Shown: piece after piece, positions 1 to 64,000 of the stretch
How the letters are laid out: each line of letters opens with the position of its first letter
How positions within the stretch are numbered: position 1 is the first letter of the stretch
Assembly: GCF_000725425.1 (NCBI RefSeq)
Contig: NZ_CP006019.1
Span: forward strand, 496,001 to 560,000
Source of the DNA: Palaeococcus pacificus DY20341
Lineage (GTDB): Archaea > Methanobacteriota_B > Thermococci > Thermococcales > Thermococcaceae
Direction of reading: 5' to 3'
Length of the DNA stretch: 64,000 nt
Translations under genes and position numbers: made by a program
The notes under the pieces: generated by a model
What the model was told of the DNA's origin: nothing
Seen by the model: only the letters and a program-made list of their open reading frames with translations
Database searches by the model: none

Positions 1-532
1 CTATGTTTATGCCGTAATGATTAGAAGGGCAGCGGATCCAAATGATATTAAGCGCGGTCCAGTTAACGCAATAAAGCCGAGTGTTAAAGTGCCTTCTCAC
101 CACGGTCCAGATGTGCAGACGGTGATTCCAATAAACATTGAGACAACAGCTTTTGTTGTTCCCACAACTCTAATGCACGTTCACAGCGTGATGGTGGAGC
201 TCAAGAAGCCTATAGAAGCCAGAGATGTTGTGGATATCTTTGAAGGTACCACTCGTGTGCTTCTCTTCGAAGAGGGTAGGGGCTTCTCAAGCACCGCCCA
301 GCTGATTGAGTTCGCCCGCGACATGCACAGGGAGTGGAACAACCTCTATGAGATAGCGGTTTGGAAGGAGAGCATTAATGTTAAAGGAAACCGCCTGTTC
401 TACATCCAAGCTGTCCACCAAGAGAGCGATGTTGTCCCGGAAAACATCGACGCAATTAGGGCCATGTTCGAGTTAGCGGACAAATGGGAGAGCATAAAGA
501 AGACGAACAAGAGCTTGGGCATTTTGAAGTGA
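1..532 (+). CDS. gap: Glyceraldehyde-3-phosphate dehydrogenase (archaeal phosphorylating type), C-terminal part
   Basis: Only the C-terminal part (about 176 residues) is present. The reading frame is open to base 2, so the gene starts left of the window and the first internal Met is not a real start. The family is the tetrameric archaeal NAD(P)-dependent GAPDH of about 334 residues, which interconverts glyceraldehyde-3-phosphate and 1,3-bisphosphoglycerate in the cytosol. Recognisable segments are [37 protein letters not shown] and the C-terminal [14 protein letters not shown] block. The catalytic Cys should lie just upstream of the window edge. The gene ends in TGA and is followed by a 66-bp T-rich gap. 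Confidence 0.95.
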
Positions 533-598
533 AAAGCATTTCTCTTTTCTCCACCCTAAATTTTAAATGTCTTTAAATCGATTCTTTTTTGTGATAGC

Positions 599-955
599 GT
601 GGAGAAGGAGGAGTATCTAATCATCCTTGGAGTTCTTCTCATAGTGGGCTTTTTTCTCTTCCCAAGCGAAAACCTTAGTGGAATGTTCTGCGACGGTGAT
701 AGGGGAACGCTGGGTGATTATTACATCAGCGTTCAAAATGGGTTTTTAATGGTTTCTAGCAATAGTCAAGAGCTTTTTGTAGCGAGGGGAAGGAACGTTA
801 TCTTAAAGAAGATTGAATTGGACTACTCTTTCTCAAATGGCTGCTACACTTTAAATGTCAGAAGAAAACCAGAAGAAGCGTTATATCTCTTCATTCTTGG
901 AGTCGTGCTCATAGGGATGGCTTTTTACTATCTTGCTTTCCTGAAATACCGCTAA
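599..955 (+). CDS. Small two-TM membrane protein, unknown function
   Basis: A 118-residue protein with a GTG start preceded by a weak GTGAT-like ribosome site. Hydrophobic segments at about residues 6-22 (LIILGVLLIVGFFLF) and 93-114 (LYLFILGVVLIGMAFYYL) flank a soluble loop of about 70 residues containing two Cys (in MFCDGD and NGCYTL), which could form a disulfide if the loop is extracellular. I do not recognise a family. It ends 4 bp inside the convergent DUF167 gene. Its size and topology suggest a lineage-specific protein. The start is uncertain because no strong Shine-Dalgarno site is visible. Confidence 0.6.
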   Translation: MEKEEYLIILGVLLIVGFFLFPSENLSGMFCDGDRGTLGDYYISVQNGFLMVSSNSQELFVARGRNVILKKIELDYSFSNGCYTLNVRRKPEEALYLFILGVVLIGMAFYYLAFLKYR

Positions 956-1230
956 ATCTTGAGTTTTTCTTTGACTTCCTCTTTACTAGCCCCCTTAATG
1001 AGCAGGTCCTTCTCCCTTGAGGTTTCCCCCCGGATTATAACCACCTCTCGCCCAAAAAGCTTTGAGAAGAACTTTACCACTTCCTTGTTTGCTTTGCCTT
1101 CAACCGGCGGGGCTTTGATTTTGACCTTTAAACGCTTCCGCCACTCATCTATCCCATCAATCTCGTTCTTCTTTGCCTTTGGTGAAACGTAGAGCATCAA
1201 AATTACTCCATCTTTGGTTTCCTTAATCAT
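952..1230 (-). CDS. DUF167 / YggU-family protein
   Basis: About 92 residues. The typical DUF167 layout is visible: LYVSPKAKKNEIDG near the N-terminus, LKVKIKAPPVEGKANKEVVKFF in the middle and a VVIIRGETSREKDLLIKG C-terminal strand-turn-helix. The function of the family is unknown. I chose the ATG at 1230 because GGAGG lies about 8 nt upstream of it. A longer frame exists but would run deep into the upstream gene. The start overlaps the end of the DUF402 gene by 8 bp, so the two are probably translationally coupled. Confidence 0.85.
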   Translation of the reverse strand: MIKETKDGVILMLYVSPKAKKNEIDGIDEWRKRLKVKIKAPPVEGKANKEVVKFFSKLFGREVVIIRGETSREKDLLIKGASKEEVKEKLKI

Positions 1231-1753
1231 GTGTATCTTCCTCCGCTTCATAATGCTCAGAAAGTGAGTACTCCCACACAATCTTAGGCGGGAATTCTCC
1301 TTTCTCAATTTTTTCCATTATTTCCCTTGCTATGTTATAAGCGAAGTCAACAGTCTCCTTATCAACTATGCCGTAGTTAAGTGCCATCTCGAGCTCTTCC
1401 TCGTCTAATAGGAAGTGCTCTCCATTGGGGAATATGAAGATGTCTAAAAACAGGTCGAGCATCTCCAGCGTATTTTCATATCGCTTTGTATATGCTAACA
1501 CATCAACATATAGGCCTTTAAAATTCCCTTCTCTATCGTAGACCTTCAAAACATCGTAGTTCTTTCCAACGAAGGCAAAGTAGAGCATTTTGTAGTTGTT
1601 GTCGATAACCTTAACTCCATTTACCTTAAGTGGAGTGAGCATGCCTTTAAACTCAGACTTGGCTATTATCACATCCCCCAAATCCACTATAAGCTCGTCG
1701 TCCCTCTCCAATACACGGTTGGGAACTCTTTTATATATGAGGTGAACTTTCAT
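1223..1753 (-). CDS. DUF402-family protein
   Basis: 176 residues. The fold suggested by MKVHLIYKRVPNR, a DLGDVIIAKSEF segment, then YKMLYFAFVGKNYDVLKVYDREG and GLYVDVLAY matches the DUF402 family, whose beta-barrel domain occurs in nucleotide phosphatases and in the archaeal FAU-1 RNA-binding proteins. The acidic motif around FLDIFIFPNGEHFLLDEEELE is typical and probably binds divalent metal. The ATG at 1753 is preceded by GGGGGT and clears the upstream glyS stop. Its neighbours are glyS upstream and the DUF167 gene downstream, all on the same strand. The biochemical role is unknown, but a nucleotide- or RNA-linked role is plausible. Confidence 0.75.
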   Translation of the reverse strand: MKVHLIYKRVPNRVLERDDELIVDLGDVIIAKSEFKGMLTPLKVNGVKVIDNNYKMLYFAFVGKNYDVLKVYDREGNFKGLYVDVLAYTKRYENTLEMLDLFLDIFIFPNGEHFLLDEEELEMALNYGIVDKETVDFAYNIAREIMEKIEKGEFPPKIVWEYSLSEHYEAEEDTHD

Positions 1754-1781
1754 CTGCGACCCCCTAGAAAATAAAAAGAAA

Positions 1782-3491
1782 TCAGCCGAAGATGAGCTCT
1801 CTAAGTTTCTCTGGAAGCTCATCAATCTTAACCCTTATCTGCTCCCTCGTGTCTCTATCCCTAACTGTGACCGTTTTATCCTCTGGAGTTTGGTTGTCTA
1901 TGGTTACGCAGTAGGGCGTTCCAATCTCGTCGTACCTTGCATATCTCCTTCCAACGGTGTCTTTCTCGTCGTAAACCACTATAAAGCCTGCCTTTTGCAG
2001 GGTTCTAAAGACATCATAAGCTATGCTCTTGAGCGGTTCTTTGGCCACCAATGGCAAAACAGCAACCTCTATGGGGGCCATGTCCTTCTTGAGCTTGAGG
2101 TAAGCTCTTCCATCTTCATCAATCGTTAGGGAGTTTTCAAGCAACAAATAGAAGGGCCTATCTATACCGAAGCTCGGCTCTAGGACGTGCGGAACTATCT
2201 TTTCTCCTGTAACTTTCTCCTCTACTTCTTTGACTATGAAATCATTCTTCTCAAGCTCGTAGCCGTCTATAATAACCTTACCGGTCTCTTCAAGGCTCGT
2301 AACTATCTTTCTAAGCTCTTCTTCACTCATCTCCTTCAGCTTTTGGGCGATTTTCTTGGCATCTCCTTTGAGCTTCGGCCCAACGCGTCCCATATTGAGC
2401 GAGACTTTGAGCTTCTTAACGATCTTAGGCTCTTTGTAATGTATCATTACAGTCAAGTCTTCGCCGCTTTTCTTTATATGCTTGCTCAGGTCATAATCCC
2501 CTCTATAGGCAATACCCACACACTCAATCCAGCCGAAGCGCTCGCTGTAAATCTCGACATCCCATGTGTCGCTTGAATAGTGAGCTCTCTCCTCTGGCAG
2601 TTGCTGTCTAAAGCGTATTGCTTTCTCTGGAATGCCTATGTCAAGCAGGACGCGTTTAACCATAGCCATGTAGTAGGCGAAGAATGTGTTCATTATGTGG
2701 CCTTTTTTAACAGCTTCTTCAAGAGTTATCTCAATCATTCCCAAGTCTTTGAGCTGGTGCTCTATTGGGTATAATCTCAAAACCTCATCCTTAACTTCAT
2801 CGAAGTGTGGATGCTCAGTTTCCTTTGGATTAAAGAATATCTCCGCCTCTGCCTGTGTGAACTCTCTAAGCCTTATCATACCCTGTCTTGGCGAAATTTC
2901 GTTTCTATAGGCCTTCCCGATTTGGAAGACACCAAATGGAAGCTGGTTCCTCGCGAAGTGGTTTAATCTCTTAAAGTTTATGAAAAGTCCTTGAGCAGTC
3001 TCGGGCCTTAAATAGCCTTTTTTATCTTTATATGGACCAATATATGTCTCAAACATTAGGTTGAAGTACCAAACCTCACCGAGCTCTCCTTCACACTCGG
3101 GGCACCTTATACCGTGCTCTCTAATGAGCTCTGTTAAATGCTCTGCACTCATTCCTTCGGTATCCACACCCAAAGCTTCCTCCACTAAGTGATCGGCCCT
3201 AAATCTTGAGCCGCACTTCTTACATTCTACCAATGGGTCAACGAACTTCTCAACGTGACCGGATGCTATGAAAACTGCCTCTGGAGTGATTGTGGGGGTT
3301 TCGAGCTCAAAGAAACCCTCTCTTTGGAAGGCTTTCCTTATCTTGTGTTCAATCTTACGCTTTATCGTGGCTCCAAGAGGGCCGTAATCGTAAAAACCTG
3401 CTGCACCACCATAAATTTCATAACTCCCCCATGCAAAACCTCTCCGCCTCATTAAATCCTGCAAAACTTCATATTTGTCTATCTTCTTCAC
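1782..3491 (-). CDS. glyS: Glycyl-tRNA synthetase (alpha2, class II)
   Basis: Attaches glycine to tRNA-Gly. About 569 residues, the usual archaeal/eukaryal dimeric GlyRS length. Class II motifs are visible: the N-terminal LMRRRGFAWGSYEIYGG and FYDYGPLGA segments, a zinc-binding insert (VECKKCGSRF and IRCPECEG), motif 2 with FRNEISPR-like YRNEISPRQGMIRLREF, and motif 3 EPSFGIDR. An anticodon-binding domain occupies the C-terminus (APIEVAVLPL to the end). A GTG start at 3491 gives spacing of about 5 nt after AGGTGA and aligns with family N-termini. A second GTG at 3500 is possible. It lies divergent to tRNA-Glu. Confidence 0.96.
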   Translation of the reverse strand: MKKIDKYEVLQDLMRRRGFAWGSYEIYGGAAGFYDYGPLGATIKRKIEHKIRKAFQREGFFELETPTITPEAVFIASGHVEKFVDPLVECKKCGSRFRADHLVEEALGVDTEGMSAEHLTELIREHGIRCPECEGELGEVWYFNLMFETYIGPYKDKKGYLRPETAQGLFINFKRLNHFARNQLPFGVFQIGKAYRNEISPRQGMIRLREFTQAEAEIFFNPKETEHPHFDEVKDEVLRLYPIEHQLKDLGMIEITLEEAVKKGHIMNTFFAYYMAMVKRVLLDIGIPEKAIRFRQQLPEERAHYSSDTWDVEIYSERFGWIECVGIAYRGDYDLSKHIKKSGEDLTVMIHYKEPKIVKKLKVSLNMGRVGPKLKGDAKKIAQKLKEMSEEELRKIVTSLEETGKVIIDGYELEKNDFIVKEVEEKVTGEKIVPHVLEPSFGIDRPFYLLLENSLTIDEDGRAYLKLKKDMAPIEVAVLPLVAKEPLKSIAYDVFRTLQKAGFIVVYDEKDTVGRRYARYDEIGTPYCVTIDNQTPEDKTVTVRDRDTREQIRVKIDELPEKLRELIFG

Positions 3492-3551
3492 TTCTCTCAC
3501 CTTTTAGGGCATAAAACCAAAACCTAAAAAACTTTTGCGGTCTAGTGACCG

Positions 3552-3566
3552 AAAAGTTTTTAAATC
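3552..3566 (+). promoter_or_regulatory. BRE/TATA promoter of tRNA-Glu
   Basis: GAAAAGTTTTTAAAT is a typical thermococcal BRE-TATA element. Its centre is about 30 nt upstream of the first base of the tRNA gene at 3590, matching archaeal spacing between TATA and transcription start. It is assigned by position and sequence only. Confidence 0.75.
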
Positions 3567-3589
3567 ATTCTCAAGCTTAAGCATATTGA

Positions 3590-3667
3590 GCCCCGGTGGT
3601 GTAGCCCGGTCAAACATGCGGGCCTTTCGAGCCCGCGCCCCGGGTTCAAATCCCGGCCGGGGCACCA
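3590..3667 (+). tRNA. tRNA-Glu (anticodon UUC)
   Basis: The sequence folds into a cloverleaf. The acceptor stem is GCCCCGG with CCGGGGC, followed by discriminator A and an encoded CCA (3665-3667). The anticodon arm GCGGGC-CTTTCGA-GCCCGC places TTC after the invariant U33, giving anticodon UUC for Glu. The T arm contains GGTTCAAATCC. No intron is visible. The gene has its own TATA box and lies divergent from glyS. Confidence 0.95.
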
Positions 3668-3907
3668 AAATATTCTGGGATTAATATTACACGGCGTCTT
3701 TGTTTATACGTTTGGAGTTCTAATTAGTTCTCTGCTTTTAGTAAGTATGTGGAAACAAAATAGTGTATTATTGTACATATTACTACCACAATGCTTATTA
3801 GGAACAAGTTCTTAAATTATAACACAAACGTTTAAGTTAGTCAATTCGACAGTACATTTAAATGTGAAATCTAAGGCAAATATACTTCAATGTGGGGGAA
3901 CATAAAA

Positions 3908-4546
3908 ATGGAGAGGATGTTGGAATTTGAATTCCAACTTCCCCTGTCTTTATCTCGGGAGGTCATACATAGGATTAGTGGGTTGTGCTTAGGAATTAGA
4001 GAAACTTTTTCTGATTCCAAAGCAGAAGTTTCAGTACTTCGCGGAAAATCATATTATGAGAATCTTCCTTTTATACTAGTAAAGCTTGCGAGAATGATAA
4101 AACTGCCCACAGAAGTAGTTTTAATTGAGGGGTTTGGGAATAAAATTGAAATAAGCAATGCTTTTCTGAAAGTTGCTCGAATTTGCGGAAAAGAAGTCCC
4201 GATAGTTTTAATGGAATTATATAAGAACAATTTCCCTCTTCCATCAAAAGTCTCAATTTATACTGATAAAAAAGTAATCTCATCTAGGGAGGACATTAAA
4301 CTTCTCATTAATGAAGCACTTCCAATGATAGGAGAGTTTGATAGTGTTCTCGTGGAAGAAGTATCGTTTAATGACAATTTAGAGATTACAGCAAATGTCA
4401 GCGTGAAGAGACTCTCAAAATACCTTCCTTTAGACAGTAGAACTGTTAAGATAGTGGCTTCTATTCAGGAGGGAGAACTCTTTGAGATAAAGATCCAAAA
4501 TATAAAAACACTAAAGTCTGGGAAAACGTTTATATCCCTCCATTGA
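3908..4546 (+). CDS. Conserved hypothetical protein
   Basis: 212 residues, not recognised. It appears soluble, without signal peptide or membrane segment, and is mixed alpha/beta with two similar-sized halves: an N-terminal region with LREFEF-like strands and a C-terminal region rich in beta strands (LEITANVSVKRL, TVKIVASIQEGE). The ATG at 3908 is preferred over the in-frame ATG at 3890 because GGGGGAA lies 7 nt upstream of it. Upstream are about 240 bp of AT-rich DNA after tRNA-Glu, and trm5 begins 12 bp downstream. A TATA-like TTTATATCC inside its 3' end may serve trm5, so the two need not be one operon. Confidence 0.6.
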   Translation: MERMLEFEFQLPLSLSREVIHRISGLCLGIRETFSDSKAEVSVLRGKSYYENLPFILVKLARMIKLPTEVVLIEGFGNKIEISNAFLKVARICGKEVPIVLMELYKNNFPLPSKVSIYTDKKVISSREDIKLLINEALPMIGEFDSVLVEEVSFNDNLEITANVSVKRLSKYLPLDSRTVKIVASIQEGELFEIKIQNIKTLKSGKTFISLH

Positions 4547-4558
4547 GCACTACCTCCG

Positions 4559-5557
4559 ATGCCCATGTTGGGAATTAAGGTTCCACTTAGAGAGGGAGAA
4601 AAAGTTAGAAGGAAGCTTTTGGAGTTAGGAGTATTGGCTACGGACTATAAAATTAAAAAAGATGGGAAATTCTTAATTTTTCCGGTTAAATCGCCTGTTA
4701 AAGGCTTTGAAGTTGTAGAAAGTGAGTTTGAGCCAGTTAAAAAGAGGCCCTCAAGCTATCGAGAAGTTGTTGAGGTTCCTAATGAGCTTAGAACTCTATT
4801 ACCGAGCTCTTTTGATATAATAGGAGATATAGCGATTATTGAGCTTCCTGTTGAGCTCGTTTCTTATGGTGGAAATATAGGAGAAGCTATTCTTGAAGTC
4901 CACAAAGGGATAAAAGCGGTTTTTATGAAGGGAAGCAAAGTTTCCGGAACTTTTAGGGTTAGAGAGCTGCTCCATTTAGCGGGAGAGGAGAGAACTGAGA
5001 CTATCCATAGAGAAAACCACATAAAGCTCAAGCTGGATGTTGCGAGAGTTTACTACACTCCACGCTTGGCCACTGAGAGAATGCGGGTTTTTGAGAAAGC
5101 AAAGGAAGGCGAGATAATTTTTGACATGTTTGCGGGTGTTGGCCCTTATGCAGTTCTATTAGCAAAGAAAGCTGGGCTCGTCTTTGCCTGCGACATAAAT
5201 CCGTGGGCCGTTAAATACCTCGAAGAGAACAAAAAGCTCAACAAGGTTGAGAATGTTATACCAATCTTGGGAGATGTGAGAAAAGTTGCTGGTCAGATTA
5301 AGGCCGATAGGGTGATAATGAATCTTCCAAAATTTGCCCATGAATTCTTGAGGGAGGCTATTTTAAGCACTAAAAGTGGGGGAGTAATTCACTACTACGG
5401 TTTTTCTCATGAAGAGAACCTCTTTGAAGTGCACGAGGAGAATATTAAACGGGTTGCTGAAAAGCTTGGGAGGAGTGTTGAGGTAATTGACGAGAGAGTG
5501 GTTAGACCGTATGCCCCTTATCAGTACAACGTAGCTATCGATTTTAGAGTATTTTAG
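4559..5557 (+). CDS. trm5: tRNA (guanine-37-N1)-methyltransferase Trm5
   Basis: Transfers a methyl group from SAM to N1 of G37 in tRNAs, which prevents frameshifting and is the first step towards wyosine. 332 residues. The N-terminal about 60 residues resemble the D1 domain of Trm5b, followed by an RNA-binding D2 domain ([33 protein letters not shown]). The Rossmann domain carries [17 protein letters not shown] (motif I), [12 protein letters not shown] (motif II), and NLPK in place of NPPY, which points to Trm5b rather than Trm5a. The gene overlaps the convergent DUF192 gene by 4 bp. The second related enzyme in the window, at 13.5 kb, is Taw2. Confidence 0.88.
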
Positions 5558-6021
5558 CGTTCTTTTACTTTAGGCTTTGGCTCAGCTAAGCTTATTGAGC
5601 TGTTCATGTTTTTAACTCCAAGTTTGTTTATGGCTTCTATAGGTGCTGGAACGGCTTTTTTCTTTTCATCCTCAATAGTCCAGTCTATTTTATCACCTAT
5701 TTCGATACTTAAGTATCCAGCTACGCCGTTTGGGGTTTCTATCACATATTTAGCGGCTTTTTTTGGCACGTAAATCCGCCATGGTTTAGCTCTTTTCACG
5801 TCCACAACTCTCTTATCCCCGTCCAAAAATATAACATCTATGCTTTGGAGCATAAAGAACATGTGGATAGATGAGTTAAGCCTAGTTTCGGCTGGAAGTA
5901 TGAAAACCAGAGCGTAGTTTATCTTGGGCTTTAGCATTAGTCCTCTAAAGCGCTTGAAGAAGCTGTCCGCTAATTTAACCCTACCGTGCCATACTTTGTT
6001 TTTGGTTTTGTTGATGAGCAT
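5554..6021 (-). CDS. DUF192-family protein
   Basis: 155 residues. The DUF192 core is clear: [66 protein letters not shown] and a final [11 protein letters not shown] strand. The family is a small beta-rich fold of unknown function, often exported in bacteria, but no signal peptide is seen here. A charged C-terminal tail of about 40 residues extends beyond the core. The gene is divergent from the fluoride-riboswitch operon and convergent with trm5, overlapping it by 4 bp. The start ATG is not preceded by a strong ribosome site and may be nearly leaderless. Confidence 0.8.
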
Positions 6022-6056
6022 AGAAATTCATCTCTACCATTATTGATAAAAGTTAT

Positions 6057-6071
6057 GCATAAATATTTTAA
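6057..6071 (+). promoter_or_regulatory. TATA promoter of the fluoride-response operon
   Basis: GCATAAATATTTTAA is an AT-rich BRE/TATA-like element centred about 28 nt upstream of the first paired base of the riboswitch at 6094. Transcription would therefore begin almost exactly at the aptamer. Assigned by sequence and position. Confidence 0.65.
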
Positions 6072-6093
6072 ATGGAGCTATGCTACCTAAGCT

Positions 6094-6153
6094 GGGCGAT
6101 GGCGTCCGCCTGGGCTTCGAGCCCAAACCGCCCGCAATGGGCTAATGACGCCT
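6094..6153 (+). ncRNA. Fluoride riboswitch (crcB motif)
   Basis: The aptamer matches the crcB-motif consensus. P1 is GGGCG (6094-6098) with CGCCT (6107-6111). P2 is GGCGTC (6101-6106) with GACGCC (6147-6152). P3 is GCCC (6130-6133) with GGGC (6139-6142). The conserved GAUG-type junction follows P1, AAACC precedes P3 and UAAUGA follows it. An extra hairpin GGGC-TTCGA-GCCC sits between P1 and AAACC, absent from the minimal bacterial aptamer I remember. The next genes include CrcB/Fluc, the classical target. Mechanism is not shown by homology, but CCGCCT at 6106-6111 could pair with AGGCGG at 6196-6201, the ribosome site of the first gene. Confidence 0.92.
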
Positions 6154-6205
6154 GTTCTCACCGCGTTGGTTTAAGATTAGGAAAAAAAGTTTGGGAGGCG
6201 GTAGA

Positions 6206-7075
6206 ATGGGCTCGGAGCTTCATGAGTTGAAAAGATACATTAACGTGGATGCCCTTTTGAGATACGTTGAAGAGAGAAGGCATGAGGATGGGGGCTACTG
6301 CTTTGTGAGTCTCTTGGCAGAGACAAATATAAACGATACTTACCATGCAGTTAAAATCTATGATCTCCTTGGATTGGATGTTCCAAATAAAGATGAGACT
6401 GTTGAATTTTTGTATAACTCTATAAAGCCGCAGCAGGCCACAGTAGCTTTGGCTATGGCAGTTGAGGGATTGGCGATTCTAGGAGCAAAAGATCTCGCAA
6501 AGGAAAAGCTCGGTTTACTCTTTGAGAAGTACAATCCTATAGAGGGCAAATTTGCTGTAGGTTTGGGTGGAAGTGAGGAGTTTGGAGCTTCAACGCCTTT
6601 AGAGGCGACTTATTGGGTTTTGAAAGCTTTAAGTGCGCTTGATTATGAGCTTGATGATGAGGTAAAAAACTCTATTAAAGAGTTCATTAATGGCTTTAAA
6701 AAGAGGGAAGGATATGGAGTTAAGCAGCCCACCACAACGATGACGTATCATGCGTTGTCTTCCTTAAGTCGCTTGGGTTTTGAAGTCCAGAAAACGAACT
6801 TATTTAAAGAGTGTGAGGTTTACGGTGGCTTTACAGAGGTTCCGCTCTCACTACCACCTTATTTGGAACCCACCTTTTATGCAATCTTCGGACTGGAACT
6901 GATAGGGGATGCACCCACATACATAAGAGCTCACATCAACTTTATAAGAGCTCTCCAAAACTCCAACGGGGGATTTAGGCGATCCTTGGAAATGGGCATT
7001 TCGAACTTTCAAAATAGCTATAGGGCTCTGAAATCTCTAGTTAAGCTCTTGAAATCTGATTGGGAGGTTAAATGA
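6206..7075 (+). CDS. Prenyltransferase/squalene-cyclase-like alpha/alpha-toroid protein in the fluoride operon
   Basis: 289 residues, all helical, built from repeats of the terpenoid-toroid type: GGYCFVSLLAETNINDTYHAVKIYDLLG, TPLEATYWVLKALSALDYE, TTTMTYHALSSLSRLG and a terminal NGGFRRSLEMGISNFQNSYRALKSL. Similar repeats form prenyltransferase beta subunits and triterpene cyclases, but I do not see a clear catalytic DxDD or a complete zinc site, so the activity is unknown. The ATG at 6206 lies 7 nt after GGGAGG. It is the first gene after the fluoride riboswitch and 44 bp before crcB, so it is probably induced by fluoride. Its role there is unexplained. Confidence 0.75.
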   Translation: MGSELHELKRYINVDALLRYVEERRHEDGGYCFVSLLAETNINDTYHAVKIYDLLGLDVPNKDETVEFLYNSIKPQQATVALAMAVEGLAILGAKDLAKEKLGLLFEKYNPIEGKFAVGLGGSEEFGASTPLEATYWVLKALSALDYELDDEVKNSIKEFINGFKKREGYGVKQPTTTMTYHALSSLSRLGFEVQKTNLFKECEVYGGFTEVPLSLPPYLEPTFYAIFGLELIGDAPTYIRAHINFIRALQNSNGGFRRSLEMGISNFQNSYRALKSLVKLLKSDWEVK

Positions 7076-7119
7076 ACTGTTTGAGTAATAAAAGAGATAA
7101 ATACTTAGGAGGAATGAGT

Positions 7120-7876
<757 letters not shown>

Positions 7877-8003
7877 TTAAAATAATTTGTTCCCCTAATG
7901 TAGTCTTCGATAAAAGCAACTCAATATTCTTGGGTATGTGCTTAAGTGCTGATTAAAGGAAGCTTTATTTAAGCTGATGCTCATTCTTTTATGGTGATTA
8001 AAA

Positions 8004-9218
8004 ATGCTCCATCACGTTGAATTAATTCATGCTACAAAGAGTAAAAAGCTCTTGGGAAAGAAAATTGTTTTGGCAATTCCGGGGAGCATAGCGGCAGTAG
8101 AGTGCGTAAAGCTTGCGCGCGAATTAATAAGGCATGGCGCTGAGGTCCACGCTGTTATGAGCGAGAGCGCCCAAAAGATAGTGCACCCATACGCAATGGA
8201 GTTTGCAACGGGGAATAAAGTTGTCACAGAAATCACGGGCTTCATCGAGCACGTTGAGCTATGTGGTGAGCATGATAAGAAAGCGGACCTCGTTTTAGTT
8301 TGTCCAGCAACTGCTAACACAATCTCAAAGATAGCCTGTGGCATTGATGATACACCTGTAACAACGGTTGTAACAACGGCTTTTGCCCACACGCCAATAA
8401 TGATAGCTCCAGCGATGCACGCAACAATGTACGAGCATCCCATAGTCAAAGAGAACATTGAAAAGCTTAAGAGAGTTGGAGTAGAGTTCATAGGGCCGCG
8501 CTTTGAGGAGGGAAAAGCTAAAGTTGCGAGCATTGATGAGATTATCTACTACGTCATTAAAAAGCTCCACAAGAAAGACCTAGAAGGCAAGCGGGTTTTA
8601 ATTACTGCTGGAGCCACAAGAGAATACCTCGATCCCATACGCTTCATCACAAACAAGAGCAGCGGAAAAATGGGGGTCGCTTTGGCGGAAGAGGCGGAGC
8701 TCAGAGGTGCTGAGGTTACTTTAATAAAAACCAAGGGAAGTGTGCCGAGCTTTGTTGAGAACCAAATCGAAGTCGAGACGGTTGAAGAGATGCTCCAAGC
8801 AATTGAAAGTGAGCTTAAGAGCAAGGAATATGATATTGTGATTTTGGCAGCTGCTGTGAGCGACTTCACTCCAAAAGAAAAAGCCCAGAAGAAGATAAAG
8901 AGCGGAAAGGAACTAATTCTTGAACTTGTGCCAACGCCAAAGATAATTCAAAGGGTTAAGGAGATTGCTCCAGACGTGTTCTTGGTAGGATTTAAAGCAG
9001 AATATGGTGTTGGTGAAGAGGAGCTAATAGCTCAAGCAAGGAGACAGATAGAGAAGGCTAAAAGCGACGTTGTAATTGCCAACAGGGGAGAAGTGGCCTT
9101 TGGAAGTGAAGTGAACGAAGTCTACTGGATTACGGGAGAAAGCTATGAAAAGCTTCCACTGATGAGCAAGCGCGAGCTGGCAGAGAAGATTTGGGACAAG
9201 ATAGTCGGGATTCTTTAG
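8004..9218 (+). CDS. coaBC: Phosphopantothenoylcysteine decarboxylase / phosphopantothenate-cysteine ligase (Dfp)
   Basis: Bifunctional enzyme of coenzyme A synthesis. It joins cysteine to 4'-phosphopantothenate and then decarboxylates the product to phosphopantetheine. 404 residues. The N-terminal CoaC flavoprotein domain (about 18-185) shows GSIAAVECVKLAREL, CPATANTISKIACGI and APAMHATMYEHP with the FMN and active-site residues. The C-terminal CoaB domain (about 195-404) shows VLITAGATREYLDPIRFITN and AAAVSDFTP. The ATG is preceded by GGTGATT. Upstream are 127 bp of AT-rich promoter DNA without another gene. Confidence 0.94.
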   Translation: MLHHVELIHATKSKKLLGKKIVLAIPGSIAAVECVKLARELIRHGAEVHAVMSESAQKIVHPYAMEFATGNKVVTEITGFIEHVELCGEHDKKADLVLVCPATANTISKIACGIDDTPVTTVVTTAFAHTPIMIAPAMHATMYEHPIVKENIEKLKRVGVEFIGPRFEEGKAKVASIDEIIYYVIKKLHKKDLEGKRVLITAGATREYLDPIRFITNKSSGKMGVALAEEAELRGAEVTLIKTKGSVPSFVENQIEVETVEEMLQAIESELKSKEYDIVILAAAVSDFTPKEKAQKKIKSGKELILELVPTPKIIQRVKEIAPDVFLVGFKAEYGVGEEELIAQARRQIEKAKSDVVIANRGEVAFGSEVNEVYWITGESYEKLPLMSKRELAEKIWDKIVGIL

Positions 9219-9286
9219 TTTTTTATGAATATTTCTTCACTAAAAAAGCTCATAAATATTAATGTCTTTTTTCTTTTGGTGATACG

Positions 9287-9961
9287 ATGAAAAAGATAGG
9301 CATAATTGGGGGAATGAGTCCGGAATCAACACTCTACTATTACAAAAAATTTATTCATGTATCAAGGGAGAAGTTTGAGCCCCACTTTTATCCAGAGTTT
9401 GTGATATACAGCATAAACTTCAAGGAGTTTAAAGACAACCCCGAAGGCTGGGAAGGGAGGAAGAGGATTCTAATAAACGCGGCAAAGGCTCTGGAGAGAG
9501 CAGGCGCTGAGGTCATTGGAATCTCTGCAAATACGCCGCACATAGTGTTTCCCGAGGTTCAAAAGGCCATTAATGTGGAGATGGTAAGCATAATAGATGC
9601 TGTTGCAGAAGAAGCCAGGAGGAGAGGCCTCAAAAAGCTCCTTCTTCTTGGAACGAAAACGACTATGAGCATGCCCTTCTACAAAGAGGCGCTCAAAGAG
9701 AGGGGCTTTGGGGTTGTAACACCAAATGAAGCAGAGATTGAGGAGATAAACAGGATAATCTTTGAAGAGCTCATGTTTGAAAACTTTAAGGGCAAGTCTT
9801 ATCTCGTGGAGCTTATAGAAATGTATGCGAAGGAGATGGGAATTGAAGGGGTAATCCTCGGCTGCACTGAGCTTCCTTTAGCAATAAAACAAGGTGATGT
9901 AAGCGTTGAAGTTTTGGACACCGCAGAGATTCATATTAGGGCTTTAATTGAGAGGGCTTAG
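9287..9961 (+). CDS. Aspartate/glutamate racemase family protein with atypical active site
   Basis: 224 residues, cofactor-independent Asp/Glu racemase family. Conserved segments are GGMSPESTLYYYKKF at the N-terminus, the NTPHIVF segment and LGCTELPLAI. The family normally uses two Cys, one on each side of the substrate. The second is present (Cys193 in LGCTE), but the residue before NTPH is Ala81 where the first Cys is expected. It may thus use a one-base mechanism, act on only one enantiomer, or have another activity. ATG at 9287 follows GGTGATACG. It overlaps the convergent uppS gene by 4 bp. Confidence 0.85.
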   Translation: MKKIGIIGGMSPESTLYYYKKFIHVSREKFEPHFYPEFVIYSINFKEFKDNPEGWEGRKRILINAAKALERAGAEVIGISANTPHIVFPEVQKAINVEMVSIIDAVAEEARRRGLKKLLLLGTKTTMSMPFYKEALKERGFGVVTPNEAEIEEINRIIFEELMFENFKGKSYLVELIEMYAKEMGIEGVILGCTELPLAIKQGDVSVEVLDTAEIHIRALIERA

Positions 9962-10755
9962 CGTCCAAACCTTCTCTGCCTCTTTTGGTATTCTCTTATT
10001 ATCCTTAAAAAGTCGATTTTCCTGAACTCTGGGAAGTACACATCGACAAAGAAAAGCTCGCTGTATGCTATTTGATACAAAAGGAAGTTGCTTATCCTTA
10101 TCTCTCCTCCAGTCCTTATTACGATATCAGGATCGCTCATATTTGGGACGTAGAGATACTTTTTAAGGAGCTCTTCGTTAATATCTTCCTTCCTTATCTC
10201 TCCTTGCTCCAAGTTCTCAACTATTTTTCTGATTGCATCTACAATTTCACTCCTCCCGCCGTAGGCGAGAGCTATGTTTAGATAGTAGTTACTGTACTTT
10301 TTGGTCGCTCTTTCAGCATCTTCAGCCGCTTTTCTCACGTTTTCTGGTAAGAGCTCCTTTCTCCCGAGAACGTTCACCCTAATCCCATAGCGGTGCACCC
10401 TTTCGTCTTCTATTAACTCCCTGAACTTTTTCTCAAAGAGATTCATCAATGCATTTACTTCCTTTTCGCTTCGCTTAAAGTTCTCCGTTGAGAAAGCGTA
10501 AACAGTTAATGTTCTTATCTCAAGCTCTCTGCACCAGTCTAAAATCTCCTCAAGCTTTTGGGAGCCGAAAAGGTGACCATACCAGGGGGGCTTTTCCAAT
10601 TTGCGTGCCCACCTTCTATTGCCGTCCATTATAATAGCTACATGCTTTGGAATTCTTCCATTAGACTTTACCCTCTCGAATAGATAGCCCTCATATAGGT
10701 CATAGAGGGGCTTAAATAAAATATGAGGAATGTAAGAGACAACTCTATAAATCAT
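9958..10755 (-). CDS. uppS: cis-Prenyltransferase (polyprenyl/dolichyl diphosphate synthase)
   Basis: Extends allylic diphosphates with isopentenyl units in cis configuration to make the long polyprenyl carrier lipid for glycosylation. 265 residues. Family motifs are HVAIIMDGNRRWA (catalytic Asp), HLFGSQKLEEILDWC, LTVYAFSTENFKR, LNIALAYGGRSEIVDA, and the C-terminal DIVIRTGGEIRISNFLLYQIAYSELFF. An N-terminal extension of about 40 residues before the core includes a hydrophobic stretch (VVSYIPHILFKPLYDLY) that may attach it to the membrane. It begins 6 bp after the gamma-carbonic-anhydrase-like gene and is probably cotranscribed with it. Confidence 0.94.
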   Translation of the reverse strand: MIYRVVSYIPHILFKPLYDLYEGYLFERVKSNGRIPKHVAIIMDGNRRWARKLEKPPWYGHLFGSQKLEEILDWCRELEIRTLTVYAFSTENFKRSEKEVNALMNLFEKKFRELIEDERVHRYGIRVNVLGRKELLPENVRKAAEDAERATKKYSNYYLNIALAYGGRSEIVDAIRKIVENLEQGEIRKEDINEELLKKYLYVPNMSDPDIVIRTGGEIRISNFLLYQIAYSELFFVDVYFPEFRKIDFLRIIREYQKRQRRFGR

Positions 10756-10761
10756 CGAACC

Positions 10762-11286
10762 TCACTCTATCTTCTTTCTCTTAGTTAAGTGGAGCTCTGC
10801 TAGTTCCAAATAAACCTCGGCGTTCTTCTTAGTCATTTCAATTTCGCCTTCGCTGAGCTGCCTAACGACTTTTCCTGGAACGCCTACAACAAGGCTGTAG
10901 TCGGGTATCTCCTTTCCTGGTGGGACTAAAGCGCCTGCGCCAACTATAACGTGCTTTCCAATCTTTGCACCGTCGAGAACTACAGCACCCATTCCTATGA
11001 TTGTGTAGTCCCCAATCTTTGCTCCGTGGACAACGGCGTTGTGGCCTATTGTGACGTGCTCTCCAATTATGGTTGGCATTCCGGGAGAGGTGTGTATACT
11101 AACGTTATCTTGGATGTTTGAGCCCTTTCCAACATAAATCTGTTCTATGTCTCCCCTTAAAATTGCTGAAGGCCAAACGTTTACCTTTTCCTCCAAAACA
11201 ACATCCCCGATGATTGAGGCCATCTCATCAACAAAAGCACTCTCATGAATTTTAGGCTTCTTACCATTCAGTTCATAAACTGGCAT
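10762..11286 (-). CDS. Gamma-class carbonic anhydrase-like hexapeptide protein
   Basis: 174 residues forming a left-handed beta-helix of hexapeptide repeats (IIGDVVLEEKVNVWPSAILRGD, TIIGMGAVVLDGAKIGKHVIVGAGALV). The three zinc-ligand His are visible in NVSIHTSPG and GHNAVVHGA, as in gamma carbonic anhydrases of the PaaY/CaiE/ferripyochelin-binding type. It probably forms a trimer with metal at the subunit interface. Activity is not certain, because many close relatives have weak or unknown activity. The ATG at 11286 follows GGGGTGG, so it is preferred over a GTG at 11295. It precedes uppS. Confidence 0.88.
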   Translation of the reverse strand: MPVYELNGKKPKIHESAFVDEMASIIGDVVLEEKVNVWPSAILRGDIEQIYVGKGSNIQDNVSIHTSPGMPTIIGEHVTIGHNAVVHGAKIGDYTIIGMGAVVLDGAKIGKHVIVGAGALVPPGKEIPDYSLVVGVPGKVVRQLSEGEIEMTKKNAEVYLELAELHLTKRKKIE

Positions 11287-11370
11287 TAAAACCACCCCTG
11301 AATGTTTTCATTCACAAATATGAGGGAGCATTTATAAATCTGACCTTTAAAAAAGAGGGAAGATTAAGGA

Positions 11371-12417
11371 TTAAATTAGTTCTCTTTCAGTTTTTGTTAG
11401 CCTTCTTGCGCCGTTCTTTGTGATAACGACCGTGTCCTCAATTCTAACGCCGCCAAGCTTTGGAATGTATATACCGGGCTCGATGGTTATAACCATACCC
11501 TCTTTTAGCTCTGTTTCGTCTGCTTGACTAACCCTAGGCCACTCGTGAATTGCCAAACCCACTCCGTGTCCTAAGCTATGGATGAAGTAATCTCCATAGC
11601 CATACTCTTTTATAATATCTCTTGCAACGCTATCGAGCTCTTTGGCCGTCATTCCGGGTTTTGCAGCTTCAACAGCAGCCTTTTGAGCCTCCAAGACTAT
11701 CTCATAAATCTCTTTTTGTTTCTCGTTGGGTGAGCCGACTACGATAGTCCTTGTTATATCAGAGTGATAGTGCCCATACAATGCTCCTTCATCAATGACT
11801 ACAAGCTCTCCTTTTTCAATCCTCTTATCGCTAGCTACTCCGTGAGGCAAGGCCGAACGCCAGCCGCTCGCTATTATCGTATCAAAAGCAGGCTTTTCGG
11901 CGCCATGTGTTTTCATTATATACTCCATCTTAGCCGCTATTTCTCTCTCTGTTTTTCCTTCGCTTATTTCCTCCAATGCGACCATCATTGCCATATCTGC
12001 TATTTTACAAGCAGCTTCAATGACTTCTATCTCTTGAGGAGTTTTTACTATTCTGGACTCTTTGATAAGCTCATCTATGATCTTTAAATCCTTAATCTCG
12101 GCTTTTTCCTTAAGCTGGTTGCTGAAAGATAAGCTCATGGAACCTTCAACGCCTAAAACTTTGAATCTCTTAAAGTGTTCGTAAAGTTCATCGAGCTTTT
12201 TAAACTTCTCAACAGGAACGGAGGATTCCTCTTTTGCCTGTTCGTGTTCAAGCTCTGGAACGAAAAAAGTGCTCTCATCTGGAGTTATGATTAAGTAACC
12301 CCCTAGAACGGGTGAACTTCCCGTAAAATAAAACAAATTTTCATTTCTTGTTATTAGTGCGGCATCAATTTCATTTTCAGAAAGGTAAGCTTGAACTTTT
12401 TCTATCCTGGACTTCAT
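11371..12417 (-). CDS. pepQ: Xaa-Pro dipeptidase (prolidase)
   Basis: Hydrolyses dipeptides with C-terminal proline in peptide breakdown. 348 residues, the same length as the Pyrococcus furiosus enzyme. An N-terminal creatinase-like domain (about 1-125) is followed by the pita-bread metalloprotease domain. The five metal ligands can be placed: the two Asp of VVIDEGALYGHYHSDIT, His in HSLGHGVGL, Glu in VITIEPGIY and Glu in VRIEDTVVI. The start ATG at 12417 follows GGTGGAG. An upstream in-frame extension lacks a ribosome site. The gene stands alone between S8e and the gamma-carbonic-anhydrase-like gene. Confidence 0.95.
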   Translation of the reverse strand: MKSRIEKVQAYLSENEIDAALITRNENLFYFTGSSPVLGGYLIITPDESTFFVPELEHEQAKEESSVPVEKFKKLDELYEHFKRFKVLGVEGSMSLSFSNQLKEKAEIKDLKIIDELIKESRIVKTPQEIEVIEAACKIADMAMMVALEEISEGKTEREIAAKMEYIMKTHGAEKPAFDTIIASGWRSALPHGVASDKRIEKGELVVIDEGALYGHYHSDITRTIVVGSPNEKQKEIYEIVLEAQKAAVEAAKPGMTAKELDSVARDIIKEYGYGDYFIHSLGHGVGLAIHEWPRVSQADETELKEGMVITIEPGIYIPKLGGVRIEDTVVITKNGARRLTKTERELI

Positions 12418-12538
12418 AATCTCCACCTCGCCAATGGTTTGCGTAAATAGAATAAAACTCTTTCTGTTAACTGAGAGTGACAGATACCACAAATTTAAAG
12501 CAAATTAAGAAAAAGAGTTGCAGGAAGTAAAAAGTGCT

Positions 12539-12928
12539 TCAAGCGTTTTCTTCCTTAATCAAAACAGCGTTAACAACGCCATCTTGTCCTGGTCTTGAAG
12601 TAACGATGGCCTTTCCAGCCTCAGTCTCAATTATGGCTCCCTTTGTTATTATGTTTCTTCTAATGTACTGCCTGTTGGCTGGGTTGTCAATAACACTCAA
12701 TATCTTAACCTTTTTGCCCTTACCGCTTTCAAAGACGTTGGCATAAACGGCTTCAACGAGCCTGACTTTTCTGTTGCCACCGTAGGTTCTAATAATCTTC
12801 TTCTTTTCCTCATCAGAGACCCTTGTCATAGCTGGCTCTCTTCCGAGCTCCCTCTTCCTCTTCTTTCTAGCGATTATAATCTTTCCACCTGAAGGCTTCT
12901 TTAATGATCTTCCTTGCCAAATCGCCAT
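12539..12928 (-). CDS. rps8e: Ribosomal protein S8e
   Basis: Small-subunit ribosomal protein found only in archaea and eukaryotes. 129 residues. The signature [25 protein letters not shown] and [11 protein letters not shown] at the N-terminus, and [21 protein letters not shown] at the C-terminus, identify it. A ribosome site AGGTGAG precedes the ATG. A TATA-like TTATAAAC lies about 60 bp upstream on this strand, consistent with its own promoter. Confidence 0.97.
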
Positions 12929-13069
12929 AATCTCACCTCACCTGATGAGCTTAATCACAAGGCATATTCAAAAAGTTTGTTTATAAGCTTTGCCCCATTC
13001 GAAAGCCCTGTTTTTTAAGGGGTTATGATTTCCAAGAGGAGGTCAGCATTGGAGGGGAAAGAAAAGAAA

Positions 13070-13417
13070 TCATCCCCCTCTTATTTTCATGGCACTCCTC
13101 TTTATGGAGTAGCTGAGGCCGTAGGAAGGCCACAATCCGGGGGGCAACGAATAGTGGTGTAAATTCCTCAAAATCTTCTCGGCCTCTCTCCTATTGGGAG
13201 CTACAACTTTAAGCTTGGTTCTACTCAAAACCACCTCTCCCTTTGGGAGTCTCAGAATTACCTTATCGCCACGTGTCTCTGGATTTGCCCTCATTAAAAG
13301 CCTTTTCAAGTCATTATATGCATCTTCCGTTATTTCCTGCTCCAAGATGCCGCTGTCCTTTTTAAACAATCGATTAAACCAAGAACTGCCACTAAAACTC
13401 GAGGATTCATCCTCCAT
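13070..13417 (-). CDS. Small basic hypothetical protein
   Basis: 115 residues, unrecognised, probably limited to Thermococcales. The N-terminus is a flexible serine- and acid-rich stretch (MEDESSSFSGSSWFNRLF). The core is a compact alpha/beta segment (TEDAYNDLKRLLMRANPET, KVILRLPKGEVVLSRTKLKVVAPNRREAEKILRNLHHYS), and the tail is basic (IKRSAMKIRGG). No membrane or secretion signal. GGAGGT precedes the ATG at a slightly long spacing of about 11 nt. It lies upstream of rps8e on the same strand, with 141 bp between them, and divergent from taw2. Function cannot be assigned. Confidence 0.6.
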   Translation of the reverse strand: MEDESSSFSGSSWFNRLFKKDSGILEQEITEDAYNDLKRLLMRANPETRGDKVILRLPKGEVVLSRTKLKVVAPNRREAEKILRNLHHYSLPPGLWPSYGLSYSIKRSAMKIRGG

Positions 13418-13517
13418 AGTACTCTTCTACCTCCGAGTAAGTCTTCATAATTTAACTTGTCTTTCCCATTTTTAAGCCTTTCTCATCGCTTTTTGCCGAA
13501 ATGACGAGGGAGTAAAA

Positions 13518-14396
13518 ATGTTTAAAAGGGTTCTCCTAAACTCCTACGTGATGAGTAGGAGAAGCACCAGAGTAATAAAGCCCCGCATAAAAGAAATTTT
13601 AAGCGAAACACTGCCCAGTGGGTTAGTTGATAAACTGCCGAAGCGATGGGTTCAGATTGGTGATGTTTTAATTCTTCCTCTTAGGGAAGAACTTCTCCCA
13701 TATAAATATGAGATAGCAAAAGTCTATGCTGAAGTCCTCGAGGTTAAGACCGTTCTTAGGAAAGGCTGGATTTTGGGGGAGTTTAGAGAGCCTCACTACG
13801 AGATAATTTATGGGCATGACCCAATAACAATTCATAAGGAGAACGGCATCCTCTACAAGCTCGATGCCTCAAGAATAATGTTCTCTCCCGCCAACGTCAA
13901 GGAAAGGGTGAGGATGGCGAGTATAGCAAAGCCAAACGAACTCGTGGTAGATATGTTCGCGGGCATAGGCCATCTCTCACTGCCAATAGCAAAGCACTGT
14001 AAGGCGAAGGTAATTGCAATAGAGAAGAGCCCTTACACCTTCCGCTTTTTGGTGGAGAACATAGAGCTCAATAGGGTCCAAGATAGAATGACTGCTTACA
14101 ATATTGACAACCGCGAGTTCAAGGGCGAAAACATAGCGGACAGAATTTTGATGGGATATGTTATAAGCACACATGAGTTTATACCAAAAGCCTTGGAGAT
14201 AGCGAAGGACGAGGCGGTAATCCACTACCACAACACGGTCCCCGAGCGCTTGATGCCTAAAGAACCATTCGCAACATTCCAAAAAACAGCGAGGGAGCAC
14301 GGCTACGAGGTGGAGCTTTTAGAGGAGCACGTAATAAAGCGCTATGCCCCAGGAGTTTGGCACGTCGTTCTTGACTTGAGGGTGTTTAAGAAATGA
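13518..14396 (+). CDS. taw2: tRNA wybutosine-synthesis aminocarboxypropyltransferase Taw2
   Basis: Transfers the 3-amino-3-carboxypropyl group of SAM to the imG-14 base at tRNA-Phe position 37 in archaeal wyosine synthesis. 292 residues, related to Trm5. The Rossmann motif is VVDMFAGIGHLSLPIAKHC, followed by VIAIEKSPYTFRFLVENIELNRV. Where Trm5 has NPPY or NLPK, this protein has MGYVISTHEF, as in TYW2/Taw2 enzymes, which transfer the aminocarboxypropyl group rather than methyl. ATG at 13518 follows GAGGGAG. A later Met at 13551 has no ribosome site. It is one of two tRNA-37 enzymes here, the other being trm5 at 4.6 kb. Confidence 0.88.
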   Translation: MFKRVLLNSYVMSRRSTRVIKPRIKEILSETLPSGLVDKLPKRWVQIGDVLILPLREELLPYKYEIAKVYAEVLEVKTVLRKGWILGEFREPHYEIIYGHDPITIHKENGILYKLDASRIMFSPANVKERVRMASIAKPNELVVDMFAGIGHLSLPIAKHCKAKVIAIEKSPYTFRFLVENIELNRVQDRMTAYNIDNREFKGENIADRILMGYVISTHEFIPKALEIAKDEAVIHYHNTVPERLMPKEPFATFQKTAREHGYEVELLEEHVIKRYAPGVWHVVLDLRVFKK

Positions 14397-14429
14397 AGTG
14401 ATGTGTAATCGCGGTTATTATAATGGCTA

Positions 14430-15236
14430 TTATACAATCGTAATCTCAACAATATCCCTCTCTCTAAACTCACCACCAATGAGCTTTATCCTCTCCTCGT
14501 TGCAGTAGATCCCAATTCCCTTCACTTTTTGATCATTTACAAAAATTTCAAAATCTGCATCGAAAATTCCAACGCCATTGGCAAGCTTTTCTTTGATGTA
14601 AATCTCTCTCCCAAAGAGCTCAACTTTATCAAAGCTCTCAAAAACTGCCCCGTAGTGATAATGAGGCAAACCCCCTTCGAGAGGGGCGTTTTGGAAGGTT
14701 AAAGGAGTTAAGCTTTTGCCTGCTCTTCTTAGGGGCTTTAACCAGTAGTAGTTCTCTTCCTTTTCCACAACTTCGAATCTATTTCCTTTAGCTATAGGCA
14801 CGAGCTTTAAGAGCTTTGGCTTAACTAAAAGTCCTCCCCTTGCTCTATACCTATCGGTGCAGTTTCTGAGTTCAAAGTGCGCATGTCTATCGCTCCAAGG
14901 CCTGAAGAAGCCGGAAACCACCAACTTGCCAAATTCGTCGCCGAGATAGAGCTTTTCATTCACCTCAACGCTGGGCTTAACATGGAGCACCTTTAAGCAG
15001 AAGCCGTGAACATTGAGAATCACCAGGTAGTCCTCTCGAACAGGGACGTATTTTGGTGTTCTAATCTTTTTAATTTCCTCAACGATTCCCTCTTCAAAGG
15101 GGAACAGTGCTTTCTCTTCAAAATAAACATCTATTCCAGTCCCTAAGCGGTGTGGATGATAGGGGCTATTGAAGAAGCTGTACTTCACGTTTTTGGGTAT
15201 TTGGAAGCTGAAACCGTTTATCTCTGCTATTTCCAT
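14430..15236 (-). CDS. M23/LytM-like metallopeptidase-fold protein, function unknown
   Basis: About 268 residues. Motifs resembling lysostaphin-type M23 peptidases are present: HRLGTGIDVYF followed by PFEEGIVEEI (like the H-G-x-D and A-x-x-G-x-V pattern) and RHAHFELR (the HxH motif). Archaea lack murein, so a peptidoglycan substrate is excluded and the fold may be used for another purpose. No signal peptide is visible, so it is probably cytosolic. A C-terminal half of about 110 residues is beta-rich and unique. ATG at 15236 follows GAGGT at 7 nt, whereas an ATG at 15242 abuts it. It is divergent from the HypE-like gene. Confidence 0.6.
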   Translation of the reverse strand: MEIAEINGFSFQIPKNVKYSFFNSPYHPHRLGTGIDVYFEEKALFPFEEGIVEEIKKIRTPKYVPVREDYLVILNVHGFCLKVLHVKPSVEVNEKLYLGDEFGKLVVSGFFRPWSDRHAHFELRNCTDRYRARGGLLVKPKLLKLVPIAKGNRFEVVEKEENYYWLKPLRRAGKSLTPLTFQNAPLEGGLPHYHYGAVFESFDKVELFGREIYIKEKLANGVGIFDADFEIFVNDQKVKGIGIYCNEERIKLIGGEFRERDIVEITIV

Positions 15237-15380
15237 ATTCATGACCTCAGCGAGAAGTCGGTCATCACCCGTCAGCTCACTCTTGTTCCAATCATCGGTC
15301 AAGTTAAGCTACTTCACATCGTTTATATATCTTCCGACAAGCTTTTAATCCCCAAGCCCTACTTCCTCTGGCGATGAAAA

Positions 15381-16370
15381 ATGCTTCCGGGTAAAGTTCC
15401 ACCAGAAAAGCTTAAGGAGATAGTTTTCAATCACTTAGGAGCGAAAGGTGAGAGAATTTTAATCCCCCCTAGTGTGGGAGTTGATGCTTCAGCGGTAGAG
15501 TTTGGTGATAAAGTCCTAGTGGCTACAAGCGACCCCATAACCGGTGCTTCAAAGCACATAGGGTTTTACGCTGTCAATGTGAATGCAAACGACATTGCCA
15601 CAATGGGCGCTAAACCAAAATGGTTTTTAGTTACGATTTTGCTCCCTGAAAACGCAGATGAGGCGCTTTTGAGGGAAATAATGGATGACTTGGATAAGAG
15701 CGCTAAGGCGTTGGGAATCGCTATTATAGGCGGCCACACGGAAGTCACTGTGGGCCTAGACAGACCTATAGTGATGGGGGCTATGCTAGGAGAGACGACT
15801 AAAGAGAAGCTTACCTCAGCCGCAAACGCTAAAGCGGGTGACAAAATAATCCTCACCAAGGGACTTGCGATAGAGGGAACTTCCATAATAGCAAGCGAAA
15901 GAGAAGAGGAGCTTAAAAATGCGTTTGGAGAGGAGTTCGTAGAGAGAGCAAAGGCATTTCTCTGGAAGATAAGCGTTGTAAAAGATGCACTAATAGCGAG
16001 TGAAATCGGGGTTAGCGCTATGCACGACCCAACGGAGGGAGGTGTTGCCAACGGACTGCACGAGATGGCTGATGCGTCAGGCTTGGGTTTTAGGGTCTAT
16101 TGGGAAAAGCTCCTTATAGCAGAGGAAACGAGGAAAATATGTGAATATTTTGAATTAAATCCGTTTGCATTGATAAGCTCTGGAGCACTTTTGATTTCAG
16201 CTCCCAAAGAAAATGCTGGGAAAATCGTGGAGGCACTTGAAAGGGAGGGCATCAAGGCCTCGATTATTGGGGAGTTCCTTGGAGAAAAAGAAACTCGAGT
16301 CCTCATAAAGAATGGGAAAGAACAGCCCCTTGAACAGCCTGAGACCGATGAGCTCTGGAAGCTCTTTTAG
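15381..16370 (+). CDS. AIR-synthase/HypE-like protein
   Basis: 329 residues of the PurM/HypE/ThiL/SelD ATP-binding superfamily. The N-terminal domain has GVDASAVEFGDKVLVATSDPITGASKHIG and NANDIATMGAKPKWF, the C-terminal domain has MHDPTEGGVANGLHEMADASG. This is closest to HypE, which dehydrates S-carbamoyl groups to cyanide for hydrogenase maturation. However, the C-terminus is ETDELWKLF and lacks the terminal Cys that HypE carbamoylates, so it is not a standard HypE. It stands alone here, convergent with the AI-2E family gene (4-bp overlap). An uncharacterised ATP-dependent dehydratase or kinase is possible. Confidence 0.75.
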   Translation: MLPGKVPPEKLKEIVFNHLGAKGERILIPPSVGVDASAVEFGDKVLVATSDPITGASKHIGFYAVNVNANDIATMGAKPKWFLVTILLPENADEALLREIMDDLDKSAKALGIAIIGGHTEVTVGLDRPIVMGAMLGETTKEKLTSAANAKAGDKIILTKGLAIEGTSIIASEREEELKNAFGEEFVERAKAFLWKISVVKDALIASEIGVSAMHDPTEGGVANGLHEMADASGLGFRVYWEKLLIAEETRKICEYFELNPFALISSGALLISAPKENAGKIVEALEREGIKASIIGEFLGEKETRVLIKNGKEQPLEQPETDELWKLF

Positions 16371-17368
16371 CCAGCTATTATTTCTTTCTCCCTTACTTTC
16401 CATTCCTCCACGAGCGTCTGCAGAAGTCCCAAACTGACTGGACCAATGATAAGACCTTTAAATCCAAAAGCGATTAACCCCCCAAATATTCCGATGAGCG
16501 CTATTACGGCGTTTATTTTTGCACCCTCTGCTATGAGCTTTGGTCTAATTGTTATGTCTGGAATTGGAGAAATAAAGATAGCACCGTAGAGCCCAAACAG
16601 TATCCCTGCCAGTACAGCATCGTTGTTTAGTATTAGGTAGAGGGCTCCTGCTACCCACATTACCCATCCTCCTATAACTGGAAGCAGCTCAAGGACTATG
16701 CACAGAATTCCAGCAGCCATTGCACCCGTGACGTTCGTTATGTCGAAGATTATGAACCCTACGGCTAAGAAGATTCCCTTTATGGTGCTCAGCAAAAGCC
16801 ATGTTCTCAAGAGAGCGCTGAGCGTTGCTTCAGCCCTTTTTATTAGTGCCTCCCCAAGCTCGCGGTTGTCTTGAGGTATCAGCCTGTAGAGCTCAAGGGT
16901 CAAAAAGCGGGTGTTGCTGAGGGTGGTGTAAAAAATCCCCAAGAAGACCATGACCTGCAGTATGAAAAGGGGAATTGAGAGGGTGTAGTTCAAGAGTGAA
17001 TCCTTTATTCTTTCGGGTATTGACGTTGAAAGTGAGTTCAAAGTTTCGCTGATTCCTAAGGGGAGATCAGGGCGTGTTATGAACTTCAAAGCATTTGCGA
17101 CATAGATGTAGATATACTGAAGAGTGCCGCGGAGCCACATTACAACACCAATGACAAAGAGAACAGAAACTATGCCCATTATAGCAGTTAAAGCTATTGC
17201 TGAGCTTTTTTCTCCAATCTTTTTAGACAATCTGTGGTGAACAGGAAGGACGATGTAAGCGATGGCAGCTCCAAAAATGAGGGGCGTTACGAAGGGCTCT
17301 ATTGTTTTCCAAACCAAAAAGAGAATGATTGCAGAAAGAACAAGCCACGCTATAGACTCTCCCTGCAT
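16367..17368 (-). CDS. AI-2E family transporter (PerM/UPF0118)
   Basis: 333 residues with about eight membrane helices. The family features are the N-terminal hairpin (AWLVLSAIILFLVWKTIEPFVTPLIFGAAIAYIVLP), a long amphipathic middle region, and C-terminal helices with GAMAAGILCIVLELLPVIGGWVMWVAGALYLI and the PIPDITIRPKLIAEG loop. Relatives export autoinducer-2 or act in sodium/proton exchange. The substrate here is unknown. It starts 1 nt after the upstream 17370 gene's stop, so the two are cotranscribed with sppA further upstream. The 3' end overlaps the HypE-like gene by 4 bp. Confidence 0.9.
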   Translation of the reverse strand: MQGESIAWLVLSAIILFLVWKTIEPFVTPLIFGAAIAYIVLPVHHRLSKKIGEKSSAIALTAIMGIVSVLFVIGVVMWLRGTLQYIYIYVANALKFITRPDLPLGISETLNSLSTSIPERIKDSLLNYTLSIPLFILQVMVFLGIFYTTLSNTRFLTLELYRLIPQDNRELGEALIKRAEATLSALLRTWLLLSTIKGIFLAVGFIIFDITNVTGAMAAGILCIVLELLPVIGGWVMWVAGALYLILNNDAVLAGILFGLYGAIFISPIPDITIRPKLIAEGAKINAVIALIGIFGGLIAFGFKGLIIGPVSLGLLQTLVEEWKVREKEIIAG

Positions 17369-17369
17369 T

Positions 17370-17849
17370 CTACCACTTCCGCAGATATTTGAGGATTAAT
17401 TCCCTTGCACCCGGCTTGTTGAAGAGGAAGAGCCTTTTGCTGCCCTCATCAAGGATAAAGTTTTTACCCAAGGCCAAAAGGCCATCTTTGAGTTTGTAAA
17501 TTTCGCTCTTCTCGAGCTCTTTTTCAATGATGGCTTTAACATCCTTAGGAGCATCAATGCTTTCCAAAGCTCCCTTGAGCTTATCAATTAGGGAACGGTT
17601 AACGAACTTGGTTTTGCTGAGCTTTAACTCCTCCCCTTTAACTTCGCTTCCGTCCATAAAAATGCCCCAAAACTCTTTGGCGCACTCAAATGGGTATACA
17701 TAAGCCTCTCCATAGTCAGGGAGGTAGAGCTCGTAAATAATTGCCAACAGAATTTTTCGAGCGTCTTCACCATAAAACTCTATCCTAAGGTTGAACTTCC
17801 CGTCATCGAAGCCATTCTCAAACACTTCAAGCTCCTCCTCACACTGCAT
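17370..17849 (-). CDS. Hypothetical protein between sppA and the AI-2E transporter
   Basis: 159 residues, soluble, acidic, not recognised. It has an alpha/beta start (LEVFENGFDDGKFNLRIEFYGEDARKILLAIIYELYLPDYGEAYVYPFE) and a helical second half ending with a short RELILKYLRKW tail. ATG at 17849 is chosen because GGGGGTGAG lies just upstream. A longer reading frame to 17921 would overlap sppA and lacks a ribosome site. It lies 4 bp after the sppA stop and 1 bp before the transporter, so it belongs to a three-gene operon. No function can be proposed beyond that context. Confidence 0.65.
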   Translation of the reverse strand: MQCEEELEVFENGFDDGKFNLRIEFYGEDARKILLAIIYELYLPDYGEAYVYPFECAKEFWGIFMDGSEVKGEELKLSKTKFVNRSLIDKLKGALESIDAPKDVKAIIEKELEKSEIYKLKDGLLALGKNFILDEGSKRLFLFNKPGARELILKYLRKW

Positions 17850-17853
17850 TGGC

Positions 17854-18864
17854 TCACCCCCGAGTGTACGAGATAGCGTACTTTGCGGGCATAAATAGTG
17901 AAGAGCTTTGATATATCCCAAAATCTATTTTATTTGCATCATAGAATATTACCTTTGCGCTTGAGACGTTCATAAGGTTCTCGAGGGTTTTTATAGCGTA
18001 GTTTAAGTCTCCCAAATCATCAACTAAAACGCCTTTAACATCCGTGGCGAACCAGCTCCTTCCTGTCGCATACTCTTTCGTTGTGTTCATGTCGAGCTTT
18101 CTTCCCTCGCTGACCACGTTTAAAAACTCCTCAAAGTAGACATTTACCATATCCGTTATCATCTTTTTCTCTTCATCCGTTAAATCCCGCCATTCCGCTC
18201 CCATATCTTTGTACTTGCCTGTTTTGAAAACGTTCACTTTTATCCCATTTTGAGCATAATTCTGCTCTAGATCATAGTGCACGTAAATAACACCTATGCT
18301 TCCAACATCAGCCAAGGGATCTGCTATTATCTTGTCTGCAGCGCATGCTATGTAATATCCTCCAGAATTGGCCAGTGAACCTGTATAAGCAACCACAGGT
18401 ATTTTATAGCTTAGTTTTTTAACTTCCTTATAGATAAGCCTCACGGGGCCAACATATCCTCCCGGGCTCTCTATCCACAGCAAAACTCCACCTATACTTT
18501 GGTTCTGCTCGATTTCTTTGATTTTGGTAATTATGTCTTTTGCCATGTAATCATCGATGGGCCCCATTATAGGTAGAATGACTATGGTGCCATTGGCTTC
18601 TTTTGGCTTCTCCTTTCTAAGCAGCTCTTTAAGATATTCAATTTCTCCCTGAAGCTCCGTTATCTTTGCTTGTAGCGCAGTATCGTTGCTTATGATAGTG
18701 ACGTTTGGGACTTGCACCTCAAACCTGTAAGTTTTATTTTCTTCGGTTAGAGCTTTTTGCAGCTCTCCCGTCTGCATGTATAAGAGCACATTTGAGACTA
18801 TTGCCAGCGCAAGTAAAAGCGTGAGAATAAAACTAAGATACTTCCAAACATCCTCTCTGTTCAC
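17854..18864 (-). CDS. sppA: Signal peptide peptidase SppA
   Basis: Membrane-bound Clp-fold serine protease that degrades cleaved signal peptides. About 336 residues, matching the characterised Thermococcus enzyme. An N-terminal membrane anchor (about 8-33) and a coiled-coil stretch precede the catalytic domain. The nucleophile is the Ser in ANSGGYY (about residue 167) and the general base is the Lys in GKYKDMG (about residue 219), 52 residues apart as in the Ser/Lys dyad family. The start is uncertain: consecutive TTG, GTG, GTG and GTG codons lie at 18876-18864 around the GGTGGTGAG site, and the last GTG is used here. Confidence 0.92.
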   Translation of the reverse strand: MNREDVWKYLSFILTLLLALAIVSNVLLYMQTGELQKALTEENKTYRFEVQVPNVTIISNDTALQAKITELQGEIEYLKELLRKEKPKEANGTIVILPIMGPIDDYMAKDIITKIKEIEQNQSIGGVLLWIESPGGYVGPVRLIYKEVKKLSYKIPVVAYTGSLANSGGYYIACAADKIIADPLADVGSIGVIYVHYDLEQNYAQNGIKVNVFKTGKYKDMGAEWRDLTDEEKKMITDMVNVYFEEFLNVVSEGRKLDMNTTKEYATGRSWFATDVKGVLVDDLGDLNYAIKTLENLMNVSSAKVIFYDANKIDFGIYQSSSLFMPAKYAISYTRG

Positions 18865-18925
18865 ACTCACCACCAAAGAAAAATAGCGCTTAAGACTTTT
18901 AAACCTTCACCGCCAAGATTAATCC

Positions 18926-19774
18926 ATGGCGCTGATAAGGGTTGAGGATTTAAGCTTCAAATATTTGGGCTCTGAGGATTATTCATTGAAGGGTATTAAT
19001 CTAAAAGTTAAGAAAGGGGAATTTTTGGGGATTTTAGGGGCAAGCGGAAGCGGTAAGTCAACTCTTTGTTTAACGTTTAACGGGATAATTCCCCACTCAA
19101 TTTCGGGTGAGTTTGAGGGGAACGTTTATGTGAAGGGATACAACACGAAGGATACGAGCGTTGCAGAGCTTTCTACTCTTGTGGGATTGATTCTTCAAAA
19201 TCCTGACTCTCAGCTTTTCAACATGACTGTTGAGGAGGAAGTGGCTTTTGGTTTAGAAAACTTGGGCCTCGATGTGGAGGAGATTAAGCGCCGTATTAAA
19301 TGGGCTTTAAAACTGGCGGGTTTGGAGGGGCTTGAGAATGAATTTCCTCCTAATTTGAGCGGCGGTCAAAAGCAACGCTTGGCTATAGCGAGCGTTTTGG
19401 CAATGAAGCCTGAAGTTCTTGTTTTGGACGAGCCAACTTCGCAGCTTGATCCTTTAGGACGGGAGCAAGTTTTGAGTCTGGTCACACTTTTAAACAAAGA
19501 GCAGGGAATTACAACAATAATGGTGGAGCACAACACGGACTATCTTTTGAACTTCGCCGATAGGGTTATTGTAATGGATAAAGGTGAGATAATACTGGAG
19601 GGGAAGCCCAGGCAGGTTTTTGAGGAAGTTGAACTCTTAAATAGGCTTGGGATAAAAATTCCAACAAGCGTTAAAATAGGACACCGTCTTAAAGAGAAAG
19701 GCTGTATCAATAGGGCCGCCTTGAATGAGAAGGAGATTGTTAAAGAGTTGAGGAGGCTATTGAAAAAGGCTTGA
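18926..19774 (+). CDS. ABC transporter ATP-binding protein (ECF/EcfA type)
   Basis: 282 residues. Walker A is GASGSGKST, the Q-loop is LILQNPDSQLFN, the signature is NLSGGQKQRLA, Walker B is VLVLDEPTSQLDP and the switch His is in VEHNTDY. The QNPDSQLF segment and the C-terminal extension after the NBD (GKPRQVFEEVELLNRLGI) are typical of energy-coupling-factor ATPases for vitamins or cobalt/nickel. No partner ATPase, transmembrane EcfT or substrate-binding S-component lies next to it, so the substrate is unknown. It begins about 60 bp from the divergent sppA, with little room for both promoters. Confidence 0.9.
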   Translation: MALIRVEDLSFKYLGSEDYSLKGINLKVKKGEFLGILGASGSGKSTLCLTFNGIIPHSISGEFEGNVYVKGYNTKDTSVAELSTLVGLILQNPDSQLFNMTVEEEVAFGLENLGLDVEEIKRRIKWALKLAGLEGLENEFPPNLSGGQKQRLAIASVLAMKPEVLVLDEPTSQLDPLGREQVLSLVTLLNKEQGITTIMVEHNTDYLLNFADRVIVMDKGEIILEGKPRQVFEEVELLNRLGIKIPTSVKIGHRLKEKGCINRAALNEKEIVKELRRLLKKA

Positions 19775-19871
19775 TATCGAAGGGATTGAAGCATACGAAA
19801 GAGTTATAAAGGCTTCTCCCCGTTATCAATGTGAACAACAACTATCTTTGGTTATTTAGGAGGGAAGAAGA

Positions 19872-20108
19872 ATGGCGGAAAGACCACTTGATGTTATCCA
19901 CAAGTCACTTGAGAAGGACGTTTTAGTAATCTTGAAGAGAGGATTGGAAGTTAGAGGGAAGCTTAAGGGTTATGACATTCACTTGAACATAGTCTTGGCT
20001 GATGCTCAACTCGTCGAGAATGGGGAGATTGTGAAGAGCTACGGGCGCATTGTTATTAGGGGAGACAACGTTTTAGCAATTTCCCCTGTTGACTACGAGA
20101 CTGAGTGA
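19872..20108 (+). CDS. LSm (Sm-like archaeal) RNA-binding protein
   Basis: 78 residues forming one Sm fold. Sm1 is RPLDVIHKSLEKDVLVILKRGLEVRGKLKGYDIHLNIVL in outline and Sm2 is RIVIRGDNVLAISP. Archaeal LSm proteins form heptameric rings that bind U-rich RNA. GGAGGG precedes the ATG. It is followed 20 bp later by the L37e gene, a linkage typical of archaea, and the pair is probably one transcript ending in the T-tract at 20303. Confidence 0.96.
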   Translation: MAERPLDVIHKSLEKDVLVILKRGLEVRGKLKGYDIHLNIVLADAQLVENGEIVKSYGRIVIRGDNVLAISPVDYETE

Positions 20109-20128
20109 ATCTTTAAGAGGTGATTCTC

Positions 20129-20302
20129 ATGGGAAGCGGAACAGCTACAATGGGACAAAGGAATAAGAAGGAGACCCACATTAGGTGCAGGAGATGCGGT
20201 AGGAAATCCTTTAACAGGAAGAAGGGCTATTGTGCTGCCTGTGGCTTTGGTAAGAGCAGCAGGATGAGGAAGTACAGCTGGTCAAGGAAGCACAGGAAGT
20301 GA
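20129..20302 (+). CDS. rpl37e: Ribosomal protein L37e
   Basis: 57-residue zinc-finger protein of the large subunit. The zinc site is CRRC and CAAC, and the basic N- and C-terminal tails ([22 protein letters not shown]) match the family. ATG at 20129 follows GAGGTG, preferred over a GTG nine bases earlier that is part of this ribosome site. It lies directly downstream of the LSm gene in the conserved archaeal pair. Confidence 0.96.
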
Positions 20303-20322
20303 TTTTTCTTTTTTGTTTTTCT
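20303..20322 (+). terminator. T-rich terminator after L37e
   Basis: TTTTTCTTTTTTGTTTTTCT immediately follows the L37e stop codon. Thermococcal RNA polymerase terminates at runs of T without a needed hairpin, and this tract lies at the end of the LSm-L37e pair before an independently started gene. Assigned by sequence only. Confidence 0.7.
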
Positions 20323-20370
20323 ATCTCTCCAGCACCTTAGCCTTAATATACTATGAGTGCTGATCATTAA

Positions 20371-21279
20371 TTGGTGAGCCTTTTGGAGTACAGCAGGATT
20401 GAGAAAATTTTGGCGAGTGCATTTGTTCTATTCCTACTTTTAGCAAGCATAAACTTCTTAGATGAGCTGGAAGACATTCCAAAAAGGCCAGACTTTCATG
20501 ATTACGAGTCAAAATACGTGCCAAGTGAGCTTTTGGAGAATCAAAGCAGACTCAGCTTACTCTCAAGGAACTTTCGTATCCGCTATGATGAGATGAGGGA
20601 TAACTTAACAAAAGCTCAGGAGCTCTACGTATTTAAAAGGGAAGAGTATAGGGTTGCTTTGGAAAGTAACAATGTTACGGAAGATCTCAAAAACGAGTAC
20701 TTAAGTGCTAAGAAAGACTATGAAAAAGCCCTTTTAGAATTTAGTGCAGTAGAGGCAGCTTACAAGGAAGTGGAAAACCAGCTCTACGAGCTGAACAATC
20801 AAATCCAAGAGCTTAATGAAATGGCATGGAGAGAATATAGGAATGCCTATTCGGTGTATAGAATAAAGGTTTTGCTCTTAAAGCTTCTCTTTGTGCTCCC
20901 AGCATTCTTGGCATCTTTCCTCCTCTACAAGCGCTACAAAAACATCTACGCTGCATCCTTAATAGCATACTCCTCTCTGCTCTTAGCGTATCTCGCTGTA
21001 GAGGCTGTATGGAGCTCCCTTCAGGTAATTGGATTGAGTCTATTTGGGGCTGTAGCAACGGCTCTAGCACTTTACTACATTAGACGGGAGTACTTAAAGC
21101 CCGAGAGAGTTCACAAGCGTAGGATAGCCCAAAACAAGTGCTACAACTGCGGTTTTCCAATAAAAGACGATTATATCATTTGTCCGAACTGCGGGATAAA
21201 ACTAAAAGAAAAATGTGAGAACTGCGGAGCTATGAAGCCTATCCATTTAGACTTCTGCCCATATTGTGGAGAACAATAG
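20371..21279 (+). CDS. Membrane protein with coiled coil and C-terminal double zinc ribbon
   Basis: About 302 residues. An N-terminal membrane segment (about 13-29) is followed by a long charged coiled coil (about 50-160, presumably extracellular), three further hydrophobic helices (about 166-235) and two C-terminal zinc ribbons with four CxxC knuckles (CYNC, CPNC, CENC, CPYC) presumably in the cytosol. Such double zinc ribbons are often added to archaeal membrane proteins of unknown function. Start codons TTG 20371, GTG 20374 and TTG 20383 are all possible; the last has GGTGAG at a good distance. The last 41 bp overlap the convergent NOG1-like gene. Confidence 0.75.
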   Translation: MVSLLEYSRIEKILASAFVLFLLLASINFLDELEDIPKRPDFHDYESKYVPSELLENQSRLSLLSRNFRIRYDEMRDNLTKAQELYVFKREEYRVALESNNVTEDLKNEYLSAKKDYEKALLEFSAVEAAYKEVENQLYELNNQIQELNEMAWREYRNAYSVYRIKVLLLKLLFVLPAFLASFLLYKRYKNIYAASLIAYSSLLLAYLAVEAVWSSLQVIGLSLFGAVATALALYYIRREYLKPERVHKRRIAQNKCYNCGFPIKDDYIICPNCGIKLKEKCENCGAMKPIHLDFCPYCGEQ

Positions 21280-22297
21280 CCTCCATCTCTGGTTTTATTA
21301 TTCCAATTAGTCTTTCCTTTAGCTTATCAATACCGGTGCCGTCTTTTGCGACTATCCTGATTGGGTCTATGCCTATATCCCTCAAGAAGCTCTCTACTTT
21401 CTGAATCTTCTCTTCATCTGCTATGTCCGTCTTGTTAAGCACGACTATAAATGGGAACTCCTTGAACTCCTCATATATCTCCTCGAAGAGGTGCATTTGA
21501 TGTTCAATTGGATAGCCGCAGTACTCTGATGGGTCGAAGATGTAGATTATCACTTTCCCTAGGTGTTTTAGAGCTAGAATTGCTTGCCTCTCTATTTCGT
21601 TGCGCTCGCTCAAAGGTCTATCTAATAGACCGGGTGTGTCTATAACTTGGTATTTAAGCCAGTGTTCTTCGAATTGGCCGACGTTTATCCCTTTTGTCGT
21701 GAAAGGATAGCTCGCTACTTCGGGCTTCGCATTGGTAAGCTGCCTCAGGAGCGTGGACTTCCCGACGTTTGGATGTCCCGCTATGACTATTGTAGGAAGG
21801 TTAAGGTCAATGATAGGTAAGTCCTTCAAAACGTCTCTAGCTTTGTTTAAATACTCCAATCTGTCTCCTATGTCCTTTATTATGCTCGCAACCCTTCCAT
21901 AGAACTGTCTTCTAAGTCTTGCCATCTCATCAGGGTCTCTTGAATATCTTATTTTCTCGACGTATCTGTCCTCGAGCATTTTAATGGTCTTAATTGCCCA
22001 ATTTATCGAAGCTAGGGATTTGTGAAACATGTCCCTATCCACGAGTGTGTCCAAGAGTTCTTGATAGAAAGGCGGTAGGGTAGAAACACCTGGAGTTCTG
22101 TCTAAAACTTTCCTTAAGTTATCTCTCAAAACTTGAGAGACAGTTCTAATCCTAAGCTCCTCCCTCTCTCTCGCCTTTTGGAAGGGTTTGCCTCTAGGAG
22201 TGGCCGCACTCGCGGCTTTCTCAGCTCTCCTAAAGGCTTTATCAATGAGCTCGTCCGGGAACAGTATTGTAGGCATTTTTTCAAATGGATTTTTCAT
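21239..22297 (-). CDS. NOG1-like GTP-binding protein
   Basis: 352 residues. An N-terminal helical domain of about 150 residues (as in NOG1) precedes a GTPase domain with G1 GHPNVGKST, G3 DTPGLLDRP, and G4 NKTD; the G2 Thr lies in YPFTTKG. NOG1/Obg-type GTPases act in assembly of the large ribosomal subunit. Archaeal versions are shorter than eukaryal Nog1. The ATG at 22297 follows GAGGTGA, preferred over the GTG at 22306 within that site. Its C-terminal codons overlap the zinc-ribbon membrane gene antisense for 41 bp. Confidence 0.93.
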   Translation of the reverse strand: MKNPFEKMPTILFPDELIDKAFRRAEKAASAATPRGKPFQKAREREELRIRTVSQVLRDNLRKVLDRTPGVSTLPPFYQELLDTLVDRDMFHKSLASINWAIKTIKMLEDRYVEKIRYSRDPDEMARLRRQFYGRVASIIKDIGDRLEYLNKARDVLKDLPIIDLNLPTIVIAGHPNVGKSTLLRQLTNAKPEVASYPFTTKGINVGQFEEHWLKYQVIDTPGLLDRPLSERNEIERQAILALKHLGKVIIYIFDPSEYCGYPIEHQMHLFEEIYEEFKEFPFIVVLNKTDIADEEKIQKVESFLRDIGIDPIRIVAKDGTGIDKLKERLIGIIKPEMEAIVLHNMGRSLNG

Positions 22298-22474
22298 CTC
22301 ACTCACCTCTTTTTCTCTCGCCGTTATTGGGTTTTCCCATGGGTTTTTAAAGGTGTTGATGAAGCGAGGAAAGCTTTTTAATATATAGACTTAGTTGGGT
22401 GTGAGTTGTTGAATTAAAGGATATTCCGTGAGTCAGAACTTTTATTTAGAGCTTTGATATTAGGGTGAGGAGGC

Positions 22475-23005
22475 ATGAAGAGAGGAAAGAGTGCTTTGGA
22501 GTATTTATTCCTACTTGCTGCTGGGCTTATATTGGCGGGAGTTGCTTATAATTACCTATTTGGCATCACCACAAGTTACGAGACGATTTTTCAGGAAATT
22601 TCCATACAAATAGATCGCGAGTTTAATCAAACAAATTCAACAGCCCCTAAGATTGTGATATCCTATGTCCATTACGATGCCGAGGGTTGGGATAGACTCA
22701 ACTTAAACGATGAGTATGTAATAATAGCAAACATTGGAGGGAGTGAAGCTGATTTGGGAGGATGGATGCTCACGGATGAAGTCAATCACACTTACGTCTT
22801 TCCGAGCGTTATGATAAAGCCAGGCTCATTAATAACCGTCCACACGGGAAAAGGCACTAACACAGATAAAGACCTCTATTGGGGTCGTGGAAGCCCTGTA
22901 TGGAACAACAATGGAGACACCGCGTATCTCTATGCTTCAAACGGCACCCTCGCGGATAGTTGCTCTTGGACAGGTAAGGAAGGGGGAGGAATTAGCTGTC
23001 ACTGA
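22475..23005 (+). CDS. Pilin-like class III signal peptide protein with lamin-tail domain
   Basis: 176 residues. The N-terminus KRGKSALEYLFLLAAGLILAGVAYNYLF is an archaeal class III (type IV pilin-like) signal, cut after the short basic stretch by a prepilin-like peptidase such as FlaK/EppA. After a linker comes a lamin-tail domain (about 58-170): PKIVISYVHYDAEGWD, DEYVIIANIGGSEADLGGWMLTD, YVFPSVMIKPGSLITVHTGKG, and a terminal WNNNGDTAYLYASNG. Two late Cys (DSCSW, ISCH) could form a disulfide. It is likely a surface pseudopilin. GTGAGGAGG precedes the ATG and a TATA-like TTTTATTTA lies about 35 bp upstream. Confidence 0.85.
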   Translation: MKRGKSALEYLFLLAAGLILAGVAYNYLFGITTSYETIFQEISIQIDREFNQTNSTAPKIVISYVHYDAEGWDRLNLNDEYVIIANIGGSEADLGGWMLTDEVNHTYVFPSVMIKPGSLITVHTGKGTNTDKDLYWGRGSPVWNNNGDTAYLYASNGTLADSCSWTGKEGGGISCH

Positions 23006-23241
23006 CGCTTTTCCCAAATCACCTTTCCATCTATCCGAACCACCTTTAAAATTCGGTGGTAGGGTATTTGTGTATCCTCAATGAAAAAGTAGCCGTGTCC
23101 AAGCTCAATTAGGTTTACAGGGATTTTTTTCACATTTCCAAAAGCCCCTCTATGCTCGATGATTATGTAGTAGTCCTCCTCGTTTTCTCGTGGATCGTAC
23201 TTAATCTTTGATAGAACTTCTTTAACGAAGCCTTTTCTCAT
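22999..23241 (-). CDS. DUF504 / UPF0248 family protein
   Basis: 80 residues. The whole sequence matches DUF504: VKEVLSKIKYDPRENEEDYYIIIEHRG, GNVKKIPVNLIELGHGYFFIED, TQIPYHRILKVVRIDGKVIWEKR. The function is unknown, and the family is widespread in archaea, sometimes fused to RNA ligase or endonuclease-like domains, so an RNA-linked role is possible. AGGTG precedes the ATG. It starts 9 bp after the MBL-fold gene's stop and is probably in the same transcript. Its end overlaps the lamin-tail gene by 7 bp. Confidence 0.92.
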   Translation of the reverse strand: MRKGFVKEVLSKIKYDPRENEEDYYIIIEHRGAFGNVKKIPVNLIELGHGYFFIEDTQIPYHRILKVVRIDGKVIWEKRQ

Positions 23242-23250
23242 AAAAGCACC

Positions 23251-23943
23251 TCAGATATATCTTTGCATAAGGTCTTTGATTATTTCCATGTTTTTATCCC
23301 AGTGTTGTATTATCTTGCCATGGCCAGGCAGTCCTAGGTAGACTTGAAGCTTCTCCAAACGGGCTATGGACTCTATCAATTCTTCAAAGTTTCCTGTGGG
23401 CATATCGGGTCTTCCAACGCTGTGATAAAAGACGGTATCCCCAGTAAAAAGAAGCATCTCCTTCGGCTCATATAAGCATATGCTCCCTCTTGTATGGCCG
23501 GGAGTATGGATGACTTTGAACTCGAGGGAGCCTATTCTTAAGGAGTCGCCATTTTTGAGCTTTATATCTATTTTGTGGGGCTGGTAGGGTACCCCATAGT
23601 AGTAGGAGAGAATTGTGCGGTCGTCGCCTTCTTCGAGGCTCTTTGAAGTGTTTTCATGTGAAGCGAAGATAACCTTCATCCCTAAGCTTTCAAAATAGTC
23701 TCTCCAAAGCAAATTTCCTCCGACATGATCAAAATGCTCGTGGGTGTTTAATATGGTCATTTTGTCTATTCCATAAAGATAACCTTCTCTCTCCATAATC
23801 TCTTTATAGGAATTGAAAAAGCTCCCAGTCCCAGTGTCTATCATCAATCCTTCGTTTCCATCTTTAACTAAATATATATTCGAATCCAAACTTATACCCC
23901 TAAACATGATGGTGTTTGGGGGAATCTCAACTGGAATCATCAT
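23251..23943 (-). CDS. MBL-fold metallo-hydrolase
   Basis: About 230 residues. Metal ligands of the metallo-beta-lactamase fold are visible: THEHFDHVGG, HTPGHTRGSICL, LFTGDTVFYHSVGRPD, and a C-terminal GHG (LGLPGHGK). This is the glyoxalase-II-like hydrolase branch, but the substrate is not known. Two consecutive ATG codons (23943, 23940) follow GGTGGTGATT. A C/D-box sRNA lies in the leader immediately upstream, on the same strand, so the mRNA and the guide RNA may derive from one transcript. Downstream is the DUF504 gene. Confidence 0.9.
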   Translation of the reverse strand: MMIPVEIPPNTIMFRGISLDSNIYLVKDGNEGLMIDTGTGSFFNSYKEIMEREGYLYGIDKMTILNTHEHFDHVGGNLLWRDYFESLGMKVIFASHENTSKSLEEGDDRTILSYYYGVPYQPHKIDIKLKNGDSLRIGSLEFKVIHTPGHTRGSICLYEPKEMLLFTGDTVFYHSVGRPDMPTGNFEELIESIARLEKLQVYLGLPGHGKIIQHWDKNMEIIKDLMQRYI

Positions 23944-23956
23944 AATCACCACCTAA

Positions 23957-24015
23957 GGGCTCCATCGGGGACCGCGTCATCACCTCTTCAGGAGGGATGA
24001 ATCTCGTCATTGCCC
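23957..24015 (-). ncRNA. C/D-box guide sRNA in the leader of the MBL-fold gene
   Basis: Read on the minus strand: terminal stem GGGC (24015-24012), C box ATGACGA (24010-24004), 12-nt guide (24003-23992), D' box CTGA (23991-23988), 4-nt linker, C' box GTGATGA (23983-23977), 12-nt guide (23976-23965), D-box position TGGA (23964-23961), and GCCC (23960-23957) closing the stem. Spacing is the same as in the clear guide RNA at 44.1 kb, and both use the C-box variant ATGACGA. The weak point is the D box, TGGA rather than CTGA. The RNA ends about 14 nt before the start codon of the MBL gene. Confidence 0.65.
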
Positions 24016-24120
24016 ACTTAACTCTACTTTGTATGCAGTTAAAAATATATCCACTCAATCCTAAAATCCTGTTCCAAAGTTTAAATACATGAAAAGCTAT
24101 AATGTTTATTGGTGATTTTT

Positions 24121-24993
24121 ATGGATGAGTTACTGTTTTTTGGCATTCCGCAATCTGAGGATCCTAACCTTTATGTCTTGGGCATACCTTGGGATGCTTC
24201 CTCTTCTTTTAGAAGGGGAGCAAGAGAAGGGCCAAAAACGATAAGAGCGAGTACTACAGGACTACTATACAACAGCTTTTCTGAAAGTCTAATAGACTTG
24301 AGCAAGCTCTGGAGATACAAAGATTTGGGGGATGTTGAGACAGAAGGCAGAACATTTATGGATGTCTACGAAGACGTTCGCAAAACTGTGAAAGAGAATT
24401 ATAAAAGAGAGGCGCTGTTTCTATTTCTTGGAGGAGACCACTCAATAACGTATCACTCGGTTAGGGCAATAAAAGAGGCTTCGAATGAAGATTTTGGTTT
24501 GATATACTTTGATGCTCATCCTGATCTTTATAATGCTTATGATGGTAGCAAATACTCTCATGCATGCGTTGTTAGGCGGTTAGTAGAGGAGGGGGTAGTC
24601 GATCCGAAGAACGTAATTCAAATTGGAATAAGAGCTCCTACTAAAGAGCAAATTGAATTTGCAGAGGAAAACGGAATAAAAATCATAAGTGCTGGAGAGT
24701 TGTATAAGTCACCCAATGTTAAAATTAAGCTTAAAAGGGCGTATCTGTCTTTTGATATGGATGTCTTAGACCCCGCTTACTGTCCGGGAGTAGGAAATCC
24801 TGAGCCTGGTGGTTTGTCTACTAGGAAGCTTTTGGAAGTAGTCTATCAAATCAATACAAAGATTATTGGTTTTGATATTGTAGAATTAGCGCCACAATAC
24901 GACTATAATGGGATAAGCGGTTTTGTGGCAGCGAAAATTATTAGAGAAGTCTTGGCAGCTGCTGGAAAATATCACTTTTGTTCAGGTATCTAA
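24121..24993 (+). CDS. speB: Ureohydrolase of the agmatinase family
   Basis: 290 residues. Manganese-binding motifs of arginase-like enzymes are present: LGGDHSITY, YFDAHPDLY and SFDMDVLDPAYCPG. In Thermococcales the characterised relative hydrolyses N1-aminopropylagmatine (and less well agmatine) to spermidine and urea in long-chain polyamine synthesis, and that is the likely role here. ATG at 24121 follows GGTGATTTTT; the in-frame TTG upstream is part of that site. A TATA-like TTTAAATAC lies about 40 bp upstream. The sRNA lies divergent upstream. Confidence 0.92.
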   Translation: MDELLFFGIPQSEDPNLYVLGIPWDASSSFRRGAREGPKTIRASTTGLLYNSFSESLIDLSKLWRYKDLGDVETEGRTFMDVYEDVRKTVKENYKREALFLFLGGDHSITYHSVRAIKEASNEDFGLIYFDAHPDLYNAYDGSKYSHACVVRRLVEEGVVDPKNVIQIGIRAPTKEQIEFAEENGIKIISAGELYKSPNVKIKLKRAYLSFDMDVLDPAYCPGVGNPEPGGLSTRKLLEVVYQINTKIIGFDIVELAPQYDYNGISGFVAAKIIREVLAAAGKYHFCSGI

Positions 24994-25118
24994 TTTTTTA
25001 TTTTTCTCAGCATTCTATATAAGATTTACCCATCTTTTTTAATACTCCCGCGTGTAAAGCAAAAGATTTATAAAGGATGAATCGAAAAGTTTAAAAAGAG
25101 TTTTGTAGGGGTGGGGGC

Positions 25119-25433
25119 ATGAAACGTTTGGGCAAGGTTTCTCATTATGCTAAGCAGGGTTTCTTGGTAGTACGTTCAGATTGGGCACCATCTTTGAATG
25201 ATGTCATCGTTGACAAAGATCTTAAAGTTGTCGGTATTGTAAAGGATGTTTTTGGTCCTGTTAAAATGCCCTACATTGCAGTTAAACCAAAGGTTAAGAG
25301 ACCTGAGGAGTATGTTGGTAAGATGTTGTATTTGGACGAAAGAAAGAGAAGCAAGAGGGGTAGGAAAGGCGGGAAGGGCAAGGCTAAGGGTGCGAGAGGT
25401 AAAAGACGCCCCAGCCCCAAAAAGAGGGGGTGA
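25119..25433 (+). CDS. gar1: H/ACA RNP protein Gar1
   Basis: 104 residues. Gar1 is the Cbf5-binding subunit of H/ACA particles, which convert uridine to pseudouridine in rRNA. The six-stranded barrel is visible (GKVSHYAKQGFLVVRSD, DVIVDKDLKVVGIVKDVFGPVKMPYIAVKP, GKMLYLDERK) followed by a lysine/glycine-rich tail. GGTGGGGG precedes the ATG, and a TATA-like AAGTTTAAAAAG about 35 bp upstream marks the promoter. The TFB gene begins 6 bp after its stop, so the two are cotranscribed. Confidence 0.96.
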   Translation: MKRLGKVSHYAKQGFLVVRSDWAPSLNDVIVDKDLKVVGIVKDVFGPVKMPYIAVKPKVKRPEEYVGKMLYLDERKRSKRGRKGGKGKAKGARGKRRPSPKKRG

Positions 25434-25439
25434 TTTATT

Positions 25440-26360
25440 TTGGCTTCAGCTGAGGATGTTAAGAAGTGTCCAATTTGTGGGAGTGAAAAGTTAATTTACG
25501 ACCCCGAGAGGGGTGAAATAGTTTGTGCCAAGTGCGGTTATGTGGTTGCTCAAAACATAGTGGACAGCGGTCCAGAGTGGAGAGCTTTTGACGCCGACCA
25601 AAGGGCTAGGAGAGGAAGAGTTGGTGCCCCTGTAACCTTTACGATCCACGACAAAGGATTATCAACCATGATTGACTGGCGTAATAAGGACATTCACGGT
25701 CACGACATTTCCGCCACAACAAGAGCTCAAATGTATCGTTTGAGAAAGTGGCAAAGGCGTATAAGAGTTAGCGATGCTGCAGAGAGGAACTTAGCATTCG
25801 CTTTGAGCGAGCTCGATAGAATGGCTGCTCAGCTAAGTTTGCCAAGAAACCTCAAAGAGATGGCGGCAGTTCTCTACAGAAAGGCCGTTATGGAGCATCT
25901 CATAAGGGGGCGCTCTATTGAAGGTGTGACGGCTGCTTGCTTGTATGCGGCTTGTAGGATGGCAAAAATTCCAAGAACGCTCGATGAGATAGAAGAGGTT
26001 GCTAGGGTTGATAAGAAGGAAATTGGAAGGAGTTACCGTTTCATTGCGAGAGAGCTTAACTTAAGATTACCGCCCACTAACCCAATAGATTACGTTGGAA
26101 GATTTGCCGACCAGCTGGGACTGAGTGAGAGGACTAAGAGAAAGGCTATTGAGATTCTGAAGGAAGCTATAAAGAAAGGCTTAACGAGTGGAAGTGGGCC
26201 AATGGGTGTTGCTGCTGCCGCCCTTTACATAGCGAGTGTCCTTGAAGGTGAAAAAAGAACCCAAAGGGAAGTTGCAGAGGTTGCTCACGTTACAGAGGTC
26301 ACAGTTAGAAATCGCTATAAAGAGCTTGTGGATAAGCTCGGAATTAAGCTCAATATTTGA
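25440..26360 (+). CDS. tfb: Transcription initiation factor TFB
   Basis: Archaeal TFIIB homolog, which recruits RNA polymerase to the TBP-DNA complex and reads the BRE. 306 residues. An N-terminal zinc ribbon (CPICG, CAKCG), the B-reader/linker with the [22 protein letters not shown] segment, and two cyclin repeats (about 105-195 and 205-300; each with [16 protein letters not shown] type motifs) follow. The C-terminal [30 protein letters not shown] contacts BRE. It starts with TTG at 25440, 7 nt after GGGGGTGA, and lies directly downstream of gar1. Thermococcales often have two TFBs; which paralog this is cannot be told here. Confidence 0.96.
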
Positions 26361-26550
26361 GCCTATTTTTAATTTCTCTTTTTTAGCTGAAAATACCTTC
26401 TTAGAATATCTTTCGGAGTTTTTAAAAGCGAAAATTAGGAGTTATATCAAACTGTGCATATTTTGTAGGCTATAAAATAACTAACCGTAATGTTTAAATC
26501 CAAAAAGTCCTTATACCCCTAAAAGTTCAATCATGTGGGGGTGAGAAAAA

Positions 26551-28641
26551 GTGAGGTACACGGTAACATCAGCCTTGCCTTACGCTAACGGGCCAATTCA
26601 CGCCGGACATTTGGCCGGAGCGTATCTACCAGCTGATATATTCGTTAGGTACCTAAGGCTCAAGGGTGACGACGTTATATTCATATGCGGAACCGATGAG
26701 CACGGGACACCTATAACCTTTAGGGCCCTTAAAGAGAATAGAAGCCCAAGGGAGATTGTTGACTACTATCATGAGCACATAAAGACGACGTTTGAAAGGG
26801 CAAAGATAAGCTTCGACTACTTTGGAAGAACTGAGCTGCCGGTCCACTACAGAGTCTCTCAAGAGTTCTTTTTAAAGGCTCTTGAAAACGGACACCTCGT
26901 TAAAAAAATTGAGAAGCAGGCCTACTGTGAGCACGATAAAATGTTCCTTCCTGATAGATACGTTATTGGAACTTGTCCCTACTGCGGTGCTGAAGAGCAA
27001 AGGGGAGACCAGTGTGAGGTGTGTGGGCACCCATTAACGCCCGAGAAGCTGGTGAACCCGAGATGTAATATTTGTGGAGGTTCAATCACTTTCAAAGACT
27101 CCGCTCACTACTATATTAAAATGCAGGACTTCCAAACGAGGCTTAAGGAGTGGATTGAGAAGAACGCTCACTGGAAGCCTAACGTTAGAAACACGGTTTT
27201 GGGCTGGATAAACGAGGGACTTGAGGAGAGAGCCATAACAAGGGATTTGGCATGGGGTATCCCAGTTCCATTAGAGGATGAAGACATTAAGGGCAAGGTT
27301 CTCTACGTGTGGTTCGAAGCTCCAATAGGCTACATTTCAATAACTATAGAGCACTTTAAGCGTCTTGGAAAGGAAGAGGAGTGGAAGAAATACTGGATTA
27401 GTGGAGATGATGAGACTAAAATAATTCACTTCATCGGAAAGGATAACATCCCATTCCACGCCATCTTTTGGCCTGCATTCCTAATGGCACACGGTGGAGA
27501 TTGGATACTTCCATATGATATTCCCGCGAACGAATACTTAAACCTCGAAGGAAAGAAGTTCTCAACAAGCAGGAACTGGGCTATTTGGGTTCATGAGTTC
27601 CTAGATGAGTTCCCTGCGGATTATCTACGCTACTACCTAACGGCCATAATGCCCGAGACAAGGGATGCTGACTTCAGCTTTAAGGACTTCAAGGCTAAAA
27701 TAAACGAGGAGCTTGTAAATGTCCTCGGAAACTTCGTGCACAGAGCTTTAACATTTGCAAACCGCTACTTCGACGGAAAAGTTCCAGAAGCTGGCGAATT
27801 AGATGAACTTGATAAGCAAGCCTTTGAGGAGATTGAAAAGGCATTCAACGAGGTAGGAGAGCTAATCTCAAAATATCGCTTTAAAGATGCCCTAAAGAGA
27901 GTGATGGCTTTAGCGGCCTTTGGAAACCGCTACTTCGACTACAAGCAGCCGTGGAAGACTTCAAAGACAGATAGGGTTAGAACAGCGACCACTATACATG
28001 TTTCACTCCAAATAGTCAAGGCTCTAGGTGCTTTAACCGAGCCGTTTATTCCTGATGCCAGCGAAAAGATATGGCACTTATTAAACCTCGAAGAAGTCAA
28101 GAAATGGGAGTTCACTCCACTCTCACCTGGACACAAAGTTAGAAAAGCTGAGATACTGTTTAGAAAAGTTGAAGACGAGCAAATTAAAGCTTACTTGGAA
28201 AAGTATCTACCTGTGCTCCTTGAAAAGTACTTCCCTCAAGAAGTTAAGGCTAAGAAAAAGGAGGAGCCTAAAAAGAAGAAATCTAAAGAAAAGGAAAAGG
28301 CGGAGGTTACAGAGATGGGATACATTAAGTTTGAAGACTTTGTGAAGGTTGACCTTAGAGTTGGAAAGATAATAAGCGTTGAAGACCATCCAAATGCTGA
28401 TAAACTCTATCTATTAAAAGTTGATCTCGGAGACGAGGTCAGACAGCTCGTCGCTGGCCTCAAGAAGTACTACAAGCCTGAGGAGCTCTTGAACCGCTAC
28501 GTTGTGGTTGTTGCAAATCTTGAACCAAAGAAGCTTAGAGGTGTTGAGAGCCAGGGAATGTTATTGGCAGCTGACGATGGAGAGAGAGTCGCTTTGCTCA
28601 TGCCTGATAAGGATCTAAAGCCTGGAGCAAGAGTTGGATGA
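26551..28641 (+). CDS. metG: Methionyl-tRNA synthetase with fused C-terminal tRNA-binding domain
   Basis: 696 residues. Class I signatures are present: SALPYANGPIHAGHLAG (HIGH-type), KKFSTSRNWAIW (KMSKS-type), and a zinc knuckle domain with four CxxC motifs (CPYC, CEVC, CNIC and CEHD region). The catalytic and anticodon domains end near residue 555, then a lysine-rich linker (KAKKKEEPKKKKSKEKEK) and a Trbp111-like OB fold with DFVKVDLRVGKI and HPNADKLYLLKVD. The start is GTG, 7 nt after GGGGGTGA. About 190 bp of promoter DNA precede it, with a TATA-like TTATACCCC region close upstream. Confidence 0.97.
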   Translation: MRYTVTSALPYANGPIHAGHLAGAYLPADIFVRYLRLKGDDVIFICGTDEHGTPITFRALKENRSPREIVDYYHEHIKTTFERAKISFDYFGRTELPVHYRVSQEFFLKALENGHLVKKIEKQAYCEHDKMFLPDRYVIGTCPYCGAEEQRGDQCEVCGHPLTPEKLVNPRCNICGGSITFKDSAHYYIKMQDFQTRLKEWIEKNAHWKPNVRNTVLGWINEGLEERAITRDLAWGIPVPLEDEDIKGKVLYVWFEAPIGYISITIEHFKRLGKEEEWKKYWISGDDETKIIHFIGKDNIPFHAIFWPAFLMAHGGDWILPYDIPANEYLNLEGKKFSTSRNWAIWVHEFLDEFPADYLRYYLTAIMPETRDADFSFKDFKAKINEELVNVLGNFVHRALTFANRYFDGKVPEAGELDELDKQAFEEIEKAFNEVGELISKYRFKDALKRVMALAAFGNRYFDYKQPWKTSKTDRVRTATTIHVSLQIVKALGALTEPFIPDASEKIWHLLNLEEVKKWEFTPLSPGHKVRKAEILFRKVEDEQIKAYLEKYLPVLLEKYFPQEVKAKKKEEPKKKKSKEKEKAEVTEMGYIKFEDFVKVDLRVGKIISVEDHPNADKLYLLKVDLGDEVRQLVAGLKKYYKPEELLNRYVVVVANLEPKKLRGVESQGMLLAADDGERVALLMPDKDLKPGARVG

Positions 28642-28675
28642 CCTCTTTTCTTTTTAAAATTTAAAAAAAGAAAGT

Positions 28676-29518
28676 TCAGTGTTTGTTTTCTTGATTAACG
28701 GAATATGGCATGAACTCCACTGTTCCTCTTTGCCTCATCGGCTGCTTATAGAGATCCATTAAAGCGTATACTTCTTTTGGCACATCTGTGCTAACGTTCA
28801 ATCCGAGCTTTTTGGCTTCTTCAACGGTGATCGGGTAATCATGAGTCCATCTGCCTTCAGTTAATATTTGGGCTAGCTCTTTAGCTTTTGCTTCCCCATA
28901 TTTGTCCTTTAACAGGTCATATACAAAGTTTTGAACTTGTTTAATGGCCTTTTCTGCAACATCTGCCAAGATTAGGGTTTGATCGTCTACTTTATCTGCT
29001 CCTTTCCTTTCAACAGCCTTTATTATGCTTGGTGCAGGATATTGCCCTAACTGGGGATCTATGGGTCCTAAAACCGCGTGAGGATCCATTATTATCTCAT
29101 CAGCGGCCAGAGCTATCAATGTTCCCCCGCTCATTGCATAGTGAGGTATTATCACCCTTGTTTTTGCAGGATGGTCTTTCAGGGCCTTAGCTATCTGAGT
29201 TGCAGCCAAAACAAGACCGCCTGGTGTATGAAGTATTAAGTTTATTGGTTTATCCTTAGGTGCTGCTCTAATAGCTCTCAGCACTTCTTCGCTGTCTTCA
29301 ATGCTTATGAACTTGTAAAATGGTATTCCGAAGAGGCCAACACTTTCTTGTCTGTGAATCATGGTTATCACTGTTGAGTTCATCTTTTTTGATAAGCGCT
29401 CTAGCACTTTTTTTCTCGCTAGTTGCAGCTGTTTATACTGGATTTGGGGGGCTAACAGCATGTAAAATATTAGAAGCCACCAAATTAGTGATCCTAAAAA
29501 GCCACTTAGTGGATCCAT
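28676..29518 (-). CDS. SDH-family Clp-fold serine protease, membrane anchored (DUF114)
   Basis: 280 residues. One N-terminal membrane helix (about 8-26: LGSLIWWLLIFYMLL) then a Clp/crotonase fold. LILHTPGGLVLAATQIAKAL forms the oxyanion region, and HYAMSGGTLIALAADEI carries the nucleophile Ser, as in SppA/SDH proteases. Later DPHAVLGPIDPQ is diagnostic of the DUF114/SDH branch. The substrate is unknown, and membrane protein quality control is likely. GGGGGTG precedes the ATG. It is the second membrane-anchored Clp-fold protease in this window, beside sppA. Confidence 0.88.
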   Translation of the reverse strand: MDPLSGFLGSLIWWLLIFYMLLAPQIQYKQLQLARKKVLERLSKKMNSTVITMIHRQESVGLFGIPFYKFISIEDSEEVLRAIRAAPKDKPINLILHTPGGLVLAATQIAKALKDHPAKTRVIIPHYAMSGGTLIALAADEIIMDPHAVLGPIDPQLGQYPAPSIIKAVERKGADKVDDQTLILADVAEKAIKQVQNFVYDLLKDKYGEAKAKELAQILTEGRWTHDYPITVEEAKKLGLNVSTDVPKEVYALMDLYKQPMRQRGTVEFMPYSVNQENKH

Positions 29519-29648
29519 GCTTTCACCCCCTTTAATAACTAAATCTTATTATAATCTCATTTTTTAAAATGTTTTCTCAAACCACTAAAGTTAAATTCAC
29601 ATGAAAATTTTTATATAACAAAATAAGTAAATTCCTTTAGGTGATACC

Positions 29649-30035
29649 ATGAAGATTGCGGAGTTAATAGAAAAGCTAAATGATAAGCAGAAGAAGACAG
29701 TTCAACGTTGTTTAAGCAAGTGTGAGATAGTGGATTTAAATGAGGAGATTGAGATTGAGATGGACGAAGAAACTGTGAGATTCTTAAAGATCATCTCAAA
29801 CCCTATAAGGCTTGGTATCCTTAAAATGTTAAAAAACAGGTGGATGTGTGTTTGTTTAATTTCTAAAGGGCTCGAACAGGATCAAACGCTAATTAGCCAT
29901 CACTTGCGCTCATTGAAAGAGATGAACCTTGTATACGAGAGAAGAGAAGGGAAGCTTAAATTCTACAAAACTAATACAGAAGAGCTCGCTAAATATCTAA
30001 AAAAGCTTTCTGAGGGATTTGGAATTAATTGGTAA
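29649..30035 (+). CDS. ArsR-family winged-helix regulator with Cys motif
   Basis: 128 residues. The winged helix (about 47-115) has ISNPIRLGILKMLKNRWMCVCLISKGLEQDQTLISHHLRSLKEMNLVYERREGKLKFY, the ArsR/SmtB layout. Four Cys occur, two in the N-terminal region (CLSKC) and two in WMCVCLI in helix 3, where ArsR/SmtB regulators bind metals or sense redox state. The N-terminal 45-residue extension is unusual for the family. A TATA-like TTTTATATAAC lies about 45 bp upstream and GGTGATACC precedes the ATG. A MazG-like gene follows 41 bp downstream. Confidence 0.85.
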   Translation: MKIAELIEKLNDKQKKTVQRCLSKCEIVDLNEEIEIEMDEETVRFLKIISNPIRLGILKMLKNRWMCVCLISKGLEQDQTLISHHLRSLKEMNLVYERREGKLKFYKTNTEELAKYLKKLSEGFGINW

Positions 30036-30076
30036 AACTTTTTTACAGCTTTTTTATTATCTCTTTTGGTGGTTGA

Positions 30077-30367
30077 ATGAGAAAACTACAAAGTGAAGTT
30101 GATGAACTTGTAAATGAGTTAGGGGGATACTGGAAACCATTTGAAATGCTTGCTGCGTTGATTGAAGAGCTTGGAGAGTTTTCTAAAGAAATGCTGAAGT
30201 TTGAAGGTATTAAAGGGGAGAATAGTAAAGAAAAGCTTATTGAAGAGTTTGGTGATGTACTTTTCGCGCTTGTGTGCATAGCAAACTATTACGGCATAGA
30301 TTGCGAAGAGGCTTTACGGAAGAGCATCTCTAAATATGCAAATAGGGACTTGAACTTGTGGAAATGA
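30077..30367 (+). CDS. MazG-like nucleotide pyrophosphohydrolase
   Basis: 96 residues, a single-domain MazG/all-alpha NTP-PPase. The metal-binding ExxE and ExxD motifs lie in AALIEELGEFSKEMLKFEG and EKLIEEFGDVLFALVCIANYYGID. Such enzymes hydrolyse noncanonical or excess NTPs to NMP and pyrophosphate. The short form probably works as a dimer. GGTGG precedes the ATG. It lies 41 bp after the ArsR-type regulator, in the same direction, and may be under its control, but the ATG also has room for a separate start. Confidence 0.9.
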   Translation: MRKLQSEVDELVNELGGYWKPFEMLAALIEELGEFSKEMLKFEGIKGENSKEKLIEEFGDVLFALVCIANYYGIDCEEALRKSISKYANRDLNLWK

Positions 30368-30570
30368 TTACTTACTCACTTTGATTTTTTGACTGTTACT
30401 CCTTTAAGATCTTTATAACAAAGAGTTAACAATAGTTCGATATTAGTAGGAGATATTGATATCTAAATGATACTTTATGTTCTTTGTGCAACAAAGCTAT
30501 TCCAGAAGTTTGGATATTGTCCGAAATATTTTTATAAGATTTTACTGTTAAAACTGTTAGGTGATTAATA

Positions 30571-31020
30571 ATGAGGGCAAAAATTGATAAGATTGATATA
30601 CAGCTTATAAAGTTATTATCAAAGAACTCAAGGCTAACATATAAAGAACTTGCTGAAAGATTGAATACAACTAGACAGAGAATCTCAAGGAGAATGGAGA
30701 AGCTCGAGAAGATGGGCGTTATAAAGAAGTATACTGTCATTCCCGACTTTGATAGGCTTGGATACGTGTATGTTATTCTCGGAATTACTTTAAAGCCAGG
30801 AGTACAGATTGAGCCGGTTATCGAGAAATTGAAGAAGGAGGACGACGTTAAGATAATTGAAAGGGCAATTGGTGCTCATAGCATCGTAATACACTTAGTT
30901 GTCCCCAAGGACATGAAAGGCATTGAGAGGAAGATCAATGAGCTATCCACAAAGATCGATGGAATAGACAAAATGGACATAACCTTCATTACAGACATTG
31001 TGAAATTTGACATCCTATGA
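30571..31020 (+). CDS. Lrp/AsnC-family transcriptional regulator
   Basis: 149 residues. An N-terminal HTH (IDIQLIKLLSKNSRLTYKELAERLNTTRQRISRRMEKLEKMGVIKKYTVIPD) is followed by a RAM-type alpha/beta sandwich (VILGITLKPGV, ERAIGAHSIVIHLVVP, INELSTKIDGIDKMDITFI). Such proteins form octamers or dimers and often repress their own gene. The AGGTGATTAATAATG site and a strong TATA (AAATATTTTTATAAG, about 35 bp upstream) are present. Sequence around the promoter includes GATAT-TG-ATATC at about 30460, a candidate binding element. Confidence 0.92.
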   Translation: MRAKIDKIDIQLIKLLSKNSRLTYKELAERLNTTRQRISRRMEKLEKMGVIKKYTVIPDFDRLGYVYVILGITLKPGVQIEPVIEKLKKEDDVKIIERAIGAHSIVIHLVVPKDMKGIERKINELSTKIDGIDKMDITFITDIVKFDIL

Positions 31021-31111
31021 CCTTTTTATTTTTCGTCAATTATCGAAAGAAAGAATAATAAAGCATTTTGTTTTATGGGTCATGAGAATTACCAAACTTG
31101 GGGGCTATTGA

Positions 31112-31825
31112 ATGTTGCTCATAAATATAGCAGTGCTTTCAGCGGCTGCAATTATGGCATACAAAAGGAATGCACTGGATCTGAAGGGTGTTTTGGCAGC
31201 GTTTTTAGTTGGTTTAGTGACTCTTGAGCTTGGGGGAATAATACCATTCCTAGCACTGGCCACTTTTCTTGGAATTGGGACTTTAGCTACCAAATATCGC
31301 TTCAAAGAAAAGGCAAAGATGAAAATTGCGGAAGGGATGAGAGGAACAAGGAGCTGGGGCAACGTCTTTGGCAACGGTCTTATAGCGGCCTTGCTGATAG
31401 TTGTTGAATACGTGACAAAACAGGATATCGTTTGGGCGGCTGCATTTAGCTCAATAGCAACGGCAAATGCTGATACCCTAGCTAGTGAGCTTGGAAAGGT
31501 CTTTGGTAAGAATCCAAGGCTTATAACTAACTTACGAGAAAAGGTCAAACCTGGGGCTAATGGGGGAGTCACTTTACAGGGTGAGCTTTTTGCATTTGCT
31601 GGCTCTTTCATAATTGCTTTAATAGCTCTTCCTCTATTTCAAAATAAGCTTTTTGCGCTGATTGCAATAACATTGGGTGGCTTTTTAGGATGCAATGCGG
31701 ACAGCGTAATAGGTGCTACGATTGAGAATAGAGGGTGGTTCAACAACGACCTAACGAACTTTGCTGCAACTGCTGTTGGGGCTTTAATCGGAGCGTTAAT
31801 CTTTCTTGCATTAGGTGGGGTATAA
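31112..31825 (+). CDS. DUF92 integral membrane protein
   Basis: 237 residues with about six membrane helices. The family is recognisable by the cytosolic loops FKEKAKMKIAEGMRGTRSWGNVFGNG, SSIATANADTLASELGKVFGKNPRLITNL and PGANGGVTLQGE, and by GGFLGCNADSVIGAT near the C-terminus. Plant and cyanobacterial relatives (VTE6 type) phosphorylate phytyl phosphate with CTP. An isoprenoid-phosphate kinase role in archaeal lipid salvage is a guess. An ASCH-like gene follows 41 bp downstream. Confidence 0.9.
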   Translation: MLLINIAVLSAAAIMAYKRNALDLKGVLAAFLVGLVTLELGGIIPFLALATFLGIGTLATKYRFKEKAKMKIAEGMRGTRSWGNVFGNGLIAALLIVVEYVTKQDIVWAAAFSSIATANADTLASELGKVFGKNPRLITNLREKVKPGANGGVTLQGELFAFAGSFIIALIALPLFQNKLFALIAITLGGFLGCNADSVIGATIENRGWFNNDLTNFAATAVGALIGALIFLALGGV

Positions 31826-31866
31826 ATTTTATAAGTCCCATTTCTCTTTTCGTTTGTGGTGATCTT

Positions 31867-32394
31867 ATGTATCACATAATAGCCCTTCACCAAGTTTATG
31901 GAGAATTAATCTTCAGAGGACTAAAGAGTCACGAGATACGACGCTCTAATAAATTTGGGGAGGGAGATATCGTTTTTCTTTATATTGCTAGAGGAAATCC
32001 TCATGTTCTCCGTGAGACTCTTCAAAAACTTGGGCTTAGTCAGGAGCAGCTTTTAACGCAGAGGGGCACCATAGCGGGAGGCTTTGAAGTTGGAGAGGTA
32101 ATAAAAGCGGATTTTGAAACTCTATGGCAGATAACCAAGGATACAAGTGGACTGAGCTTTGTCTATGGGGAAGAAAAGGGCAAAGCATGGCTTAAAGAAT
32201 ATGTGGGAGATTTTGGATATGCATTCACTATAGAAAAGCCCTTCATTTTCAAAGAGCCTATGAGCAGGGAGGAAATGAAGGAGCGCTATGGAGTTCACGT
32301 TGAGGGTATAATACACCTTTCAAGCAGAACGAGGAAACCTTGGGTGAAGGAACTTCTCGAGGATTTGACCATTCGAGAGATATTATCCCTTTAA
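31867..32394 (+). CDS. ASCH/PUA-like domain protein
   Basis: 175 residues. The N-terminal half resembles the ASCH/PUA-like fold: YHIIALHQVYGELIFRGLKSHEIRRSNKFGEGDIVFLYIARG matches the pattern of a strand, a helix ending in G-x-K-x-x-E-x-R, and a D-x-V-x-x-Y strand. The C-terminal half is not recognised. The fold usually binds RNA or nucleotides. ATG at 31867 follows GTGGTGATC. A longer frame back to 31735 overlaps the DUF92 gene in another frame and is not a real extension. A second ASCH-type protein lies at 43.3 kb. Confidence 0.6.
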   Translation: MYHIIALHQVYGELIFRGLKSHEIRRSNKFGEGDIVFLYIARGNPHVLRETLQKLGLSQEQLLTQRGTIAGGFEVGEVIKADFETLWQITKDTSGLSFVYGEEKGKAWLKEYVGDFGYAFTIEKPFIFKEPMSREEMKERYGVHVEGIIHLSSRTRKPWVKELLEDLTIREILSL

Positions 32395-32497
32395 TTTGGA
32401 ATAAATTCAATTTTATCCTCTTTTTGCATCAAAATGGAATAATTTGACGAAAAATCTTAAAAATTTGCATGTAGAAATGTTTTTGGTGGTGCTAAAC

Positions 32498-32872
32498 ATG
32501 AGGGGACTAAAATTAGCTGCCCTTGCCGTTTTGGCCTTGCTCTTGGGTGTTGGCCTTGCAAGTGCCCAGAGCAGTCAGGATTATGCTGGTACATACTATG
32601 CCTCGGGTAAGATATGGTACTACCTATATTTAAATCAGAACAAGACGTTCACAGAAGTCTATGACAAAGCCGTCCAGATAGGTGTTGACAACCAGACTTT
32701 AACCCTTGCACTGGAGCTACAGGAGAATGCTACAAAGGACTATGAAGAGGCAGTTGCCTTCGGAACACCAGAAACAGGAAGATTTCCAATCGTTTGGAAG
32801 ATTAGAAGGGCGTATTTAAACCTCAAGCACGCCGTTGAGCTCCTCAACAAGGCCCTTGCTGACCTGAGCTGA
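32498..32872 (+). CDS. Small secreted helical protein, unknown
   Basis: 124 residues. A clear signal peptide (MRGLKLAALAVLALLLGVGLASA, cut before QSSQ) is followed by about 100 helical residues, with ASGKIWYYLYLNQNKTFTEVYDKAVQIGVDNQTLTLALELQENATKDYEEAV then IRRAYLNLKHAVELLNKAL. Three N-x-T sequons (NKT, NQT, NAT) could be glycosylated. I do not recognise a family. GGTGGTGC precedes the ATG at 32498. A TATA-like CTTAAAAAT lies about 40 bp upstream, so it is transcribed on its own. It may be a periplasm-like or surface protein. Confidence 0.65.
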   Translation: MRGLKLAALAVLALLLGVGLASAQSSQDYAGTYYASGKIWYYLYLNQNKTFTEVYDKAVQIGVDNQTLTLALELQENATKDYEEAVAFGTPETGRFPIVWKIRRAYLNLKHAVELLNKALADLS

Positions 32873-32938
32873 GGTTTCTTTTTTATCTTTTCCACAAGAT
32901 TTTAAAGTAGCTCCCCTAAGCTTTTCTTGGTGAGGTTA

Positions 32939-34717
32939 ATGACGAGGGTTGCGGTCATTGATTATGATAAGTGTAATCCAGATAAGTGCGGGCATTTCTT
33001 ATGTGAAAGGGTGTGCCCAGTGAATCGAATGGGTGGAGAGGCCATTATCATAGATGAGGACAACTACAGGCCTGTAATCCAAGAAGCATCGTGTACGGGA
33101 TGTGGAATATGTATTCACAAGTGTCCTTTCAATGCAATAACCATCGTGAACCTGCCGGAGGAGCTCGATAAAGACTGTGTGCACCGCTATGGAGTAAATG
33201 CTTTCGTCTTATACCGTCTTCCTGTGGTGAGAAATGGAAGTGTGACCGGTATTTTGGGCCCAAACGGAACGGGTAAGACAACAGCCGTTAAAATCCTTTC
33301 AGGAGAACTCTTGCCAAACCTCTGCGGCTTCAACGACAGCTGGGACAACGTTATTAGGGCTTTTAGAGGAAATGAGCTCCAAAACTACTTTGAGAAGCTC
33401 AAGAACAGGGAGATACGAACCGTTGTGAAGCCGCAGTATGTTGACTTAATTCCAAAGGTAGTTAAAGGGAAGGTTAGGGATCTGCTCAAAAAGGCAGACC
33501 AGAGGGGAGTTTTAGAGGAGCTTGTAGATGAGCTTGAGCTTAGAAACATTTTGGATAGAGAAATTCAGCAGCTCAGTGGTGGAGAACTGCAGAGGGTAGC
33601 GATAGCTGCGGCAATGGCGAGGGAAGCGGACTTCTACTTCTTCGATGAACCTTCATCCTATTTGGATATAAGACAGAGGCTCAAAGTAGCTAGAGCCATT
33701 CGGAAGCTGGCGGAAGAAGGAAAGGCTGTTCTCGTGGTTGAGCACGATTTGGCAGTCCTTGACTACTTGAGTGATAATATCCACGTGGTTTATGGTAAGC
33801 CCGGTGCTTATGGTATATTCTCCGCTTTGAAGGGCACACGTGTAGGAATAAACGTCTTCCTCAATGGCTATCTCCCAGATGAAAACGTCCGCTTTAGGCC
33901 TTATGAGATTAGGTTTACAAAATTCAGCGAAAGAAAAGCCCAAATCGGAGATGTTTTGGTTGAATATCCGAGGCTGGTTAAGGATTATGGAGGCTTTAAA
34001 CTCGAAGCTGAGGGTGGAACACTCCACGTGGGAGAAGTTATCGGCATCGTAGGTCCAAACGGTATCGGTAAGACAACATTCGTTAAAATGCTAGCCGGAG
34101 TAGAGGAACCTACTGAGGGTAAAGTGGAGTGGTCCTTAGAAGTGAGTTACAAGCCCCAATATATCAAGGCGGAGTACGAGGGGACTGTCTTTGAACTCTT
34201 GAGCAAGATAGATGCCTCAAAGCTTATGAGCAACCTGTACAAGACGGAGCTCTTAAACCCACTGGGTATCCCTGACCTCTACGATAGAAATGTGAACGAG
34301 CTGAGCGGTGGAGAATTGCAAAGAGTTGCCATTACAGCATGCCTTATCAAAGATGCCGACCTATACCTAATAGATGAGCCTTCCGCTTACCTTGACGTTG
34401 AGCAGCGCTTAGCGGTCTCAAAGGCCATAAGGAGCTTGATGGCGAAGAACGATAAGACCGCTTTAGTTGTAGAGCATGATGTCCTCATGATTGACTACAT
34501 AAGCGACCGCTTAATAGTCTTCGAAGGCGAGCCAGGAAAGCAGGGTAAAGCCCTTAGGCCAATGCCAATGAGAGAAGGAATGAACCGCTTTTTGGCAAAC
34601 GTGGGTATTACGTTTAGAAGAGATCCTGAAACAGGAAGGCCAAGGGCCAACAAAGAGGGAAGCGTCAAAGATAGAGAGCAGAAGGAGAGGGGTGAATACT
34701 ACTACGTTGAGGCTTGA
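32939..34717 (+). CDS. rli1: Ribosome recycling ATPase ABCE1 (Rli1)
   Basis: Splits the 70S ribosome after termination together with aRF1/Pelota. 592 residues. N-terminal iron-sulfur domain with two 4Fe-4S clusters ([16 protein letters not shown], then [12 protein letters not shown]) followed by two ATP-binding domains. NBD1 has [19 protein letters not shown] and [11 protein letters not shown]2 has [19 protein letters not shown] and [11 protein letters not shown] at 32939 follows GGTGAGG, preferred over a GTG within that site. The last 26 bp overlap a longer frame of ridA that is not used. It is a single-copy essential gene in archaea. Confidence 0.97.
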
Positions 34718-34766
34718 GCGAAAGCCTCTTATTTTCCTCTTCCAATCCTCTTTTGGAGGTGGTGCT

Positions 34767-35144
34767 ATGAAGGAGATAATATTTACTGAAAAGGCTCCAA
34801 AGCCAATCGGCCCCTACAGCCAAGCTGTGAAAGTTGGAAACTTCCTCTTTATCTCAGGGCAGATTCCAATAAACCCTGAGACTGGAGAGCTTATTCAAGG
34901 AGATATTAAAGCCCAAACACGCCAAGTTTTGGAGAACATCAAGGCCATTGTTGAAGCCGCGGGAGGAAGCCTCAATAATATCGTAAAGGTAAACGTCTAC
35001 CTAAAAGACATGAACGACTTCCAAGCCATGAACGAGGTTTATGCAGAGTACTTTGGGGAGTCAAAGCCCGCAAGAGCTGCGGTTGAAGTTGCAAGGCTTC
35101 CAAAAGATGTCAAGATAGAGATTGAAGCTATTGCTTTTCTCTGA
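34767..35144 (+). CDS. ridA: RidA/YjgF/YER057c-type enamine/imine deaminase
   Basis: 125 residues. Hydrolyses reactive 2-aminoacrylate and related imines from PLP enzymes to keto acids plus ammonia. The family signature is complete: [25 protein letters not shown], the [24 protein letters not shown] stretch, and the C-terminal [24 protein letters not shown] with the catalytic Arg. GGAGGTGG precedes the ATG. Close to rli1 but with a 49-bp gap, so it may have its own promoter. Forms a trimer in other species. Confidence 0.96.
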
Positions 35145-35206
35145 GTGCTTTTTATTTTTGGATAAAGGTTATATTTTGGAGTGCTCTAATTCTTCTTGTG
35201 GTTAAA

Positions 35207-35797
35207 ATGGTAAGTCCGGCCTCAATTGTACTCCTGTTTGTAGAAGATTTTGCAAAAGAAAACCGCTCGCTTAAGAAGGGTGCTAAATACTTTGACTGGC
35301 AGAAGAGATACGATGCCTTTGAAACCGCTTGCGCTATGTTCGGCGTTACAATAGCGAAGCTCATTAGGGAAGGAAAAATCGAACTAAAAGTTAAGAAGGG
35401 GTTTTTTGGGAGGAAAAAGCTATTTTTTGTGAGAAGGGCCGATATACCAGAAGAATACGGCGTGATTGTAAGGGGAATGCAGTCAATCTCTCTCTACAAC
35501 GAAGTCGAGCTCAAGGCGGCCTTGTTCCTCTCAATCCCAATATCTTCGTTGCCTGCTCAAGCACTTTCACGCTACATCATAATGCACGATCTAAAAGGGG
35601 AAGATTTCGAGGCCCTCCACAACAGCCTAGAGCTTCAGCATGAGAAAGAAAACCTTAAGCGGCTCTTGGATGAATTCAAACAAGATGAAGAAAGATGGAA
35701 GCTATTCGTTAAGAGCGTTGAGAGGGCTATGGACATGTGCAAGGGAAAGGAAGGAATAATGCTTTACACGCCTTTAGATATGCTTGAGGCAAGGTGA
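35207..35797 (+). CDS. Conserved hypothetical protein
   Basis: 196 residues, not recognised. It begins with a helical region (ASIVLLFVEDFAKENRSLKKGAKYFDWQKRYDAFETACAMFGVTIAKLIREGKIELKVKKGFFGRKKLFFVRRAD) whose pattern looks like a winged helix with a strand-turn-strand wing at about 55-75, then a helical C-terminal half with a heptad-like run (LELQHEKENLKRLLDEFKQDEERWKLF). A DNA- or protein-binding role is possible. ATG at 35207 is used, though a GTG at 35198 is in frame, and the ribosome site is weak. JAMM-type gene follows 69 bp downstream. Confidence 0.55.
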   Translation: MVSPASIVLLFVEDFAKENRSLKKGAKYFDWQKRYDAFETACAMFGVTIAKLIREGKIELKVKKGFFGRKKLFFVRRADIPEEYGVIVRGMQSISLYNEVELKAALFLSIPISSLPAQALSRYIIMHDLKGEDFEALHNSLELQHEKENLKRLLDEFKQDEERWKLFVKSVERAMDMCKGKEGIMLYTPLDMLEAR

Positions 35798-35866
35798 TAT
35801 ACTCATTTTTATAGTTTCGCCCAAATCCATTTAAGGTAATCTGCTCAATTGGGAATTGTGAGAAAA

Positions 35867-36235
35867 ATGAAGGTGAAAATAAGGCGTGAGTTGTTGGAGT
35901 ATCTGCTTGAGATGGCGCGGAGTTTTTACCCAAACGAATTCGGCGGCTTTTTACGGGAGAAAAACGGCATATTTGAGGAAGTGCTTATAATTCCAAAAGG
36001 TCACTATGGCAAAGGTTCCATCTTCTTTGATCCTTACCTATTGCCCCATGATGAAGACATTAAAGGGACTGTACATTCTCACCCAGCGCCCTATACACGA
36101 CCTTCAAAAGCGGATTTGCATTTTTTCTCCAAGTTTGGAGGAATTCACATAATAATAGCCTATCCCTTTGAAGAGTGGAGCATAAAAGCATACAGAAGTG
36201 ATGGAAGGGAGGTAGAGGTGGAGGTGGTAGACTAG
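35867..36235 (+). CDS. JAMM/Mov34-type metalloprotease
   Basis: 122 residues, a bare MPN+ domain. The zinc site is complete: Glu in NEFGGFL, then HSHPAPYTRPSKADLHFF containing HxH, Ser and Asp of the JAMM motif. Archaeal relatives (such as HvJAMM1 and the P. furiosus and A. fulgidus proteins) remove SAMP/ubiquitin-like modifiers from lysine, but some act on sulfur-carrier proteins, and the substrate here is unknown. ATG at 35867 chosen over an upstream TTG. Its 3' end overlaps the convergent membrane HTH gene by 4 bp. Confidence 0.9.
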   Translation: MKVKIRRELLEYLLEMARSFYPNEFGGFLREKNGIFEEVLIIPKGHYGKGSIFFDPYLLPHDEDIKGTVHSHPAPYTRPSKADLHFFSKFGGIHIIIAYPFEEWSIKAYRSDGREVEVEVVD

Positions 36236-37071
36236 GGTTTAAGCTCAATCCAGTTCTCTTTTGAGCCTCTAATAATCTTCACAAGCCCGTTCTTTTCAAA
36301 GCGCTGGAACATACGCCATGCGGTTGTCTTTGGAATACCTAAGGCATTTCTAACCTCTGCTTGACTTGCCCTTCCTCCCTTCTCAAGAATGTAGAGCAAG
36401 GCTTTTCTCTCTTCATCATTGAGCTCAAAGCGCTCCATCTTTTTTAGGAAAGCTTCTTTGTCGAGCTTAACTTCTTTTTTGCCCTTCCGCAGGAGCTTTG
36501 AAGCCATTGCCACTACACCTATTATTAGGATGATAGCTACACCTATGAGGCTGTAGCTCGTTTTTTCCTCTTCCGAGTCTCCTACTTCTCCACTGACGCT
36601 TGAAGATAAGACGTAGCTCACGCTCTGGTTTCCTGATGGCATCTCTACAGTTTCACCTTGGATTGACATGGGTATGTCGCTCAAATCAACTATGGTGGAG
36701 CCTTCTGGGAGGATGATTTTAACAGGCATGTCCGATTCTACGCTTATACTCCAGACCAAACCTTCTTTTTTTGTCAGATCAGGAGTGTTGTAAGTTACTT
36801 CAATGATTTGAGCGTCTCCAACGTTTATTAAAATCTCATCGTCATTGAGTTCATACGATAATGGAGTTCCGCTCTCATCCGTTACAAACAAATCTTCGTA
36901 GTTGCTCCCCAAAAGCTTCAAACTTATTTGAGATGTGAACTCATTGGGGACTATCTGATAGTTTACATTAACATAGCCGTCACGATAGACGGTGAGCGTT
37001 AAATCATAAGTATATTGGGCACTAACCAAAGGAATTAAAAGGAGCACGACCATGATTAGAGCTTTCTTCAC
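36232..37071 (-). CDS. Membrane-anchored HTH regulator with extracellular beta domain
   Basis: 279 residues. A signal peptide (KKALIMVVLLLIPLVSA) leads to an extracellular beta-rich region (about 18-160), then one membrane helix (about 175-195: SLIGVAIILIIGVVAMASKLL) and a cytosolic MarR/ArsR-like winged helix (about 210-275: LNDEERKALLYILEKGGRASQAEVRNALGIPKTTAWRMFQRFEKNGLVKIIRG). This puts a sensor outside and a DNA-binding domain inside the same chain. GTG at 37071 follows GGAGGTGAT. It lies 31 bp after the secreted helical protein gene, in the same operon. The regulated genes are unknown. Confidence 0.78.
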   Translation of the reverse strand: MKKALIMVVLLLIPLVSAQYTYDLTLTVYRDGYVNVNYQIVPNEFTSQISLKLLGSNYEDLFVTDESGTPLSYELNDDEILINVGDAQIIEVTYNTPDLTKKEGLVWSISVESDMPVKIILPEGSTIVDLSDIPMSIQGETVEMPSGNQSVSYVLSSSVSGEVGDSEEEKTSYSLIGVAIILIIGVVAMASKLLRKGKKEVKLDKEAFLKKMERFELNDEERKALLYILEKGGRASQAEVRNALGIPKTTAWRMFQRFEKNGLVKIIRGSKENWIELKP

Positions 37072-37102
37072 TTTATCACCTCCAAAATAAAAAATAAAGA
37101 GA

Positions 37103-38302
37103 TCAGGCATGTCTTAAGATAAACTGGTCAACGCTGTAGAGTAGTCTTAAAGCAATTCCAAAGTGCATCTTTGCTTGTGCTATCCTGCCTTCCTTAGCGA
37201 GTCTAAGGCCAAGCTGCACTTCTTGAACGGCTGTTCTGAGCTCCAACTCAGCTCTTCTTGTATCAACACCTCTATTTTTGAGTACTTGAAGTGCCTTTGC
37301 ATCCTTCCTTATTCTGTCGCCGACTTCTCTTAAAAATACCCTGAGATCTTTCTTCATCCTTTCTTCGGCTATCTTTTCGTGTATCTGGTCGAGTGTTTTG
37401 AAGAATCTTTCAATTTTGCCCCTGTTTTCTTTTATTACATCGAGTGCATCTTCCCACTTCTCCTCAGCTGCAAGCCCTTTTACTTCCTCATAAACCACTT
37501 TGATCTCCTCAAGCTTAGCCTCTGCCTCACTCGTATCGATACCTCTGTTCTTAGCCTCTTCAATTACGCGTTCTGCAAATGTTATTCCCTTTTCTGTCTT
37601 GATGAGGAAGTCTTTAACTATCTTATCCGCATTCATATATGCGAGCTCTTCCCTAACTTTCATGAGCTCCTCATCCAAAGCGGCTTTCTTTTCCTTCGCT
37701 ATTTCGAGGTCTTCTTTGGCCTTCTCAAAGTCTTTGGCCTTTAGATCATCCAATACCTGCTTATATGCATCTTTGGTTTCGTTATAAAGTAGGGTTAAGT
37801 TTGAAACATCTATTCCTTGATTTTCTGCAATCCTAATCGTACGCTCGACCACTCCAAAGTACTCCTGCATTCTCTTGATTTCCTCTGGTAGCCTATCTCT
37901 AAGCTCATCAATTCTCTCCTTACCCTCTTTAAGCTGGGTTAAAACTATCTTGTAGTAGTGCATTGAGGTTAAGCTGTCGAGAATTGAGTTATAGTAATCC
38001 TCAGCCTCATACTCTTGAATGGCTTTTTCTTTATATGCTTCAGCAGTTTCATAATTCTCCAATATTGTTGAGTTCTCTGGTAGTTTGTCTCTTATTTTTT
38101 CAATGTGGCTTTCTGTAAGCTCGCTTATCCTAGTTAGCTGGTTAATTAAACGCTCTGCAATTATCTCTTCTTGTGTAGAATTGTCAAGACTTAGACTGTA
38201 TTCTTCCAAGCTCTGTGTGCCGTTCTCATCTGCCAAGGCTATTCCTGCTGGTATTACACTTCCAACCAACAACAGCACCAAGGCCCAAACCTTCCACTTC
38301 AT
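37103..38302 (-). CDS. Secreted coiled-coil protein upstream of the membrane HTH regulator
   Basis: 399 residues. The signal peptide (KWKVWALVLLLVGSVIPAGIALA) is followed by almost continuous charged helix. At least three similar helical units carry a conserved NRGIDTSEAEAKLEEIK or NQGIDVSNLTLLYNETKDAYK pattern (about 150, 245 and 345: NRGVDTRRAELEL), so the protein is built of internal repeats. No membrane anchor at the C-terminus. ATG at 38302 follows GGTGATTGGC. It is upstream of the membrane HTH regulator gene in the same operon. It may be the surface partner sensed by that regulator, an inference from linkage only. Confidence 0.72.
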   Translation of the reverse strand: MKWKVWALVLLLVGSVIPAGIALADENGTQSLEEYSLSLDNSTQEEIIAERLINQLTRISELTESHIEKIRDKLPENSTILENYETAEAYKEKAIQEYEAEDYYNSILDSLTSMHYYKIVLTQLKEGKERIDELRDRLPEEIKRMQEYFGVVERTIRIAENQGIDVSNLTLLYNETKDAYKQVLDDLKAKDFEKAKEDLEIAKEKKAALDEELMKVREELAYMNADKIVKDFLIKTEKGITFAERVIEEAKNRGIDTSEAEAKLEEIKVVYEEVKGLAAEEKWEDALDVIKENRGKIERFFKTLDQIHEKIAEERMKKDLRVFLREVGDRIRKDAKALQVLKNRGVDTRRAELELRTAVQEVQLGLRLAKEGRIAQAKMHFGIALRLLYSVDQFILRHA

Positions 38303-38366
38303 GCCAATCACCAATTGTGAATATGACGTTGCTCTTATTTTAGGAACCCGGTGAAAAGAACGTTTC

Positions 38367-38376
38367 GGAACGTTCC
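38367..38376. promoter_or_regulatory. Perfect palindrome GGAACGTTCC with direct-repeat half sites
   Basis: GGAACGTTCC at 38367-38376 is a perfect 10-bp palindrome in the divergent region between the secreted-protein operon and the pfkB gene. A direct repeat GAACGTT occurs at 38359-38365 and 38368-38374, and a further GGAACG at 38448-38453. The minus-strand TATA-like TTTAAATATTTTG lies at about 38399-38411, so the palindrome would fall near the transcription start of the operon encoding the membrane HTH regulator. A repressor or autoregulatory site is a reasonable inference. Not proven. Confidence 0.5.
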
Positions 38377-38513
38377 ATTCTATGAAACTCTCTTTTTCTC
38401 AAAATATTTAAAGCTTTTGGGCATTTACGCATTTTTTACTGTACTTTGGAACGATAAGAATCTTTTTAAATGCTCAAAGGATACTCTTTAAAAAACTGAG
38501 CAGGGGATGAAAA

Positions 38514-39341
38514 ATGGATCTGGTAGTCGTAGGGCATGTCGCTATTGACCACATCATTTTTCCAAACAAAAAAGATGTCCTCCAACCAGGAGGAGCAGCC
38601 GCAGCTGTAGCAACAGCCGCTGCTCTAAGCGGCGCTAAAGTTGGCTTAGTTACTAAAGTAGGACGCGACTTTCCACAAGAGTGGCTCGAGAAGCTGAGGG
38701 AGATTTTAGACATCAAAGGAGTTCACATCTTAGAGGGCAATACTATACACATATATATGATTTATAGTGAGGATGGAAGTGTTGATGCTCCCGTTGATAT
38801 GGGTGTGGCCCAAAGGATGGGCGAGACTGAGATTCCCGAGGAGTATTTAAGTGCTGAGATTTTTCACATTGCTCCTATTCCTCCCGAAGAGCAGCTTAAA
38901 ATGGCCAAACGATTGGAGGGGAGACGTATTAGTCTCGACTTTAACCCCACGTACATGGAGGACTATAATACAAAAACTGAGCTGATGAGGGAAGTAGTAT
39001 CAAGAGCTGAAGTGGTTTTTCCAAATGAGCGCGAAGCTTTGACCATAACAAAGGCCAAAGACATTCGTGAGGCAGCTCTAAAAATGCACGAGTGGGGAGC
39101 CAAGCTCGTTGTAATAACGCGCGGTGAGAAGGGAGTTTTGGTTTATGACGGCTCATTTAAAGAGTTTCCGGCACTCCCAATAAGTGATGATGAAATGGTT
39201 GACCCAACTGGGGCTGGAGATGCGTTTGCGGGAGGATTTTTGGCCTATTATGCTAAAGATAAACCTTTGGAGGAGTGCATAGAGCAGGGACTCTATAGGG
39301 CTAGAGAAGTGCTGAAGAAAAAAGGCAGCTGGAGTATCTAA
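38514..39341 (+). CDS. PfkB-family carbohydrate kinase
   Basis: 275 residues. The N-terminal motif GHVAIDHIIFPNKKDVLQPGGAAAAVATAAALSGAKV and the C-terminal DDEMVDPTGAGDAFAGGFLAYY (with the anion-hole GAGD and catalytic Asp) define the family. Thermococcales have several PfkB kinases for ribose-1-phosphate, cytidine and myo-inositol; the short length and lack of a lid insertion would fit the last, but substrate cannot be decided from sequence. ATG follows GGGGATG-like site at 38507 and a TATA-like CTTTTTAAATG lies about 45 bp upstream. Confidence 0.88.
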   Translation: MDLVVVGHVAIDHIIFPNKKDVLQPGGAAAAVATAAALSGAKVGLVTKVGRDFPQEWLEKLREILDIKGVHILEGNTIHIYMIYSEDGSVDAPVDMGVAQRMGETEIPEEYLSAEIFHIAPIPPEEQLKMAKRLEGRRISLDFNPTYMEDYNTKTELMREVVSRAEVVFPNEREALTITKAKDIREAALKMHEWGAKLVVITRGEKGVLVYDGSFKEFPALPISDDEMVDPTGAGDAFAGGFLAYYAKDKPLEECIEQGLYRAREVLKKKGSWSI

Positions 39342-39391
39342 TTGTTTTTTTTCACTAAATTTTTAGATGAAAGATGAAAATGGCAAAAGCC

Positions 39392-40942
39392 TCAAAGAAG
39401 CACCTGTAAAAACGCCTCTTCTTCTGGCTCAAGCTTTTCTATTTCCCATATCACTCTAGTACCCTCGATTTTTACTTTTCCTTTGGTGGCTCTAACATCG
39501 GCAGCATTGATGTTTCTCTCGACTACGAAGTTCTCGAGGCTCCTTAGCTTTGGAGCTTTGACTTTTATGAAGTAGTATTTATCGAGCTGCTCTTCGAGTA
39601 TGATTGGCCTGAAAAACGCTAAGTATGATGTGCTCCCAAAGAGTATTGCTGAGAGTATGAGGATTATTGGCAGGTTGCCGTAGTCTTTTGGGGGCTTTGG
39701 GACGGTCTGGTTCTGGACATAGCTTATGGTGGTTGTTGTGGTAGTGGTGGTAGTCGTGATGGACGTTTGGGTCGGCGTGGGCTTTTCGACGCTCACTGTT
39801 TTCTCGTCTCCTAAGTATTTTGAGCTGTCTGCTTTAAGCTTCAAAACACCAAAGCCTATTTCGTTGAGGTCTATTTCAACTTTTCCGCTCTCATCCGTTA
39901 CTCCGTAGGCCCTGCCTTTGGCTCCTTCGGCTACGACACTTACATTAGCAATTCCTTTACCACTTGAATCCCTCACATAGACTATTAGAGTTTCATTCTG
40001 CTGTTTGTAGTCCAAGAAGAGCTTTTTGACTTCAACAATGGTCTCGACGATTTTTCCATCGAAGTTGAATGTTATTCTATACGTTCCTGGATTTCTTGCC
40101 TCAATCTGTACCAACCCCAGATTGTCAGTTTTGAATTGGAGTCCATTTATTGTAACTGGGATATTGCTGACTCCTTTTCCTTCTTCGTCCTTAACTTGAA
40201 CTGTAATAACCCCATTCTCAAATTTCGCATCGTAGGTTAGTTCTCTCTGATAGACCTCAAAGCTTTTGCTTTCTGTTTTTGAAATCCCTCCAAATTTTGT
40301 GTGCATAATAACCAAGTAGCGCCCGACCTCAGGTCTCGGTAGAACTATCTCATAGCTCTTCTTGCCATAAGCGGTTATGTATGTGCTCTCAGCTATAGTC
40401 TTAATGAGTTCACTTCCCCTGTAAACCTCTATCTCCACAATGCCGTTTAAAATGCCGTTTGCCTTTGATCTGACCTCGCAGGTTATTGTGACATCGTTTC
40501 CGTAGACGTATTTGTCCTGAGAGGAGATTTTGAGGTAGTAATCCACTTTCGTGAGAACTCTAAGAGTTAGGGGCACTTTTACAATTATAGGGGAGTCTTT
40601 CATTTTAGCAACGAGATTGAGGTTGTATGTGCCGGCTATAACATCATTCAGTATAATCTGCACATGCCCTTCATAAGTTTGATTTGGACTCAGCTCTTGA
40701 ATTATTTCCTGAGTGTATGTTGCTCCTTTAGGGAGCTTTTCAATTGTTATAAAAACATTTTTGGCACTTTCGTTTCCCAAATTGGTTATGTTGAAATAGA
40801 TATCCACGATATCGCCGGGATTTGCACTAAAAGTATTCTTCTCGGGAGAAATCATGATAACTGGCTGCCCGCTAGCTGGTGGGAGCATTATACTTGCGAG
40901 CATAACTGCAAATAATACGAATGATAGAACCTTACTCTTCAC
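39392..40942 (-). CDS. Secreted membrane-anchored Ig-like repeat protein with Thr-rich linker
   Basis: 516 residues. Signal peptide ([23 protein letters not shown]), then a CARDB/NEW3-like domain (about 35-125: [28 protein letters not shown]), further Ig-like and CarboxypepD-regulatory-like domains (about 130-390: [41 protein letters not shown]), a threonine-rich linker (about 397-412), one membrane helix (about 428-446) and a C-terminal cytosolic domain of about 70 residues that begins [16 protein letters not shown]. Looks like a surface adhesin or S-layer-associated protein, though the role is unknown. GTG start follows GGTGGTT. Overlaps hjc by 11 bp. Confidence 0.8.
39721..39763. repeat. 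Low-complexity ACC/ACA tract encoding poly-threonine
   Basis: On the plus strand the tract is GGT/TGT-rich (GGTGGTTGTTGTGGTAGTGG); on the coding minus strand it reads ACC/ACA/ACT triplets and encodes an unbroken run of ten Thr in a Thr/Ser linker just outside the membrane helix of the Ig-like protein. Such linkers are commonly O-glycosylated stalks. The triplet repeat could expand or contract between strains, altering the stalk length. Confidence 0.7.
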
Positions 40943-41339
40943 CTTTAACCACCTCTAAAATACTCCTCTGTTTCCCTACAACTTCTTCAAAACTCTTTCC
41001 TTTGTATTTAGCTAGAATCAAATCCACTTTAAAGTTTTTACCGCTTTTTGGCAGACTTTGGGGCGAAAAAAAGTGCCAACCGTTGTTTATGAATTTGACC
41101 GCGATTATGGGCTCTCCACCAAATCTATAGGCAAAGGAGGTGAGCTTTTCGATGTCTTCTCCGCTCAAGTAGAGCTTCTCCCCTTTTGTACTCTTAACCT
41201 CTATACAGAGGTATTTCCTACCGTTTCCAGCTATTATGTCAACTTTCTTACTTCCAGCTGACCTCACAACAGCGAACCCCTCTTTCTCAAGCCTTTTTAT
41301 GAGTTCCCTCTCGGCACTGGCACCCCGTCTATACTTCAC
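40932..41339 (-). CDS. hjc: Holliday junction resolvase Hjc
   Basis: 135 residues. Cuts four-way DNA junctions as a dimer. Active-site residues of the PD-(D/E)XK fold are in [35 protein letters not shown] (Glu and Asp) and [11 protein letters not shown] (ExK). Usual length for archaeal Hjc. The start is GTG at 41339, preceded by AGGGGTG. It overlaps the start of the Ig-like protein gene by 11 bp, so the two are translationally linked although functionally unrelated. Divergent from the Sir2 gene. Confidence 0.96.
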
Positions 41340-41432
41340 ACTTCACACCCCTATAGTGTAGTTGCTTTGAGGTAATAACACTTGCGCAGCTAAGCTTTTT
41401 AAGTTTGGAAAGCTAGTCTAATAGGGGCCAAG

Positions 41433-42194
41433 ATGATAGAGGAAGCCGCAAAACTGATAGCTCACTCGAGGTTTTTAATAGCCTTCACAGGGGCAGGCAT
41501 AAGTGCTGAAAGTGGAATACCAACTTTTAGGGGAAATGGTGGGCTTTGGGAGAACTACAAAGTTGAAGAGGTAGCAACGCCTGAAGCCTTTAAGAGGAAT
41601 CCCAAGCTTGTTTGGGAGTTTTATAAAATGCGAATGCGGAAGATGCGAAAAGCGAAGCCCAACAAAGCTCATATTGCCTTGGCAGAACTTGAAAATAAGG
41701 GAATCCTTAAAGGAGTCATCACCCAGAACATAGATGACCTCCACAGAGAAGCAGGGAGTAAAAACGTAATAGAACTTCACGGCAACATTTACCGTGTTAA
41801 GTGCACTTCCTGTGATTACAAGGAGAACTTAAAGGAAAGCGGTCGATTGGATGAGTTTTTGGATGAGGATGAGCTGCCTAAATGTCCCAAGTGCGGCTCT
41901 CTTTTGAGACCCGATGTGGTGTGGTTTGGAGAGCCCCTGCCTGAGACTGCTTTAAATAACGCGTTTAACCTAGCGAGGCGAGTTGATATCTGTTTGGTTA
42001 TAGGTACGAGTGGTCAAGTTTTTCCAGCAGCTTACATTCCGTACATAGTTAAGGACAATAAAGGAAGTATCATAGAAATTAATCCTCATGAGAGCGGCAT
42101 AACTCCAATAGCGGACATCTTTTTGAGGGGAAGAGCAGGAGAAGTCATGGAAGAACTTTTAAGGAAGATTTGGGAGTGTCTGGACAAGTGTTAG
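41433..42194 (+). CDS. cobB: Sir2-family NAD-dependent protein deacetylase
   Basis: 253 residues. The family motifs are complete: [49 protein letters not shown] with catalytic His, [17 protein letters not shown] and [15 protein letters not shown]. Four zinc Cys are present as two CxxC pairs. It removes acyl groups from lysine using NAD, in archaea from proteins such as Alba. GGGGCC-type site precedes the ATG and a TATA-like TTTTTAAGTTT lies about 35 bp upstream. A DUF3783 gene follows 10 bp later. Confidence 0.95.
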
Positions 42195-42204
42195 AGGTGA
42201 TTAA

Positions 42205-42600
42205 ATGATACTTCTGATAGGTTTTGATAAGGGCGAAGTTAAAGCACTTAGGGATACTCTAAACGAGTATCGTATCTATGAAATTCCTGAGTATTGTAGA
42301 GACTGGGTGCTTCAGGAGATAGTTGAAAAAGCCGAGAAGCTTGAGGGGAGCGGCAACTGGCATGTGAGAAAGTTCTTTTTAATGCATGGGCTAAAAGATA
42401 CTCAAGTTAGGGAAGCTTTAGAAAAGGTAAAGGCTTTAAAAATGGGCAGGATAATTTTTGCGACTACGACACCAACATCACTTACTTGGACGCTGGAGGA
42501 CTTGATGAGGGAGCTGATTAAAGAGGATGAACACTTCCGGGAGCTTGAAAAGAGGAAAGCCAGTAGGGTCTATCTAGATTTGAATATAGGGAAGGATTAA
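42205..42600 (+). CDS. DUF3783-type protein
   Basis: 131 residues. The sequence MILLIGFDKGEVKALRDTLNEYRIYEIPEYCRDWVLQEIVEKAEKLEGSG, FFLMHGLKDTQVREALEKVKAL and GRIIFATTTPTSLTWTLEDLMRELIKEDE agrees with the DUF3783 pattern of a small alpha/beta fold. Function is unknown. GAGGTGATTAA precedes the ATG and it lies 10 bp after Sir2, so the two are cotranscribed. The family assignment is from pattern memory and less certain than its gene status. Confidence 0.7.
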   Translation: MILLIGFDKGEVKALRDTLNEYRIYEIPEYCRDWVLQEIVEKAEKLEGSGNWHVRKFFLMHGLKDTQVREALEKVKALKMGRIIFATTTPTSLTWTLEDLMRELIKEDEHFRELEKRKASRVYLDLNIGKD

Positions 42601-42634
42601 ATATCATTAAGATAAAAGTAAGTTGGGGAGAAGT

Positions 42635-43360
42635 ATGATCAAAGTAGTGCTCTTTGATTTGGATGACACTTTGGTGGATACAACTAAACTGGCGGAGAGG
42701 GCTAGGCGAAACGCCGTAGAAAATATGGTTAAGCATGGATTACCTGTTGATTTTGAAACCGCTTATAATGAGCTTTTAGACTTGATTAACGAATACGGAA
42801 GCAACTTTTCTCGTCATTTCGATTATCTTTTGAGGCGTTTGGATTTGTCCTACAATCCTAAGTGGGTAGCTGCTGGGGTTATTGGCTATCACAACACAAA
42901 GTTTACGCAGCTGAAGGATGTGAAGAATGCGAAAAAAGCCCTAATAAAGCTGAGCTCAATGGGACTCAGGCTTGGGATAGTGACGGATGGAGATCCAATA
43001 AAGCAGTGGGAAAAAATTTTGCGGCTTGAACTTGAAGACTTTTTTGAACACGTCATTATATCTGACTTTGAAGGTGTTAAAAAGCCCCATCCAAAGATAT
43101 ACCAAAAGGCGCTAAAGCTCTTTGGCGTTGAGCCAGAAGAGGCCGTTATGGTTGGCGATAGGCTCTATTCTGACATATATGGAGCCAAAAACGTTGGGAT
43201 GCACACCGTTTGGTTCCGCTACGGTAAGAGGAAAAACTCCGATCTGGACTACAGAGAATATGCGGACTTTGAGATTCACGATTTGCTTGAGCTTCCAAAG
43301 CTCTTGGAGGGGCTCAGAAATGAGGAAAGTTCAAATAAGGAAGTTCATGCTCATAGATAG
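42635..43360 (+). CDS. HAD-superfamily phosphatase (TIGR02253-like)
   Basis: 241 residues. The four HAD motifs are in place: [13 protein letters not shown] (nucleophile Asp and acid Asp), GIVTDGDP (Thr), KKPHPKIY (Lys) and [15 protein letters not shown] (Asp pair). The cap domain is helical (about 20-95), a type C1 cap. The nearest group I recognise is the archaeal CTE7 family, whose Pyrococcus member is a magnesium-dependent phosphatase. Substrate unknown. ATG at 42635 follows GGGGAGAAG; a TTG at 42623 is part of that site. The last 41 bp overlap the next gene in a different frame. Confidence 0.9.
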
Positions 43361-43886
43361 TGCATACAAAAGCAAGATACTCAAGGGTAAGAAAACCACT
43401 ACAATACGGTTCGGCAAATACGAAGCAAAGCCCGGCAACGAGATTTACATTGTAGTTAGGCCCAGCGATACTGCAATAGCTAAAGCAAAGATTAAAGGAA
43501 TAACACGGAAAAAAGTTGGAGAGCTCACAAATGAAGACGCCAAAAAGGACGGCTTCAGCGATGTTAGGGAGTTAATGAGAGCATTGAACAAAATTTACGG
43601 CGAGTTGCACAAGGACGATGAGGTGAGCATAATAGAGTTTGAGCTCATAAAGCCTCTCGAAGGAATTCCCTTGAAGCTTTTGAAAGGGCTCAACTACAAA
43701 GAGCCGGATGAAGTTGCAAAGCTCTATGTGGAAAGTGGCGTGAGCGCTTCTAGAGATGTTGATTTGATAGTCAAGCACATTTACGAAAATGGCCTTAAAA
43801 GCGCCCTAAAGCGCTACGGCCCAATGAGAGTTAAAAAAGCTGTTTTAGATGCATATCACAAGCTCTATGCTGAGGGGATTATTTGA
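43320..43886 (+). CDS. ASCH-domain protein
   Basis: 188 residues. The N-terminal ASCH fold is visible: [41 protein letters not shown], with the GKK-x-x-x-R segment, followed by [28 protein letters not shown]. The C-terminal 80 residues (from [46 protein letters not shown]) are helical and not recognised. ASCH proteins are RNA- or nucleotide-binding. ATG at 43320 is preceded by GGAGGGG and lies inside the 3' end of the HAD gene (41-bp overlap in another frame). The two are likely coupled. Confidence 0.78.
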
Positions 43887-43929
43887 CTATTTGCTTATGT
43901 GATTGCGTGATTATTTAGTTATTTTTGGT

Positions 43930-43990
43930 CATATCAGACAGGAATCCGCTCATCATCGCTGAGCTCAGGATAGTGGCCATCATCATACTT
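43930..43990 (-). ncRNA. C/D-box guide sRNA (A)
   Basis: Read on the minus strand: C box ATGATGA (43986-43980), 11-nt guide (43979-43969), D' box CTGA (43968-43965), linker of 8 nt, C' box ATGATGA (43956-43950), 12-nt guide (43949-43938) and D box CTGA (43937-43934). All four boxes match the consensus exactly. Length from C to D is 53 nt, typical of archaeal C/D sRNAs, which guide 2'-O-methylation by fibrillarin, Nop5 and L7Ae. The guides read TGGCCACTATC and GCGGATTCCTGT. Targets were not determined. Confidence 0.85.
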
Positions 43991-44053
43991 TTGAGAATGC
44001 TATTTTTAGATTTAATAAACCTTGTGATGGGTCTGTAGAACAGGATAAAGAAC

Positions 44054-44088
44054 GGGGAGGTGCTTTAAGGTGTGGCGAGCACCTCCCC
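44054..44088. repeat. Perfect 11-bp inverted repeat (hairpin) beside sRNA B
   Basis: GGGGAGGTGCT (44054-44064) and AGCACCTCCCC (44078-44088) are exact reverse complements separated by 13 nt, giving a strong GC-rich hairpin in either strand. It ends 1 bp from the 3' terminal stem of sRNA B on the minus strand. It could stop, trim or protect that RNA, or be part of another small RNA. No conserved H/ACA features were found. Confidence 0.75.
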
Positions 44089-44147
44089 TGCGTCAGATAA
44101 TACCGACGTCATCACCCATCAGACTGGGCAAGGGTCGTCATCCGCTG
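44089..44147 (-). ncRNA. C/D-box guide sRNA (B)
   Basis: Read on the minus strand: GCG stem end, C box ATGACGA (44141-44135), 12-nt guide CCCTTGCCCAGT (44134-44123), D' box CTGA (44122-44119), 3-nt linker, C' box GTGATGA (44115-44109), 12-nt guide CGTCGGTATTAT (44108-44097), D box CTGA (44096-44093), and CGC (44092-44090). The C box differs from consensus at one base, as in the RNA at 23.96 kb. The D-side guide could pair with the 530 loop of archaeal 16S rRNA through two G-U pairs, an inference from remembered rRNA sequence. Confidence 0.85.
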
Positions 44148-44433
44148 GACTAAGCTAATCTTGAGGGCTTAAAAGGTTTGGGGCTGTAGTTTCTTCAGCA
44201 TTTCTTGGTGCTCTTTAAGTTAATCCCTCTGCTTTTTACAAATGGGGGTTTGTAGAACTTCCAATGCACTGAAACTGGCTAATTTTTTGAGTTTTGTCTA
44301 CTCTTTCAGCCAAAATGTTGAATAAGGGGGAACTTGAGGGGCACGGATAATGTCAGAAAAGAACCAGAATTGTGCCCCCCAGAGCAAGATTTAAAAATTC
44401 CTCTCCATAGGTTATTTTCGAGGTGGTGTAGTG
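44148..44433. other. Protein-free interval upstream of L35Ae
   Basis: No reading frame longer than about 25 codons with a ribosome site is seen here. It holds two imperfect stem regions: GAGGG with CTTAAA at 44163-44173 against CTTTAAG and CCCTC near 44213-44229, and GGGGCAC at 44338-44344 against GTGCCCC at 44372-44378. A TATA-like GATTTAAAAATTC at 44388-44400 about 35 bp before the L35Ae start marks its promoter. The stems may belong to an unrecognised small RNA, but they lack C/D boxes. Confidence 0.5.
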
Positions 44434-44691
44434 ATGAAGGGTATAATCCTAAACTACGCCAGGGGAAAGCACAACCAAAGAAATCACCACATGCTGATAG
44501 AGATTGAGGGAGTGAAGAGCAGAGAAGAAGCCTCTCGCTTCATTGGAAGAAAAGTTATTTGGAAGAGCAAGACTGGGAAAAAGATTATGGGCAAAATAGT
44601 AAAGCCCCATGGTGAGAAAGGCGTCGTTAGGGCGCGCTTTGATATTGGGCTTCCAGGTCAAGCTCTGGGCGATGAGGTTCTCATAAGGTGA
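44434..44691 (+). CDS. rpl35ae: Ribosomal protein L35Ae
   Basis: 85 residues. The barrel of the archaeal/eukaryal L33-like L35Ae family is visible: [76 protein letters not shown] at 44434 follows GAGGTGG; the GTG before it is within the site. Not every archaeon has this protein, but it is usual in Thermococcales. TATA at about 44390. Trm1 follows 93 bp later. Confidence 0.96.
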
Positions 44692-44784
44692 GCCTCTTGC
44701 TTTTCGTTTCTTGAACTTCACTTTTTTCTAGAGGAAGTTTACTCTGGGGACACGAAGGAGGTTAGAAAAGGCAGAGTTGTCCGG

Positions 44785-45972
44785 ATGGATAAGCTTAAAA
44801 GAAGATTATTGAACCTTTTATCGGTGGGTGCCTTGGAGTTTAAAGAGGTGAGAGAGGGCAAAGCTAAAATTTTGGTGCCGAAAGCCGAGCGCATTTATGA
44901 TGCTCCCGTTTTCTACAATCCGGTTATGGCGTTTAATAGGGATTTGAGTGTTTTAGCACTTCGTGTTTTAGAACCTAAAGAAGCGTTGGATGCTCTCAGC
45001 GCGACAGGTGTTAGGGGGATTCGCTATGCCCTTGAGACCCCCGTGAGAGAGGTCTGGATGAATGATATAAATCCTGAGGCCTTCAATCTAATCGTTGAGA
45101 ACATTAAGCTGAATTTTGATGGAGCTCTCGAAGTAAAAGAAAAAAAGGCTATTTTAGAGGGAGATAAAAGACTCATATCAACCAACAAAGATGCCAATCT
45201 ATTAATGGACGAAGCATTTAGGTATTTCGACTTCGTAGATTTAGACCCCTTTGGCTCTCCAATGCCATTTTTGGATGCTTCACTTAGAGCTGTCAAGAGA
45301 AAGGGCTTTTTGGGCATTACAGCAACAGATACGGGTGTTCTCTGCGGGGCATATAAAAATGCATGCCTTAGGAAGTACAATGCGAGACCTTTAAGGGGTG
45401 AGCTGTGCCACGAAACCGGACTGAGAATTTTAATCGGCGCTGTGGCGAGGTATATTGGAAAGTACGACCTTGGATTTAGAGTTCTCTTCGCTTACTACAA
45501 AGATCACTACTTTAGAGTGTTCCTAAAGCTCGAGGACGGTGCTAAGAAGGGTGATGAGACTGTAGAAAAGCTTGGCTATGTTTATTTCGACCAAAAAACT
45601 GGCAAATTTGAAGTTGAGAATGCCTTTTTGCCCAGCCGTAAAGGCGCTTACGGCCCATTGTGGCTTGGCGAACTTAAAGATGAGAAGTTCGTGGAGGCGC
45701 TCTATAATGAGGCCCAAAAAGCCGAGCTCGCTAAAAAGCGCAAGGTATTAGAGTGTTTGGAGAGGGTTAGGGGAGAGCTCGACGTACCGCTGTTCTATGA
45801 GCTCTCGATGGTGGCAAAGAGGAACAAGCTCGAAGTCAGAAAGCCAGACCTCATAGTTGAAGCGCTCGAGGAGAGGGGCTTTTTAGCGAGCAGGACACAT
45901 ATCTCACCCACGGGCATAAAAACAAACGCAGGGCTCAGCGATGTGGTTGATGTTCTCAGGTCTCTACAGTGA
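44785..45972 (+). CDS. trm1: tRNA (guanine-26-N2)-dimethyltransferase Trm1
   Basis: 395 residues. Adds one or two methyl groups to N2 of G26 in many tRNAs. Class I SAM fold with [20 protein letters not shown] (motif I region), [20 protein letters not shown], and the DPFG motif in [21 protein letters not shown], then C-terminal domain with [23 protein letters not shown] and C-terminal winged helix. The ATG at 44785 gives the family N-terminus but its nearest GGAGG is about 25 nt upstream, so the exact start is uncertain. It overlaps cbiZ by 9 bp at the 3' end. Confidence 0.95.
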
Positions 45973-46539
45973 AGCTTCCCATTTTCTCAAGCTCTCTTTC
46001 AAAGCTTTTCTAACGGCCTTTCCTATATTGATGCCCAATTTGGTGGCGGTTCCAGCCCATTCTATCTCCCCTTCATTAGCGAAAACCCCTATACCGTCGC
46101 TTGTAGTGCCCGTAGCTTCATAGCCGAGCTTTAGGAGTGTGTATGTTTTCGCCTCTGTTGCAGTCATTATGGCGTTTGCCAAAGCTCCAACAGTTAGGCC
46201 TTCATTTATGACGAGGGCTATGTTTATGGTCCTACTTACGAACTTCGGCGGCTCTTCTCCTGCTATGGCCGGGTTGGTAATCCCAGCGGTGACGTAAGCC
46301 TCAACGCTTCCTATTTTGGCAGCGCTTAGAACTTTAGGAATCTCTGCTGCGGTCATAAAGCCCACGAAGTTATTTAATCCATTTTTCCGCTCAAATTCAA
46401 GGCAGTCCTTTTTATAATCGCCGTCGTAGTTTTTGTGGACGTGCATGAAGAAGAAGCCTTTAGCTTTAAACAGGCCGCCGTTGTGCGGAGCATTGCTTAG
46501 GGCGAGCATCTCCTCATCAAAGGAGTGAATGTAGTGCAT
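45964..46539 (-). CDS. cbiZ: Adenosylcobinamide amidohydrolase CbiZ
   Basis: 191 residues. Hydrolyses the aminopropanol amide of adenosylcobinamide to cobyric acid for reuse in cobalamin synthesis. The CbiZ family segments are [90 protein letters not shown] and [22 protein letters not shown] precedes the ATG. It lies at the head of a cobalamin salvage cluster, convergent with trm1. Confidence 0.93.
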
Positions 46540-46656
46540 CTGTATTCCTCCAATTCACTGTTTGATATTCCACTAATAACTTGCTTAAAGTTAAGTTCTA
46601 TGCAAAAATTTTCTATTTTCGGAATCCTTATTAAATATTTTTAATAAACTGTTTTT

Positions 46657-46959
46657 GTGATGCCTATGGATCCAATGGAAAAGATTTTCGATGAGATGGC
46701 TAAGAACCCTAAAATGAAGAAAAAGCTCAAAATAAAAGCCGCTTTCTCGCTGCTCCTGCTTGTGCTGTTCTTTGGTGTGATATTCATAACGGTGGGCACC
46801 ATACTGGCCACTAAGAACGGCAGCTTCCTCGGATTGACCAAGCTTCAGTTTATGGAGCTCAGGAGCAAGTATGGAATAATGATGATGGTACTAATAACCA
46901 TCCACCTCATGATGAACTGGAAAATCTTCACCAAAGAGCTCAAAATACTCTTCAGCTGA
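46657..46959 (+). CDS. Small two-TM protein (DUF4405-like)
   Basis: About 97-100 residues. Two membrane segments: about 27-50 (AAFSLLLLVLFFGVIFITVGTIL) and about 72-88 (MMMVLITIHLMMNWKIF). The second holds His followed by NW, as in DUF4405-type cytochrome-b-like helices that bind haem, but only one His is visible. The N-terminal 25 residues are charged. Consecutive starts GTG 46657, ATG 46660 and ATG 46666 exist, and a TATA-like AAATATTTTTAATAA lies only about 20-30 bp upstream, so the mRNA may be leaderless. No functional link to the cobalamin genes is evident. Confidence 0.55.
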   Translation: MMPMDPMEKIFDEMAKNPKMKKKLKIKAAFSLLLLVLFFGVIFITVGTILATKNGSFLGLTKLQFMELRSKYGIMMMVLITIHLMMNWKIFTKELKILFS

Positions 46960-47008
46960 TTTAAATTTTCCAGCTTCTAGTTGAAGCTAAAAATATAAAG
47001 TTTGAGGA

Positions 47009-47998
47009 CTAAAGCTCCATCAGCCTCTCATAGAGCTCATCAACTTTCTTTGCAACATCTTCGACTGTGAAGCCTTTCTTCACCGCGAGCCAGACAGCAC
47101 CTCCAGCGCCGACTCCTTCTTTAACGTAGCCCCTCTCGTAGTCTTGGAGTCCTTTAAACCTGCTCCTTGAGAAGTCAAGCTCCGCATAATAGTAGGCAAT
47201 CCCAATCCCCTTTGCGGTCTCCTTAAACGTGGAGCTCTCATCGTTGGCAACCCACTTCGTGGTTGCAATCATAAACCTGCCTAAGTCTTCGCCTAAAGCC
47301 TTTAACAATGCAGATATTGAGAGCATTTGAGTTCCACCAGCTAAAACCACTTCGCCTTTAAATTCCTGAGAAATCCCTATTACAGTTGCCATCATTGGGT
47401 CTCCAAACTCTTCCAAAGCACTAAGAGGTTCGTTAGCTAAATCCCCCTTATTTATGCCAGCTCTCTTGAAGCCTTCTTCAATCACCTGTGCCTTAAGGTT
47501 TTGAGGATTGTTTGGAGCTGCTGATGAAGTCTTTGCTTCATAGCCAAGAGCCCATAAAATGGCTTGAGCTGTGGTCGTTCCTCCTGGTGTGGACTCTCCG
47601 ATGACTACCTCTTTCAAGCCGAGCTTATTAAGTTGTTCTCCAAAGAGCCTAGCCTTCTCAATGATTTCCCTCGCTTCAGGCAGGGCTTTCTCCTTTCTAA
47701 AGTCCCTCCCTACAACATCGCTTATATGCACGTACGGAACGAGAGGTGCTAAATAAGTTCCGCCTCTAACGATAATTATTGGAAAATCAGCCAACTCCTT
47801 TGCAGCTTTAGTGATTATAGCTGGCGTTGGGTGCCCTTCGGGAGTAACTGGTATCACATCAATGATTTTAGGCTTTTCGTGGAAAAGGTACTCTGCATCA
47901 GCTGGGGGCGTTAGCTTTGTTAGCTCAGGAGTTGCTCCGGCAACGCTTATTCCAGGTATTGTAGAAACCTCTGTATTGCCCAAAACTACGAGCATCAT
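47009..47998 (-). CDS. cobT: CobT-like nicotinate mononucleotide:base phosphoribosyltransferase (UPF0284)
   Basis: 329 residues. Archaeal CobT-type enzyme that makes alpha-ribazole phosphate from NaMN and a lower-ligand base. Recognisable segments: [89 protein letters not shown] and [15 protein letters not shown]. Consecutive ATG codons at 47998 and 47995 follow GGTGGTATTT. It sits between cbiZ and the divergent btuF within the cobalamin cluster. UPF0284 members can differ in base preference from bacterial CobT. Confidence 0.88.
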
Positions 47999-48084
47999 AA
48001 ATACCACCGTTGGCAATTTTATCCAATAGACTTATATACCCTTCGCCCTTTACCATTGGTGGATAAATAATCCAAGGTGGTAAT

Positions 48085-49071
48085 ATGAGAAAGGTAACCT
48101 ACCTGTTTGTGGTGTTGATGATAGGTGTCCTCGTCAGCGGCTGTATAAGTCAACCAACTCCAGAAACCATAACTCAAACGATGACGACCACAGCTACCGA
48201 GACCATTACCAAAGCGCCCGAATACTATCCGCTTATGATAAAAGACTTCGCTGATAGAGAGGTTAAAATTGAGAAGGAACCCCAGAAAATAGTATCGCTC
48301 GCACCAAGCATAACTGAGACGCTCTACTTCCTTGGTGCCCTCGATAGGGTCATCGGCGTTACGCAGTTTGATGACTATCCTCCAAATGTTCAGGATGGGA
48401 GGACAATTATAGGCGGCTTCAGCGATCCCAACATTGAGGTCATAGCCTCACTCCAGCCTGACCTCATCATAGGAACATCCATGCACCTTAAGTACCTCGA
48501 GCAGCTTGAAAAAATAGCCCCCGTCATAATCGTCGACCCCAAGAATATCGATGAGATATACTCTCAGATAATGCTTCTTGGAAAGGTCCTCAACAAGGAA
48601 AAGGAAGCTGAAGGAGTTGTTAACTATATGAAGGCCGAAGTTGAGGACGTTAAGTTCAAGGTTGAGGGCAAGGAAAAGCCGAAGGTCTTCTTCATAAGCT
48701 GGTGGAACCCAATTTACACACCGGGAAGTGGCACCTTTCAGGGTGACCTGATAGAGATTGCAGGCGGTGAGAACATCTTTAATGATTTGAATGGCTGGGC
48801 TCAGGTTAACCTCGAGAGTGTGCTCGCGAGGGATCCCGATGTGATAATTCTCTCCGCTCACGCGGGCGTTACTCCCGAGGAAATATGCAAGAGCGAGCTG
48901 GCAAAGACGAGCGCGGTTAAAGAGGGAAGGATATACGTGGTGAGCGACGACAACGCCATCTCAAGGCCCGGGCCGAGGATAGTTGAAGGTCTCGAGGAGC
49001 TTACCCTGTTTATCCACCCCGAGGCCTTTGGATACAGCTTCCAGCCTGTGGCGTGCGAGGCCACCGGCTGA
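48085..49071 (+). CDS. btuF: Cobalamin ABC-transporter substrate-binding lipoprotein (BtuF-like)
   Basis: 328 residues. Lipobox-like signal YLFVVLMIGVLVSGCISQ, then a Thr/Glu-rich linker (about 30-50). The binding fold has KIVSLAPSITETLYFLGALDRVIGVTQFDDYPP, IGGFSDPNIEVIASLQPDLIIGT, FFISWWNPIYTPGSGTFQGDLIEIAGGENIF and VNLESVLARDPDVIIL, as in BtuF-type class III binding proteins. Neighbours make cobalamin, so corrinoid uptake is likely, though haem or siderophore relatives share the fold. No permease or ATPase of the transporter is in this window. GGTGGTAAT precedes the ATG. It is convergent with nothing and 57 bp before cbiP. Confidence 0.9.
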   Translation: MRKVTYLFVVLMIGVLVSGCISQPTPETITQTMTTTATETITKAPEYYPLMIKDFADREVKIEKEPQKIVSLAPSITETLYFLGALDRVIGVTQFDDYPPNVQDGRTIIGGFSDPNIEVIASLQPDLIIGTSMHLKYLEQLEKIAPVIIVDPKNIDEIYSQIMLLGKVLNKEKEAEGVVNYMKAEVEDVKFKVEGKEKPKVFFISWWNPIYTPGSGTFQGDLIEIAGGENIFNDLNGWAQVNLESVLARDPDVIILSAHAGVTPEEICKSELAKTSAVKEGRIYVVSDDNAISRPGPRIVEGLEELTLFIHPEAFGYSFQPVACEATG

Positions 49072-49128
49072 GCAATTTCCCTTTTTGAACCTTTGAGCTT
49101 TATCTTTTATTTTCATGGGGGAATGAGG

Positions 49129-50580
49129 ATGGGAAAAGCCTTAATGATTCAGGGAACGTCTTCAGGGGCTGGAAAGTCTTTATTAGCCCTCGCATTATGC
49201 AGAATCTTCTCAAACCTCGGATATGATGTTGTGACTTTTAAGAGCCAAAACATGAGTCTAAATTCCGCTCCAAGCATAGAGGGTGGAGAAATTAGCCGAG
49301 CACAGTATCTACAGGCTTTGGCATGTAAAAAGAAGCCCTCCGTGAAGTTCAACCCTATCCTTCTCAAGCCGGAGGGGGGCATGAGGAGCCAAGTTGTGTT
49401 TATGGGAAAGCCTATAGGAAGTGTTTCCGCTAAGGAATATATGCTCTCCAAGAAGGAGGAGCTCTTTTCAAAAGCCATGAAAGTCTTGGATGAGCTGCTG
49501 GAGAAGCACGACATCGTTGTAATCGAAGGTGCTGGCTCTCCGGTAGAGATCAACCTCAAAGATTACGACATTGCTAACATGCGTGTTGCCAAGCACGCCA
49601 AGGCTAAGGTCATTTTAGTCACGGACATAGACAGGGGAGGAAGTTTTGCCTCAATAGTAGGGACTATGGAGCTCTTAAGCGAGGAGGAGCGAAAACTCGT
49701 AATGGGTTTCATTTTCAACAAGTTCCGCGGTGATGCCTCTCTCCTTAAGCCCGGCTTAGACTATTTGGAGCAAAGGTACGGGAAGAAAGTTTTAGGGGTA
49801 ATTCCTTATACGGAGCATAAAATTCCAGAAGAAGATTCTCTAACAGAGTTCCCGAAGGTTAAGGGTGAGCTACACATTCAAATTGTCAAGCTCCCACACA
49901 TAAGCAACTTTACAGACTTTGAGCCCCTCCACTGGGCGAACGGGATTGATTACGTGAGCAACGCTGAAGAAATTAAGGGCGATGTTATAATCGTTCCAGG
50001 GAGCAAAAATACTGTTGAAGACTTGCTCTGGATGAGAGAAAATGGAATTGAAGACGCTATACTTGAGGCACACAAAGATGGAGCTTTTGTTATAGGTGTC
50101 TGTGGCGGCTTCCAGATGCTCGGGAAAAAGATAATCGACGAGGTCGAGTCTAAGAGAGGCAAAATCAATGGGGTTGGGCTCTTAGAGACTAAAACCTTCT
50201 TTGCCAGAACCAAAAGAACTAACCACCTAAAAGCACAAATTCTGTGGAAACCTCTTGGAGGCATGGTCGTTGAGGGCTATGAGATTAGGATGGGACGCTC
50301 TACCTCGGAAAGGCATTTTTCGGTAATCCACGAAATCAACGGGAGGCCAACTTTTGAGTATGATGGAGCCATCGGCGAGAGAGCTTTTGGGACTTATCTG
50401 CACGGCATCTTCCATAACTTCGACTTTACGGAAAGGTTTTTGAACATGCTCAGGGCTGAGAAAGGTCTTGAACCCATAAGTGTAGGCAGATGGAGCCTTG
50501 AAGAAGAAATCGAGAGGTTTGCTAAAATAGTGGAGAAGAGCATCGACGTGGATTACATTTTGGGCAAGCTTGGACTATAA
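49129..50580 (+). CDS. cbiP: Cobyric acid synthase CbiP (CobQ)
   Basis: 483 residues. Amidates adenosylcobyrinic acid a,c-diamide at four side chains to cobyric acid using glutamine. An N-terminal ATP-binding domain ([48 protein letters not shown]) precedes a class I glutamine amidotransferase domain with nucleophile Cys in [16 protein letters not shown] and the His-Glu pair later (TYLHGIFHN). ATG at 49129 lies 7 nt after GGGGGA. A second ATG at 49123 is 1 nt after it. Two cobalamin genes (cobY, cobS) lie convergent downstream, with a 6-bp overlap. Confidence 0.95.
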
Positions 50581-51126
50581 AAACTTAGACCTCAACAACT
50601 TGGCAATCCTATTTGCAAGTTCGAGCTCTTCAGGAGTATTCACATTTAAAGCTAAGAGTGGATTGGTTAGCTCAAAGAACTCTTCTCCCTCCTCGGCAAC
50701 GGCGTTTAGGCCTACTATAGCATAGCCGCGATAAACAGCAGGTTTCAGGCCTTTAGGAACCCTTGAGAGCGGTAAAACCCCTGTGAGGCTTAGCTTTCTC
50801 CTCTCGAGCTCTTTCATCATTAAAGCAAGGTCAGAGGCTCTAACGAAGGGTATATCGCTTGCAACGCTCACGAAGGTGCCCAACTCGCGCAAAAGCCACT
50901 GGACGTCGTGCACATATCCGTTGCCGGGTGTTTCTATGAAATGTATACCCTCCCTGAGGCACAGCTCTTTAGTCTTTGGCGTGTTCTTCGAGAGTGCAAT
51001 AAGGGTTTCACCGACCTTTGAGGCCTGTTCATATACCCAGAGGAGCATCTCTCTACCTGCTATTTTCAATACCGGCTTCTCTTTACCCATGCGTGTTGAT
51101 TTCCCACCTGCGAGAATGATTATCAT
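50575..51126 (-). CDS. cobY: Adenosylcobinamide-phosphate guanylyltransferase CobY
   Basis: 183 residues. Archaeal non-orthologous replacement for bacterial CobU: transfers GMP to adenosylcobinamide phosphate in the nucleotide-loop pathway. The NTP-transferase signature is [35 protein letters not shown], then [20 protein letters not shown] cobinamide-kinase domain, as in CobU, is absent. ATG at 51126 follows GGTGGTATC and overlaps the cobS stop by 4 bp, so cobS and cobY are translationally coupled. MobA-like molybdopterin guanylyltransferases share the fold, but the linkage favours CobY. Confidence 0.9.
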
Positions 51127-51818
51127 AGATACCACCAAATGAAAGCCAAAGTCAAAAGCGTTCCAGCTCTTGTTATCTCAGCTGTTGCTCCAATGCAGTC
51201 GCCGTTAATCCCTCCAAAATTATCCAGGCTGAGCTTTATGGTGTAAGCTCCAATTAAAAGCCCCAAAACCGAGAAGATGCTTTTTGGACTGTAAACTACA
51301 GCGGGAAGGAGGAGAGTCAAATAGAGCACACTCCCGGCGAGGAGCTGCTTTTTATTCATGGCTTTCATGAAGTAAGAGCCAAGGCCTTCTCCAAGGGGCT
51401 TTTTCGTGGCTAAAGTGAGGAGCATTGCATACTTGGAATTGAGCTCTGCTAAAAAGATGGCGTAGAACGGGAGGAGCTGAAGAGAATAAATCTGGAGGAA
51501 GAGAATCATTACAACGGCAAAAACTCCCGCTATGCCGGTGTTTAAGTCTTTCATTGCCTTAATCTTCCTTTCGCGGTCGCCTTTGGTCATTACCCCATCG
51601 GCAAAATCAGCTAGACCATCAAGGTGGAGCAAGCCAATGGTAAAATACAGGAGCAGAAGGGCGAGCACATTTTTTAGAGGGACGTCAAAATACAGGATTA
51701 AGGCGGGTAAGGCTGATGTTATGGGTGCCAGCAGGGGAAAGGCCCACATTTCATGTCGTGCCTTTTCAAAATCCCCTTTGAGTGGAATCCTTGTCATGAA
51801 TGGAATGAGGTTTTTCAT
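51123..51818 (-). CDS. cobS: Adenosylcobinamide-GDP ribazoletransferase CobS
   Basis: 231 residues with six to seven membrane helices. Joins adenosylcobinamide-GDP and alpha-ribazole(-phosphate) to make cobalamin (phosphate). Motifs: [24 protein letters not shown] near the N-terminus, [36 protein letters not shown] with the metal-binding Asp cluster, and [16 protein letters not shown] near the C-terminus. ATG at 51818 follows GAGGTGAAAAT. It is coupled with cobY by a 4-bp overlap and lies next to a divergently placed small membrane gene. Confidence 0.95.
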
Positions 51819-51885
51819 ATTTTCACCTCGGCTAATTAATCCAACGTTAAAAACGCTTAAAAAGACTACCTCCAAACTGCCAACT

Positions 51886-52050
51886 ATGAAAAAGGAACAC
51901 TATAGGATGTTGCTTGTGCTTGTTTTAATCCTGACTGTTTTGTATACTCTCGGCTTAGTCGGTGTGCTTCCCTTTGTTGTCAGCTATTATATCACCATTT
52001 TCTTCGTATTCCTGTTCCTCTTCCTCCGATGGCAGAAGAGGCTCAAATAG
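51886..52050 (+). CDS. Possible small membrane protein (54 aa), low confidence
   Basis: 54 codons from ATG 51886 with two hydrophobic segments ([23 protein letters not shown] and [17 protein letters not shown]) and a basic end (RWQKRLK). A TATA-like GCTTAAAAAG at about 51856-51865 would put the transcript start almost at the ATG, so a leaderless mRNA is possible. However, the last 96 bp overlap the 3' end of the PgpA/CobZ gene antisense, whose acidic Glu-rich codons automatically yield Phe/Leu/Val-rich codons on this strand. It may therefore be an artifact. Confidence 0.35.
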
Positions 52051-52428
52051 CCTTGTCATGCATCCAGCTATAAACCCCCCAACGGCATCGTCCAAAAACG
52101 GCGGCAGCTCTCTCAAAATCCCCGGCTTTTTGGTGTCATAGTAGAAGAAGTTGAAGAGCGCCATCTTCCCACCAATGTACTCGGCTATGTCAATTCCTAT
52201 GAGCTCATCCGCCACGAGGTTTACGGGATCTCCTTCAACTTTAAAGTTCTCCTCTAAGAGTAGAGCGGCTTTTAGAAGGGCTTGGACGTTGATGTCGTTT
52301 AGATAGTGGAGTATAATCTCTCTAAGCTGTCCTCTAACTTTTTCCGCATCATTTCCAATGTAAAGTTCCAAAGCGGTATCGAGCATTCTCTCAAGGGTTA
52401 TGCCTTTAGCTTCGAGTTCCTCAATCAT
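51955..52428 (-). CDS. cobZ: PgpA-family phosphatase, probably alpha-ribazole phosphatase CobZ
   Basis: 157 residues. The PgpA fold is recognisable: [82 protein letters not shown], then an acidic tail. Catalytic acidic residues lie in DELIG and FLDDAVGG. PgpA dephosphorylates phosphatidylglycerophosphate, but in Methanosarcina the related CobZ dephosphorylates alpha-ribazole phosphate. Position among cobS, cobY and cbiB points to CobZ. ATG at 52428 follows CTGGTGAG and overlaps dph6 by 4 bp. Confidence applies to the family; the substrate is inferred. Confidence 0.75.
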   Translation of the reverse strand: MIEELEAKGITLERMLDTALELYIGNDAEKVRGQLREIILHYLNDINVQALLKAALLLEENFKVEGDPVNLVADELIGIDIAEYIGGKMALFNFFYYDTKKPGILRELPPFLDDAVGGFIAGCMTRLFEPLLPSEEEEQEYEENGDIIADNKGKHTD

Positions 52429-53066
52429 CTTCTCACCAGCCTGAGCTTCAACCACCAATATCTCTCGCTCTCTTCAATTTTCAATGGCTCCAGATTAAAG
52501 CTTGCCTTAAAGAGAGGGGCGCTGAGCGTTACAGTGTGGAACTCCCCAAATTCTCCGATGGGGTCTATCTCCGGGTTCGCTTCTAAGAAGAGTTCCAAAT
52601 CTCCGAGAGAAGAGAATGTGTAGCCGAGCCACTCTTTTGAAAGCTTTTCCTTATTTACAGAGATTATTGCGTACTCAAAGCCAGCATTGAGCATCTCTTT
52701 AGCCAGCTCAAGCGTGTTCCTTCCCCAGAGAGGTTCTAAAGCCTCAACCTCTGCTCTTTCGGCAAGCCATTTTATCCACTTAAAGTGGTCTTCGAGGAGG
52801 ACATCCCCGGCTATGATGTAATCAACATCGAGAGAGCTTATGAATTCCGCTAAAGCCTCGCTTCCTTTCCCCATGTCAAAGATGAGAAGCTCTTTTCCCA
52901 TCGCATCGACGAGCTTTTTGAGTTCGCTTAAGTTTTCGTAGTGGGGTGAAACTCCTATGGTGGTTTTTAGGGCTAAGAGAGAGGGTATTTTGATCCCCTG
53001 CTTTTCAGCTAGATACGCGGCATAAAGCCCATCTTTGCCGCCTGAAAAGAAAGCTATACCTCTCAA
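52425..53066 (-). CDS. dph6: Diphthine-ammonia ligase Dph6 (ATP-PPase family)
   Basis: 213 residues. Amidates diphthine on elongation factor 2 to diphthamide, the last step. Signature motifs are the PP-loop FFSGGKDGLYAAYLA (Gly rather than Ser at the final position), VDYIIAGDVLLEDHFKWIKWLAERAEVEALEPLWGRNTLEL and the family-typical GEFGEFHTVTLSAPLF. The gene overlaps both neighbours by 4 bp (zinc-ribbon gene upstream and PgpA/CobZ downstream), so it is part of one operon although the function is unrelated to cobalamin. Confidence 0.9.
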   Translation of the reverse strand: MRGIAFFSGGKDGLYAAYLAEKQGIKIPSLLALKTTIGVSPHYENLSELKKLVDAMGKELLIFDMGKGSEALAEFISSLDVDYIIAGDVLLEDHFKWIKWLAERAEVEALEPLWGRNTLELAKEMLNAGFEYAIISVNKEKLSKEWLGYTFSSLGDLELFLEANPEIDPIGEFGEFHTVTLSAPLFKASFNLEPLKIEESERYWWLKLRLVRR

Positions 53067-53311
53067 AAGCTTCCCTCCAACTTTGCCTGCTCATACTCCT
53101 CTCTTATCTTTTGAAGCTCGGCCTCATCAACATATGGGATTATCGCTCCACAGCTGAGACAGAGCCAGGGATAAGCCTTAACCGTGCCAGTGAATGCCGC
53201 TTTTAAACCATGCTTCCAGGGAGCTTTCCAGAAATACACCGCATACCCTTCTTGCGGGCTCTTCCCTTTTATCATAGTTCCTCCGCAGAAAGGACACTTT
53301 TTCGCCTCCAT
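53063..53311 (-). CDS. Small zinc-binding protein
   Basis: 82 residues with two CxxC pairs: CPFCGG near the N-terminus and CLSCG at about residue 51, forming a probable single zinc ribbon with a 40-residue insert (KGKSPQEGYAVYFWKAPWKHGLKAAFTGTVKAYP). The pattern recalls small DUF6487-like zinc-binding proteins (family name recalled with moderate certainty). It overlaps dph6 by 4 bp and is divergent from the UDG-like gene, 42 bp away. Function unknown. Confidence 0.7.
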   Translation of the reverse strand: MEAKKCPFCGGTMIKGKSPQEGYAVYFWKAPWKHGLKAAFTGTVKAYPWLCLSCGAIIPYVDEAELQKIREEYEQAKLEGSF

Positions 53312-53353
53312 AACACCACCAAAATTATAAACACGTTGGACGTTTTATCCTTT

Positions 53354-54088
53354 ATGCTGCTGATGTTTGAGAGCTTAAAGAGGGTCGGCGAAATTTACAT
53401 AAACCCAAGAAATTTCAAAATTATGCCTCTGTCTCTGAGAACCTGGAAAGATTTGCTCTCTCTGGATGAAAAGACGTATGGAATTTACGCAAGAACTATT
53501 TACAACCCAAAGGAGAGATTTTTAGTTAAAAACAAAGAAGACAGAGAAAAAGCTCTTAAACTGGATGAGCTTTATAGAGAGCTCCTCCAGAACCCTCTTC
53601 GCTTTTGCCATGAGGAGTATTACAAATATCAGCTTGAAGTTAAGGCTTTTGAGGGTCTCCCCTTTGCAAATGGCTGGGTTGGGTCAAAAGTCGTTCTCGT
53701 CGGCGAGGCACCGGGAAGGAAGGGATGTGGGTTAATGGGCATCTGCTTTTACAGGGATGCCTCCGGAATGCTGCTTAGAAGGGCTCTATTCTCTCTCGGA
53801 ATAAACCCCGATTTTTTATACATCACCAACGTTGTTAAGTGCAATCCGCCGGGGAACAAGCTTAAGGGTTTCGATGAAAGGGAGCTTTCACTCCTTAAGA
53901 AGGAGCTTGAAATTCTGAAGCCCAAAGCCCTTTTCGCCATCGGCAGAACGGCGGAGAAAGCCTTGAAAAAGCTCGGCTTTGACTCAATGTATCTCAAACA
54001 CCCAGCATGGTATGTGCGGCGTGGAGTGAGGGAGCCAAGTGGGGAGATGCTGGAGGAGTACAGCAAGATAATGGAGGTCATTGGATAA
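53354..54088 (+). CDS. Uracil-DNA-glycosylase-like protein, divergent
   Basis: 244 residues. UDG-superfamily (family 4/5-like) motifs: [17 protein letters not shown] (motif 1 with the water-activating region), [11 protein letters not shown] (conserved after it) and HPAWYVRRG (leucine-loop His). The N-terminal CxxC half of the 4Fe-4S site of family 4 enzymes is missing; Cys present are in [18 protein letters not shown] and VVKCN, so a different cluster binding is possible. Length is greater than the 195-residue family 4. Lies in the cobalamin cluster, sharing 1 bp with cbiB. The start ATG 53354 is close to a TATA and may be leaderless. Confidence 0.8.
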
Positions 54089-54963
54089 TGAGTGCCATCA
54101 CTACTTTCTTTCTCGCTATTCTCTGGGATTTAATCTTGGGAGAACCTCCCGCCCTAGTTCATCCCACGGTATGGTTTGGAAAATTGATTGGCTTTTTTGA
54201 TAAGCATTACAAAAGGAGAAGCCCGACTTTAGATTTCATTGGGGGAGCTTTTGCTTCCCTGTTTGTGATCGCATTTGCCTTTGCACTCTCAAAGCTCCCA
54301 GAATTTTTACCAAAATGGTTTAGCTTTGTTCTGGGAGTTTACCTCCTCAAAAGCTCCTTCGCAATTAAGAGCCTAGCGGAGCACGTAGGGAATACAATCC
54401 GCGAGGATATTGAGGAGCAGAGAAAATATGTCAGCTGGATTGTGAGTAGAGACGTAAAAAGGGTCGATAGGGCTCACTTAAATTCAGCGGCAATTGAAAG
54501 CTTGGCAGAAAACATAACGGACAGCATAGTTGCTCCTCTTTTTTATTACTTACTCTTTGGCCTAAGCGGTGCCCTTGTCTATAGGGCAATAAACACTCTT
54601 GATGCAATGATTGGCTACAAAAATGAGCGCTATTTTTACTTCGGCAAGTTTGCAGCCAGGCTGGACGACCTGCTCAACTTCATTCCGGCTAGGATAACGG
54701 TTTTCCTCTTCCTTCCATTTAATCCAAAAAGAGTGCTGGAATACTACAAAAGGGCAAAGTTTAAGCTCAATTCCGATAAACCGATAGCCGCTATGAGTGC
54801 CGTCCTCGGCGTTTGGCTCGAGAAGGAGGGACTTTATAGGTTTGATGGAGTAGAACCAACGCTTGATGACATAAAAAGGGCTCTTAGGGTTTATTGGATC
54901 CTCATTGGTGAGTGGATTTTGGCATGCATGATAATACTCGCTTTGGAGGTGCTCCTATGCTAA
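54088..54963 (+). CDS. cbiB: Adenosylcobinamide-phosphate synthase CbiB
   Basis: 291 residues with four to five membrane helices. Attaches aminopropanol (phosphate) to adenosylcobyric acid. Family segments: [26 protein letters not shown] at the N-terminus, [63 protein letters not shown] and [37 protein letters not shown] overlaps the UDG-like stop by 1 bp (TAATG). Cobalamin context: the following cobD gene starts 7 bp before its stop. Confidence 0.94.
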
Positions 54964-55920
54964 AACCGGTGAAATTCAAAGCCCACCACGGGGGCTCTCG
55001 TGAGGAAGGCCTCTTGGATTTCTCGGCTTCACTGAATCCCTATACTCCTCCATGGCTTGATGAGATGTTTAAAAGGGCTAAGGAACTCTCAAGCCGCTAC
55101 CTCTATTGGGAAAAGCTTGAGGAAGAGCTTTCAAACCTGATTGGCGAAAGCATAACGATAACGGCTGGAATCACTGAGGCGTTGTATTTGCTTGGCATCC
55201 TCGCCATGAGGGAAAAGCGCAGGGTGATAATTCCAAGGCACACTTATGAGGAGTACGAGCGAATCTCTAGAATTTTTAATGCCGAAGTTATCAAATGTCC
55301 AAATGAGCCGAAGAAACTTGCTGAGCTCGTGGAGAAGGGGAGTATAGTTTTTTTTCTGCAACCCAAACAATCCTGACGGCCGTTATTATTCCCCAAGAGA
55401 GCTTAAACCGCTTATCGATGCCGTTGAGGATAAAGAAGCTCTCCTCCTTCTTGATGAAGCATTCATAGACTTCGTCAAAAATGCCAAAAGCCCGGAAGGA
55501 GGGAACATCCTAAAGCTGAGAACATTCACGAAGAGCTATGGCCTCCCGGGAATCAGGGTTGGCTACGTCATCGGCTTTGAGGAAGCTTTTAAGAGCGTTA
55601 GAATGCCTTGGAGCATTGGGTCTCTCGGCTACGCCTTCCTCGAATTCATCATAAAAGACGAGTCCCGCTTTTTGAAAGAGACTATGCCTTTGATTTGGAA
55701 GGAAAAGGAGCGGATGGAGAAAGCTTTGGACGTCAAGAGCGACGCCAACTACTTCATCAAGAACGTTGGGGATGCTAAAACCTTCGCCGAAAGTCTGAAG
55801 AAAAAGGGAATCCTAGTGAGGGACTGCTCATCATTTGGGCTCCCAGAATATGTGCGCTTCAGCGTAAGAAAGAAGGAAGAAAACGAAAAGCTGATTGAAG
55901 CTTTTGAGCACTTTCTCTAA
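54957..55920 (+). pseudogene. cobD: Threonine-phosphate decarboxylase CobD, frameshifted at an 8-T tract
   Basis: A PLP enzyme of the HisC/CobD fold, which would make (R)-1-amino-2-propanol phosphate for CbiB. The frame from ATG 54957 (after GGAGGTG) runs to a stop at 55374-55376 and gives 139 residues. The rest of the family (NPDG motif, LLDEAFIDF, TFTKSYGLPGIRVGY with the PLP Lys, and the C-terminus) is in the next frame and ends at 55920. Removing one T of the tract at 55348-55355 restores a 320-residue protein with FFCNPNNPDG. It could be sequencing error, strain mutation, or transcriptional slippage. Confidence 0.85.
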
Positions 55921-56420
55921 AGCATCTTTCCGACGCTCTCAAAAGCTTCCAGTGAAATTCTCTCCCTCGCTATTTTTTCCGCGGTCCTCTTCCTTATGTT
56001 TTCCTCGACCTCCTCAGGCTTTCCAAAGAATATTGCTTCGGCTGGGCACATTTCGCTGCACGCTGGTGCTAGGCCAAGCTCCCTCCTATTGGCACACATA
56101 TTACACTTTGTAACCGCTTTTACTTTCACATCGAAGCTTGGGACTCCAAAGGGGCACACCGCCAAGCACATATAACAGCCAATGCACTTGTCCGGGTCTA
56201 TTATTACAGCTCCATCGTGGTCTTTATATATCGCTCCTGAAGGACAAACATCCATACATGGGGCTTTCTCACAGTGGCGGCAGTTTATTGGAATTGGAAG
56301 GCCGCTCATGGTATAGTAAATCTTTATGTTGGGCTTCCCGTGGTGAAGGAACTCACAAATCCCTTGGCATGTCTCACATCCTATGCACAAGCTGTAGTCA
56401 ACGTGAAGGACCCTCTTCAT
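55917..56420 (-). CDS. Polyferredoxin-type electron-transfer subunit (HydN/CooF-like)
   Basis: 167 residues with four 4Fe-4S clusters: CIGCETCQGIC (first), CRHCEKAPCMDVCP, CIGCYMCLAVCP, and CNMC plus CSEMCP. The layout is like HydN, CooF and the ferredoxin subunits of formate dehydrogenase and DMSO reductase-type enzymes. Last gene of the formate operon. ATG at 56420 follows GGGGAGGTG. The second such subunit lies at 57870. Overlaps the cobD frame by 4 bp on the opposite strand. Carries electrons between formate dehydrogenase and the partner enzyme. Confidence 0.9.
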   Translation of the reverse strand: MKRVLHVDYSLCIGCETCQGICEFLHHGKPNIKIYYTMSGLPIPINCRHCEKAPCMDVCPSGAIYKDHDGAVIIDPDKCIGCYMCLAVCPFGVPSFDVKVKAVTKCNMCANRRELGLAPACSEMCPAEAIFFGKPEEVEENIRKRTAEKIARERISLEAFESVGKML

Positions 56421-56425
56421 TCCAA

Positions 56426-57481
56426 TCACCTCCCCTCAAGCCAAAGGTGTATGCTTTCAGCCGCTAAGAGACCATCTAAAACTGCCCTACCAACTTTTGA
56501 TGGTCCCATAACAACATCTCCAGCCGCAAAGACCCCCTCTCTGCTCGTCATATGCCTTGCATCAACTAGTATGTTCCCCCACTTGTCCACAGCTATTCCC
56601 GCTTGCTCGCTAAATGGGGGTGTGGGCTTTTGTCCAACGGCGAATATAACGTAGTCTACATCTATTTGGAAGTTTGAGCCCTCTATGGGTATGGGCCTTC
56701 TCCTTCCGCTCTCGTCTGGCTCACTTAGCTTACACTTTTGCAGTTCAATAGCCCTAACCTTGCCGTTCTCACCAATAATGCGAACTGGCATAGTCAGCTC
56801 GAGCCACTTAACCCCCCTCCTTTGGAGGAGGTTAATCTCATAGGGACCAGCTGGGGCCTCTCTTATCGTCCTCCTATAGCTCAAATAAACCTTCTCCGCA
56901 CCGAGAAGCACACTTTCCATGGCGGCATCAACAGCTGTGTGGCCTGCTCCGATGACCATTACTCTCTTTCCTTCCACAGGCGTTACATTGTCCCAGCTCA
57001 AGTGGCCGAGCTTTGCGCTTTTTATCCTGAAGAGATAGCCCAAAGCGGGATAAACTCCCTCTAACTCGGCTCCTTCTATTTTTGGAATTGTTGACTTCCA
57101 AGTGCCTGTTGAAATTAGAACGGCATCATAGCTTTCAACGAGCTCATTGAAATTCACGACGTTTTCAACAAAGTCGTCTCCTTCCTCTTTTTCGTTTCCA
57201 AAGGCAACTTTCGTGTTTGGGTAAAATTTAACTTCGAAGACGTTTTCAAGCTCCCTGTATCCGTTTCTAACACGATAGATGGGAATCCTAAATTCAGGGA
57301 TTCCAAAGAGCATTAAGCCACCTGGCTCTGGAAGCTTGTCATAAACGTGAACCTCATGACCGTGACACACTAAATAGCCAGCCGCACTGAGTCCAGCTGG
57401 ACCACCACCAATTATGGCGACTTTTTTCCCAGTAGGTTTTGGTTTTTCCCTACATAGAAATGCAAATCTCATTCCACTCAT
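56426..57481 (-). CDS. FAD/NAD(P)H oxidoreductase subunit (GltA/glutamate-synthase-beta-like)
   Basis: 351 residues. Two nucleotide-binding folds are visible: VAIIGGGPAGLSAAGYL (FAD) and RVMVIGAGHTAVDAAMESVLLGA (NAD(P)H), with YEINLLQRRGVKWLELTMPVR and a C-terminal GVFAAGDVVMGPSKVGRAVLDGLLAA. It resembles the small subunit of glutamate synthase and its relatives (sulfide dehydrogenase, NfnL), but the N-terminal Fe-S domain is absent; the ferredoxin genes on both sides probably supply it. ATG at 57481 follows GGGGTG. Placed in the formate operon, it suggests formate electrons can reach NAD(P). Confidence 0.88.
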   Translation of the reverse strand: MSGMRFAFLCREKPKPTGKKVAIIGGGPAGLSAAGYLVCHGHEVHVYDKLPEPGGLMLFGIPEFRIPIYRVRNGYRELENVFEVKFYPNTKVAFGNEKEEGDDFVENVVNFNELVESYDAVLISTGTWKSTIPKIEGAELEGVYPALGYLFRIKSAKLGHLSWDNVTPVEGKRVMVIGAGHTAVDAAMESVLLGAEKVYLSYRRTIREAPAGPYEINLLQRRGVKWLELTMPVRIIGENGKVRAIELQKCKLSEPDESGRRRPIPIEGSNFQIDVDYVIFAVGQKPTPPFSEQAGIAVDKWGNILVDARHMTSREGVFAAGDVVMGPSKVGRAVLDGLLAAESIHLWLEGR

Positions 57482-57486
57482 AGCCA

Positions 57487-57864
57487 TCACCCCAAATAAC
57501 CCTCATATTTTGTCGCTACATCAAAAATCTTCTTTCTTTTACACTCATCACATAAATAAGCTATCTGTGAGTCCTCTCCCATACTTTCGAGCTTTTTCGA
57601 TAAATATTCAGCTTCTTTAAGCACATGCTTAAGCTTCTTCCCACATCTTGCGCAGTGTGCATACTCAAAGAGTAATGTGGCATCATCGGGCTTTCCATCT
57701 ATTGCATGGGTAGGACAGGCATCGTTGCACTCGTATTCGCATTCGCCGCACTTCGCGGGCTCAAAGACTATCTTTCTAACCTCCTCTTCAAAAATTGAAA
57801 TGGCGTTGAAGGGGCACGCCTTTGCGCAGATGCCGCAGCCAATGCAGAGGCTTTCTTTTAGCAT
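57487..57864 (-). CDS. 4Fe-4S ferredoxin-type subunit with Cys-rich tail
   Basis: 125 residues. Two clusters at the N-terminus: CIGCGICAKACPFNAIS and CGECEYECNDACPTHAI. The C-terminal part carries a second Cys set (CARCGKKL and CDECKRKK) which looks like a zinc or rubredoxin-like site. It fits between formate dehydrogenase ferredoxin and the GltA-like flavoprotein as an electron carrier. ATG at 57864 follows GGGTGAGGGG. It is separated from its neighbours by only 5 bp on each side, so it is cotranscribed. Confidence 0.88.
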   Translation of the reverse strand: MLKESLCIGCGICAKACPFNAISIFEEEVRKIVFEPAKCGECEYECNDACPTHAIDGKPDDATLLFEYAHCARCGKKLKHVLKEAEYLSKKLESMGEDSQIAYLCDECKRKKIFDVATKYEGYLG

Positions 57865-57869
57865 GCCCC

Positions 57870-58355
57870 TCACCCGAAGAGTGCTATTTTTTCTATGGCC
57901 TTTCTCTGAGCTTCAACTATACGCTCTGCTTTGCGCTTTCTCTTTTCTTCCATGATCTCATTTATTTCACCAAATACGAGTGCATCTGTTGGACAAACGC
58001 TTGCACACAGCGGGAGATTCCCCTCCTTTCTTCTGTCAGCACAGAGATTGCACTTGACGGCAAGCTCCTTGATCGGGTCAACTATTGGAATGGCGTAAGG
58101 ACAAACGGCTGAGCACATGTAGCAGCCAATACACTTCTCTTCGTTGATTATTACCGCGCCATCTCCGTCTCTTTTTATGGCCTTTGTTGGGCACACCTCT
58201 ATACATGGGGCTTTCTCACAGTGGCGGCAGTTCAGCGGAACGGCCATATCTTCAAACTCATAAACACTTATGAAGGAAATTCCATGTTCTTTTTCACAGG
58301 CTACCTCACACGCCTTACAGGCTATGCACCTTCCCAAGTTTATGAAGAGCTTCAT
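57870..58355 (-). CDS. fdhB: Formate dehydrogenase iron-sulfur subunit
   Basis: 161 residues with four 4Fe-4S clusters: CIACKACEVAC, CRHCEKAPCIEVCP, CIGCYMCSAVCP, and CNLC plus CASVCP. Immediately downstream (1 bp) of fdhA, the position of the ferredoxin partner in other archaeal formate dehydrogenases. Similar to the dicluster protein at 55917, so a duplication is likely. GGTGATGTG precedes the ATG. The helical tail is rich in Lys/Glu. Confidence 0.9.
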   Translation of the reverse strand: MKLFINLGRCIACKACEVACEKEHGISFISVYEFEDMAVPLNCRHCEKAPCIEVCPTKAIKRDGDGAVIINEEKCIGCYMCSAVCPYAIPIVDPIKELAVKCNLCADRRKEGNLPLCASVCPTDALVFGEINEIMEEKRKRKAERIVEAQRKAIEKIALFG

Positions 58356-58356
58356 C

Positions 58357-60390
58357 TCACATCACCTTCTCCACTCTACATGCACTCACCTTAAGTTCGG
58401 GTATCTTAGCTTCGGGATCAAGAACGTCGTTTGTCAGAACGTTGGCTCCCCAGTGCCACGGTACTCCAATTACACCTTCGCCAATGCGCTTCGTAATCTT
58501 AGCTTTGCACTCATAAGAACCGCGCCTCGTCACAATCCTAATCTTATCCCCGCTCTCAATTCCAAGCTTTTGGGCATCTTTTGGATTAATTTCCGCGTAA
58601 GCTTCGCCCCATCTTTTGGTGAGTGCTTTACTCCTTCCACTCATTGTGACCGTGTGGTACTGTCCCACAACTCTAAAAGTCGTCAGCATGAAAGGATATT
58701 CCTCATCGGGGAGCTCTGCCGGTGGCTTGAATTCCACAGGAATTATGTTTGCCTTTCCATCTGGTGTGGCAAAGCTCTCCACATGCAAGCGCTTTGTTCC
58801 GGGGTGGTCTTCGCTTGGGCATGGCCATTGAATTCCCTCAACATCGCGCTTGAGCCTCTCGGGGGTAATTCCCCTGTACTGGGGTGCCACTAATGCTATT
58901 TCTCTTGTAACGTCCTCGACACTCTCGTAGTCAAACTTTAGGCCAAGAGCTTTGCCGAGCATTGTTAGTATTTCCCAATCGGGTTTAGCTTCCTCTGGTG
59001 GCTCGATAGCTTTGAAGTTCCACTGGACTCTTCTTTCGCTCGCTGTAAAGGAGCCCTCTTTCTCGGCATAAGCGGCTGCAGGTAGAATATAGTGGGCGTA
59101 TTTAGCAGTCTCCGTTAGAAAGATATCCTGCACGACGAGAAGCTCGAGCTCTTTCAAAGCTTCAATCACGTGCTTTGTGTTGGGGTCGCTCACTACAGGG
59201 TTTTCACCCATTATATAGAGTGCCTTAATCTCACCTTCATGAGCTTTGTTTATTATTTCAGGAATTGTTAAACCTGGCTCGCTTGGGAGCTCTTCGACGC
59301 CCCAAATCTCTGCCACGCGCTTTCTCTTCTCATCGTCGGTGACCTTTTGGTAGCCGGGCAAGACATTTGGCAAAGCGCCCATATCACAAGCTCCCTGCAC
59401 GTTGTTTTGGCCGCGCATTGGGAATAAGCCGGTTCCTTCTTTGCCCACATAGCCACATATTAGTCCCAAGTCAGCTAAAGCTTTAACATTGCCAGTTCCC
59501 GTTATGTGCTGTGTAAGCCCCATGGCCCACATTATTATTCCTCTTCCTGCGGTTGCAAACGTCACGGCGGCTTCTCTAATTAAGTGTGCGGGAATTCCAG
59601 TGATTTTCTCGGCATACTCTGGTGTATATTCCTCAACAACCTTAATGAGCTTCTCAAAGCCTTTAGTTCTCGAGAACACGAACTTCTTGTCGTAGAGGCG
59701 CTCCTTTATTATGACGTGCATCATGGCGTTCGCTAAAGCTATATCGGTTCCAAGCCTTAGTGGGAGATGCATATCAGCGAACCATGCTGTTTTCGTCTTC
59801 CTCGGGTCAACTACAATTATTTTAGCACCGTTGTCTTTTGCTCTCAAAATGTAGCGCATCAAAACAGGATGGGTCTCTGCTGGATTGTAGCCCCAAATAA
59901 GGAGAACTTTTGCCTTTGGTATGTCATCATAGGAACCGCTTTGAGCTGCTGCCCCAACAGTTTGAGCTAAGCCTGCTACGGTTGAAGCGTGACAAAGCCG
60001 TGCACAGTGGTCAACGTTGTTTGTGCCGAGGATACGTGCTATCTTTTGGAGGAGGTAGTTCTCTTCATTTGAACATCTTGCACTAGAGAAGAAGCCTAAA
60101 GCATCTGGGCCGTATTTATCTCTGATTTCTAAAATCTTCTCAGCAATCTCTTTTATGGCCTGTTCCCAGCTTATTTCCTCGAAGCCGTTTTCGGTGCGCT
60201 TTAGCGGCTTTGTAAGTCTATCGTTATGTCTGAGGAAGTCTAAAGCGGTTAGGCCTTTAGGGCACAGCTTCCCCTCATTAACGCCACCCTCGTAAATCTC
60301 TACCTCTACGGGCTCTCCGTTGAGGGTCTTTATGTAAAACCTACACCCCATCCCACAGTAGGGGCACAGACCAATTGTGAGCTTTTCCAT
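58357..60390 (-). CDS. fdhA: Formate dehydrogenase catalytic subunit, Cys-type molybdo/tungsto-bis-MGD enzyme
   Basis: 677 residues. Oxidises formate to CO2. An N-terminal 4Fe-4S site (C9, C12, C16 and C43) precedes the bis-MGD binding domains: GPDALGFFSSARCSNEENYLLQKIARIL, DHCARLCHASTV, GYNPAETHPVL, GQNNVQGACDMG and TTFRVVGQYHTVTMSGRSKAL. The metal ligand is Cys133 where E. coli FdhF has selenocysteine; His134 and downstream Arg residues are conserved. ATG at 60390 follows GGGTGGTGAAG. Its operon starts with the formate channel gene, 68 bp upstream, and TATA-like elements in the gap could allow extra transcription. Confidence 0.95.
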   Translation of the reverse strand: MEKLTIGLCPYCGMGCRFYIKTLNGEPVEVEIYEGGVNEGKLCPKGLTALDFLRHNDRLTKPLKRTENGFEEISWEQAIKEIAEKILEIRDKYGPDALGFFSSARCSNEENYLLQKIARILGTNNVDHCARLCHASTVAGLAQTVGAAAQSGSYDDIPKAKVLLIWGYNPAETHPVLMRYILRAKDNGAKIIVVDPRKTKTAWFADMHLPLRLGTDIALANAMMHVIIKERLYDKKFVFSRTKGFEKLIKVVEEYTPEYAEKITGIPAHLIREAAVTFATAGRGIIMWAMGLTQHITGTGNVKALADLGLICGYVGKEGTGLFPMRGQNNVQGACDMGALPNVLPGYQKVTDDEKRKRVAEIWGVEELPSEPGLTIPEIINKAHEGEIKALYIMGENPVVSDPNTKHVIEALKELELLVVQDIFLTETAKYAHYILPAAAYAEKEGSFTASERRVQWNFKAIEPPEEAKPDWEILTMLGKALGLKFDYESVEDVTREIALVAPQYRGITPERLKRDVEGIQWPCPSEDHPGTKRLHVESFATPDGKANIIPVEFKPPAELPDEEYPFMLTTFRVVGQYHTVTMSGRSKALTKRWGEAYAEINPKDAQKLGIESGDKIRIVTRRGSYECKAKITKRIGEGVIGVPWHWGANVLTNDVLDPEAKIPELKVSACRVEKVM

Positions 60391-60458
60391 CTTCACCACC
60401 CATTTGCATTTTTATGTTAAAATTTAAAAAGTTTTGGAAAAATTTAAACAAGTTTATG

Positions 60459-61451
60459 TTAAACCACTCTCTTCCTCACTGTATATGTCACGCCAATTCC
60501 GTAAATGCTTATAGCTAGGGGTACTGCCCAGAGAGCTACTTTTCCAAAGCCATTTAGCACGTAAGCTATTCCTGCAGGTATAAAGACCATGAGCACGGCG
60601 AAAATTGCTAGGAGTGTCAGGAAGTCAGTGATCTCTTTGAATGCATTCTCACCATCAGCTAAGTACCAGTGGTAAAATCCAACAAAGAGAAAGCCCCCAA
60701 CGGCGTTTCCAATGGTGACGGGTATTATGTTCTTGAAAAAGTCGAGCCATGTAATGGCGTAGTTGCTTGCAAATATAGCACTCGTAATAGCCCACATATT
60801 TGCTATGCTGTGCTCAAATCCAATAGCAACGAATGCAAATATTGGGAACCATGTGACGAGGACTTTTCCGGCAGTGTCCTTTGCTCTAACATAGAGCCAT
60901 ATGGCAACGTTAACAAGCCAGTTACAGCCTACAGCAAGCCAAAACGCCTTCCAAGGAGTTATGTTAACTTTGTATGCTCCTATGCCCACAAGAACATCCT
61001 TGAAGAGTCCACTTGCGAATAAGCCTGTGCCGTAGATTGCTAAGAACGCCAAAAATACGCTACCTATAAAGTTGCCTGCATAGCTACCGACCCAATTGTA
61101 AAGGACGTCCTTAATCTCAACCTTCTTTGTTAGCTTGGATATAGACACAATTTGGGCATTGCCTGTCCAGAGGTCGGCTCCACCGACTAGAACGGCTATA
61201 AGTCCCACAGGGAATACTGCACCTAAGAGGAGCTTGAATAGCGATGTATTTGGAAATGTCCCAAACTTTGAGTGGAAGCTTGCACTGGCCACTATCGCCA
61301 GCATGAATCCGAAAGCAATGTAGGCACCGGCCATGAAGCCTGCAAAGAGGAGCTTTGAGGGTGTGGCTTTGGTTTTAGTGTATCCTATATTGGAACAAGC
61401 ATCTACGCCTTCATGCACATTATATAGGACACATGTACAATTATCTTCCAT
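60459..61451 (-). CDS. focA: Formate/nitrite transporter family channel (FocA-like)
   Basis: 330 residues. Six or more membrane helices of the FNT fold. Family segments are AGFMAGAYIAFGFMLAIVASA near the N-terminus, FPVGLIAVLVGGADLWTGNAQIVSISKLTKKVEIKDVLYNWVGSYAGNFIGS, VGCNWLVNVAIWLYVRAKDTAGKVLVTWFPIFAFVAIGFEHSIANMW and NIIPVTIGNAVGGFLFVGFYHW. The pore His and selectivity Phe lie in the EHSIAN region. It would import or export formate. ATG at 61451 follows GAGGTGG. First gene of the formate operon; its divergent promoter region is shared with hydrogenase. Confidence 0.95.
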   Translation of the reverse strand: MEDNCTCVLYNVHEGVDACSNIGYTKTKATPSKLLFAGFMAGAYIAFGFMLAIVASASFHSKFGTFPNTSLFKLLLGAVFPVGLIAVLVGGADLWTGNAQIVSISKLTKKVEIKDVLYNWVGSYAGNFIGSVFLAFLAIYGTGLFASGLFKDVLVGIGAYKVNITPWKAFWLAVGCNWLVNVAIWLYVRAKDTAGKVLVTWFPIFAFVAIGFEHSIANMWAITSAIFASNYAITWLDFFKNIIPVTIGNAVGGFLFVGFYHWYLADGENAFKEITDFLTLLAIFAVLMVFIPAGIAYVLNGFGKVALWAVPLAISIYGIGVTYTVRKRVV

Positions 61452-61508
61452 GATGACCACCTCAATTGAAAATGTATTATTGTATTCATTCTTCTCTTAA
61501 ACATCTCC

Positions 61509-61551
61509 GTTTAAAAGCCTTTTTTAAACGCCCTTTGTTCAACCTAAGGTG
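61509..61551 (-). promoter_or_regulatory. focA-fdh promoter: SurR-like box and TATA
   Basis: On the minus strand CACCTTAGGTT (61551-61541) is followed by 20 nt and then AGGCTTTTAAAC (61520-61509), the TATA region. Transcription would start near 61488, leaving a leader of about 37 nt before the focA ATG. The box fits ATTn3CACn5GTT, close to the SurR consensus GTTn3AACn5GTT. The same box, at the same spacing, precedes the divergent hydrogenase operon. Promoter role is inferred. Confidence 0.65.
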
Positions 61552-61614
61552 CATAATTGCTTGTTTAGCAAAATAGAGAACATTAACGTTGAATTTGAAT
61601 CTTTGAAGTAATTT

Positions 61615-61645
61615 TATATGCATTAATGATACATTTATGCATATA
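61615..61645. promoter_or_regulatory. Perfect 9-bp inverted repeat between divergent operons
   Basis: TATATGCAT (61615-61623) and ATGCATATA (61637-61645) are exact reverse complements with a 13-nt spacer. It lies near the midpoint between the two promoter boxes (centres at 61546 and 61728). It could be a regulator site shared by both operons or a secondary structure. Confidence 0.55.
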
Positions 61646-61722
61646 TTAACTTCCAGTGATAAATTTAGCGTTATCTGATTTTAAATTCGTAGCACCAAAT
61701 CTTTCGCAATTAACGCATTCTT

Positions 61723-61766
61723 AACCTTAGGTTGATAAACTAAGGATTTAGAAAGGCTTTTTTAAC
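61723..61766 (+). promoter_or_regulatory. Hydrogenase operon promoter: SurR-like palindrome and TATA
   Basis: AACCTTAGGTT (61723-61733) is an exact odd palindrome. Exactly 20 nt later AGGCTTTTTTAAC (61754-61766) forms the TATA region. Extended, ATTn3AACn5GTT matches SurR's GTTn3AACn5GTT with one mismatch. Expected start of transcription near 61790, about 53 nt upstream of the hydB GTG. A weaker CTAAGG half site is at 61739-61744. Confidence 0.68.
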
Positions 61767-61842
61767 TTTCAATTGAGCTAGTCTCAGGGATGGATAGAAT
61801 TGAGCATATGAACGAGGATATACATCTACTGGGGTGATAAAA

Positions 61843-62946
61843 GTGAGATATGTTAAGCTTCCAAAAGAAAATATTTACGAATTCCTTGGTCGTTTGAAGG
61901 AATACGGGACACTTTACGCTCCCGTCAAAATTTCAGAAAAGTTTTATGACTTCAGGGAAGTCGATGACGTCAAAAAGGTTGAGTTCCATTACAACAGGAC
62001 TATAATGCCGCCAAAGAAGTTCTTCTTCCTTCCAAGGGAGAAGCTCTTTGAGTTCAGTATTTCAAAAGCAGAGTACAAAGAAACGATTGAAAACGTTGAG
62101 CCATTTGTACTCTTTGGACTTCACGCATGTGATATCTTTGGGCTGAAGATACTTGATACTGTCTATTTAGACGAATTCCCAGACAAGTACTACAAAGTAA
62201 GAAGGGAAAAGGGCATCATCATCGGAATTAGCTGTATGCCTGATGAATACTGTTTCTGTAACCTCAGAGAGACAGATTTTGCGGACGATGGGTTCGATCT
62301 CTTTTTACATGAGCTCCCAGATGGATGGCTCGTTAGAGTTGGCACCCCAATAGGCCACAGAATTGTGGATAAAAACATAAAGCTCTTTGAAGAAGTCACC
62401 ACTCAGGACGTCTGCAACTTTAGAGACCTTGAGAAGAAGAGAGCTGAGGCATTTAAGTATCATGAAGACTGGGGCAACCTTCGCTATCTGCTCGAGCTCG
62501 AAATGGAGCACCCAATATGGAATGAGCAGAGCGAGCTTTGTTTAGCCTGTGGTAACTGTAACACTACATGCCCAACTTGTAGATGTTACGAGGTTCAAGA
62601 CATTCCAAGCCTTGATGGCGATACAGGATATAGGGAGAGAAGATGGGATTCCTGTCAATTAAGAAGCCACGGCTTAGTTGCTGGAAACCACAACTTCAGG
62701 CCCACAAAGAAGGATCGCTTCATGAACCGCTACCTATGTAAGAACTCTTACAACGAGAAGCTCGGTATGAGCTTCTGTGTAGGATGTGGAAGGTGTACAT
62801 ACTTCTGCCCTGCTGGTATAAGCTTTGTTGAGAACTTGAGGAGAATAATGGGGATTGAAGATAAGAGCTGTCCCTCAGAGATTAGTGAGGAAATTCCAAA
62901 GAGGGGATTTGCTTACGCAAGTGATGTGAGAGGTGAGGACATATGA
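61843..62946 (+). CDS. hydB: Cytosolic NiFe hydrogenase (sulfhydrogenase) beta subunit
   Basis: 367 residues. Iron-sulfur subunit that relays electrons between the flavin subunit and the small hydrogenase subunit in the heterotetrameric (beta-gamma-delta-alpha) soluble enzyme of Thermococcales. Two C-terminal 4Fe-4S motifs: [14 protein letters not shown] and [13 protein letters not shown]-terminal half contains [25 protein letters not shown] and conserved HPIW. GTG at 61843 follows GGGGTGAT at 5 nt. A GTG at 61834 is within that site. First gene of a plus-strand operon sharing a regulatory region with the formate operon; overlaps hydG by 4 bp. Confidence 0.96.
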
Positions 62947-63794
62947 ACGACAACCCTTACGCATTAGAAAAAGCCAAAGTTTTGAAAGTTTACACTTTAA
63001 CAGAAACAGAAAAACTCTTCCTCTTTAGATTTGAAAACCCAGAGATAGCTGAGAGCTGGACATTTAAGCCCGGTCAATTCGTCCAATTAACAATCCCCGG
63101 TGTTGGAGAAGTACCAATTAGTATATGTTCTTCTCCAATGAGGAAGGGATTCTTTGAGCTCTGTATTAGAAGAATTGGAAGAGTAACTAATGTAGTTCAT
63201 AAACTAAAGCCAGGAGACACCGTCCTTGTTAGGGGGCCATATGGAAACGGTTTCCCAGTTGAGGAGTGGGAAGGCAAGGACTTACTCCTAATAGCAGCTG
63301 GTCTTGGAACAGCTCCCCTAAGAAGCGTATTCTTATACGCAGTGGACAACAGATGGAAGTTTGGAAACATCACATTCATCAACACCGCCCGTTATGGAAA
63401 GGACTTGCTCTTCTACAAGGAGCTTGAGGCTATGAAGGACTTAGCTGAGGCTGAGAACATAAAGATAATACAAAGCGTTACACGTGATAAGGAGTGGCCC
63501 GGAAGGAAGGGAAGACCTCAAAACTTCATAGTTGAGGCAAACACAAATCCAAAGAACACTATAGTGACAGTTTGTGGTCCACCAAGAATGTATAAGGCTG
63601 TATTTGAGTATCTCATCAACTATGGATACAGACCAGAGAACATCTTCGTTACACTAGAGAGAAAGATGAAGTGCGGTATTGGAAAGTGCGGGCACTGTAA
63701 CGTTGGAACAAGCACCTCATGGAAATACATATGTAAGGACGGACCTGTGTTTACATACTTCGACATAGTATCAACACCAGGGTTGTTGGACTGA
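62943..63794 (+). CDS. hydG: Cytosolic NiFe hydrogenase gamma subunit (FAD/NAD(P)H, 2Fe-2S)
   Basis: 283 residues, ferredoxin-NADP reductase-like. FAD-binding domain with [25 protein letters not shown] and [11 protein letters not shown](P)H-binding domain with [35 protein letters not shown]; and a C-terminal 2Fe-2S site [15 protein letters not shown] then YICKDGPVF. It accepts electrons from, or gives electrons to, NADP(H). ATG overlaps the hydB stop by 4 bp. Same arrangement as hydB-hydG-hydD-hydA of Pyrococcus. Confidence 0.96.
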
Positions 63795-63804
63795 GGTGGT
63801 AGAA

Positions 63805-64000
63805 ATGGAGAACGGAAAAGTTAGAGTTGGATTTTACGCTCTCACATCATGCTATGGCTGTCAACTACAATTTGCCATGATGGATGAAATAATTCAGCTC
63901 CTCGATAAGGCTAACATTGAGTGCTGGTTCATGGTTGAACGCGATAGCGATGAGGATAGGGAAGTTGATATAGCGTTCATTGAGGGAAGCATTTCAACAG
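63805..64000 (+). CDS. hydD: Cytosolic NiFe hydrogenase delta (small) subunit, N-terminal part
   Basis: Runs off the window's right edge; only 65 residues are visible. The start [29 protein letters not shown] contains the CxxC that binds the proximal 4Fe-4S cluster of the NiFe small subunit, followed by [11 protein letters not shown], the conserved 'VDVAFVEGSI' segment. ATG at 63805 follows GAGGTGGTAG. Next in the operon after hydG; the NiFe large subunit (hydA) is expected outside the window. Confidence 0.95.

Follow-up and report, generated by a model that had tools for sequence, protein, structure and literature searches.

A conserved, probably SurR-type element shared by the divergent formate and hydrogenase promoters of Palaeococcus pacificus

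Background

The closest described counterparts of the promoters analysed here are the SurR-activated promoters of SHII hydrogenases in Thermococcales, which have the same layout of five half-sites (H1 to H5) and the same 9 bp to the TATA box. Their half-sites are near-perfect, whereas the copies described below deviate at H1, H4 and H5 (hydrogenase side) or at H1, H2 and H4 (formate side).

For SHI hydrogenases, "mutated" SurR motifs have been tabulated in T. piezophilus (PMC8595942) and T. barophilus (PMC12162507). The T. barophilus table contains GTTn3AAGn5GTT at 94 bp and GTTn3AAAn5GTT at 257 bp, both credited to SHI (PMC12162507). These sites correspond to the SH-side element and the divergent fdhB-side element of our analysis, respectively, and the latter is found here nine bases away from the TATA box of the fdhB-like operon that diverges from SHI. 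Both reports give single long motifs; the overlapping composite is not described there (PMC12162507, PMC8595942). In T. onnurineus and T. kodakarensis, conservation upstream of divergent Sulf-I and fdh3 was noted (PMC5316973). These are the same loci as treated here, but no motif or regulator was proposed.

As for formate operons, promoters of Group 1 (frh-fhl/nfd-mbh) carry strict SurR sites and SurR control has been proposed for them (PMC10025317). For Groups 2-4, no SurR site is given in this 2023 review, which regards regulation of these operons as unknown (PMC10025317). In contrast to Group 1, the nfd-sh arrangement studied here falls in Groups 2-4.

Results and discussion

Organization of the locus

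The window is a stretch of 64,000 nucleotides of the Palaeococcus pacificus DY20341 genome (1,859,370 bases; G000, contig C1). Positions refer to the window unless marked C1, and further G-numbers are labels of compared Thermococcales genomes.

Two divergent operons, identified from their open reading frames, share one intergenic spacer. The formate (nfd / fdh3-type) operon is on the minus strand. Its first gene (60459-61451; PAP_03230 formate transporter, PMC6981617) encodes a transporter of the formate/nitrite family, 76-77% identical to those of T. onnurineus-type loci. It is followed by fdhA, coding for the catalytic subunit of formate dehydrogenase (58357-60399; PAP_03225, PMC6981617), which has tblastn matches in related divergent loci, and by genes for Fe-S subunits and an NAD(P)-binding subunit (55917-58355; the latter, fdhB-like, at 56426-57490). 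Gene order is the same as in T. onnurineus fdh3 (TON_0538-0543, PMC8965080).

The sh operon on the plus strand begins with the beta subunit of a cytosolic NiFe-hydrogenase of SHI type (61834-62946), and homologues suggest GTG at 61843 as its start. The gamma subunit (62943-63794) and the start of delta (63796 to the window end at 64000) follow. Orthologues of the beta subunit are 75-91% identical across Thermococcales, versus 53-57% for the SHII type. In the P. pacificus paper, the window hydrogenase is named SHII and the one at C1:272762-273751 SHI (PMC6981617); judged by homology and promoter type, these names seem to be the wrong way round compared with those used in T. onnurineus and T. 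barophilus. An nfd operon with formate transporter, divergent from an sh operon across a shared spacer, is the Group 2 nfd-sh arrangement, which also occurs in G025, G028 and G038.

Anatomy of the two promoters

Read in its own direction, each promoter contains an exact CCTTAGGTT-N20-AGGCTTTT, with coordinates 61725-61761 (plus strand) and 61549-61513 (minus strand). The sequence thus confirms the two blocks and the 20-nt distance given in a preliminary description of this DNA. These are the sole two exact matches in the 1.86-Mb genome, both in the fdh/hydrogenase intergenic region. The two 37-mers agree in 27 of their 37 positions, and identity of opposite-strand pairs never exceeded 25 in 300 dinucleotide shuffles of this region. 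The common block is in fact longer than first noted, continuing as ACCTTAGGTTGA ... AAAGGCTTTT.

Identity of the blocks had been taken to argue for one activator. A common activator is supported by the comparisons below, but letter-for-letter identity is not conserved, because the SH-side box of the nearest relative, G002, reads CCTTTGGTT. Exact identity was therefore dropped as the main argument.

Gap-free alignment of SHI, SHII and formate-side promoters reveals one layout, GTT-n3-AAC-n5-GTT-n3-AAC-n5-GTT, then 9 bp and TATA. This composite of five half-sites amounts to two overlapping SurR long motifs with the middle GTT in common. The hydrogenase promoter fits it in 12 of 15 half-site bases (ATT/AAC/GTT/AAA/GAT) and the formate promoter in 11 of 15 (ATT/CAC/GTT/CAA/GTT). 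On the plus strand, the distal motif ATT-n3-AAC-n5-GTT (H1-H3) occupies 61717-61733 and the proximal motif GTT-n3-AAA-n5-GAT (H3-H5) 61731-61747, with spacing as in SHII and mbh1 promoters; BRE-like N9 (TTAGAAAGG) and TATA (CTTTTTTAA) follow at 61748-61765. On the minus strand, the distal motif ATT-n3-CAC-n5-GTT lies at 61541-61557, the proximal motif GTT-n3-CAA-n5-GTT, recognised by alignment, at 61527-61543, and BRE-like N9 (TAAAAAAGG) with TATA (CTTTTAAAC) at 61509-61526.

The boxes had earlier been described as close to the SurR consensus. They are indeed SurR-like half-sites, but the register noted then is only the distal one of two overlapping motifs. Likewise, the spacers, reported as dissimilar, are otherwise unrelated, yet hide a second, TATA-proximal set of half-sites within N20.

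The N9 spacing to TATA is common to SHI, SHII and formate-side promoters. On both strands the proximal motif ends 9 bp before TATA, as it does at SHII, mbh1, hypF, hypE and surR. Since most single-site SurR-type promoters in this genome (mbh1, hypF, hypE, surR) place their last GTT 9 bases before TATA, that is in the H3-H5 position, it is more likely that the activating contact is made around the proximal motif, and AACn5GTT would form a conserved arm upstream of it.

The strict SurR consensus (GTTn3AAC or GTTn3AACn5GTT) is absent in both registers of both window promoters. The nearest approach has one mismatch on the plus strand (ATTn3AACn5GTT, 61717-61733) and two on the minus strand. The window elements are thus best described as putative variant SurR sites rather than strict members. 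Failure of strict GTTn3AAC searches in both registers also explains why the review lists no SurR site for Groups 2-4 (PMC10025317).

Half-site fit in this region alone exceeds chance only weakly. Among 5000 shuffles, 49 gave a fit of at least 12/15 for the plus strand, 356 gave at least 11/15 for the minus strand, and 58 gave both together. For this reason the case rests on comparison with relatives.

Two further features were observed between the operons. A 14-nt inverted repeat, TATATGCATTAATG-aca-CATTTATGCATATA (93%), is located mid-intergenically at 61615-61645; its counterpart in the close relative G002 has a single base changed. Besides, SHI 5' leaders contain a dyad TGxxCA-N9..15-TGxxCA between start site and ribosome-binding site in 57 of 77 genomes (mean after mononucleotide shuffling 0.22). 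This dyad may be bound by a further regulator or fold into an RNA hairpin, and it looks degraded in the window (61801-61824).

Conservation across Thermococcales

Upstream regions of 77 SHI beta genes, from genomes of six genera, were compared (94 Thermococcales genomes searched). Nearly all of these promoters contain AACCTTTGGTTn3AA[T/A/G] followed by TTTCGGGTTTAAAAACGCTTTTTTA or CTAAGGGTTTAGAAAGGCTTTTTTA, together with N9-TATA, and AACCTTTGGTT is nearly invariant among them. The block is kept whatever gene is divergent. As it is present with or without formate genes opposite, the plus-strand block is the ancestral SHI promoter. AAT, AAA or AAG consistently stands at the half-site where SurR sites have AAC.

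The same composite was found in 25 sampled SHII promoters, with 12-15 of 15 half-site bases. Many of these contain two overlapping perfect SurR long motifs, and in all but one of the promoters TATA follows 9 bp after the end of the best-scoring frame.

Formate-side counterparts of the paired block, whose absence from close relatives would have spoken against it, were recovered in formate clusters. The formate-side copy is present in P. pacificus, its close relative G002, and G025, G028, G038 and G034; in the last, the element persists although the formate transporter is situated about 785 kb from SHI. Divergent fdhB-like operons (G086, G090-G092, G023) and fdhA-like genes (G022 and others) carry the element as well. 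H3 and H5 are GTT in all 13 unique formate-side promoters. Distant-type formate transporters (55-57% identity) are found inside longer operons, and no such promoter was detected for them; they were set aside as uninformative.

A different arrangement was observed in G073, G076 and G077, where an fdhA-type gene is divergent from SHI. Here a single, roughly symmetrical block is bracketed by GTT-N9-TATA on both sides, so that one operator may serve both promoters.

These comparisons bear on simpler explanations. Over 45 nt the two arms align as an imperfect inverted repeat with 71% complementarity, which might point to chance likeness or to local inverted duplication of one promoter. However, their spacers are unrelated, both sides are conserved across genera, and G034 has the formate-side element with no SHI next to it; we find this explanation scarcely credible. 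Conservation of both elements in relatives speaks against chance resemblance in particular.

It is also improbable that the block chiefly serves as a strong core promoter (BRE/TATA and A-rich upstream sequence) whose likeness reflects basal needs with no regulator involved. In favour of this, the common AGGCTTTT block is BRE/TATA-like. Unrelated operons, however, keep AAC and GTT half-sites almost unchanged outside BRE, at 10-35 bp upstream of TATA, and promoters in general do not share the motif.

SurR and the genome-wide profile search

Two profiles were run against the whole genome. R1 was built from 33 blocks. The stricter R2 was built from 20 blocks, namely SHI and formate promoters of other species, with SHII and P. 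pacificus left out. Genes next to R2 matches were assigned provisionally from their open reading frames.

The best R2 match is the window plus-strand promoter (1.3e-9). A nickel/cobalt transporter comes second (1.7e-6) and the window minus-strand promoter third (1.5e-5). They are followed by mbh1 (1.5e-4), glutamate dehydrogenase, a proline-oxidase-like gene and a substrate-binding protein, and further by nfn, an nsr-like reductase, hypF, a second mbh/mbx operon, surR/pdo and hypC/D. Altogether 18 matches have E<0.1, of which about half overlap exact GTTn3AACn5GTT. Most of the listed genes are published SurR-type targets. In this genome-wide profile, the window promoters thus group with expected SurR targets, and according to the profile searches the composite is not common to promoters in general.

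A SurR orthologue is encoded at C1:1294532-1295203. It is 63% identical to the query, which we take to be the Pyrococcus furiosus SurR sequence, and contains a CxxC motif (CTEC); strength of the match and neighbourhood support the identification. A perfect SurR site precedes P. pacificus surR. A second ArsR-type protein, 33% identical to the SurR query, is encoded at C1:1215637-1216119 and is a possible paralogous reader of variant sites.

The promoter of the CbiM/NikM-like nickel/cobalt transporter (C1:309810-309853) carries the same composite, as do nickel/cobalt transporter promoters in G001, G013, G023, G077 and G093, which points to joint regulation of nickel supply and NiFe-hydrogenases. 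Composite-like promoters also precede the glutamate dehydrogenase and substrate-binding-protein genes (C1:1749469-1749499 and 685811-685851), which are possible unlisted SurR targets.

The preliminary description had proposed one activator, probably SurR. Despite the lack of a strict consensus, SurR stands as the best candidate, because the composite has the layout of SHII promoters with perfect SurR motifs and because profiles of it bring out the SurR targets expected in this genome. The main competing reading, which we regard as unlikely, is that the AACCTTTGGTTn3AAn... element of SHI, formate and nickel-transporter promoters is read by another activator, sensing for instance H2, NAD(P)H, formate or nickel, or by a SurR-like ArsR paralogue. 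In its favour, SHI promoters preserve the n5 spacer CTTTG and the TTTCGGG/CTAAGGG block far more strictly than SurR needs and almost never have AAC at H4. A nickel/cobalt transporter has the same composite, and the ArsR-type protein at C1:1215637-1216119 could be such a paralogue. On the other hand, SHII promoters of identical geometry form a continuum with perfect SurR motifs, and a profile made without SHII still recovers mbh1, nfn, nsr, hypF and surR/pdo.

Published expression data

Expression studies give a mixed picture. In T. barophilus, shI expression drops when surR is partially deleted and is repressed by sulfur (PMC12162507); coordinates of G086 SHI agree with T. barophilus TERMP_RS02675. 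This decrease in the surR mutant speaks against an activator other than SurR. SHI proteins of T. onnurineus are also lower on sulfur (PMC4463584).

Other results are less easily accommodated, and the mixed sulfur response (PMC6981617, PMC5316973) favours the other activator. In P. pacificus RNA-seq, the hydrogenase adjoining formate genes had no clear sulfur response, but neither did mbh1 fall with sulfur, though a perfect SurR site is present there (PMC6981617). By RNA-seq, T. onnurineus cells in rich sulfur medium contained more Sulf-I and Fdh3 transcript than cells in medium with CO or formate (PMC5316973, PMC8965080). This trend conflicts with simple SurR activation; the media, however, differ in more than sulfur, and for Fdh3 transcript and protein data disagree (PMC8965080).

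Proposed mechanism

Taken together, we consider it likely that a conserved variant SurR element serves both the formate and the SHI operon. The region would then consist of two divergent archaeal promoters, in each of which a composite element for activation by SurR is followed by nine BRE-like bases and TATA. When elemental sulfur is lacking, reduced SurR would bind directly upstream of BRE/TATA and help to recruit TFB/TBP, so that the operon for NADP-dependent formate dehydrogenase and transporter and the SHI operon would be induced jointly. With sulfur present, the CxxC pair would be oxidised and SurR released, and expression of both operons would fall. That the protein is SurR and acts as an activator is presumed by analogy with relatives, and sulfur control of the formate operon is a prediction from sequence. 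Owing to the degenerate half-sites, control is predicted to be weaker or more graded than at the SHII promoter.

A broader scheme is possible, though we hold it only tentatively. One composite operator would link formate and hydrogenase operons throughout the order, as two copies in Group 2 and as a single block in the Group 3-like G073, G076 and G077. It would be read by overlapping SurR dimers or by a second regulator that competes for these half-sites, giving a graded response unlike the on/off switch of mbh.

Implications

With respect to the literature found, a comparison that leaves the original SurR studies aside, three things appear to be new: the overlapping composite, its sharing among SHII, formate and nickel-uptake promoters, and the bidirectional single block. 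The formate operons treated here carry a conserved, degenerate composite of SurR type in activating position, which scans with the strict consensus miss, and the composite may be a better search model for the SurR regulon. If this holds, one sulfur-sensing protein would switch H2 cycling, the uptake and oxidation of formate and probably also the uptake of nickel.
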